From a virus, in the IMG/VR virus record IMGVR_UViG_3300042332_001862, positions 1 through 34,186 of that record: a stretch of DNA of 34,186 nucleotides; one strand, 5' to 3'. Both the position numbers and the translations under genes were made by a program. Below the pieces are notes generated by a model, which ran no database searches, was not told the DNA's origin, and worked only from the letters and a program-made list of their open reading frames with translations. The first letter of the stretch is position 1, and every line of letters starts with the position of its first letter. This document shows, piece after piece, positions 1 through 34,186 of the stretch.

Positions 1-1
1 A

Positions 2-61
2 ATTTACGGCATTGAGCCGCCTGAGGATGGCGACACCGAAACCGCATTCCCTCTAACCTGA
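2..61 (+). CDS. C-terminal end of an unidentified upstream gene (partial)
   Basis: Frame 2 is open from the window edge and ends at a TGA at 59-61, giving 19 residues that finish with [13 protein letters not shown]. The stop is only 20 nt before the dnaE start and on the same strand, so it may be the last part of a gene in one operon with dnaE. The fragment is too short to identify and could be chance read-through. Its identity would help decide whether dnaE belongs to the virus or the host. Confidence 0.3.
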
Positions 62-81
62 GCTGCCCCGCCCCCGCTCCC

Positions 82-3000
82 TTGGCCTTTGTTCCGCTTC
101 ACAACCACAGCGACTACAGCATGCTGGACGGCGCCAGCCAGCTGCCGCAGATGGTGGAGCGGGCCGTGGAGCTGGGGATGCCAGCTCTGGCCCTCACCGA
201 TCACGGCGTGATGTACGGCGCCATTGAGCTGCTCAAGCTTTGCGGCAAGGCCGGCATCAAGCCGATTATCGGCAACGAGATGTATGTGATCAACGGCTCG
301 ATCGAGGATCCGCAGCCCAAGAAAGAGCGCCGCTACCACCTGGTGGTGCTGGCCAAAAACGCAGTCGGCTACCGCAACTTGGTGAAGCTCACCAGCATCA
401 GCCACCTGCGCGGCATGCGGGGCCGGGGCATCTTCTCTCGCGCCTGCATCGACAAGAGGCTGCTGCGCCAGTACAGCGAAGGCCTGATCATCGCCACCGC
501 CTGCCTTGGCGGTGAGATTTCCCAAGCGATCCTCAAGGGGCGCCCCGACGTGGCTCGCTCCGTGGCAGCCTGGTACCAGGAGGTGTTTGCAGGCGACTTT
601 TATCTGGAGATCCAAGACCACGGCGGCACCGAAGACCGCATCGTGAACGTGGAGATGGCCCGCATCGGCGCTGAGCTGGGGATCGAGCTGATCGCCACCA
701 ATGATGCCCACTACCTTGGCGCGGGCGATGTGGAAGCCCACGACGCTTTGCTCTGCATCCTCACGGGCAAGTTGATCAGCGACGAGAAGCGCCTGCGCTA
801 CACCGGCACCGAGTACATCAAGAGCGAAGCAGAGATGCTTACTCTTTTTGCTGACCACCTGGAACCGGAGACGGTGGCCGAAGCGGTGGCCAACACCGCT
901 CGGGTGGCTCAGAAGGTAGAGGATTACGGCATCTTGGGCCGCCCCCAGATGCCCCGCTTCCCGATCCCGGAGGGGCACACGACCGCGACCTACCTTGCCG
1001 AGCTGGCCGAAGCCGGGCTGCGGCAGCGCCTGGGCCTGGTGGCCGGCGAGCCCTTTGATCCGGCCTACGGCGAGCGGTTGGAGTTCGAGCTGCAGGTGAT
1101 GGACCGGATGGGGTTCTCTGCCTACTTCCTGGTGGTGTGGGACTACATCCGCTTTGCCCGCGACAGCAATATCCCGGTGGGCCCGGGCCGGGGTTCGGCG
1201 GCCGGCTCGGTGGCGGCCTGGGCCCTGGGGATTACCAATATCGATCCGGTGGAGCACGGCCTGCTGTTCGAGCGTTTCTTGAATCCAGAACGCAAATCGA
1301 TGCCTGACGTCGACACCGACTTCTGCATCGAGCGCCGCGGCGAAGTGATCGACTACGTGACCCAGCGCTACGGCAAGGACAAGGTCGCCCAGATCATCAC
1401 CTTCAACCGCATGGCCTCCAAGGCGGTACTCAAGGATGTGGCCCGAGTCCTCGACATCCCCTACGGCGAAGCCGATCGACTGGCCAAGCTGATTCCCGTG
1501 GCCCGGGGCAAGCCCGCCAAGCTCAAAGAGATGATCGGCGCCGAATCTCCCAGTCCAGAGTTTCGCGAGAAATATCAAAGCGATCAGAAGGTGAAGCACT
1601 GGGTGGACTTAGCGATACGCCTCGAGGGGACCAACAAAACCTTCGGGGTCCATGCCGCCGGGGTGGTGATCGCCGCTGATCCTCTCGATGAGTTGGTGCC
1701 GCTGCAGCTCAATAACGACGGCCAGGTGATCACCCAATACTTCATGGAGGACGTGGAGGCGATGGGGCTGCTGAAGATGGACTTCCTAGGCCTCAAGAAC
1801 CTCACGATGATCCAGAAGACCGTCGACCTGGTGGAGCAGAGGAGCGGCGTGCGGGTAGACCCCGATGCCCTGCCGGCCGGCGACGAGGACACCTACGCTT
1901 TGCTGGCTCGCGGTGATCTGGAAGGCATCTTCCAGCTGGAATCCAGTGGCATGCGTCAGATCGTGCGCGACCTCAAGCCTTCGTCCTTGGAGGACATCTC
2001 GTCGATCCTGGCCCTCTACCGGCCCGGTCCGCTCGATGCCGGGCTGATTCCTAAGTTCATCAACCGCAAGCACGGCCGAGAGCAAATCGATGTGCCTCAT
2101 CCCAAGCTTGAGCCGATTCTGAGCCAGACCTACGGAATCATGGTCTACCAGGAGCAGATCATGAAGATCGCTCAGGACTTGGCCGGCTATTCGCTAGGTG
2201 AGGCTGACCTGCTGCGGCGAGCGATGGGCAAGAAGAAAAAAAGCGAGATGGAAGAGCACCAGAGCCGTTTCGTGGAAGGGGCCACTAAACGAGGGGTGGA
2301 GGCCCAGGTGGCTGAGGACCTGTTTGAGCAGATGGTGCTCTTCGCTGAGTATTGCTTCAATAAGAGCCATTCCACCGCCTACGGGGCTATCACCTACCAG
2401 ACGGCCTATCTCAAGGCCCACTATCCGGTGGACTACATGGCCGCATTGCTCACGGTGAATGCAGGCGCCAGCGACAAGGTGCAGCGCTATATCTCCAACT
2501 GCAACGCGATGGGCGTCGAGGTCATGCCCCCCAGCGTGAACGCTTCCGGCGTCGACTTCACCCCTGTCGATGGACGGATCCTGTTCGGTCTTTCAGCGGT
2601 GCGCAACCTCGGCGAGGGGGCGATTCGCTCGCTGATTGACGTTCGTGATGCCGGCGGCCCGTTTCAGTTCCTGGCGGACCTCTGCGACCGCCTCAGCGGC
2701 TACCAGGTCAACCGCCGTGCCATTGAGTCGCTGATCCATTGCGGCGCCCTTGACGCGCTTGAGCCTGGGGCTAACAGGGCCCAGCTGATGGCGGACCTTG
2801 ATCCAACCCTTGAATGGTCATCCTCTCGGGCCAGGGACCGGGCCAGCGGCCAGGGCAACCTTTTCGACCTGTTCGGGGGTTCCGTGCTTGGAAGCGCTTC
2901 GCCCGATCTGTTCACCGCCCCGAAGGCGGCCCCGGTGGCCGACTATCCGCCGCAGGAGAAGCTCAAACTGGAGAAGGAGCTTCTTGGCTTCTATATCTCC

Positions 3001-3624
3001 GACCACCCCTTGCGCCAGATTGGTGCCCAGGCGAAACTCCTGGGCCCGACCGACTTGAGCGGCCTGGAGGAGCTGGCCGACAAGGCCAAGGTAAGCGTGG
3101 TGGCGATAGTGACCGAGCTGCGCCAGGTGACCACCCGCAAGGGCGATCGCATGGCAGTGCTGCGGCTGGAGGATCTCACCGGCAGTTGCGAGGCGGTGGT
3201 GTTCCCTAAGTCGTTTGCCCGCTTGGCGGATCACTTGATACTGGACGCCCGCCTGCTGGTGTGGGCGGGAGTAGACCACCGCGACGAACGGGTGCAGCTG
3301 ATTGTGGACGATTGCTGCAGCATTGATGATCTGCACCTGCTGGTGGTGGATCTGCCGGTGAACCAGGCCGGCGACACTGCCGTCCAGCACCGGCTGCGGG
3401 ATTGCCTGCAGCGTCACAGGCCTGACGCAATGAAACGGGAGACGGCGGAAGCGCTGGTGCCAGTGGTGGCCCGGGTCCTGGACGGCGAGCGCGGTCGCTG
3501 CGTGCAGCTCGGGGCCCAGTTCTGCGTGGCGGACGGCGGATCGACCGCCCGGGCCCTGTGCGCTGCTGGGCTTCAGGCCTCTCTGGTGCCCCTGCTTGAT
3601 TCGCCCGGGGTCAGCAAGGGGTAG
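82..3624 (+). CDS. dnaE: DNA polymerase III subunit alpha, cyanobacterial type
   Basis: This 1180-residue protein is the replicative C-family DNA polymerase. The N-terminal PHP domain begins with [13 protein letters not shown] (His7, His9). The polymerase active site has the PDVDTDF motif (Asp411 and Asp413) and a third acidic residue in KMDFLGL (Asp567). Thumb, fingers, helix-hairpin-helix and an OB-fold (about 1000-1085) follow, with a cyanobacterial-type C-terminus, so length and domains look complete. The start is TTG at 82, because the conserved [11 protein letters not shown]-terminus begins exactly there. The sequence [10 protein letters not shown] around Cys758 is the insertion point of the split DnaE intein of many cyanobacteria, and it is uninterrupted here. 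The gene follows another open frame by 20 nt and converges with a phage-type gene 51 nt downstream, with no clear terminator between them. It may be a host gene beside a provirus or a virus-borne copy. Confidence 0.97.
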
Positions 3625-3675
3625 CGGCGGGCTTGCCCCTGCGGCCGCGTCGGTTGCTCTCCGGTGCCAGGCGGC

Positions 3676-4260
3676 TCAACTCCGCCGCATCTTGAACGCA
3701 TCCACCGCCGGAGACGGCTCATTCGCCTTGGCGTCCATCCGGTTCAGCAGGTGCTGCAGGATCGCCCCGCCGCTGCCCAGCCCGGCTCCGCCCAAGAGCG
3801 CTGGCAGGGGACTGGTGCCGGCGCCGGCCTCCAGTGCTGGCGCCACCTGGTCAATGCTCTGTCCGCGCTCCGCTGCTTCCGCGTCGAAGGCGGTCATCCT
3901 CTGGCCGACACCAAGCGCGGCGGCTGCCAGGTCCGGCGCTCCTGCGCTGACTTGGGAGGCGAGCTTGACGGCGGCCTTGAACTCCTTGGGAGCCGCGGGC
4001 ATACCCGCCAGGATCTGCTCCGCGGGCGTGCCCTTGAGAGCGTCCATGATCATCTCGCGAGCAACAGGGTCTGGTGCCTGGTTGACGGTCGCGAGTACGA
4101 CTTGCATCGCCCGAGGGTCAAGGCTCGCCGCGTAGTCCCGCAACTCCTGCAATGAACTAGCCGAGCGATCCATTGCGTCGTTGACCGTCATGTCGGCCAC
4201 CCCGGCCCCGGCGAGTCCCAGCGCCCCGCTCATCGCGGCCGTCTTTAAGGCGGGGAACAT
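3676..4260 (-). CDS. Hypothetical Ala-rich protein
   Basis: The protein has 194 residues, an ATG start, and is rich in Ala, Gly and Leu. The N-terminus (residues 1-25) is an uncharged, glycine-rich, moderately hydrophobic segment. The middle is probably helical, and a second Gly/Leu-rich stretch (LPALLGGAGLGSGGA) lies near the C-terminus. The two non-polar stretches would suit a membrane-active or internal virion protein, but neither is a convincing transmembrane helix and I recognise no family. It starts 26 nt after the stop of the small gene at 4287-4520 and probably shares its transcript. It converges with dnaE. A holin role is possible in principle but unsupported. Confidence 0.6.
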   Translation of the reverse strand: MFPALKTAAMSGALGLAGAGVADMTVNDAMDRSASSLQELRDYAASLDPRAMQVVLATVNQAPDPVAREMIMDALKGTPAEQILAGMPAAPKEFKAAVKLASQVSAGAPDLAAAALGVGQRMTAFDAEAAERGQSIDQVAPALEAGAGTSPLPALLGGAGLGSGGAILQHLLNRMDAKANEPSPAVDAFKMRRS

Positions 4261-4286
4261 GGCGTGATCACGGTCGTCTCACGAGT

Positions 4287-4520
4287 CTACCGGGAAGATT
4301 TATCCGCCCCCGGCCGCGGGTCCAAGGTCAGGCCCATGCCTTTCTCGACGATCTCGCGCAGCTTCTCGGTGCTTGGGTAGTGGCGCAACATTGTGCGGGC
4401 CGCGATCCTCAGCTCCATCGACAGGTTGCGCGACTCGGCCGGATCGGTCAGCCGCTGCAGGAAGGCCCTCGATGCCACCACCATGGCGGCCGATGCCAGG
4501 CGCCGTTTTCCGTTGTCCAT
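4287..4520 (-). CDS. Small BPSL0761-like protein
   Basis: The product is 77 residues from ATG at 4520; an in-frame GTG at 4526 would add two. The core, AFLQRLTDPAESRNLSMEL followed a few residues later by LRHYPS, resembles the small BPSL0761-type proteins of bacteria and phages, whose pattern is FL..L.DP....VP...R..A..LLRHYP. Their function is unknown to me. The overlapping frame at 4300-4539 is a shadow with worse composition. The start codon touches the -35 hexamer of the divergent promoter on the + strand, so expression of the two directions may be linked. The family call is from memory only. Confidence 0.6.
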   Translation of the reverse strand: MDNGKRRLASAAMVVASRAFLQRLTDPAESRNLSMELRIAARTMLRHYPSTEKLREIVEKGMGLTLDPRPGADKSSR

Positions 4521-4549
4521 TGACACAAGGTTGACACACCTTGCATAAT
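4520..4549 (+). promoter_or_regulatory. Sigma70-type promoter with operator-like palindrome as spacer
   Basis: TTGACA (4520-4525) is a perfect -35 hexamer and CATAAT (4544-4549) matches the -10 consensus at five of six bases, with an 18-bp spacer. The spacer is itself an exact inverted repeat, CAAGGT-TGACAC-ACCTTG (4526-4543). Transcription would begin near 4556, just ahead of the TTG start at 4572. A dimeric repressor bound between the hexamers would block RNA polymerase, so this reads as a regulated promoter for the two + strand genes that follow. Hexamers and palindrome are seen; regulation is inferred. Confidence 0.65.
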
Positions 4550-4574
4550 ACTGGGACTGGCTTGCGACACCTTG
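4520..4574 (+). repeat. Three TTGACACA-like direct repeats at the promoter
   Basis: TTGACACAAGG begins at 4520, TTGACACACCTTG at 4531 and TTGCGACACCTTG at 4562. The second and third agree at 11 of 13 positions and start 31 bp apart (about three helical turns); the first two start 11 bp apart (about one turn). Such helical phasing suits cooperative protein binding on one face of the DNA. The third copy overlaps the TTG start of the downstream gene. Confidence 0.5.
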
Positions 4575-5147
4575 AGCTACTCGAACGATCGAATTACGCA
4601 GCCGTGGCTGACCGCCGCCGAAGCTTTACACCACGTCGAGCGGATTCACCAAGAGGAAGAGGCCGCGCTCAGCGGGCAGCCTGCTTCGCCCGCCGAAGAC
4701 GACCTCAAGCCCACCAACCCCAAAACAGCGATCGGAGACAGGAAAGTCCCGCTCGCGCTGTGCTCCCCGATCGCAGCAGCTCACTGGGCTCTCGCCCAGT
4801 TCTCTGGCATGTGCAAGTATCAAGCCTGGAACTGGCGAATTGCTGGCGTGCGGAGCAGCACTTACGTTTCGGCGATCAAACGCCACCTTGACGCTTACAT
4901 CTCAGGCGAAGAGCTTGACCCCGTTGACGGCTCTCACCACCTCGGCAACATCATGGCCTGCTGCGCGATCTTGCTCGACGCGCAAGCGGCCGGCAAGCTC
5001 AACGACGACCGCCCGCCAAGCGTCGACTGCCGCGGCACGTACGAGTTTGTCGAGAAGCAGATGGTCGCGCTTCGCGAGAAGTATAAGCACATCGAGCAGA
5101 AACCATACACGATCGAAGACACGATCAGGCCCGATGCAACAACCTGA
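4572..5147 (+). CDS. DUF5664 / dATP-dGTP diphosphohydrolase N-terminal-like protein
   Basis: Residues ~60-150 of this 191-residue protein fit the phage domain known as DUF5664 or dATP/dGTP diphosphohydrolase N-terminal. The signature KYQAWNWR, then a Ser-x-Tyr, RHLDAYISGEELDP, SHHLGNIMACCAILLD matches the family pattern KYG..NW..G...S.Y.A..RHL.A...GE..D...G..HL..A..... Family members act, or are thought to act, on the purine dNTP pool in phages, and one is linked to phages that replace adenine with 2-aminoadenine. The start is TTG at 4572, the only start downstream of the promoter that keeps the domain in frame. It is translationally coupled to the next gene by overlap. The domain call is fairly strong; the substrate is not determined by sequence. 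Confidence 0.75.
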   Translation: MSYSNDRITQPWLTAAEALHHVERIHQEEEAALSGQPASPAEDDLKPTNPKTAIGDRKVPLALCSPIAAAHWALAQFSGMCKYQAWNWRIAGVRSSTYVSAIKRHLDAYISGEELDPVDGSHHLGNIMACCAILLDAQAAGKLNDDRPPSVDCRGTYEFVEKQMVALREKYKHIEQKPYTIEDTIRPDATT

Positions 5148-5391
5148 CATGCAGCTCGACAGCGAACGGATTGGAGATTTCAAGATTGCCCAAGACTTGA
5201 CCGGTTTCCCCGAGACTGGAGAAGCCGAGCGCGCTGAAATGCTCAGAGCCCTCTGCGCTTTCCATGAAGAGCGCCTCAACTGGCGTTTGCAGCGGGTCCT
5301 CGGAAACACCTTCCCAGGGCGCGTTTCCGGGCAGCTACGCCCTGGCCCGGCCCGGTCGCCCCTGGCTACCAAGCCCAAGGGGTTTGCCTGA
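5134..5391 (+). CDS. Small hypothetical protein coupled to the DUF5664 gene
   Basis: An 85-residue product starts at ATG 5134, inside the last codons of the previous gene (14-nt overlap); a second in-frame ATG at 5149 is 1 nt past that stop. The sequence is charged and probably helical in the middle (EAERAEMLRALCAFHEERLNW) with a Pro/Arg/Gly-rich tail. I recognise no family. The overlap and shared promoter suggest it works with the DUF5664 protein. It converges with the LamG gene, leaving 15 nt between the two stops. Confidence 0.55.
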   Translation: MQQPDMQLDSERIGDFKIAQDLTGFPETGEAERAEMLRALCAFHEERLNWRLQRVLGNTFPGRVSGQLRPGPARSPLATKPKGFA

Positions 5392-5406
5392 TGCCTGTCG
5401 CGGGTC

Positions 5407-6177
5407 TCAGGGAACGGGAAGCTCGGTCGCAGGCACGCTAAACGGAGCCGTGTATCGGCAAGCTGCAGTAAACCTAACGCAGTCGAGGTATCCTCTCCAG
5501 TAATTATTACTGCCAGCATACCCTGCGCCGATAGTGTCGATAAAAAAAGTAGACGTGTAATTACTATTGGTTCCAACAAGCAGTCCATTAAGGAAAAGCC
5601 GTAACACTTGACCATTTCTAGTTAGCGCGATATGATTGAATACGCCAGAAGTCAGTGCGGGGCTTGGTACTACGCGGCTGAAAGCGTAGCTGTTGGCGTA
5701 AACAGTGATGCCGCCAGAAGATGGCGAGTCTTCGTTAAGCCTGAATATCTGCTGGTTCCCGCTAGTACCCAAAGTGGCACCCAGCATGCACCTGTCTTCC
5801 AGTGCGTTCACTGCATTCCACCACAGCTCTGCCGTGAAGTCCCCTGCAAATGTTTCTCCGCTCCATCGCAGGGCGTCACCACTGCCGTCGAACAAGGCGC
5901 TGGATCCGCCGAACTGACTGGCAGCCGTGCTGAGTTGAGCGTTGCCAAGGACGGTAACCGCTTTCCCGTCCGGGCCACTGTCAACGAACGCGGTGCTCTC
6001 GTCGTCTCCGTTCATCAGGAACAGCGCCGTGACGTCGCCCAAGAACGGGTCGTTCGCAACCGGCCACTGGCCCGCCCTCCTCGCCATCGACTGCTCGTTT
6101 GGCAGCCACAGTCCCGTCGCTGCACCTGCTGTCGGCGCTCTCGGTACCCCGATCAAGCCGCCGTTGAAACCCAGCAT
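5407..6177 (-). CDS. LamG-domain tail adhesin
   Basis: The 256-residue protein begins with a short peptide (MLGFNGGLIG, then LPNEQSMARRAGQWP) of the type I know at the start of phage LamG proteins, probably a virion-attachment segment. A concanavalin-like LamG fold then fills residues ~45-250: ALFLMNGDD, FGGSSALFDGSGDALRW, FTAELWW, FNHIALTRNGQVLRLFLNG and YLDCVRFT are in the expected order. LamG domains bind surface glycans or proteins, so a receptor-binding tail role is likely. Its ATG overlaps the stop of the upstream gene by one base (TAATG). It is the last gene of the - strand virion operon. The same fold occurs three times in the giant protein at 16331-21739. Confidence 0.85.
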   Translation of the reverse strand: MLGFNGGLIGVPRAPTAGAATGLWLPNEQSMARRAGQWPVANDPFLGDVTALFLMNGDDESTAFVDSGPDGKAVTVLGNAQLSTAASQFGGSSALFDGSGDALRWSGETFAGDFTAELWWNAVNALEDRCMLGATLGTSGNQQIFRLNEDSPSSGGITVYANSYAFSRVVPSPALTSGVFNHIALTRNGQVLRLFLNGLLVGTNSNYTSTFFIDTIGAGYAGSNNYWRGYLDCVRFTAACRYTAPFSVPATELPVP

Positions 6178-6536
6178 TAGCTGATGTCCTCGTAACTGAT
6201 CGTTAGCTCCAGATCGCCAGCCACGTCCGCCTTGGCCCTGAGGCTGTCGCCTTCTTTCAGGTAGATGTAAGCCTCACGGGCCACCAGGACCTGCGTCGCG
6301 CCGGCGGGCACCGAGATCAATTTGGCCAGGTGGGTGTCCACCCCTGAACGCCGCCACACCAGGTCAATCTTCGCGATCAGGCTGCCGTCGACATTGGCGC
6401 AGTAGACCGCATTGATCTTGAACACCTTGCCACTGGCCGCCGCGTTGGTCAGCGCATCCGCCAGGGTCGTTGTCACCGCGTAGCCAATCGTCTCGCCGGT
6501 GACGAGGCTTGGCTCCCTGAGATTCGGTGCGGCCAT
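6177..6536 (-). CDS. Conserved cyanophage-type virion protein
   Basis: A 119-residue beta-rich protein with ATG start. The order MAAPNL, ASGKVFKINAVYCANVDG, an alternating beta segment, SVPAGATQVLVAREAYIYLKEGDSL and a final ELTISYEDIS resembles a small conserved structural protein I know from cyanomyoviruses and other marine phages. The function is not established; it is likely a small tail or decoration component. It sits between the SWIM-motif protein (6-nt gap) and the LamG adhesin (1-base overlap), so all three should be cotranslated. Confidence is high for a real gene and moderate for the family. Confidence 0.8.
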   Translation of the reverse strand: MAAPNLREPSLVTGETIGYAVTTTLADALTNAAASGKVFKINAVYCANVDGSLIAKIDLVWRRSGVDTHLAKLISVPAGATQVLVAREAYIYLKEGDSLRAKADVAGDLELTISYEDIS

Positions 6537-6542
6537 AAACCC

Positions 6543-8366
6543 TTAGCTCCCCCACCACTCTATGAGGCCCAGCTCTTCGGTTCCATAGCGCTGCACGACC
6601 CAGCTGGCGAAGTAATCGCGTGGCGGCCCGGACTTGAGCGTCGCCTGCAGCCCGCCTGCGCCCCTTTGCGCCGTCTCCAGGCCGTGGGTGGCCACTGCGC
6701 TCAAGGTACCAAGCCCGAGCGCCCCCTGGCCTCGCAAGGCGCCGCTGAGGTCGGCTACCGGTGCAGCAAACAGTACCAGGGGCCCCAGTGAGCCCCGACC
6801 AACCAGGGCCGACTGCAAATTCATGGTCATCACCAGGCGGGAGCCACCCAGGCCACCGCGGCCTGCCAGGGTGCCGCGGGAGCGGCGTTTGGTCTTGGGC
6901 CTGGCAACTCCCAATGCCCCTGCCCCCAGCAGCCGAATCTCCAGGCGCGCCACACGCCGCCCAGGAAGCACCGGTCCGTCGGGCCCGATGCCCAGCACCG
7001 GCACCAGCTGCAAGATGTCGACTCCATCGAGCTGTTGCACAAAGCCGCCCGAGGGCGGATCGAACAACCACACTTCCGTGGTCCCTCTGGGGCTCCACCA
7101 GTCGTTTTGCCGACACCAGGAGTAGGGCGGCTCGGCCGGATCAGTCCACAGGATCGGCTGATTGACGGGCCGGAAGGTGGGGGCCCCGCCCCGCAGCTCT
7201 CCAGTGGGGTCCAGCTCAAGGCCGATCGACGGGGCCACCGCCAGCAGCAGTCGATCGAAGGTGATCAGCTGCTGGCCCAGGGCCCGCCCCAGCTCCTTGA
7301 ATGTGTAGTCTCGATCCAGCAGGGAACGCTCGTCCACCCACTGCCTGTCCTCCATCGAGGGGTAATCGCTGGGCTCGTAGAACGGCACGCCTGCTTGCCA
7401 ACGCATGGCGTGGATGTGCTTGCACTCCCGGCGCCGGTCCACCCGCCGGTCCAAGTCCCGCCATTTCTTGCTGTAGCCAATCGACTCCTGCTCCCAAGGG
7501 GCCTGCTCGCCGCGCCCGGCAGATGCGACCGGGAAGCGGTCTCGTGCCGATCCGCCGGTGCTCATTAAATCGGCAATCTGCCGGCCCTGGTAGTCCGGGC
7601 AGCTGCACTCGAAGCGGTGTGAACTGCACAGGTGCCGGGTTGCATCAGCCCGCCAGAAGACCGGCGCCTGCGGGCTATAGCCAATACGCCTCCAGTAGCT
7701 CCTGGGGCCAGACATCTGGCGGATAAAGGGTCTAGACAAATCGAAGATCAACTGGAACTTCGAAACGTCCACTTCGATCAGGGTCAGCGCCACCGCACCG
7801 ACAGGGTCTTCGGCCAGGTCCTCCGGGTAGAGAGAGCCAGCAGCTGAATCCTCAAACTGATCGCCGACGAACGAGCGCCACACCGCCAACTTGTCCCGGT
7901 CCAGAACACCCTTGACGTCGTAGATCAGCCGGTGCTTGGAGGGGTCGACGTCGTCCCGGTCCAGAGTCAAGCTGCCAGGCTTGATCGATTGAGGCAGAAT
8001 CAAGGCGCCTCGGGGGCGCTGGGTGACATGCCAGGCTGACTCGGCTGAGTTCAGGCTGGCAAACACCTGGGTGACCAAGGGAATGGGCCCGGTCCCGGGG
8101 CCGGTCTTCAGGCGGGCGTAGAAGGCCAGTTGCTGATCAAGCCAGCCTTTGCCGTCCCCGAAGAACATCTGCATCCCGGCTTGCCAGCGCCGGTAGTCGC
8201 TGCCTTTCTCGTAGCTCTCGATCAGGGTCGGAACCCGAATGCCGCCAGACTGGCCCGAGCCGGAGTACAGCCCTCGCGCCCGGCCGGCTACCGGCTTCGA
8301 GAAGTCATCGCCGCCCCGGGGGCGCGGGAACGCGAAACTGGCGCCGTACCCCTTGCCTCGGGCCAC
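6543..8366 (-). CDS. Virion protein with SWIM-like zinc motif and G-x-G-x-L repeats
   Basis: About 607 residues from GTG at 8366, 4 nt past the previous stop; an in-frame TTG at 8399 would overlap that gene by 29 nt. Two features stand out. First, ECSCPDYQ near residue 254 is followed ~58 residues later by ECKHIHAMRW, giving the CxC...CxH pattern of SWIM zinc fingers. I have seen similar motifs in cyanophage structural proteins. Second, the C-terminal ~100 residues hold four copies of a G-x-G-x-L linker (GRGGLG, GRGSLG, GQGALG, GAGGLQATL). The intervening ~250 residues are Trp-rich and unrecognised. It lies among tail genes and is probably a tail hub, nozzle or fibre-connecting protein. Zinc binding is inferred. 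Confidence 0.8.
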   Translation of the reverse strand: MARGKGYGASFAFPRPRGGDDFSKPVAGRARGLYSGSGQSGGIRVPTLIESYEKGSDYRRWQAGMQMFFGDGKGWLDQQLAFYARLKTGPGTGPIPLVTQVFASLNSAESAWHVTQRPRGALILPQSIKPGSLTLDRDDVDPSKHRLIYDVKGVLDRDKLAVWRSFVGDQFEDSAAGSLYPEDLAEDPVGAVALTLIEVDVSKFQLIFDLSRPFIRQMSGPRSYWRRIGYSPQAPVFWRADATRHLCSSHRFECSCPDYQGRQIADLMSTGGSARDRFPVASAGRGEQAPWEQESIGYSKKWRDLDRRVDRRRECKHIHAMRWQAGVPFYEPSDYPSMEDRQWVDERSLLDRDYTFKELGRALGQQLITFDRLLLAVAPSIGLELDPTGELRGGAPTFRPVNQPILWTDPAEPPYSWCRQNDWWSPRGTTEVWLFDPPSGGFVQQLDGVDILQLVPVLGIGPDGPVLPGRRVARLEIRLLGAGALGVARPKTKRRSRGTLAGRGGLGGSRLVMTMNLQSALVGRGSLGPLVLFAAPVADLSGALRGQGALGLGTLSAVATHGLETAQRGAGGLQATLKSGPPRDYFASWVVQRYGTEELGLIEWWGS

Positions 8367-8370
8367 CGAA

Positions 8371-8904
8371 TCAGTAGAACCCGCCCTGGGCCGCCACAAT
8401 TGCCTGGGACGGCCCGAAGCTGGACTGCAGAATCACGCTGGCCCCTGCGTACAGATACCAGCCACGGGGCAGGATCAGCCCGGTGTTCTTCTTGTCCAGC
8501 TCGGACGGATAGGCTGCCACGGTCGCAGCTGGTGAGGCCAGGTTGGGCACCGGAGCCAGCAAAGGCAACAGCGGCAAGTTGGTCCGCTGCCCCAATGAAA
8601 GTGACAAAAAGTCAGCGCTAGCCACCGTCCAGGCGTTGGAGCTGTTCAGGCCTGCAGCCGTGGACTGCTCGCTGGCCACCACAATCAGGCGGGCAGCAGT
8701 GATCCCCGTCTCCGGGGCAACCGCCGTGATGCTGTCGATCATGCAGCCATCGCTGCCGCTGTCGACAAGCAAGCGCAGACCAGCTGGCACGAGGCTTCGC
8801 AGGTTGGTTGGTGTCGAGAGGGCTGCAGTCTCGCCGACACCGACGATCTTGAATAGGGGGCGATCAATCAGCAGCGGCTGTTTGTTGGTCGAACTCGAAG
8901 ACAT
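8371..8904 (-). CDS. Probable virion structural protein
   Basis: A 177-residue protein with ATG start, rich in Ser, Ala, Leu and beta-forming stretches (LFKIVGVGETAAL, LRLLVDSGSDGCMIDSITAV, GWYLYAGASVILQSS). The pattern of short strands ending in a GWYLYAGASV segment suggests a beta-sandwich tail or neck protein, and I have seen comparable proteins near tail genes of marine phages. No definite family. It lies in the - strand virion operon, 9 nt after the preceding gene and just ahead of the SWIM-motif protein. Confidence 0.7.
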   Translation of the reverse strand: MSSSSTNKQPLLIDRPLFKIVGVGETAALSTPTNLRSLVPAGLRLLVDSGSDGCMIDSITAVAPETGITAARLIVVASEQSTAAGLNSSNAWTVASADFLSLSLGQRTNLPLLPLLAPVPNLASPAATVAAYPSELDKKNTGLILPRGWYLYAGASVILQSSFGPSQAIVAAQGGFY

Positions 8905-8913
8905 GGGTCGATC

Positions 8914-9912
8914 TCAATAGGGAAGGTTGGCAGCGCCAGGGTTGGGGCGCGAGTTATTGCGGTACGCCTCCCGCATCAGTTGGACCTGATCTATCAGGTC
9001 GGCATTGAGGTTGAAGTCCGCTGCCGCGCCGGCCTGGGTTTGCTGCTCGGCGGTGAGGCCGGTATCGGCCCCATTAGTCAATAGAGGCCCAGGGGCAGCA
9101 TCAATTGCCATGGTTTGCGGCAAGCCCGCCGGTGTAACAAGGGGCGCAGCGCCTTGCTTGGCCATAAAGCGATCGACAATGTTCAGCCCGTCGGCACCCC
9201 TGGCAGCACCTTGATTGCTCCGCGCCCAGGCAGCCAGGTCGGGGCGCAAGCCGCTGAAGCGATCGCCGCTCTCAGGGAAGGCGGCCCCCTGGGCAATCCC
9301 GCCGCCAGCGCCAAAGTCGGCCGCTGAAACTGGGACGGGTCGCCCGCCACCAAGTTCTGAAAGCATCCGGCGGCCGGTATTCCCAGGGGCACCCGGCAGC
9401 ACGCCGTTGCTGGCGGGCGTGCTGAGACTGGCCGGATCCACTAAGCGCATCCCGGCGTTGCCGGCCGCTTGAACCAGAGCCCCGTTCCGGGAAGCGCCCA
9501 GGGGGGCCATTACGGCGTTGCTTCGGCTAGCGGTACTGTTTGCGGGGGCGCGCTGAGGCGCCATTGGCATCGGAGCCTGTCCGGCGGGCACGCGGTAATC
9601 TGCTGCAGCGTTGCCGCCGACGGGGCGGCGTGCTGGAGGCTGAGGCGCCACCGGGCGGGGCGAGACCCTGCGTGTGCCACCTACCCCGTAAGGGTCGACG
9701 TTGCTGCGGCCTGGGCTGTTGCCGTAGGGGTTGATATTGCCGGCGCCGCCGACGGGGCGGCGTGCTGGAGGCTGAGGAGATCTAACTGGCGCCCTGAAGT
9801 CGCTGCGGTTCATCTGACCAAGACTCGGCGGCGCGGGCCTGTCTCGGTAAGGCCTCTTGAAGTCGCTGCGGTTCATTTGGCCGAAGCCTTGAAACATTCC
9901 GAATGGATTCAT
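8914..9912 (-). CDS. Pro/Gly-rich repeat-containing virion protein
   Basis: The 332-residue protein starts MNPFGMFQGFGQMNRSDF. Its first ~110 residues are low complexity with two internal duplications: GQMNRSDF twice and APQPPARRPVGG/SPQPPARRPVGG twice, each backed by an almost or fully exact DNA repeat. The rest is Ala/Gly/Pro-rich and probably disordered, ending in a helix (NADLIDQVQLMREAYRNN). It may be a flexible connector or internal virion protein. No family is recognised. Its ATG is 2 nt past the stop of the upstream gene. Confidence 0.65.
   Translation of the reverse strand: MNPFGMFQGFGQMNRSDFKRPYRDRPAPPSLGQMNRSDFRAPVRSPQPPARRPVGGAGNINPYGNSPGRSNVDPYGVGGTRRVSPRPVAPQPPARRPVGGNAAADYRVPAGQAPMPMAPQRAPANSTASRSNAVMAPLGASRNGALVQAAGNAGMRLVDPASLSTPASNGVLPGAPGNTGRRMLSELGGGRPVPVSAADFGAGGGIAQGAAFPESGDRFSGLRPDLAAWARSNQGAARGADGLNIVDRFMAKQGAAPLVTPAGLPQTMAIDAAPGPLLTNGADTGLTAEQQTQAGAAADFNLNADLIDQVQLMREAYRNNSRPNPGAANLPY
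9613..9777 (-). repeat. Exact 33-nt in-frame DNA repeat, two copies
   Basis: The 33 bases at 9613-9645 recur exactly at 9745-9777, 132 bp (44 codons) apart, and encode PQPPARRPVGG both times. Identity at every base, including silent positions, means a recent duplication or gene conversion. Confidence 0.85.
9795..9876 (-). repeat. Second in-frame duplication in the same gene
   Basis: Nineteen bases at 9795-9813 (TGAAGTCGCTGCGGTTCAT) recur at 9858-9876, 63 bp (21 codons) apart, encoding the MNRSDF repeat near the protein N-terminus. Confidence 0.8.
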
Positions 9913-9914
9913 GG

Positions 9915-10409
9915 TCAGCGCCAGTTGGAGGTTCCGATGTGATGTGTGATCCGGTCGACCACCGAGGTGTCGGCAGGGCCAGGCAGGGCGTTGACGAACT
10001 CGGCGCCGGCAGCCCAGAAGGCGTGGCGCCGAGCGTCTTCGCGGCGATAATTCGACACGTAGAGACTTTCGGCCAAGCGGTCCACCTCTCGGAGGTAGAT
10101 TTCTCGTCCGTTCTGATCGGCCTTGATTGGATCGGACTGGAAGATGGCCCGTTCGGTGTCGCCAGTGAAGCGCTCAATGCGCGATGGCCTGGGGCCATCG
10201 GCGCCACCGAAAACCTCTGAGAGCGTCCAAGCGCGATCGCAGCGATCTAGGTGCTCAGTGACCTTCTCGTACCAGTAGGAATCCGGAATGCGCGCCATGG
10301 CCTCCTCCAGCCGCGACAGGTCGCCGGCGGGGATTCCACCGCCGGAGTTCATGCCCAGGTGAAACCGAGTGCGGCTTTTGTCGTAAGAAGAAAGTTCCAC
10401 CGACCCCAC
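9915..10409 (-). CDS. Hypothetical protein, possible head-tail adaptor
   Basis: The 164-residue protein starts at GTG 10409 (a GTG at 10400 is an alternative). It is mixed and mainly helical: LSRLEEAMARIPDSYWYEKVTEHLDRCDRAW, then an extended segment, then GREIYLREVDRLAESLYVSNYRREDARRHAFWAAGAEF. A helical protein of this size between capsid and tail genes would suit a connector/adaptor, but I recognise no family and rely on position. It lies 25 nt after the helix-hairpin-helix gene and 2 nt before the Pro-rich gene. Confidence 0.6.
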   Translation of the reverse strand: MGSVELSSYDKSRTRFHLGMNSGGGIPAGDLSRLEEAMARIPDSYWYEKVTEHLDRCDRAWTLSEVFGGADGPRPSRIERFTGDTERAIFQSDPIKADQNGREIYLREVDRLAESLYVSNYRREDARRHAFWAAGAEFVNALPGPADTSVVDRITHHIGTSNWR

Positions 10410-10434
10410 AGAGGGTGCAAGGCCAGTCTAGGGC

Positions 10435-10863
10435 TCAGCCAACGAAGAACTGGTCTTGCTTTAGCACTTCGTTCCACTCGACTCGTTCGATTCCGCGCAG
10501 TTGATCCAGGTTGGTGAAACGCTCACCAGGCAGGGAGTTGCGCAAGTCAACGATCTTTTTCGCCGTAGCGTAGCCAATGCCCCTGAGAGCCACCAGCTGT
10601 TCAGCGCTGGCGGCATTGAGGTTGATCCGGGTTTCAGGAGGAATAGCGCTCGACGGAATCTCATCCTCGGCCTGCTGGGCTGCTGTTTTTTGAGGCTGGG
10701 GGCCATCGGTGCTGGTTCCTGCGCCTGGTTCGAAGAAGAGCAGGTTTGTCAATTGCGGGTAGTAAGTGCGGCCGTCGTTGGTCTTGACCATCGCGAAGTC
10801 AACGTCGTGATAGCCGATGAACTCGACGATCTGGCCGGTGGTCGTGTCTTTGACGAGAGCCAT
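10435..10863 (-). CDS. ComEA-like helix-hairpin-helix protein
   Basis: From ATG at 10863 this is 142 residues; an upstream ATG at 10875 abuts a terminator T-tract and is less likely. Residues ~80-131 form a ComEA-type tandem helix-hairpin-helix: INLNAASAEQLVALRGIG, then AKKIVDLRNSL, then FTNLDQLRGIERV. Such domains bind DNA non-specifically through the GIG hairpins. The N-terminal ~45 residues (VKDTTTGQIVEFIGYHDVDFAMVKTNDG) look like a small beta-barrel. A Gln/Thr/Pro-rich linker joins the two. It is first after a terminator behind the capsid genes, so it is probably expressed at a lower level. A DNA-contacting neck or internal role is an inference. Confidence 0.75.
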   Translation of the reverse strand: MALVKDTTTGQIVEFIGYHDVDFAMVKTNDGRTYYPQLTNLLFFEPGAGTSTDGPQPQKTAAQQAEDEIPSSAIPPETRINLNAASAEQLVALRGIGYATAKKIVDLRNSLPGERFTNLDQLRGIERVEWNEVLKQDQFFVG

Positions 10864-10875
10864 GGCGGCAGGCAT

Positions 10876-10907
10876 AAAAAAGGGCACCCGACGCATCGAG
10901 TGCCCTT
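10876..10907 (-). terminator. Rho-independent terminator behind the capsid genes
   Basis: On the - strand, AAGGGCAC and GTGCCCTT (10907-10900 and 10887-10880) form an 8-bp stem around a 12-nt loop, followed by six T (10881-10876). It lies directly after the stop of the gene at 10932-11570 and would limit read-through from the abundant capsid transcripts into the downstream connector genes. Confidence 0.8.
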
Positions 10908-10931
10908 ATCTTACTGAGCCTGGCGCAAGAC

Positions 10932-11570
10932 TCAGTTCTCAACCCGGAATGGCAGCTTGACGTCTTCGAGGCCAGCCACGTCGTCATCGAGCATGTAGTT
11001 GACCTCGACGATGATCGGGGTGCCGCCAATCAGGTCGGATGTCAGGTTAGAGCCAGCCACGGTGCCGGTGCTGTCGGTGGTCATCAGCAGCAAGGTCTCA
11101 GCAGCTGTCAGAGCGACAGGGGTGATCAGGCTTTGACGCACCTGCCGGGGGGTGATGGTAGCCGAGGCCACCGGAGCTAGAGCTGAGCTGGTGGCCACGT
11201 TGGCGGCGGTGATCGTGTTGTCGTTGGCCACCGCGTCCGCCAGCTTCAGTCGATTGGTGTTGGTACCGACTAGGCCACTGGTGGCGACGCCAACCGAGCG
11301 GTCCCGGCGCATGTCCGGGATTCGGAAACCGATCGAGTACAGCTGGGCGCCAATAGGAATCACCAAGCCGACCCGATCGGGACGAGGTTTGTCGTCGGCC
11401 CTTAGATCGGGGCTGGGGATTGTGATGGGCCAGCTGTTGGCGCCAGTGGCGGTAATCAGGGCGTAGCCGAGAACCTGATAGAAGGCCCGGCCAGGCTCGG
11501 CAAGCACGGCCTGGTTTTGGTAGCCCGACAGGCGATTGACGTAGTTGCCCGGGTAGATGGTCTTGGCCAT
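10932..11570 (-). CDS. Virion protein next to the capsid gene, possible decoration or head protein
   Basis: The 212-residue protein begins MAKTIYPGNYVNRLSGYQNQAV. It is beta-rich, with segments such as RVGLVIPIGAQLYSIGFRIPD, a Thr/Ala-rich middle (NDNTITAANVATSSALAPVASATIT) and an acidic C-terminal region (VEVNYMLDDDVAGLEDVKLPF). It lies 45 nt downstream of the probable major capsid gene and is followed at once by a strong terminator, the usual setting of an abundant structural protein. Capsid decoration or a second shell protein is the best guess; no family is recognised. Confidence 0.65.
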   Translation of the reverse strand: MAKTIYPGNYVNRLSGYQNQAVLAEPGRAFYQVLGYALITATGANSWPITIPSPDLRADDKPRPDRVGLVIPIGAQLYSIGFRIPDMRRDRSVGVATSGLVGTNTNRLKLADAVANDNTITAANVATSSALAPVASATITPRQVRQSLITPVALTAAETLLLMTTDSTGTVAGSNLTSDLIGGTPIIVEVNYMLDDDVAGLEDVKLPFRVEN

Positions 11571-11615
11571 GAGAAGGATCGCCTACAAGTGGTGAATAAG
11601 GATTAGCGGGAGATA

Positions 11616-12764
11616 TCAGTAAACGAAGGAGTAGGCAACCGTCACGAAATCCCTGTTCAGAAGTTCAAACGCTCCGAAGAGGCTCCACACCATGATGATG
11701 AAACGTCCGAAGTCGTCATCGTTGCTGAGCAGGATTTGGGCATCCTTGCCGCCGATGCCGACGCCGACCGACTGGGGCCCGAAGAACAAAATCGGAGCCG
11801 TAGGGGTCACAGCGTTGGTGATCGACGCACTGGTGATCGTCGCCTGGAGGCTCTTGGCTGCCAGATTGGTCGACTCGAACCAGCGGACGCCTTCAAAAAG
11901 GAAGCCCGTGGGCGAGGTTTGCTGACCGTTGATCGAACCGGCTTGCCCGTAAGCGGGGCCCATGCCCAGGAAGTTGTGGGCGTTGGGATGCAATGACGGA
12001 TTCATCGGATCGATCACCCCATTGCCGGGGTAGCGAGCGACTTCCCGGAAATCCTTGTCCTGACGAAGGTGCATGCCCGCGGTTGGCGCGTAGATGGCCC
12101 TGTAATAGCCATCGTCGAAGCGGGGTACATTCCGCTCGCCCATGTCTTTAACTACAGGCAGCAAGTCGTTGACGACCGAGAATTTGCCGGTGTCGGTGCC
12201 GGTGCCGGCGTAGGTGAGAAATGGTGCGCTGGCAGCGCGAACCTTGGCGCCAGGGTAGTAGTAGCCACCCCTGGTGGAACTGGCCGGGCCGTTGGACTCA
12301 GCCTTGAACAGTTCGTCGGAGAAGACGCGGTCCTTCCAGCGGCGGTAATCATCGAGCATGGTCATCGAACCGATGCTCTGGTGGAACATATTGATGTTCC
12401 CGTAGTCGAGCAGCAGTCGCTGACCGGTGAGCAGGGTCTCGCGGGCCACCTTGAAGGTCGAAGGCGCGGCGGGGTCGTTCGGGTCGGCGGGGCCGGTGTA
12501 CTCCTCGAGGCTCACCAGCACTTTGTCCTTGACGATATTCCGGGAGGAAGCCGTGCCAAGGGTCTGGTCAGCGGTGCGCTTGCGGCTGTCCTTGGTGCCG
12601 GGGTTCCCCCAGAACCGGTAGCGGTCCAACTGCACGGTCTGACCGGGAGATTTACCCCAATCCCAAACGACCAGGGGAGCCGACACCATTTCCACCACAT
12701 AGCTCGGGTGAGGCCGGTGGAGTTCAACCCCAAGCAATTTTGGAAAATCGTTGTCGATCCACAT
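11616..12764 (-). CDS. Probable major capsid protein
   Basis: The 382-residue product has an ATG with a good ribosome-binding site (GGGAGA, 9 nt upstream). Its size, lack of low-complexity sequence and composition fit a HK97-fold capsid subunit. The segment order resembles N4 gp56-type capsid proteins: VQLDRYRFWG, DKVLVSLEEYTGPAD, ARETLLTGQRLLLDYGNINMFHQ, a central DDGYYRAIYAPTAGMHLRQD, then ILFFGPQSVGVGIGGKDAQI and a hydrophobic C-terminus. It heads the - strand virion operon, next to a probable decoration gene and a terminator. Oddly, it is separated from terminase, portal and scaffold by a block on the other strand. Another large shell protein is the main alternative. Confidence 0.65.
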   Translation of the reverse strand: MWIDNDFPKLLGVELHRPHPSYVVEMVSAPLVVWDWGKSPGQTVQLDRYRFWGNPGTKDSRKRTADQTLGTASSRNIVKDKVLVSLEEYTGPADPNDPAAPSTFKVARETLLTGQRLLLDYGNINMFHQSIGSMTMLDDYRRWKDRVFSDELFKAESNGPASSTRGGYYYPGAKVRAASAPFLTYAGTGTDTGKFSVVNDLLPVVKDMGERNVPRFDDGYYRAIYAPTAGMHLRQDKDFREVARYPGNGVIDPMNPSLHPNAHNFLGMGPAYGQAGSINGQQTSPTGFLFEGVRWFESTNLAAKSLQATITSASITNAVTPTAPILFFGPQSVGVGIGGKDAQILLSNDDDFGRFIIMVWSLFGAFELLNRDFVTVAYSFVY

Positions 12765-12793
12765 GGCGTGGCGTCTCCCGTGTCGCGTGATCT

Positions 12794-12808
12794 GTCTTAA
12801 TCTAAGAC
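12794..12808. promoter_or_regulatory. Palindrome in the divergent intergenic region
   Basis: GTCTTA-ATC-TAAGAC is an exact inverted repeat of 6-bp arms around 3 bp, lying in the 65-bp gap between the capsid gene (- strand) and the adhesin operon (+ strand). It could be an operator acting on both directions. No convincing sigma70 hexamer pair was found in this gap, so the late promoters may be of another type. Confidence 0.4.
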
Positions 12809-12829
12809 TGGTGAATCGGGAAAACTTGC

Positions 12830-13522
12830 ATGACGCCAGACCAGGCTCGCGGCCTGTCTTCTGTCCTTGTCTCCAGCGGCAGCTTCTACCTGTTACGCCG
12901 CCCCACGGTCAGTTACATCGAGATCGTCTGGTCTGGCTCCCAGCGCCAGGCCGCCTACTTCCACGAAAAGGTTGCCGAAATTCAGCATTTTTTCCCGACA
13001 ACCGCCCAGGTCTCTCCAGGGACTATTCAATCGCCAGGGCTGCGCTTCAAAATCACCAGCGATCGTCTTCGGCCCCTCTACAACCTCTTCGTACCCCGCG
13101 GCAGCCGCCGGATCTCCTCGGCTTGCCTGGAGCTCTGCGGTGCCCGAGCGATTGCCTGGCTGTTCAGCGATCACGGCCGCCGCACCCCCCGCGGTTTCGA
13201 GCTTGGCTCCGTGGCCCGCCACGCGGAAGAGGCTGTCCTGCTGGCTCAGTGGATCAAGACCATTCTGGGTGTCGACTGCCGAGCCCGTCTGCGCGGCCGG
13301 CGCCTTGCCCTGCTCTTGGACCCGACCAATGCCGCCAAGGCTGCTGAGCAGTTGCTTGACTACAGCCCCGCCTCGCGCCGCCACCTTTTCCTCCAGCTTC
13401 TCAATGACCGCGATCCCGTTTGCGACCCGTGTGATCTGCTACTGCTTGGGGACCAAGGGGCAGCTAGACCTGCGCGGCAAGCGCTCGCGCCCCTGGCTCA
13501 AACTCCGCCGCTCGGAGCTTGA
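12830..13522 (+). CDS. Degenerate LAGLIDADG-fold protein 1
   Basis: The first ~190 of 230 residues follow the layout of LAGLIDADG_2 homing endonucleases: a first helix motif (LSSVLVSSGSF), a strand region with RFKITSDRLRPLYNLFVP, a second helix motif (AIAWLFSDHG), then the helical EEAVLLAQWIKTILG segment and a YSPASRRHLF ending like the family's PSM.YK. The acidic residue that binds metal before the last Gly of each motif is replaced by Ser (SSG) and His (DHG), so it is probably not a nuclease. The last ~38 residues run out of family and overlap the next gene. It opens the + strand adhesin operon. It may be an inactivated or re-purposed endonuclease; the call rests on pattern recall. Confidence 0.65.
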   Translation: MTPDQARGLSSVLVSSGSFYLLRRPTVSYIEIVWSGSQRQAAYFHEKVAEIQHFFPTTAQVSPGTIQSPGLRFKITSDRLRPLYNLFVPRGSRRISSACLELCGARAIAWLFSDHGRRTPRGFELGSVARHAEEAVLLAQWIKTILGVDCRARLRGRRLALLLDPTNAAKAAEQLLDYSPASRRHLFLQLLNDRDPVCDPCDLLLLGDQGAARPARQALAPLAQTPPLGA

Positions 13523-14024
13523 GCAGACCTACCTGGACCACCAGGTGAGGATGCTCAGGCGCCTTCATCCCCAGCCGGGCAGCTTCAAGGTGCACTGGAA
13601 TCGGCTCAGTGCCGATTCGGTCTACGACGACCTGGTTGCCGAGTTTACCTGCCCTGAACTCTGGGGCGCTTACGATCTCCTCTACCCCCGCGACCGCCGT
13701 CGCATCACCAGCGAGGCCCTGGTCGCTGCCGGGCTGCCGGGGCTGGCTGCTGCTTGGCTTGACGAGGGAGAACGCAATCCGCAAAGCGCCAAGCTGCGCC
13801 TGTTCGGCCCTGGGCCTAGCGACGTTGAGATCCTCGGCTGGATCGAGAGTCTTGGAACCCCGGGCCGCATCGCGCCAGGGCCGCGCCTGCAAATGTCCCT
13901 GGCTTTTGATCAGTGGCAGGCTGACACTCTCGTGCGCCAAATTCGTCCTCTTGTGCACCGCAGCATGGCCTATCGCTTGAGGCCCGCAGCCCCGGGCGCT
14001 CGTGCCCTTTACGCTGGCCTTTGA
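13404..14024 (+). CDS. Degenerate LAGLIDADG-fold protein 2 (tandem paralogue)
   Basis: From ATG 13404 this is 206 residues. It repeats the layout of the gene before it: VICYCLGTKGQ as first motif, a strand region, LWGAYDLLYPRDRRRIT, then LAAAWLDEG as second motif and VHRSMAYRL at the end. In motif 1 the metal-binding acid is Lys; in motif 2 a Glu remains. The gene starts exactly where the homology of protein 1 ends, in the +1 frame and with no visible ribosome-binding site. The two could therefore be one protein joined by a frameshift, or an old fusion that split. Its stop overlaps the ATG of the next gene (TGATG). Confidence 0.65.
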   Translation: MTAIPFATRVICYCLGTKGQLDLRGKRSRPWLKLRRSELEQTYLDHQVRMLRRLHPQPGSFKVHWNRLSADSVYDDLVAEFTCPELWGAYDLLYPRDRRRITSEALVAAGLPGLAAAWLDEGERNPQSAKLRLFGPGPSDVEILGWIESLGTPGRIAPGPRLQMSLAFDQWQADTLVRQIRPLVHRSMAYRLRPAAPGARALYAGL

Positions 14025-16270
14025 TGCCGGCGCAGTCCTCAATGGCAGGCCAGGGAGGGGGCAGGCCCTGGCGGGACCTGGGACCGCTGACCACTCAGTC
14101 CAGCGTCCAGCGCGGGACGATCGGCGAGAGCAGTGGCGCTGCCACCTTGCTGCTGGCCTTTCAGCTGCCGCGCCCGGCGACCGTTTTCGTGCGGCTTCTG
14201 CCGCTCTCGCCATTCACTGATCGTTTTGTCGACGCAGCGTTGCAAGACGCAAGCGGCCACGGGATTGCTCTGGCGGACGACGGCCGGGCGGTTTTCGTCA
14301 ATGCGCTCAATACTCCGGCCGACGAGGCCCGCAGGCGCCTTCCTGCCGGCGACTACCGCGTTGTCATTAGCACCAGCCAGTGGCAAGAGGCCCCCTTTGC
14401 TCTCCAGCTGGACTCTTTCGCTCTGGAGAGCCCGCGCCTAGCAGCGGCAGGACAGGGGCGACTGCGCGGCAGGCTGTCTACCGCAAGACCAGAGGTCTTT
14501 TTCCGCGCTCGCGGTGGACTGAGGGCTTCCCTGCAGCCTGTCGATTCTCTGCTCTGGCGAGGCACAGGCGCCGCCGGCCTGCGGGCTGGCCTGCAAGTGC
14601 TCCCCAGCTACAAGGAGCCGCCGCCGGCGGGGTTGGGCCACGTTTGGTTTATCCGTCAAACAGGCCCAAGCGGGCGCCTGCGCCTGGGAGCTGCAAGCGG
14701 AGTGAATTGGACCACCCTTGAATTGAGCGACATCCTGCCGGGGTACATCACTTCCGAGCTGGCCCTGCCTGACTTCCGCTTCAATGCCGGGCGTCGCACG
14801 ATCTTTTCGGACCGCGCCTACGACATTTACGGGGCCTACCCAGAACTCGGCGTCGCCCCGCCTGCGCTCCGCGCCCAGGTCTCCCCAGACGCCCCAGGGG
14901 TGCCTTATTTGGATCTCACCAACGGCCGCCATCGCCGCGAGGTCTTGGTCTCCTTACCTCTCGACGCAAGCCGCTGCTTGGTGCTGCACCTCGAGGAAAC
15001 TTTGGCGTGGAACAACGACGTCATTCTTGACGTTGACGACGCACTGCCTGTCTCTCCCCGGCTGATCGTGAGCAATCGACGCCGCTCCTGGTTTCACCGC
15101 CGGCGGGTCAACACCTTCGTCACCGACGGACTGGCGCTGCGGCGGCTGCAGAACCCTCCGTCCGCCCTACTGCTGCAGCTCGATACGGTCCTGCCGCCCC
15201 TGGATCAGCAGCTGGTGGAGCGCGCGGTCCGGGTGCCTGGGCCCTCGTTTCGCCTGCCGCCTTTGCGGATCCTCTTCCCCGTCTTTGTCGCCGAAGCTCG
15301 TCCACCGGCGCCGGGCGACGTCGTCTTCGGGGCTGACCCCAGCGAACGCGCCGCGGGACTGCTTCTCAGTTACGGCATGACCCGTCTACTGGCCGCTGAC
15401 ACCTTGATGAGTTCGATGGCGATCTACCGGACCCTGGAGGATTTTTCGGCCATTGCCGCCAAGGCGGACTATGACCCCAAGGCCACTGGCTTCGTGATCG
15501 CCAACATTCCGGACCGCCCTGACGGGCTGCCGATTCTCAGCCTCTGGCTGAGGGATGGTGGCTATCGCGTCACAGGAACCGCCACCGGGTCCTACCAGGC
15601 CCCTGGCGATCAGCTATTGCGCTACGGACGCTGGAACGGCCCCTTGCCTGCGAGAACTGACACGGAAGTCAGCGCAGCCGACCCTCGCTGGTCGCTGGCG
15701 GCCCAGGGATTAGCCCTGAGTGCTGACCGGTTGTTCCGCACCGAGGCGCCTTCGGTGCTGCTGTCCTATGACTGGGGCAACGGCGCCTACTGCCGCCTGA
15801 AGCTCCAAGGATTGGGCTTCAGTGATGAGGATCTTTCGGTCGCCCCGCCTGAGCGACCGCAAAGCGGTACTCTCAACGGCGGGCGCCCGCGCCCCCTGGC
15901 CGGACGGGGCGGGCTGGCGCTGGGGGTGCTCATTGCCCAGCAGACCCGCCGGTTGCGCGTCGTCCAGCACGGCCGAGGGCAACTCATGAGCGATTTGGCT
16001 TGGGGCCCTCGCGGCCGACTCAAAGCTCGGGGCCAGCTGAGGGCAACTCTCACTGTTGCTCCCGATCTCACGATCGTGCAGCGGCTCCTGCGCGGCTTCC
16101 TTGCTGGCGCGGGCGGCCTTGATCGCAGCCAGCTCAACCGACCCCCGACTCGACTGACCGGCCGAGGGTCCCTTGGCCGCCCCTGGCTCAGTTCCAAGCC
16201 GCCAAACGAGTTTCCGCTGGCCAGAGCCACCGGCCAAGGGCGGTTGATCGCGACCCTGAGCGCCACTTGA
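14024..16270 (+). CDS. Large tail adhesin 1 with G-x-G-x-L repeats
   Basis: This 748-residue protein starts at an ATG overlapping the previous stop. Residues ~35-135 form a beta-sandwich-like module ending SQWQEAPFALQL, clearly paralogous to the same region of the next gene (SQWQSTPFELVL). Three G-x-G-x-L units follow (GQGRLRGRL, ARGGLRASL, GAAGLRAGL), then a ~430-residue beta-rich region with no recognised family (FIRQTG..., GYRVTGTATGSY), and a C-terminal ~125 residues with six further units (GRGGLALGVL to GQGRLIATL). The architecture suggests a trimeric or extended tail fibre with domains joined by repeats. It should be cotranslated with the LAGLIDADG pair. Confidence 0.75.
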   Translation: MPAQSSMAGQGGGRPWRDLGPLTTQSSVQRGTIGESSGAATLLLAFQLPRPATVFVRLLPLSPFTDRFVDAALQDASGHGIALADDGRAVFVNALNTPADEARRRLPAGDYRVVISTSQWQEAPFALQLDSFALESPRLAAAGQGRLRGRLSTARPEVFFRARGGLRASLQPVDSLLWRGTGAAGLRAGLQVLPSYKEPPPAGLGHVWFIRQTGPSGRLRLGAASGVNWTTLELSDILPGYITSELALPDFRFNAGRRTIFSDRAYDIYGAYPELGVAPPALRAQVSPDAPGVPYLDLTNGRHRREVLVSLPLDASRCLVLHLEETLAWNNDVILDVDDALPVSPRLIVSNRRRSWFHRRRVNTFVTDGLALRRLQNPPSALLLQLDTVLPPLDQQLVERAVRVPGPSFRLPPLRILFPVFVAEARPPAPGDVVFGADPSERAAGLLLSYGMTRLLAADTLMSSMAIYRTLEDFSAIAAKADYDPKATGFVIANIPDRPDGLPILSLWLRDGGYRVTGTATGSYQAPGDQLLRYGRWNGPLPARTDTEVSAADPRWSLAAQGLALSADRLFRTEAPSVLLSYDWGNGAYCRLKLQGLGFSDEDLSVAPPERPQSGTLNGGRPRPLAGRGGLALGVLIAQQTRRLRVVQHGRGQLMSDLAWGPRGRLKARGQLRATLTVAPDLTIVQRLLRGFLAGAGGLDRSQLNRPPTRLTGRGSLGRPWLSSKPPNEFPLARATGQGRLIATLSAT

Positions 16271-16330
16271 CGCGGGGCGCATGTTGCAGCACTGCCAGAA
16301 TGGCCTGACCACCAGGGCGTTTCGGGGAGC

Positions 16331-19300
16331 ATGACGAATTGGTCGCAGGATGGCGCCCCATCGTTCAACCGACCTGAGCTGGTTCGCTTCGATTCGCTGC
16401 GCGACAGCAAGGACCTCGGGGCGATCACCGACATCAAGGCCCACCTGTCCGGCTTCATCGGCGCCGAAGCTGGCTCTCAAAGCCTGTTTTTCTCTTTCCA
16501 GCTACTTGCGCCTGGTGCCATCCAGGTCCAGACCGTCACAGGCAGCAAGTGGACCGCTCGCTTTGTCTCCGCCTCCCTGCGCTCGGAGTCCGGCAGTATC
16601 GGCTTAGACGATCGCGGCAACGCCCGTGGTGTCGACATTGTCAACAGCATCGACGCTGACGAGGCGCTGGCTCCTTTCCCGCCCGGGAAATACACCGTGG
16701 TGGTTTCCTGCTCCCAGTGGCAGTCAACGCCTTTCGAGTTGGTCCTGCGGGTCAACCCGACCACCAGGTTGCACGCCAATCTCGCTGGCCGCGGCGGACT
16801 TGGGCAGTACACTCGTTTGCGCGTGGCTGTTGCCCGCCTTAGCGGCGCGCTCACCGGCCTCGGCCAACTCCGGGCGCCAGGCTCGGGCCTGTTCTCGGGC
16901 CGCCGCGATCGCCCTCTCGTCGGCGGCTTCCTCGCCGGCAGGGGCGCGCTAACGGGCAAGCTTTCAGTGCGCGAGCCTCTGCGCAGCCTGTCTGGCGCTT
17001 TTCTTGCCGGCCGCGGCGGCCTTGGGGCTTCGACAGTGGTTTCAAACAACCTGGGCCCCAGGATGTGGGCCTCCAGGCTTGTTACCCCAACAGAGGCGAC
17101 AGACAGCGCTAGCTACGCCAGTGTGGCCTTGAGCGAGGCCGATTACAGCCTTCACGCTTTTTACTATCTCCCGCCTGGATCTCCTAGCAGCCAGCGGCGG
17201 CTTGCGGTAACCTACCGCGCCCCTAATGGACAGGTGCTATGGAGCCGTCTTACTGATATTTACTGCTTAACTAATGATACGCGGGGCTGGAAAGTGCTCG
17301 CCTTGACCGGTGGCGACTTCCTCTTGTTCAGTCAAAGCCAGGCGGCCTTCGGCGGTCTACTTGCAATTCGCATCGGACGAGACGGAGTTATTGCTTGGAA
17401 GCGACAATTTGGAGCTCGTATCAATCCTGTGATTATTGGAGGTAGCGACAACGGCAGCGAGATCGAGCAAATCAGTGACGTAGCCCTGCAGCCTTCGTTG
17501 AATCGGGTTACATTCGCCGTTGTCATAGTCAGCGTCACTCCTGGCTATATCACGCTTGACCTTGACACTGGGGCCGCCGTTTCGGCTCGCGCGTTAAGGG
17601 GTGGCACCATGCAGACTGGCCATATACCTATTTTCGACAGTGGCGTCACTCTTAACGCCCCTTTGATCAAGGCGGACGGCCGATTTATACTAACTGGCAG
17701 CAAAAGAGGCCAGCCAGCTTACACATGGACTGTGGAATGCGATAGCGACCTTACCAGCGTCAACACGTTTTACAAATACACTGACGGCACTAGCCTTGTT
17801 TTCGACGGCAGCGCAGTGCTGCATACGGATGGCTCTGTCACGATTGCGGGAGGCAGCGCAATCTCTAGAGGTCGCAGGTTCACTGCTGGGTTTCCCTTGC
17901 TGCAGCTCGCCCCAGATATGACAATTCGTCGGCGCGTCACCAGCGCTGCTGGGAACAGTAACCTCACCCGAGGAGCGCTAATAGCAACTGACGCCCTAGG
18001 GGCCTTGCACTACGGCGACGCAAATGGCATCTATTCGCGGGACTACGAGGGCGACCTCACCTATCGCTATACAACCTTTACTGGGTTGCCGGGGCGCATT
18101 GATGAGGTCTCTTCCACCAAGCCTGGGCCTTGGTTTAATATTGCTAGCCAGTGGGGCATCCTGGCCACATCTACTGCTTCCGATCAGCCAGCACTGGGGA
18201 CGGTAGTGGTAGGCTTTGAGATCGACATGGCGCCTACAACTGTCGCCAATGAACTGAATTACAGTATTACTATCGGCACTTCTGAGAATGTCCCGCAGGC
18301 CCGCCAGGTTACGCCGGCCGTGGTCGCCCTTGATCTTGACGAAAACGACGGCGGCATCGTGCCGATCGCGTTCGTTTCTTTAATAGTCGTCCTCAATACA
18401 AGTACGCCTGCTTGGAACCCAGTCTTTACTGACGCCAGTTCAATTCTTGCCTGGGAATTAACATCCAGCGCTATTCGCCGTGGAACCTCTAGCGAATTTC
18501 CTCAGCTAGCAATTAAGCCCGACCCTGCAATAGAGCCAGACCCTTTAGCTCAGTTTGTCGTTTTTCATCTGCCAGGTACTGGTATTCCTGATACGAACTT
18601 CTTTGTCGACTACTCTCGATTCGTTCATCAGCCGATTCCGCTTGGCAACGTCAAATACTCAACTGAACAAGCCCTTTACCCCGACCTTGGCGGCTTTTTT
18701 GAGCGCACTTCTATTCGCTTTGACGGCATCGAAGACGCAATTGCTTGCGCGCCGTCGCCGGCTTTTCGTTTCGGTAAGGAGAATTTCACAATCGAGGCCA
18801 AAATCTTCCGGCTCAATAGTAACCCTTGCGTCTTGTTTAGCAACAGTCAGGTTGGCGATCCAGGGGCCCATAGTAATAGCTTTTACCTGGCCCTCGATGC
18901 TAATGGGATCCTTGAGATCTTTTCGGCAGGACGCGGCCGGCTTTCCCTTGCCTTCTCTGGATCCCCGAGGCGCACCGTGCCTTATGGCGCTTGGTCTCAC
19001 GTTGCCCTAACAAGAGAGGATCAGGTATGGCGCGTTCACGTCAATGGCCAAGTTGACTCAGCGGCCTGGCGTTACGACCTGGACCTAAGCGCTGGCGCCT
19101 TACTGATTGGCAGAGGAACTCAGATCCCTACGGACGGGAACTGGTCTTCTGGCAATGGCATCCCTGCCGGCGCCAACTACTTTCCCTTCACCGGCTTCAT
19201 GGCCGACATTCGAATCACCAAGGAAGCTGCTCGCTATCACCGCAACTTTCAACCCCGCGCCGCTCCGATTCAATACCTTCCCGCCGGGCCTCCTGCAAGC

Positions 19301-21739
19301 TCGCCAGCAGGAACTGAGCCTGCCGAGACAGGCGCGGCTACCCCCGACCTGGCCTTCAACCGGGTCCTGTTGTTTGCCCGGATGAACGGTAATGACAACG
19401 TCTTTCGCGACAGCGGCCCCTACGACCACAGCCTGATTCCCTTCGGCAACGTCACACAAATTCCTGGCGGCAAATGGGGCGGCAGCCAGGGGGCCTTCGA
19501 CTCTTTTGGTGACTGGGTAGAGGTGCCTACCAACCCCGTGCTGGCCCTGGGGACAGGCGACTTTACTATTTCGATGTGGGCAAAGCGCACCGGCGAAGGC
19601 CAAGAAGCCGACTTCTTCCAGGCCCTGCTGGACAGCCGGACTACCGAGCCTGAATCTCAGTTCTGCCTGCGCATCAACCGCAGCGTCACCGGCCGGCAGT
19701 TGTGCCTCTATGTCGGTGGGGCAATTCGAATCTTGGGCCAGCCCATGGCCATCAACGTTCGCTACCACGTCGCAGTGGTTCGCAGGAGCGGGATCACCTC
19801 TCTCTACATGAACGGGGTTCCTGCCGGCAACACCTGGGCTGATGCCACCAACTACACCAGCACCAGCTGGACGATTGGCCGAGCCCGGTTTGCTGCAGGA
19901 GCCGACCAGTGGTACTTCCAGGGCCACTTAAACGATGTCCGGATTGAGCGCGGTGCGCTCTACGACGGTGCCTTCATTCCTCCGACCGCTCCGACCGGAT
20001 CCCCTCCATCGGCTACGGCACGCTACTGGCGGCTAGTGGATTTGCGCCCCTACCAAGGCTCAAGCGGCGTCTTTTCGCTTTCTGAGATTGCGTTGCATCG
20101 GGGCCGCGACCGGCTGCCTGGAACCACCACGACCAGCCTGCCGGCGCCCAGCTCCGGTCTGCTGGTCAGCACTCAAGACTTAAGCGCCACCTTGAACTGC
20201 GACTGGGGCCGGGCCCCTATGGAGCAGATCGGCAGCTGGATTCAAATCGATGCCGGCGCACCTGTCACAGCCGACGGCTTGCGCCTCGCCACGGCCGGGC
20301 AGTCTGCCCAGGGCGTCTCAGGTTTCACGCTGCAATATTCCAGTGACGGGGCCAACTGGGCCACCCTGGGGCATGTCGCCAGCATCCCGCTAAGCGATTC
20401 AGTTCTAGGCCCTCGGCTGGGTTTCGTGCCCCTGCCCGGGCCGCCCACCGACATTGTTGATGCTGATTTTGATCGCGTCGTTCTCCTGCTGCGCGGCAAT
20501 ATACCCAACGCTCTTGCAACTGACAGCGGCCCCAGAAGATTGACGGTCGACAACGTCAATGTTTCAGCCAGCGCGATCGAAAGCGCTCAAGGCGGGCAAA
20601 GCATGCTGTTCAGTGCTGCCAGCGGCTCCTACTTGACCCTGGGCGCGACCGGCGGTGATACGGGCCGGCGCTCGGTGTACTTCTCTTTCGGGGCTGGTGC
20701 CCTGACGGTTGAGATGGACATTTTTCCGTTGACGGTCCCGGCCAACTATTTCTCGCTGTTTAATACCAATGCCATTGGTGATTCGGCCAGCTACGCCAAC
20801 GGTTTTCAGTGGGTCTTGACAAGCGCAATGAAGCTAGATCTTTACATCAATGGAGCATTCCGTGGCGTTTCACTAGGGTCAGTTAGCCTGCGTCAATGGA
20901 GCCGACTGCGCTTAAGCCGCGACTCTACCGGCATTTGGCGGTACAACATCAATGGCGTGGTCGATTCAACCACTTTTGCTAATACGGTCGACCTATCGAG
21001 CCGCGCCTTCACGATTGGCCGGGACGGGGCCGACACCGGCGCTCCCTACTTCTACAACGGCTACATGGACGAGGTGAAGGTCACCCGCGGACTGGCTCGC
21101 GGCAATACGATACGCATCACCAATCTTGCCTGGACACCGAGCGCCCGAGGACGCCTGATTGGGGGCTTGGTCACGGGGCGGGCCATGCACAGTATCCTGT
21201 TCGCCCGCGGGCGACTGAGCGGAACGCTGGCTACCGTGGCTGTAGATGGCTCGCAAAGCGCAGCATCTATCACCAGCCTGCCTGACGCAAGCCTGCCGCT
21301 GACTGGGTTCGAGCGAGTTGCGATGGACCAGGCCGGAGCGACCGTATCGGCCGGGGGGTTTGTGACAGGCCAGACATACCGGATCGCCGGTGTTGGGTCC
21401 ACCGATTTCAGGCCGATCGGGGCCGCCTCCAACACGATTGGTCTGATCTTCAAGGCCACAGGCCCAGGGACAGGCAACGGCACTGCGGTCGTAATCAGGA
21501 CCGTGGACGCAGCAATCCGAGACATCGCTGGCCTTGCCGCGGCGGCCAGTGTCGTTGAATTTGACACCACGGGCACCCCAAACACGATTTACGTCGGGCG
21601 AGCTCCTGTCGGCACGGACCGGACAGCGGCGGGCTGGACGGTAGAGCGGACTACTTTTACGGCTCAAGGCATTAAAGTGGGCGAGACGCTGACTGCCACC
21701 GGCGCCTGGACTGCACGAACTTCTCTCGCCTACGCCTGA
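16331..21739 (+). CDS. Giant multidomain tail adhesin (propeller-like, three LamG, discoidin-like)
   Basis: 1802 residues from ATG 16331. Order: N-terminal module shared with the gene before (~45-140); four G-x-G-x-L units (~150-235); a long beta-propeller-like region (~240-740) with repeated blades; LamG 1 (~794-980, WSHVALTREDQVWRVHVNG); LamG 2 (~1008-1205, FTISMWAKR, YFQGHLNDVRIERG); an F5/8-type-C-like domain (~1230-1357, YWRLVDLRPYQ, GFTLQYSSDGANW); LamG 3 (~1378-1592); two more units (ARGRLIGGL, ARGRLSGTL); and a C-terminal tail-fibre segment (GGFVTGQTYRIAGVGSTDF). LamG and discoidin-like folds bind glycans, so this is a host-recognition protein. Base composition changes between its segments. 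It is not a tape measure: there are no long helical stretches. Confidence 0.85.
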   Translation: MTNWSQDGAPSFNRPELVRFDSLRDSKDLGAITDIKAHLSGFIGAEAGSQSLFFSFQLLAPGAIQVQTVTGSKWTARFVSASLRSESGSIGLDDRGNARGVDIVNSIDADEALAPFPPGKYTVVVSCSQWQSTPFELVLRVNPTTRLHANLAGRGGLGQYTRLRVAVARLSGALTGLGQLRAPGSGLFSGRRDRPLVGGFLAGRGALTGKLSVREPLRSLSGAFLAGRGGLGASTVVSNNLGPRMWASRLVTPTEATDSASYASVALSEADYSLHAFYYLPPGSPSSQRRLAVTYRAPNGQVLWSRLTDIYCLTNDTRGWKVLALTGGDFLLFSQSQAAFGGLLAIRIGRDGVIAWKRQFGARINPVIIGGSDNGSEIEQISDVALQPSLNRVTFAVVIVSVTPGYITLDLDTGAAVSARALRGGTMQTGHIPIFDSGVTLNAPLIKADGRFILTGSKRGQPAYTWTVECDSDLTSVNTFYKYTDGTSLVFDGSAVLHTDGSVTIAGGSAISRGRRFTAGFPLLQLAPDMTIRRRVTSAAGNSNLTRGALIATDALGALHYGDANGIYSRDYEGDLTYRYTTFTGLPGRIDEVSSTKPGPWFNIASQWGILATSTASDQPALGTVVVGFEIDMAPTTVANELNYSITIGTSENVPQARQVTPAVVALDLDENDGGIVPIAFVSLIVVLNTSTPAWNPVFTDASSILAWELTSSAIRRGTSSEFPQLAIKPDPAIEPDPLAQFVVFHLPGTGIPDTNFFVDYSRFVHQPIPLGNVKYSTEQALYPDLGGFFERTSIRFDGIEDAIACAPSPAFRFGKENFTIEAKIFRLNSNPCVLFSNSQVGDPGAHSNSFYLALDANGILEIFSAGRGRLSLAFSGSPRRTVPYGAWSHVALTREDQVWRVHVNGQVDSAAWRYDLDLSAGALLIGRGTQIPTDGNWSSGNGIPAGANYFPFTGFMADIRITKEAARYHRNFQPRAAPIQYLPAGPPASSPAGTEPAETGAATPDLAFNRVLLFARMNGNDNVFRDSGPYDHSLIPFGNVTQIPGGKWGGSQGAFDSFGDWVEVPTNPVLALGTGDFTISMWAKRTGEGQEADFFQALLDSRTTEPESQFCLRINRSVTGRQLCLYVGGAIRILGQPMAINVRYHVAVVRRSGITSLYMNGVPAGNTWADATNYTSTSWTIGRARFAAGADQWYFQGHLNDVRIERGALYDGAFIPPTAPTGSPPSATARYWRLVDLRPYQGSSGVFSLSEIALHRGRDRLPGTTTTSLPAPSSGLLVSTQDLSATLNCDWGRAPMEQIGSWIQIDAGAPVTADGLRLATAGQSAQGVSGFTLQYSSDGANWATLGHVASIPLSDSVLGPRLGFVPLPGPPTDIVDADFDRVVLLLRGNIPNALATDSGPRRLTVDNVNVSASAIESAQGGQSMLFSAASGSYLTLGATGGDTGRRSVYFSFGAGALTVEMDIFPLTVPANYFSLFNTNAIGDSASYANGFQWVLTSAMKLDLYINGAFRGVSLGSVSLRQWSRLRLSRDSTGIWRYNINGVVDSTTFANTVDLSSRAFTIGRDGADTGAPYFYNGYMDEVKVTRGLARGNTIRITNLAWTPSARGRLIGGLVTGRAMHSILFARGRLSGTLATVAVDGSQSAASITSLPDASLPLTGFERVAMDQAGATVSAGGFVTGQTYRIAGVGSTDFRPIGAASNTIGLIFKATGPGTGNGTAVVIRTVDAAIRDIAGLAAAASVVEFDTTGTPNTIYVGRAPVGTDRTAAGWTVERTTFTAQGIKVGETLTATGAWTARTSLAYA

Positions 21740-21742
21740 GCC

Positions 21743-24700
21743 TTGGCCAACCAGACGGTCACCACCGCCGTCAATTATGACGCTGCATCGATCAGCGGCT
21801 TGCTTGATGGTGAACTCATCACGGTCAACGGCGGGTCGCTGACAATCAACGCGGACACGCGCTGGAACCAGCAGGCGGCGGTCTTCGGAAACATCACTGT
21901 TTCATCTACGCTCGGCGGCGTGGTGGCGATTGATGGTACGCAGGTTTGGGAAGTGCCTTTCTCTGTGGCCGTGGGGCTAGTCCCAACACAAGCTGCCCTT
22001 GGGTCCAACACGGTCACAGGAGGCACCAGCGGCGCGACAGGCGAGTTGACTCGTGTATGGGCCAGCGGATCGTTCACCCCGGCTGCGGCGGGCGCTGTAA
22101 TGCCTCTGGCGGGCTTTATCAAGCTGCGATCCAAGACTGGTAACTTTCAAGCGGGTGAAACCATTACACTGCCGGGCGGGGCCACGATTGTTGCTGCCAA
22201 TACGGGCAAGCGGAGTTGGATTCATGTTGTCGGTGAGGCAAACAGAATCTTGCTTATGCCCCGTCTGGCAAGCGTGCCGATCACTGGCGACTGGTACGCC
22301 CTTGGCGCAACCGATGGCACCGACAGCCAGACAATCCAAATGCCGGTGCGGGATGAATTTCCGGCTGTGCAGATCGAGACATCACCGGGGTCGGGTGTTT
22401 ACGAATGGTGGGCCAACGCGGCAGACGCTTGGAACGGCTGGTATCCGAACAATGACAACTGGACGCTGACAAACGCCACCATCACGCGAAACGCAGTGGC
22501 AGGACCGGCAAATTATCCGGCAGGCGACAGGCTGCGGGAAACGACCGCAAACGGCAACCACCTAGTCACCGGGATAAACCTGCAATCCGCGCAAATGGAC
22601 GCCGGGTCTTACACGCACGAGGCCATTGTCAAATCTGACGGACGGCAGTGGTGCGTGGTGCAAATATCCACCAACGGCGGCGCTGATCGGTACGGCGCGC
22701 TTGTCGATCTGTCGGCTGGCACGATTATCGCCAACCCCAGTGTCGGTAGCCCGACGGGTGTTTCTTCCTCAATCACATCATTGGGCAGCGGTTATTATCA
22801 AGTCAATGTGACGCTGACTCATGTTACTGGCGATCTGAGGAGTTTCGTGGCAATCGCCGACTCGGCAACCCCAACCTATACAACCGGCTTGCCCACCTAC
22901 ACCGGCAACACGGGGCAGGGCATCATCCTTGGGTTTTCGACCGTCAAACAGGCCACACACGCTTTCATTTCGACAGACGCTCGGGGCAAGTTCTTTTACT
23001 CGGACCCCTTTGCTGGAACCATTCAACTTGCCAAGCGCGGGTCAAACAACGCTGGCCTGAAACCTGCGAGCGGTTGCGCTATTCGGATTCCAAACATTAT
23101 CCTCGGAACGTCTTCTTCGGGTGACTACACGTCGCAACACTTGTCGTCCACAACCGGGTCAAACGCCGGGGTCGCACGCTACGCCTTTGGTGTGACAAAC
23201 GCTGTCGTAGATTTTGACAAGGTATCCTGCAACTGGTCACTTAACGGCAACGCTCCGACCTCTTGGAAAGTGCAAAACTCAGGCTGGAGCCTAGTGATCT
23301 CGTTGCTCAATTTCTACTCGGAAATCAGGAACGTCTGCATTGCCCCCACGCTTTACACAAGGCTGGTCGCCAATGGCGCATACACCCACCAAAATAGTGC
23401 CAATGCGTATATGTATGATAGCCGCGTAGTGTCGCGTGGGCAAGGGGCTCAAGTTTATACTGCCACGGCGTGCGCAAATATCAACGCATACAGAACCAGT
23501 TTTGAGTCGATCGGACCAAATCAAGGTAAAGCAATTCGCAGCCCATTCCACGGAATCGCCGCTCAGGTGCAGTCTGCGGGCGGGGAATTTGTGGACTGCA
23601 CGACTATTGGTGGGCGTTCGACATTCAACGCGCAAAACTTTCTTGTCAAGAACCTGACGTATTGTGACTACATGATCGGCACAACTACGGCTGTAGCTTC
23701 TACGGCAATCGGGGTGCAGGGGACAAGCATCACGGTTGACAATATCCTGCCATTTCCGGGGGTGGCAAACAATCACCCCTTTACGGAGTACGTGGTTACG
23801 ACCGGATTTATTGCCAACCTTGTGCTGAAGAATATCGGCAGTCCGACATCCCCGCTGAACGTTGGCACTGTAAATCCTTGCGGGGCTGTACTTACTCAGG
23901 GCGCTGCGGGAACAACAGCCGAAGTGCGGCGCGTCTATACAACAAACCTTCGCCTCGGTGTGGTTTCGACGGCTGCTGCCAACCCGGTTTTGAATCTGTT
24001 TGATGTCTGGGGTGATGGAACAACGCCGCAAACCCTGGCGACGGCAAACATCAACTCGCGTGGGGGGCGGTGGACAAACCAGCGCGGGGCAAACGCGGTA
24101 TGTACGGGTTCCCATTGGGACGACGCCTATAACTCAACCACTACTGGCCGCATAACGATTAGCGGCAACGAACCATCTGTTGCTTCGGCGGCTCAATGTT
24201 CTTTCACGCTCGGCACAGGCTCAGGGTTTAACGGCAACGGCTCGGTTGTTATCTCGCGCCTGACTGACGTGGTGACTTGGACAACCCCCTATAAGATGTA
24301 CGGTCACAATGCCTTCGCAGGCGGCTGTGCGCTTCTGGGCACCGACTGCCAGAACCTGATCTTTGAGTACAAGGTCGATACAGGGTCGGGTTTCGGCGGA
24401 TCGTGGGCTTTTTTGGCAAACACTGTGCGCCGGGCAGGTGGCGGGACAAGCGGGACGAATACGGTCACAGTCACAACGGCGGATCGAACTGCACTTACGC
24501 GCCAGCCCCAAGTGGGGGATTTTGTGCAAACAGGTTCTTTCCGACTGCCCGCCAATACGACCGTTACGAACATCTCGGGCGATGTCATCACCTGCTCGAA
24601 CAACTTCACGGCCAACCTTACGACCAGTGAGTTTGTGACCTTCTCGCCGGTCAACGTGGCTGTCAGCGCAGCCAATGGATATGCTTTGCAAGTCCGCACC

Positions 24701-25051
24701 TACCCAACCGCAGCGGCTACTACAACGCTGCTGACGGCCTTCACAATGGGATTGCAGACCGACGCCACGGCGCAGCAAATCCCGCATCCGCTTCCGGGGT
24801 CATTGGTAAACATCACCAATCTTGTCCCGCAATCGCGGGTGAAGGTCAGCCGGGTGGACACCGGCGTAACCTTGCAGCAAGCATCGTGTGGCGCAAGTAC
24901 AAGTCTGGCCTTTGATTTTCAGTACACAGGCGCGGTGGAGGTGGAGGCGCGAAACACGGGCGGCACTCCAACGTATGAGCCGTGGGTGACACAAGTCACC
25001 ATTTCACCTGCGACGCCGACAAACATCGCCGCGCTTCAAGAACCCGACTAA
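21743..25051 (+). CDS. Tailspike / tail fibre-like protein
   Basis: A 1102-residue protein from TTG 21743, 3 nt past the previous stop. It opens MANQTVTTAVNYDAASISGL and is Asn/Thr/Gly-rich throughout. Many short strands of the type VNGGSLTINADTRWN and YMYDSRVVSRGQGAQVYTA suggest a right-handed beta-helix in the middle (~450-800). A region of beta-sandwich character (~260-400, WTLTNATITRN, YTHEAIVKSDGRQWCVVQIS) looks like a carbohydrate-binding module. No catalytic motif is identifiable. Codon usage and GC are visibly different from the capsid genes, hinting at an exchanged host-range gene. The TTG start is chosen because the conserved-looking MANQTV begins there. Confidence 0.75.
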   Translation: MANQTVTTAVNYDAASISGLLDGELITVNGGSLTINADTRWNQQAAVFGNITVSSTLGGVVAIDGTQVWEVPFSVAVGLVPTQAALGSNTVTGGTSGATGELTRVWASGSFTPAAAGAVMPLAGFIKLRSKTGNFQAGETITLPGGATIVAANTGKRSWIHVVGEANRILLMPRLASVPITGDWYALGATDGTDSQTIQMPVRDEFPAVQIETSPGSGVYEWWANAADAWNGWYPNNDNWTLTNATITRNAVAGPANYPAGDRLRETTANGNHLVTGINLQSAQMDAGSYTHEAIVKSDGRQWCVVQISTNGGADRYGALVDLSAGTIIANPSVGSPTGVSSSITSLGSGYYQVNVTLTHVTGDLRSFVAIADSATPTYTTGLPTYTGNTGQGIILGFSTVKQATHAFISTDARGKFFYSDPFAGTIQLAKRGSNNAGLKPASGCAIRIPNIILGTSSSGDYTSQHLSSTTGSNAGVARYAFGVTNAVVDFDKVSCNWSLNGNAPTSWKVQNSGWSLVISLLNFYSEIRNVCIAPTLYTRLVANGAYTHQNSANAYMYDSRVVSRGQGAQVYTATACANINAYRTSFESIGPNQGKAIRSPFHGIAAQVQSAGGEFVDCTTIGGRSTFNAQNFLVKNLTYCDYMIGTTTAVASTAIGVQGTSITVDNILPFPGVANNHPFTEYVVTTGFIANLVLKNIGSPTSPLNVGTVNPCGAVLTQGAAGTTAEVRRVYTTNLRLGVVSTAAANPVLNLFDVWGDGTTPQTLATANINSRGGRWTNQRGANAVCTGSHWDDAYNSTTTGRITISGNEPSVASAAQCSFTLGTGSGFNGNGSVVISRLTDVVTWTTPYKMYGHNAFAGGCALLGTDCQNLIFEYKVDTGSGFGGSWAFLANTVRRAGGGTSGTNTVTVTTADRTALTRQPQVGDFVQTGSFRLPANTTVTNISGDVITCSNNFTANLTTSEFVTFSPVNVAVSAANGYALQVRTYPTAAATTTLLTAFTMGLQTDATAQQIPHPLPGSLVNITNLVPQSRVKVSRVDTGVTLQQASCGASTSLAFDFQYTGAVEVEARNTGGTPTYEPWVTQVTISPATPTNIAALQEPD

Positions 25052-25062
25052 AGGAAAACCCC

Positions 25063-26505
25063 ATGCCTATCGCAACCGATTTCACCGTCTCCCCAGCCGG
25101 CGACATTCGCCGCCAAGCGGGCGCCAGCACGGAGGTCTACTCCGTGCTGGCGCTGCACGCATGGTTGCAGGCCTCAGCGTACCAGGAAGCAGCAACAGGC
25201 GATGACTTTTTGGATATTTACACGCCAAACCCTTCAAAACTGGACGGCCCACGCGATACAGCCGTTGCTTCGCGCCTGAACTTGCTTACAAAGGGGTCGG
25301 TCGCGTACAACCTGGACGACACAGCGGCGAGGTTTATCAACTTTGGATCGGTCAAGCAGCAAGGTGCATTTGTTCAATACTCCGGCTTCAGGACCATTGG
25401 CGGCATCGTGGCCGCCAGCCCAATCTATGTGGTGCAAAGCGGTTCAAAGCTGACGAAGTTCTGGGCCAATGGCCATGTGCAGATCATAATCAAGGTCAAG
25501 ACCGCGAACGCCTTTATTGACGGCGGAAACGTTACCGCTTTCAGTCGGAAATGGGGCCAAACCTATTCCCACTTCGATGTAAACCTATCGGCCGGGGGCG
25601 AGAGTAACGCGGCACTTTCGACCGCGCTTGATGGAAACATCCTATTAACTGAAGCCCAGGCGGCGGCGCTTTCAACCAAGGTGGCGGTGGCGTTCGGCGA
25701 CACCACTCAGGATTTAGTGAATGGCAATGGCGCTAAGTTGTATAAAGGCACCATCACTCTTTCCAATTCCTGCACATTGCAAGAAGCGTATCAATACTTG
25801 CAATACCTTACGCGAGAAGATAGCGCGGCCACGCTAAACGGTATTCCCGGCTGGCGTTACCGTGTGCTCAATACGGCGTACACCGAAATCCCGGCGGCCC
25901 CGTTTGGGACGTTTGCTGGCGGCACCTTCTTCCTGGCGCAGGGCTGGTTCATTGCTGGCGTCCTTCCGGCTGAAAGCACGAAATATCAGCTGATCGCGCA
26001 CGACGGCACCGTACAAGTTCCGCCCACGCTTGCCAGTATTACGATTGGCAACCTTGACGTCGGGTACCGAGTGGTGGTGGCTCGTGACGATGGATCAGGT
26101 GAAGTCTTGAAGGACGAATACACGCCTGTTGCAGCGGCTGTCGGCGCCACGGCTTTAACGGTGGTGGAAAGCATCAAGACCGATACACCTGCGGCGGGCG
26201 TGATCCGCATTAAGGGATTGCGTTACACCTACGCTTCTTTTAATGCAGGCACCAAGACCTTCTCCGGCCTTTCCCCGACTCTATCGAGCAACATTGTCAC
26301 AGCAGATGACGTTTTTGTGCCGTTTATTGACCGCATCGCAACCGCAGGGACTGAATCGGTATCGTTTATCCATGCCGGCAACTTCAATGCACAGGTGTTG
26401 GTCCGCTACGGCGTCGGCGGTTCGCCCATTGAGCCGTATGATACGACCTTAACTATCACAAGCGCGGGCGGTTCTGTGAACGCAAGTCGCAACAGTGATG
26501 TGTGA
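25063..26505 (+). CDS. Tail fibre/structural protein of marine-phage type
   Basis: 480 residues from ATG 25063, with AAGGA 7 nt upstream; the longer frame back to 24982 overlaps the previous gene and is not needed. The start (PIATDFTVSPAGDIRRQAG, then YSVLALHAWLQ) and the pattern SVAYNLDDTAARFINFGSV resemble a tail-fibre-type structural protein I know from several marine phages. The middle is beta-rich, with GTFFLAQGWFIAGV and a C-terminal Ig-like module (~370-470). It is coupled to the next gene by a stop-start overlap (TGATG). Its composition matches the gene before, so they may have been acquired together. Confidence 0.75.
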   Translation: MPIATDFTVSPAGDIRRQAGASTEVYSVLALHAWLQASAYQEAATGDDFLDIYTPNPSKLDGPRDTAVASRLNLLTKGSVAYNLDDTAARFINFGSVKQQGAFVQYSGFRTIGGIVAASPIYVVQSGSKLTKFWANGHVQIIIKVKTANAFIDGGNVTAFSRKWGQTYSHFDVNLSAGGESNAALSTALDGNILLTEAQAAALSTKVAVAFGDTTQDLVNGNGAKLYKGTITLSNSCTLQEAYQYLQYLTREDSAATLNGIPGWRYRVLNTAYTEIPAAPFGTFAGGTFFLAQGWFIAGVLPAESTKYQLIAHDGTVQVPPTLASITIGNLDVGYRVVVARDDGSGEVLKDEYTPVAAAVGATALTVVESIKTDTPAAGVIRIKGLRYTYASFNAGTKTFSGLSPTLSSNIVTADDVFVPFIDRIATAGTESVSFIHAGNFNAQVLVRYGVGGSPIEPYDTTLTITSAGGSVNASRNSDV

Positions 26506-26942
26506 TGTCTTATTACACGGCGCCGTTCACTTTTGATTTTGAGACGTCACTTATATACATAGATGAAGGCGTGCCCGACGTCCTCTGTATTCCACTTTAT
26601 ACTGCAATCAAACTAGCGCAGGCCAGTGAAGAAGGAATCATCTATGACAGAATCGGCAAAGGATCAGGTCTTACCGTCCTCGGTCCCGGCGTTCAGGAGG
26701 GCATCACCGTCAAGTTACTGGGGACGTGGCAACTTAAGTTCCCTGCCGGAAACTACATCGCCCGGGTCGCTGGCGGAAACCTTGTCGGCGGACCCGGAGA
26801 CGACCCTATCGCCTACTCTCCCGGAGTCCAAACCCTCCTGATCCAGTCCGCCGCTGCTACCGTAGTGATGACAGGCGGCCAGGGCTCCTGCGCAACTCCC
26901 GACCAAGTTGCTGCGATCGTAAAGGGAGCGGTCAATGCGTAG
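26505..26942 (+). CDS. Small tail protein coupled to the fibre gene
   Basis: 145 residues starting at the ATG that overlaps the preceding stop. It begins SYYTAPFTFDFETSLIYIDEG and continues with CIPLYTAIKLAQASEEGIIYDR, KLLGTWQLKFPAGNYIARVAGGNL and a C-terminal SAAATVVMTGG. This order (an LY..IK helix, a W.L.F..G.Y hairpin, a GNL motif, then an Ala-rich strand) is one I know from small structural proteins encoded next to marine-phage fibre genes. A tip or fibre-attachment role is likely. An 85-nt gap without a clear terminator follows. Confidence 0.7.
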   Translation: MSYYTAPFTFDFETSLIYIDEGVPDVLCIPLYTAIKLAQASEEGIIYDRIGKGSGLTVLGPGVQEGITVKLLGTWQLKFPAGNYIARVAGGNLVGGPGDDPIAYSPGVQTLLIQSAAATVVMTGGQGSCATPDQVAAIVKGAVNA

Positions 26943-27027
26943 CGACTCTTCTTGGGGCCGGGCCCAGGACCTTGGCCCGCGGCGCGTCACGTATCTGCCA
27001 GAATGAGGGGGAAGCCTCCACTGATCC

Positions 27028-27450
27028 ATGGCGTTTTCCCAGTACATGGCCACCCAGATACTGAACTGGATGCGCGGCACGGCCATGCCAGCGGCCCCGA
27101 CCGGCCTGTTCATTACCATTCACAGCGCCAGCCCCACTAATGACGGCTCGGCGGCCAACATCACCTCTACGGTTACCGGCAATAACAACCGCATTCAGCT
27201 GCCCCAAGCAGACCTGGCTGCTATCACCTCGGTCGGCGGTGGTGGCTTCGAGAGGCTGAATGCTCAGACAGTGATCATCACCAACAGCGCTGTCAATGGC
27301 GCCTCGGCGTTTGCCAGTCATGCTGCCGTTTGGGATGCCAACACGGGGGGCAACCTGCTGCTCCATGACGCACTTTCGGTGGTGACGGAGATCCAGTTTG
27401 GCGATCTCGTAAAATTCGATCCCTCGACCTTCTCGCTTCGAGTCATCTGA
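27028..27450 (+). CDS. Phage tail fibre protein of the Gp80-like type
   Basis: The 140-residue product begins AFSQYMATQILNWMRGTAMP, then PTGLFITIHSASPTNDG, followed by a variable section and a strand-rich end (VVTEIQFGDLVKFDPSTFSLRVI). This is the layout of small tail-fibre-type phage proteins that open ...N.LLDWL.G.A.....VALH...P...G. They are usually minor tail or fibre components. The ATG is placed where that signature starts. The stop overlaps the next start (TGATG). Confidence 0.8.
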   Translation: MAFSQYMATQILNWMRGTAMPAAPTGLFITIHSASPTNDGSAANITSTVTGNNNRIQLPQADLAAITSVGGGGFERLNAQTVIITNSAVNGASAFASHAAVWDANTGGNLLLHDALSVVTEIQFGDLVKFDPSTFSLRVI

Positions 27451-27599
27451 TGGCAACTCAAACGAAGACCACCGGCCTGGGCAAGACTTGGCTCCAGGGC
27501 GACAAGAAGGACCCCGTGCATCACAAGACCACCCAGGGCAACGGGCGAGGCAGCCGAGCAAAAGGGAGCCGGAAGCTCAGTCGCGGTCAGGGGCGATAA
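27450..27599 (+). CDS. Small basic protein (49 aa)
   Basis: ATG at 27450 overlaps the stop of the tail-fibre gene and the frame runs to TAA at 27597-27599. The 49 residues are very basic, with many Lys, Arg, Gly and Gln (GKTWLQGDKKDPVHH, then GRGSRAKGSRKLSRGQGR). It is probably disordered and could bind nucleic acid or polyanions. It is supported by its tight coupling on both sides: the next start lies 1 nt after its stop. No family is known to me. Confidence 0.5.
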   Translation: MATQTKTTGLGKTWLQGDKKDPVHHKTTQGNGRGSRAKGSRKLSRGQGR

Positions 27600-27600
27600 G

Positions 27601-27936
27601 TTGGAACCCTTCCTGGACAAGGCGGTCGGGCCCGAGCGCCTTGTCGTCGAGGTCCGACTGGAACATGCCGCCATCCGCACAGCGCGAGACCTTCACTGGG
27701 TTGCTTGGATGGTCTTCCAGGTGCTCGCCGGAGCCGACGCCCCGGTGACTTATCTCAATGGCGAGATTCTCGGCGGCGGCGGCAGAAGCTTTGAGATCGC
27801 CCGCGTCCACGATACGGAGCGCCAGGAGGACGTCTGCACATGCTCCCGGGATGCCGCCACGCCTCTGCTCGATGACCCCGACGTAATTGACCTGGAGATT
27901 ATTGAGAAGCGCTTGGCTCTGCCGGCTGGGGCGTAA
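27601..27936 (+). CDS. Hypothetical protein closing the + strand operon
   Basis: 111 residues from TTG 27601, one base after the previous stop. It has a credible alternating strand/helix pattern (ERLVVEVRLEHAAI, WVAWMVFQVLAGADAPVTYLNGEIL, DDPDVIDLEIIEKRL). A C-x-C (CTC) is present, but there is no partner for zinc binding. Its last 38 nt overlap the end of the convergent gene on the - strand, so the two operons end against each other with no space for a shared terminator. It resembles small phage structural proteins with an ILGGGG.SFEIARV-type core, but no family is named. Confidence 0.6.
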   Translation: MEPFLDKAVGPERLVVEVRLEHAAIRTARDLHWVAWMVFQVLAGADAPVTYLNGEILGGGGRSFEIARVHDTERQEDVCTCSRDAATPLLDDPDVIDLEIIEKRLALPAGA

Positions 27937-28165
27937 GGCCGAAGAGGGCTCGCGCTTGCCGTATCTGCAGCTCCCTGCGCTCGTCTTTATCAGCCTGATA
28001 GGCCGCCAGGAAGTCCCACTCTTCGACCGACTCCCAGTCGCTCCAGGAATTGCTGGCGATGCCATCACCGGGGTGGAGACTGTCCAGGTTAAATCGATGC
28101 CGCCACTGCAAGGTGCGATTACCTTCGTCGACGATCATTCGGAACTGGATTGGAGCGCTGCTCAT
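27899..28165 (-). CDS. Small hypothetical protein at the end of the head operon
   Basis: An 88-residue protein from ATG 28165, overlapping the stop of the gene before it (ATGA). It starts MSSAPIQFRMIVDEGNRTLQWRHR and continues with an acidic, Trp-rich middle (SWSDWESVEEWDF) and a charged helix (DKDERRELQIRQARALFGL). It could be a small virion or accessory protein. No family is recognised. It is the last gene of the terminase-portal operon and converges with the adhesin operon. Confidence 0.6.
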   Translation of the reverse strand: MSSAPIQFRMIVDEGNRTLQWRHRFNLDSLHPGDGIASNSWSDWESVEEWDFLAAYQADKDERRELQIRQARALFGLTPQPAEPSASQ

Positions 28166-28494
28166 GACTCCGGCCCGTCCCGCAGGCAGTGGTGCATGGC
28201 CAGCTTGCGCATGTCCTCCAGGTGACGCTCCGTGGCCGCCAGGGAGCCCGCTGAGCCGCTCCCTTCGCTGGGGCGCAGGCCGCACTGCCAGAGCTGGTCC
28301 ATCAACCCCTGGGCTTCGGTGGAGGCCAGGGTGAACAAGGGGCGGTGCGGGAAGCATTGATCGGATGGAAGCGGCTCCATCGCCAGGCCCGTCGCGATCG
28401 AAAAATCGTTTCCTGCTCGACCGCCCAAGCTTCCCAGCTGGAACTCGATGGAGCTCCCCCAGGCGGCGCGTTGGGCGTAGATCTTGAAGGTCAT
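28162..28494 (-). CDS. Conserved phage protein of unknown function
   Basis: 110 residues from ATG 28494 (TFKIYAQRAAWG). The C-terminal half contains the pattern EAQGLMDQLWQCGLRPSEG, GSAG, then LAATERHLEDMRKLA. I recall this pattern from many otherwise unrelated tailed phages, but know no function. The N-terminal half is a beta-type segment (SIEFQLGSL, PLFTLA). It is translationally coupled to the next gene and follows the WDGH-type gene by 28 nt. Broad distribution and location beside the lysis gene suggest an accessory or anti-host role, which is speculation. Confidence 0.7.
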   Translation of the reverse strand: MTFKIYAQRAAWGSSIEFQLGSLGGRAGNDFSIATGLAMEPLPSDQCFPHRPLFTLASTEAQGLMDQLWQCGLRPSEGSGSAGSLAATERHLEDMRKLAMHHCLRDGPES

Positions 28495-28522
28495 GGTCAG
28501 CAATCCCAAGGGGTAGAGGTCG

Positions 28523-29152
28523 TCACGACGGCAGCCCCGCCCGCTCGAGATCACCGGCCATCTGCCGCCCCTGCCAGGTGGCCGAGCGCATCAGCCGCTC
28601 CTGCACGTCAGCTGCCGTATGGCCGTCCCACTCGGGGGCCAACGGCAGCTCTATGACGTGCGAAATGGCTCTGATCGCTCCCAGGTCGCTCACCGGCAAG
28701 TGATAGGTGACACGCTCCCACTGCTGCTCACCCGTGCGGACGTCCATGCCGGCCACAAAGAACCCCTCGAACATCCCGCCGTCGCCGTGCTTGAGCGAAA
28801 ACCAGGGATTGCAGTCCTCGGCCGTGGCAGCCATCAGCGCCAGGAACAGCGCGTGCCGGTGCTCGTAGAGCTCGCGGAAGGTGTGGTACCCGTCGCTGGT
28901 GTCCTCGTCGGCCGGGCGCCTCCGGGACTCGTCGTAGCCCGCCATGATGGCGTTGGCGAACCAACCGAGCATGGCGTCGGTGGTATCGACCTGCAGGCCG
29001 TCACCGTGCAACTGGGCAAGCCTGGTGTCCGGGTTGATCGCCACGAACGCCTTGGCCCAAGCCATCGCATCCATCGAGCAGTGCCAGTGCTTCCCGTCGG
29101 AACCGCGAATGCCGTCTGCGGGGCCAGGAATCGGGTGCATCGGTAGATCCAT
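28523..29152 (-). CDS. WDGH-domain phage protein
   Basis: From ATG 29152, 2 nt after the endolysin stop, this is 209 residues. The second half contains the family's landmarks in order: SDGYHTFRELYEHRHALFL, NPWFSLKHGDGGMFEGFF, then TYHLP and LAPEWDGHTAADVQERL. Proteins with this WDGH region are frequent in phages, sometimes fused to other domains; their activity is unknown to me. The first half (HWHCSMDAMAWAKAFVAINPD, then AMLGWFANAIMAGYDESRRR) is a helical region often seen with it. An upstream in-frame TTG (29167) is less likely. Confidence 0.75.
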   Translation of the reverse strand: MDLPMHPIPGPADGIRGSDGKHWHCSMDAMAWAKAFVAINPDTRLAQLHGDGLQVDTTDAMLGWFANAIMAGYDESRRRPADEDTSDGYHTFRELYEHRHALFLALMAATAEDCNPWFSLKHGDGGMFEGFFVAGMDVRTGEQQWERVTYHLPVSDLGAIRAISHVIELPLAPEWDGHTAADVQERLMRSATWQGRQMAGDLERAGLPS

Positions 29153-29154
29153 GA

Positions 29155-30333
29155 TCAGTAGTCCCAAGTGACGAAAGGTGAAACGCCGGCCCTCGGGTGG
29201 AACCCGCCGCCGTTGCGCTTGTCGATGTGCAGGAACCCTTTGCGGCGTCCGTCGCCTAGGGCACCGCTCCAGCGAGGCTTAAGCCACCAGAACATACCAT
29301 CGAGATCGCCGTCGGCTGGGCAAATGTCCAAGGCGTCTCCCACGACATGTCGGCTGTTTGCCACCCCGCCGGCCGCCCGGTTGTAGGGCTCAGGCCGGTA
29401 GCCGCTAGTGAGAAGCACTGCTCCGTTCCAGTGGTCCCGGATCGCATCAGCGTCACGAATCACCGCCAGGATGTTCTTTTCCTCGGGCGAGCCAGCTGCC
29501 GGGCGCCGGCGCAAGTCTCCCCGCAGGACTTCGCGAACCGTGAAGTACCGGCCCACGGGCGCGTTCAGATCGGTCCAGTCCACGGTGGTGATCCGCCCGA
29601 TCGCGGGAACTGGCGCGACCTCGGGGGCAAAGTGGGGCCCGAAAATGTACCACTGGCCGGGCTCCCCCTCGACGGTCACCAAGTCGTGCGCGTCGCCCGC
29701 AATCTCTTCGATTGAGGCAAAGCGGATCGGCTGATTCGGCGCCACCTTAATTCGCCCAGAGGCAGAAAGGTAGCTGCTAGGGATTGGAGCTTTTTTCAGG
29801 AACGTGTCCTGCGTGGCCTTCAAGACCTGGGTCATGACAGTTTCAAGGTTCCAAAGGGCTGCTTCACGCTGACGACGGTTGGCGAGTTCAGGCGAAAGTC
29901 TACCAAGGTTGTCGCGTTCGAACTGCAACAGCAAGCTTTCGATCGCGCTTGGGTGCCCCCAGATCGAGCGCAGCTGCCGGCACCTATGCACTTGCTCGTG
30001 CTGCTCCCCCCGCTCATCGCCGCAGCCCGGGCCCAACAGAAAGGCCAGCACCGCCGCTCGCTGCGACGGCCCCAGCAGGTCCCAGCCTGCCAGGGCTTTG
30101 CGGGCCAGCTCGTCGCAGGAGAGGAGTTCCTGTGACAGCAGAGCATCCGCCTGCGCTTGGGTCGCCCGATCCCCCAGGATTACCCCGGTCCAGCCGTGCA
30201 TCGTCAACCGATACCCGACTTCTGCAACCCCGGACTCGTTCAGGCGTGCCTCTTCGATCAGGGGCGTCGTTTCGCGGACCAGATCGGCGGCCTGGTTCAG
30301 CGCCCGGGTGCCACGCTCAGGTAGGGGCCCCAA
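29155..30333 (-). CDS. Bifunctional endolysin (GH24-like lysozyme + M15 peptidase)
   Basis: 392 residues from TTG 30333 (no ATG is available before the lysozyme part). Residues ~15-165 resemble GH24-type phage lysozymes: a Glu in TPLIEEARL (27/28), QAQADALLSQEL, a Q..AVLAF core and a late RRQREAAL (153-160). Residues ~270-375 are a peptidase M15A-type domain: SRHVVGDALD gives the H-x-x-G-x-A-x-D zinc ligands (His329, Asp336) and FLHID gives His369. The middle (~185-260) is probably a small beta-barrel linker. It should cut both glycan and peptide bonds of peptidoglycan. No signal peptide was seen, so a holin must exist elsewhere. The lysozyme assignment is weaker than the M15 one. Confidence 0.85.
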   Translation of the reverse strand: MGPLPERGTRALNQAADLVRETTPLIEEARLNESGVAEVGYRLTMHGWTGVILGDRATQAQADALLSQELLSCDELARKALAGWDLLGPSQRAAVLAFLLGPGCGDERGEQHEQVHRCRQLRSIWGHPSAIESLLLQFERDNLGRLSPELANRRQREAALWNLETVMTQVLKATQDTFLKKAPIPSSYLSASGRIKVAPNQPIRFASIEEIAGDAHDLVTVEGEPGQWYIFGPHFAPEVAPVPAIGRITTVDWTDLNAPVGRYFTVREVLRGDLRRRPAAGSPEEKNILAVIRDADAIRDHWNGAVLLTSGYRPEPYNRAAGGVANSRHVVGDALDICPADGDLDGMFWWLKPRWSGALGDGRRKGFLHIDKRNGGGFHPRAGVSPFVTWDY

Positions 30334-30541
30334 CGGCCTGAGCCAAAACAGCGGTGACTGCCGCCTGGTCGCTCATGTCGACTCCGGCCGCCTGAGCGAT
30401 CGCCGCTACCCCGGCATGGCCGGGAAGCTCTCCGCCCTGGGACAAGACGTGCTGCTTGAGCCCGTTCTTGTAGGCCAGGGCCATGGCTGAGCCTGGCTGC
30501 TGCAGGTGGGGGGCCGAGGGCACGAAGTTGGAAGCGTTCAT
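30317..30541 (-). CDS. Small hypothetical protein between scaffold-like gene and endolysin
   Basis: 74 residues, ATG at 30541 overlapping the stop of the gene before it (ATGA), and its end overlapping the endolysin start by 17 nt. It contains MALAYKNGLKQHVLSQ and AGVAAIAQAAGVDMSDQAAVTAVLAQAVG: two or three short helices, no membrane segment. The other frame here (30297-30551) is Arg-rich and non-coding in character. It may be a small head or scaffold-associated protein. No family is recognised. Confidence 0.6.
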   Translation of the reverse strand: MNASNFVPSAPHLQQPGSAMALAYKNGLKQHVLSQGGELPGHAGVAAIAQAAGVDMSDQAAVTAVLAQAVGAPT

Positions 30542-31707
30542 CAGTTCTCACCCATCAGCTGGCGGGACATCAGGGCCTGGGGTAGCGCGGCCATGTTCTG
30601 GCTGTAGAACGCAGCAGCGGCCCTGGGGTCGCTGTCCATCAAAGCGAAAACGGTCGCCAGGATGTCATTACCGTTCGCGCTGCCACCCTGCCCCGGGGGC
30701 CGCATCTCCAGTTGCGGGCGCTGATACAAGGGCTGGCCTTGGGGCTCGGGGGGCTGAGCCTGGAACTGGGGTTGACCCTGAGCCTGGAACTGGGGATAGC
30801 CCTGGGGCGTGCCCCCAACGGGGTACTGGTCGTAGCTTTCCATCAGCTCGGGGGCTCGCGCACCGCTCCTGGGGGGCAGCATGCGTCCGCTGGATTCGCC
30901 GTAGGCCACTTCGGCGGCCAGGCGGTCACGAGGACCTTCCTGGACGGGAGCTGCAGGCAGCTCACCGGGGCCACCGGGGCCGAAAAACTCAGTAGTGTAC
31001 TGGGCCAGCAGGGAAGGGCTTGAGAGGATAGTGTGATAAGCCGCGTTGTCCTCGGCGGCTGCGGTGATCAAGGTGTGAGCGTTCTGCAGGTTTTGGTGAA
31101 GCTGCTGGGCCTGGGCAGTCACCTCGAGAGTCTGCTGGGCCTGACGCAACAGAGCGTCCTCAATCACGCAGGAATAATGATTGAGCAGCGCCGGGGTCTC
31201 GGGGCCAAAATGCTGCAGAACCTCAAGACTTGCGCCGCTGAGGCCGCCCAGGTACTGGTCGCCCGTTGGTGCGGCGGTAGCCAACTGCGAAGGGGTCGCC
31301 GCCCACTGCTGGAGCTGGGCCTGGGCCGGGTGCGGCTGGGAGTAAGGCGCGGGGCTGTAAACCGGTTGCTGGAACACCTGGGGCGGGGCCATCACCCCAG
31401 CCGGAGCTGGAGCCGGGGCGGGTGCTGGCTGGGTCTGCGGCCAGAACTGACCCGGGGCCTGGTAACTGGGCGTCGCGCTCAAAGAGTTGTAAAGCCCTTG
31501 AAGGGCCACGTCCCATTGGTTCACCGCCTGGGGCGCCGGTTGGGAATAGGGCACTACCAGGGCCTGTGGCGCCGGAGCCGTCTGGTACGAAGGTGGGTGG
31601 CTCGCCGCCGGTGCTTGCTGGTAGGCCTCTGGCGAGGCGGGAGCGCTGGAAGGCATCGAGCCCTGCGGGATCGCCGGAGCCTGAGGAGTCGCGGTAGGTC
31701 CCTGCAT
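30541..31707 (-). CDS. P/Q-rich scaffold-like protein
   Basis: 388 residues from ATG 31707. The N-terminal ~150 are Pro/Gln/Ala-rich and disordered. A helical central part follows (~170-235: LEVLQHFGPETPALLNHYS, then ALLRQAQQTLEVTAQAQQLHQNLQNAH). The C-terminus has a further Gln/Pro-rich repeat section and a final helix (NDILATVFALMDSDPRAAAAFYSQNMAAL). A helical, partly disordered protein directly after the portal gene suits a scaffolding protein. Its first ~485 nt overlap the last ~160 codons of the portal frame in another frame. Either both are real, or one stretch is a long accidental open frame. Confidence 0.65.
   Translation of the reverse strand: MQGPTATPQAPAIPQGSMPSSAPASPEAYQQAPAASHPPSYQTAPAPQALVVPYSQPAPQAVNQWDVALQGLYNSLSATPSYQAPGQFWPQTQPAPAPAPAPAGVMAPPQVFQQPVYSPAPYSQPHPAQAQLQQWAATPSQLATAAPTGDQYLGGLSGASLEVLQHFGPETPALLNHYSCVIEDALLRQAQQTLEVTAQAQQLHQNLQNAHTLITAAAEDNAAYHTILSSPSLLAQYTTEFFGPGGPGELPAAPVQEGPRDRLAAEVAYGESSGRMLPPRSGARAPELMESYDQYPVGGTPQGYPQFQAQGQPQFQAQPPEPQGQPLYQRPQLEMRPPGQGGSANGNDILATVFALMDSDPRAAAAFYSQNMAALPQALMSRQLMGEN
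30754..30801 (-). repeat. 24-bp tandem duplication in the scaffold-like gene
   Basis: A 24-bp unit beginning CTGAGCCTGGAACTGGGG at 30754 is repeated from 30778 with few changes, encoding the PQFQAQGQ-type repeat of the Gln/Pro-rich segment. Confidence 0.65.
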
Positions 31708-33454
31708 AGGTCAGCTCTCGCTTGAGGAAATCGAAGGCCCGGTAGATGTAGGGCGTCAGGTCCAGTCTAGGGTCTGCCAGGAGCGGCAGATTAGGGGCCT
31801 GAGGATGCGGCGTTTGCTGCATCTGGGACACCAGCGACAGAAAAGTCGCAATACTGGCCTGGGTCTGCTGCGCCATCCTAAACGGGAAGCCGCTCAACAT
31901 TGCACTTCGTTCTTCATCTGTTTTGTCGGGGAACAGATGACGCAAGGCCTCAACCGAGGCAACTCCCAGTTCTTGCAGGTTGCGCACCACAATCGACTTC
32001 TGCAGGATGTCATCCGCCGAGTCCTCGAACACTGGTCCGCGCCAGCGCCAATCCACCTGGCGGTCCCCGTCGGGAATCAGTCCCGTTACCCCAGGCGGCA
32101 TGGCCTGCTCTTGCACCGCCTTGCGAATTGCCTCTTCGAGCTTGGCGTCGTACTCGGCCATCGCCGCATCGAACGCCTCGGCCTCCTTGCGAAACTTCTT
32201 GGGATCGGTAGCCTCTTCCTGCAGGGGCGCCTCAGGGCGCTTCATTTTGATCGCCGCGGCGAACGATTCGCGAAACACCCGCTCCTCGTTGTAGATGATC
32301 AGCGCCAGCAGCTTGCACAGCCCGTAGGTGAGCAGTCCGCGGCACTTCCGCCCGGCCGTGGCGGCAGGCCGGCCAAACAGGCTCTTGATCTCGTAGGTAG
32401 TTGCCCCGCTACTTATCCCCAGCTCGTCGACGCCACCCAGGACCCCCCGCAGTTCTTCGCGGTACTGACGAGCGTAGAGATTTTGATCGCCACTGACCGC
32501 GTCTGGCGTGATATACGCCACCCGGTCAGTGGGGTCCACGTTAGAAATAATTCGAGCAATCTTGAAGCCACGCTCACGCCCGCCCCCCGAGCCCGCTGGC
32601 GGCGACATCCGCGTTGAAGGCGCCCCTTCGCCAGAGAAGCCAGCCTGAGACGCAATTGTCGGCCGCTGCGCCGGCGATCCAGTCGAAGCCTCGGTCGTGA
32701 TGTCCGTCTTGGGTCTTGAAGACACCAGGGTCGGGTTGCCAAAAAACCTGATGTTTTCCCTGATGTTGCCTACCAGCTCGTCGTGGCCGGTTATCTGTGA
32801 CTCCAGCCAATCGAAGTCACCGGTGGCGTCCATCCCGGTGGACCTCATTTTATTGAAAGCTTCTACCGCCGGGATGAAGCCCAGGGAATTGCGCACCGTC
32901 CTGGTTCCGCCGAACATCTCGCCTGTGAACGGCCCGGCCGCGTCAAGGTTCGGCCGCGACATCAGGATCGTTTCACGAATCGAGTCCCGGCGTACCACAA
33001 GCTTCACCCACTGCTGCATCTGGCCGTTGGGCCCGGGATTGGCCGACATCCCCGCCCCTGGCTTTACCTCGTAGCTGTAGACCAGGATCAGCTCGTCGAT
33101 CTCAGCCATCGCGTCGTAATACGCCCGGTAGTCGCTCTTAGGGAACCACAGGATCCGGTAACTATCCCTGACCGGGCGGAAGAACCAGATCCCCTTGCCG
33201 TCCAGCAAGAAGTCGTCAACCACGCCCTCCAGACGCTGATCGACCTCGTTCTCGGTGATCAGATTCTGCAGAAACGTCTTGCGATGCCCGAAGGTGTCCT
33301 GCTTGGGGTAAAACTCGATACCTTGCCGCAGCATGAACAGTTGCTGCTGGACCAAGTGGCCGCCCACCACCAAAGTGTCCGATTCACCAGATGCCGTGCG
33401 GGACCTGAGAGCCTCTAGTAACTCACGAAAACGTTGGGATTTGGCTGCCGGCAT
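31223..33454 (-). CDS. Portal protein
   Basis: 743 residues with ATG 1 nt after the terminase stop. Portal-like features appear in order: an N-terminal helical region (RFRELLEALRSR), LITENEVDQRLEGVVDDFLLDGKG, the clamp/wing beta region (YRILWFPKSDYRAYYDAMAEIDELILVYSYEV), a central SGDQNLYARQYREELRGVLGGVDELGISSGATTYE loop-helix region, and the long helix AFDAAMAEYDAKLEEAIRKAV. It forms the ring through which DNA enters the head. From about residue 583 the frame becomes Pro/Gly/Ser/Arg-rich and overlaps the scaffold-like gene, so the true C-terminus is uncertain. The terminase-portal order is canonical. Confidence 0.85.
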   Translation of the reverse strand: MPAAKSQRFRELLEALRSRTASGESDTLVVGGHLVQQQLFMLRQGIEFYPKQDTFGHRKTFLQNLITENEVDQRLEGVVDDFLLDGKGIWFFRPVRDSYRILWFPKSDYRAYYDAMAEIDELILVYSYEVKPGAGMSANPGPNGQMQQWVKLVVRRDSIRETILMSRPNLDAAGPFTGEMFGGTRTVRNSLGFIPAVEAFNKMRSTGMDATGDFDWLESQITGHDELVGNIRENIRFFGNPTLVSSRPKTDITTEASTGSPAQRPTIASQAGFSGEGAPSTRMSPPAGSGGGRERGFKIARIISNVDPTDRVAYITPDAVSGDQNLYARQYREELRGVLGGVDELGISSGATTYEIKSLFGRPAATAGRKCRGLLTYGLCKLLALIIYNEERVFRESFAAAIKMKRPEAPLQEEATDPKKFRKEAEAFDAAMAEYDAKLEEAIRKAVQEQAMPPGVTGLIPDGDRQVDWRWRGPVFEDSADDILQKSIVVRNLQELGVASVEALRHLFPDKTDEERSAMLSGFPFRMAQQTQASIATFLSLVSQMQQTPHPQAPNLPLLADPRLDLTPYIYRAFDFLKRELTYAGTYRDSSGSGDPAGLDAFQRSRLARGLPASTGGEPPTFVPDGSGATGPGSALFPTGAPGGEPMGRGPSRALQLFERDAQLPGPGSVLAADPASTRPGSSSGWGDGPAPGVPATGLQPRALLPAAPGPGPAPAVGGDPFAVGYRRTNGRPVPGRPQRRKS

Positions 33455-33455
33455 T

Positions 33456-34186
33456 TCAGTATTCGACCTCGACCGCGGAGCGGCTCATCAGTGACTGAAC
33501 CACAATGTTAAGACTGTCCGCGCAGTCGTCATTCGTGCAGTGGCCGAAATTGACGACCTCATCGATCATCACCTTGAAGTCCCGGTACCGGTTGAACCGG
33601 ACCTTACCGGTCTGCAGCAGCCCCATTATTCCCCGCAGGCGCGCCATTTTGTCCCCCCTCAGCCCCTTGATCGGGCTGGGCCGCAGGTTGAACAGCTGCC
33701 GCTCCTCGTGGCAGATTCGCTGGAAATCCCCGCTGAACGACTTCTGGTAAGCCACTGCTTCCGGCCAGATCGTCACCTCGCTGGACGTCGCAAAGAACTG
33801 AGGCTTCCCGTCGCTCAGCGGCTCCCCCTCCCGCAGCAGGTTCCACTCGACCAGCAGCTCGCAGAGCGCATCGATCTTCTCGAGGTTGCCGATCGTGCGC
33901 AGCCGCCGGTAGTCGATTATGTAACAGGCATCCCCCAGGCGGCCGGCCAGCGTGAACACGGTCCAGTCGTGCCGTTCGGTAAGCCCGGCCGACAGGTCGA
34001 TCCCGACTCCGATCTCGTCGTAGACCTCGGGGAGCTCGACCATGCGGAACAGGCTCGGGTTGATCCCCAACTCGGTGGTTGACACCGGTTGGTTGAGGTA
34101 CTGATACGCGAAGGCGACGTGGTCCTTGGTCTGCTTGCCCAGCAGATACTTGAGACTCCACATCCCCGGCCAGTAGCTGCGTGGCG
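33456..34186 (-). CDS. Terminase large subunit, C-terminal nuclease part (partial)
   Basis: The frame is open to the window edge (upstream residues RSYWPG precede Met at 34163), so the N-terminal ATPase lies outside. The visible ~240 residues carry the RNase H-like nuclease domain: VGIDLSAGLTERHDW (first acidic ligand), then CYIIDYRRLRT as an alternating strand, and a C-terminal NDDCADSLNIVV with the last acidic pair. It cuts concatemeric DNA into headful or cos-ended units during packaging. The stop is 1 nt before the portal start. The fold and ordering make this call firm although the Walker motifs are missing from the window. Confidence 0.85.
   Translation of the reverse strand, partial: PRSYWPGMWSLKYLLGKQTKDHVAFAYQYLNQPVSTTELGINPSLFRMVELPEVYDEIGVGIDLSAGLTERHDWTVFTLAGRLGDACYIIDYRRLRTIGNLEKIDALCELLVEWNLLREGEPLSDGKPQFFATSSEVTIWPEAVAYQKSFSGDFQRICHEERQLFNLRPSPIKGLRGDKMARLRGIMGLLQTGKVRFNRYRDFKVMIDEVVNFGHCTNDDCADSLNIVVQSLMSRSAVEVEY

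Follow-up and report, generated by a model that had tools for sequence, protein, structure and literature searches.

Which role do two small neighbouring proteins with a predicted homing-endonuclease fold play between the capsid gene and the adhesin operon of a phage? The window analysed here, a 34-kb IMG/VR virus record taken over its whole length (34,186 nucleotides), encodes such a pair, hereafter A and B. Window proteins share 43% (portal), 45% (TerL) and 58% (major capsid protein, MCP) identity with those of Synechococcus phage S-EIV1 (KJ410740), and on these sequence grounds the window phage is a relative of S-EIV1, with a host that we infer. The genes of the locus are the following.

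11616-12764, minus strand: MCP gene (PHROG major head protein, E 2e-12), without interruption here
12830-13522, plus strand: protein A, 230 aa, predicted LAGLIDADG_2 fold (Pfam, AlphaFold, Foldseek)
13404-13522, plus strand: A/B overlap, 119 nt, in different frames
13404-14024, plus strand: protein B, 206 aa, paralogue of A (AlphaFold, Foldseek, profile match to A)
14021-16270, plus strand: third gene of the A/B operon, overlapping the end of B by 4 nt, without a family match
16331-21739, plus strand: large adhesin with laminin-G/concanavalin-like and F5/8-type C domains
27028-27450, plus strand: Gp80-type fibre protein, the final conserved gene of the A/B module in relatives

A and B thus lie between the minus-strand MCP gene and the plus-strand adhesin operon. 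The initial annotation had placed two neighbouring open reading frames at the head of an adhesin operon, and both points hold, with the lectin-like adhesin and the Gp80-type fibre gene downstream. In relatives, the A/B operon, the adhesin and the Gp80 fibre gene are inherited en bloc. S-EIV1 lacks both the A/B pair and the inverted adhesin module before the MCP gene, which are both present in the window phage. At 82-3624 (+) the window encodes DnaE, the alpha subunit of a DNA polymerase III of bacterial type, almost complete and with PHP, polymerase, finger, HHH and OB domains; the S-EIV1 annotation lists a family A polymerase in its place. The S-EIV1 MCP is a single 385-codon reading frame (60853-62007), over which two opposite-strand hypothetical CDS are annotated (KJ410740, 60784-62010). 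Short repeats resembling LAGRGGLGA..L or LRGRGxLxxxL were read from the translations of the window genes at 6543-8399 (-), 14021-16270 (+) and 16331-21739 (+), three different structural proteins encoded on both strands.

An overlap of 80-224 nt between genes A and B was found in every pair measured except one (4 nt, relative L158). Fusion of A and B by programmed frameshift across this overlap of about 100 nt was considered and rejected: in L158 the overlap is just 4 nt and in another frame, and the tails of A that fall within it (residues 195-230) are unconserved and predicted to be disordered. Translational coupling of the two genes is likelier. The start codon of A is TTG in nearly all relatives (L133 to L159) and ATG only in the window's subclade.

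Do both proteins have the fold of LAGLIDADG enzymes? Protein A matched Pfam LAGLIDADG_2 (PF03161) at 28.7 bits (E 1.5e-6; cut-off 25 bits), and the window's B alone reached 13.6 bits, under the cut-off. Among aligned proteins the family was matched by 29 of 29 A at E 0.1 or better and by 19 of 29 B, and the A profile matched the B profile with 98.8% probability. AlphaFold models built with the relatives as alignment (A: pLDDT 79, pTM 0.73; B: pLDDT 90.7, pTM 0.86) show the two-domain LAGLIDADG helix/strand order in both proteins. When the models were compared with the PDB by Foldseek, LAGLIDADG entries filled both lists: the best match was I-WcaI for A (E 7e-9) and I-SceI for B (E 2e-7), with I-DmoI, WhiA and the bI3 maturase among the others. 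TM-scores were moderate (about 0.45-0.7), and the modelled similarity of A and B to LAGLIDADG enzymes is remote. Searching the PDB by sequence profile gave no match, the fold being visible solely through structure comparison, and tblastn of A and B against an annotated phage collection gave none either. Neither protein matched any further Pfam domain, and a fused helix-turn-helix is absent. The Pfam match of A, the A-B profile match and the predicted structures of both proteins bear out the LAGLIDADG_2 layout proposed by the initial annotation, and the pseudo-symmetric two-domain core that it had made its structural check is present in the predicted models of both.

We then asked what stands at the catalytic positions. 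The register was set by a conserved LDLLG anchor before motif 2, which aligns without gaps to intron-encoded relatives (LDLLG...DDG). An intron-encoded relative from the same phage group reads W-M-D-D-G at motif 2, and we take its second Asp to be catalytic, by the role of that Asp in I-SceI. The motifs of the window proteins are these.

12854-12880, plus strand: A motif 1, LSSVLVSSG, acid position S16
13151-13177, plus strand: A motif 2, IAWLFSDHG, acid position H115
13434-13460, plus strand: B motif 1, ICYCLGTKG, acid position K18
13743-13769, plus strand: B motif 2, LAAAWLDEG, acid position E121

In this register the residues named beforehand, Ser and His in A and Lys and Glu in B, were the right ones. 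At the motif-2 position, 75 distinct A proteins have Gly (60), Ser (10) or His (5) and never an acid. The motif-1 position is Asp in 70 distinct A and Ser or Thr only in the window's subclade. In B, the acid position of motif 1 holds Lys, Arg, Val or a similar residue; at motif 2, Glu in the window and Asp, Glu or Ala in near relatives give way elsewhere mostly to Gln, Arg, Thr or His. Canonical acids at both motifs of one protein were found in none of the 75 distinct A or the tallied B. An active homing endonuclease has an acid ending both motif helices of one protein, and neither A nor B does. The proposed loss of the metal-binding acids therefore stands in so far as no protein has both, but B may retain one: Glu121 is not necessarily a loss, since Glu is acidic and can act catalytically in LAGLIDADG enzymes, as does E117 of I-DmoI.

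An alignment on W110 would have made residue 114 the catalytic motif-2 residue of A; this was rejected, as the LDLLG register gives 115. Residue 114, just before H115, is Asp in the window and Glu in A homologues, and the corresponding position before the canonical site is Asp in B and in intron-borne relatives. Across 70 phages, Asp16 of A is conserved in 100%, Glu114 of A in 98% and Asp120 of B in 98%. Together with Glu121 of the window's B, this conservation would suit a nuclease formed by A and B with a non-standard active site, such as a nickase for packaging, recombination or phage competition. As a precedent, a phage intron endonuclease is reported to help one phage interfere with another during co-infection (PMC11620839). 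Still, Glu114 and Asp120 stand one residue ahead of the canonical site, where they correspond to the first Asp of the DDG of intron relatives, and the window's A lacks Asp16 yet is still under selection (see below). We consider such a nuclease rather improbable.

Both proteins are basic (mean pI 9.7 for A and 9.9 for B). In A of relatives, the polar or basic strand residues R23, Y29, Q31, T33, T35, R72, R74 and R127 are near-invariant and, by sequence, resemble a nucleic-acid-binding sheet; several of them are altered in the window's subclade. These properties also bear on whether A and B might serve the head-fibre/adhesin module in the virion or during assembly, on a reused LAGLIDADG scaffold. 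Their place as the first genes of the adhesin/Gp80 fibre operon, in a module inherited as a block, would fit such proteins, but the high pI, the conserved sheet residues and the invariant Asp16 of the relatives' A suggest nucleic-acid binding more than a purely structural role. We know of no structural LAGLIDADG virion protein, which counts further against this alternative, and we regard it as improbable.

To what extent is the pair kept? Relatives were collected across IMG/VR by scans with A, B and portal, and 159 were counted by profile scan. The Pfam model matched in 31 of 50 records chosen by portal or A. Among the 18 unmatched IMG/VR records, 16 have no MCP gene, one holds the last 18 MCP residues at a contig end, and in the remaining one the pair was found with a better model; among the 50, it is truly missing only in S-EIV1. 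In 105 related loci (75 distinct A) the pair adjoins the MCP gene divergently wherever the fragment reaches MCP, and every clade record holding the MCP start has it. The carriers are a large, mostly uncultured phage group related to cyanophage S-EIV1. In cellular genomes, only four contigs from metagenome-assembled genomes (L248-L251) have the A/B/MCP layout; the genomes are labelled Euryarchaeota and Phycisphaerae, and the contigs are probably misbinned phage. The homologues in related phages on which the initial annotation had made its proposal depend thus exist.

A tree of 59 proteins, with long branches and an uncertain root, has all A in one clade and all B in another (100/98) and puts the intron-borne LAGLIDADG proteins in a group of their own; it follows from the two clades that one duplication preceded the radiation. 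Distances among A correlate with those among MCP (0.93, or 0.77 without the window's subclade; none of 2000 Mantel permutations was as high), and A-B distances correlate at 0.80. As the distances follow those of MCP, A and B do not look like a roaming selfish gene, and the mobile, patchy distribution expected of a homing endonuclease is not seen for them. By a simple counting method, with some pairs near saturation, dN/dS in the window's subclade is 0.10-0.47 for A and 0.09-0.71 for B (overlap excluded), values that indicate purifying selection on A even where it has no acids. From the correlation with MCP distances and from dN/dS we conclude that A and B are inherited with the virion genes and selectively kept, and since the relatives found have the pair intact and pass it on vertically, the LAGLIDADG match is not a chance one.

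These data leave very little room for the view that the pair is a functionless, decaying remnant of a selfish homing endonuclease. It could appeal to the lost acids and to the position beside an essential gene, which is typical of free-standing homing genes (PMC10448857). Set against this are the open frames in the pairs seen, the purifying selection, the co-inheritance with MCP and the near-invariance of D16 and E114 outside the window's subclade, and we rejected a decayed homing gene on selection and synteny. Universal presence in the clade, vertical inheritance and purifying selection are instead strong signs of a domesticated LAGLIDADG fold, which the initial annotation had suspected.

The neighbouring MCP gene is itself a hot spot of group I introns. 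In relatives, 18 such introns exceed the Rfam cut-off, all of them within MCP; none does so in the window, its 94-kb relative, L008, L010 and L022 (further members of the window's subclade) or S-EIV1. By exon mapping, MCP is interrupted in 27 of 75 distinct loci. The junctions recur, near MCP profile positions 5-7, 31-37, 48, 108, 133-140, 214, 231-237 and 282-293. Some introns start after codon 4-17, about 100-140 bp from A, and many are only about 230 nt long. L138, L152, L192 and others have up to four apparent introns per MCP, mostly without an ORF. Intron-borne LAGLIDADG ORFs in MCP are located at L157:10884-11612 (+), L152:7478-8338 (-), L238:1871-2662 (-) and L244:1367-2161 (-); they are distantly related to A and B, and those of L157 and L152 keep both acids (WMDDG and WCDDG). 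A capsid intron with a LAGLIDADG ORF has been described in mycobacteriophage LittleE (PMC3706429).

The co-occurrence of MCP introns with pair-bearing phages speaks for a function in homing or on RNA. A and B might be trans-acting helpers of the MCP introns, either as an RNA-binding maturase pair or as a free-standing partner in collaborative homing, in which case A would nick or cut the intronless capsid genes of co-infecting phages. All 18 introns lie in MCP, some starting near A; related LAGLIDADG ORFs with intact acids reside in some of them; introns are absent where A lost Asp16; and the bI3 maturase is among the structural matches. Furthermore, among portal-sampled records, interruptions of MCP occurred in 11 of the 27 loci with the pair, whereas the S-EIV1 clade, which lacks it, had none among 54 complete MCPs; this is a contrast between two clades that phylogeny may explain. 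A maturase needs a group I intron in its own genome to act on, and such a substrate is found in some relatives but not in the window; likewise, the adjacency to an intron-bearing gene seen in collaborative homing occurs in intron-bearing relatives, while the window's MCP is uninterrupted. Against a helper role, 47 of the 75 distinct pairs adjoin an uninterrupted MCP, group I introns are wholly absent from pair-bearing records of 54-94 kb whose MCP is intron-free, A remains under purifying selection in the intron-free subclade of the window, and the canonical acid pair is missing family-wide. The association of pair and introns holds at clade level, and the pair is independent of introns. We judge a helper role unlikely, although it is the strongest rival, ahead of the unorthodox nuclease and the virion proteins, which are less likely; it may be ancestral and may still operate in the Asp16 relatives.

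If the pair binds DNA, the divergent intergenic region is an obvious place to look.

12765-12829: intergenic region between the MCP and A starts
12794-12808: palindrome GTCTTAATCTAAGAC, the form taken here by a conserved TACTATAR-like box

The intergenic region measures 65-95 nt across loci. In most loci the box (TAATCTAA in the window) starts about 30 nt upstream of A, and it is essentially unique per locus within the surrounding 10-18 kb. The initial annotation had offered the palindrome as a possible binding site, but as an operator it finds no support: the dyad is not conserved, its outer positions pairing in 17-19 of 54 sequences, little above chance. The perfect palindrome is lineage-specific, a conserved box with arms that match by chance in the window, and the box itself looks more like a promoter box. 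A few nt upstream of the box, many relatives (for example L148, L145 and L152) have a hairpin with covarying arms (37 distinct 5' arms; mean stem score 6.2 vs 4.5 in shuffles), which is weak in the window. It usually ends 36-38 nt before A, at a position fixed relative to A. Its imperfect pairs favour neither strand, so the hairpin is not assignable to one RNA.

Taking these results together, we propose, with a probability of about 40%, that the LAGLIDADG pair A and B has been domesticated and, without cleaving, acts as a nucleic-acid-binding factor for the capsid/fibre locus. The pair would stem from a single duplication of a homing endonuclease related to those in the capsid-gene introns of sister phages, and would no longer cleave double-strand DNA. 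The co-translated, basic A and B, probably as an A-B complex, would bind one or a few fixed nucleic-acid sites, for which the divergent MCP-A region and the 5' end of the capsid gene, as DNA or as transcript, are candidates; once bound, they would control how the capsid gene and their own fibre operon are expressed late. A nucleic-acid-binding role is favoured by the fold, the high pI, the conserved sheet residues, the fixed position and the precedents of WhiA and CapR, as well as by the locus-unique box 30 nt before A. On the other hand, all 70 other A proteins have Asp16; its invariance suggests that in them it binds metal or takes part in catalysis, and speaks against a non-cleaving pair. 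The palindrome without a conserved dyad, the absence of an added DNA-binding domain such as that of WhiA, and the changes in the window's subclade at strand residues conserved elsewhere argue against a regulator, as does the tie of the pair to MCP introns. For the group as a whole, our tentative account would be that a homing endonuclease was domesticated group-wide into a core two-subunit factor controlling the capsid gene or its intron-containing transcript, and that the window's subclade lost the last canonical acid of A and kept the factor. One phage group holds side by side two-acid intron-borne relatives, pairs with a one-acid A and pairs with an acid-less A; these coexisting stages make it possible to test stepwise, at the capsid gene itself, how a selfish nuclease turned into a phage factor.

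How does the pair compare with known systems? With the LAGLIDADG_2 homing endonucleases (PF03161; I-SceI, I-WcaI and I-DmoI by fold), A and B share the two-domain pseudo-symmetric fold, predicted in their case, the two motif helices and a basic character, but their acids never occur together in the proteins tallied, and they are two co-encoded paralogues that stay in one place and are inherited vertically. Cells have domesticated homing endonucleases, among them WhiA, HO and maturases. The regulator WhiA (DUF199), one of the structural matches, likewise keeps a LAGLIDADG core for regulation, the role that A and B may have, and not for mobile cutting; A and B differ in being a phage-encoded tandem pair without a fused helix-turn-helix or a shown regulon. 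LAGLIDADG maturases (bI3 and I-AniI type) have the same fold, and A and B of relatives lie near group I introns; unlike maturases, they are not intron-encoded and occur where introns are absent. In collaborative homing a free-standing homing endonuclease stands beside an intron-bearing gene, as in T3/T7-like phages and with F-CphI of cyanophage S-PM2. In relatives, A and B likewise lie next to the 5' end of a gene with introns, but they lack the catalytic pair, are duplicated, are universal in the clade and are present without introns. CapR, a satellite-encoded capsid repressor made from T5orf172 homing-endonuclease DNA-binding domains (PMC10448857), is also derived from a homing endonuclease and tied to control of a capsid gene, which for A and B is our hypothesis only; it belongs to another nuclease family and is directed by a satellite against its phage. 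A search of the open-access literature found no report describing a universally kept, catalytically incomplete LAGLIDADG pair as core phage genes. Already known are the fold itself, the domestication of homing endonucleases and the presence of introns in phage capsid genes; new is the clade-wide tandem LAGLIDADG pair lacking the full set of catalytic acids, in which an ancient selfish nuclease seems to have turned into a lasting part of the phage that probably binds DNA or RNA without cutting.
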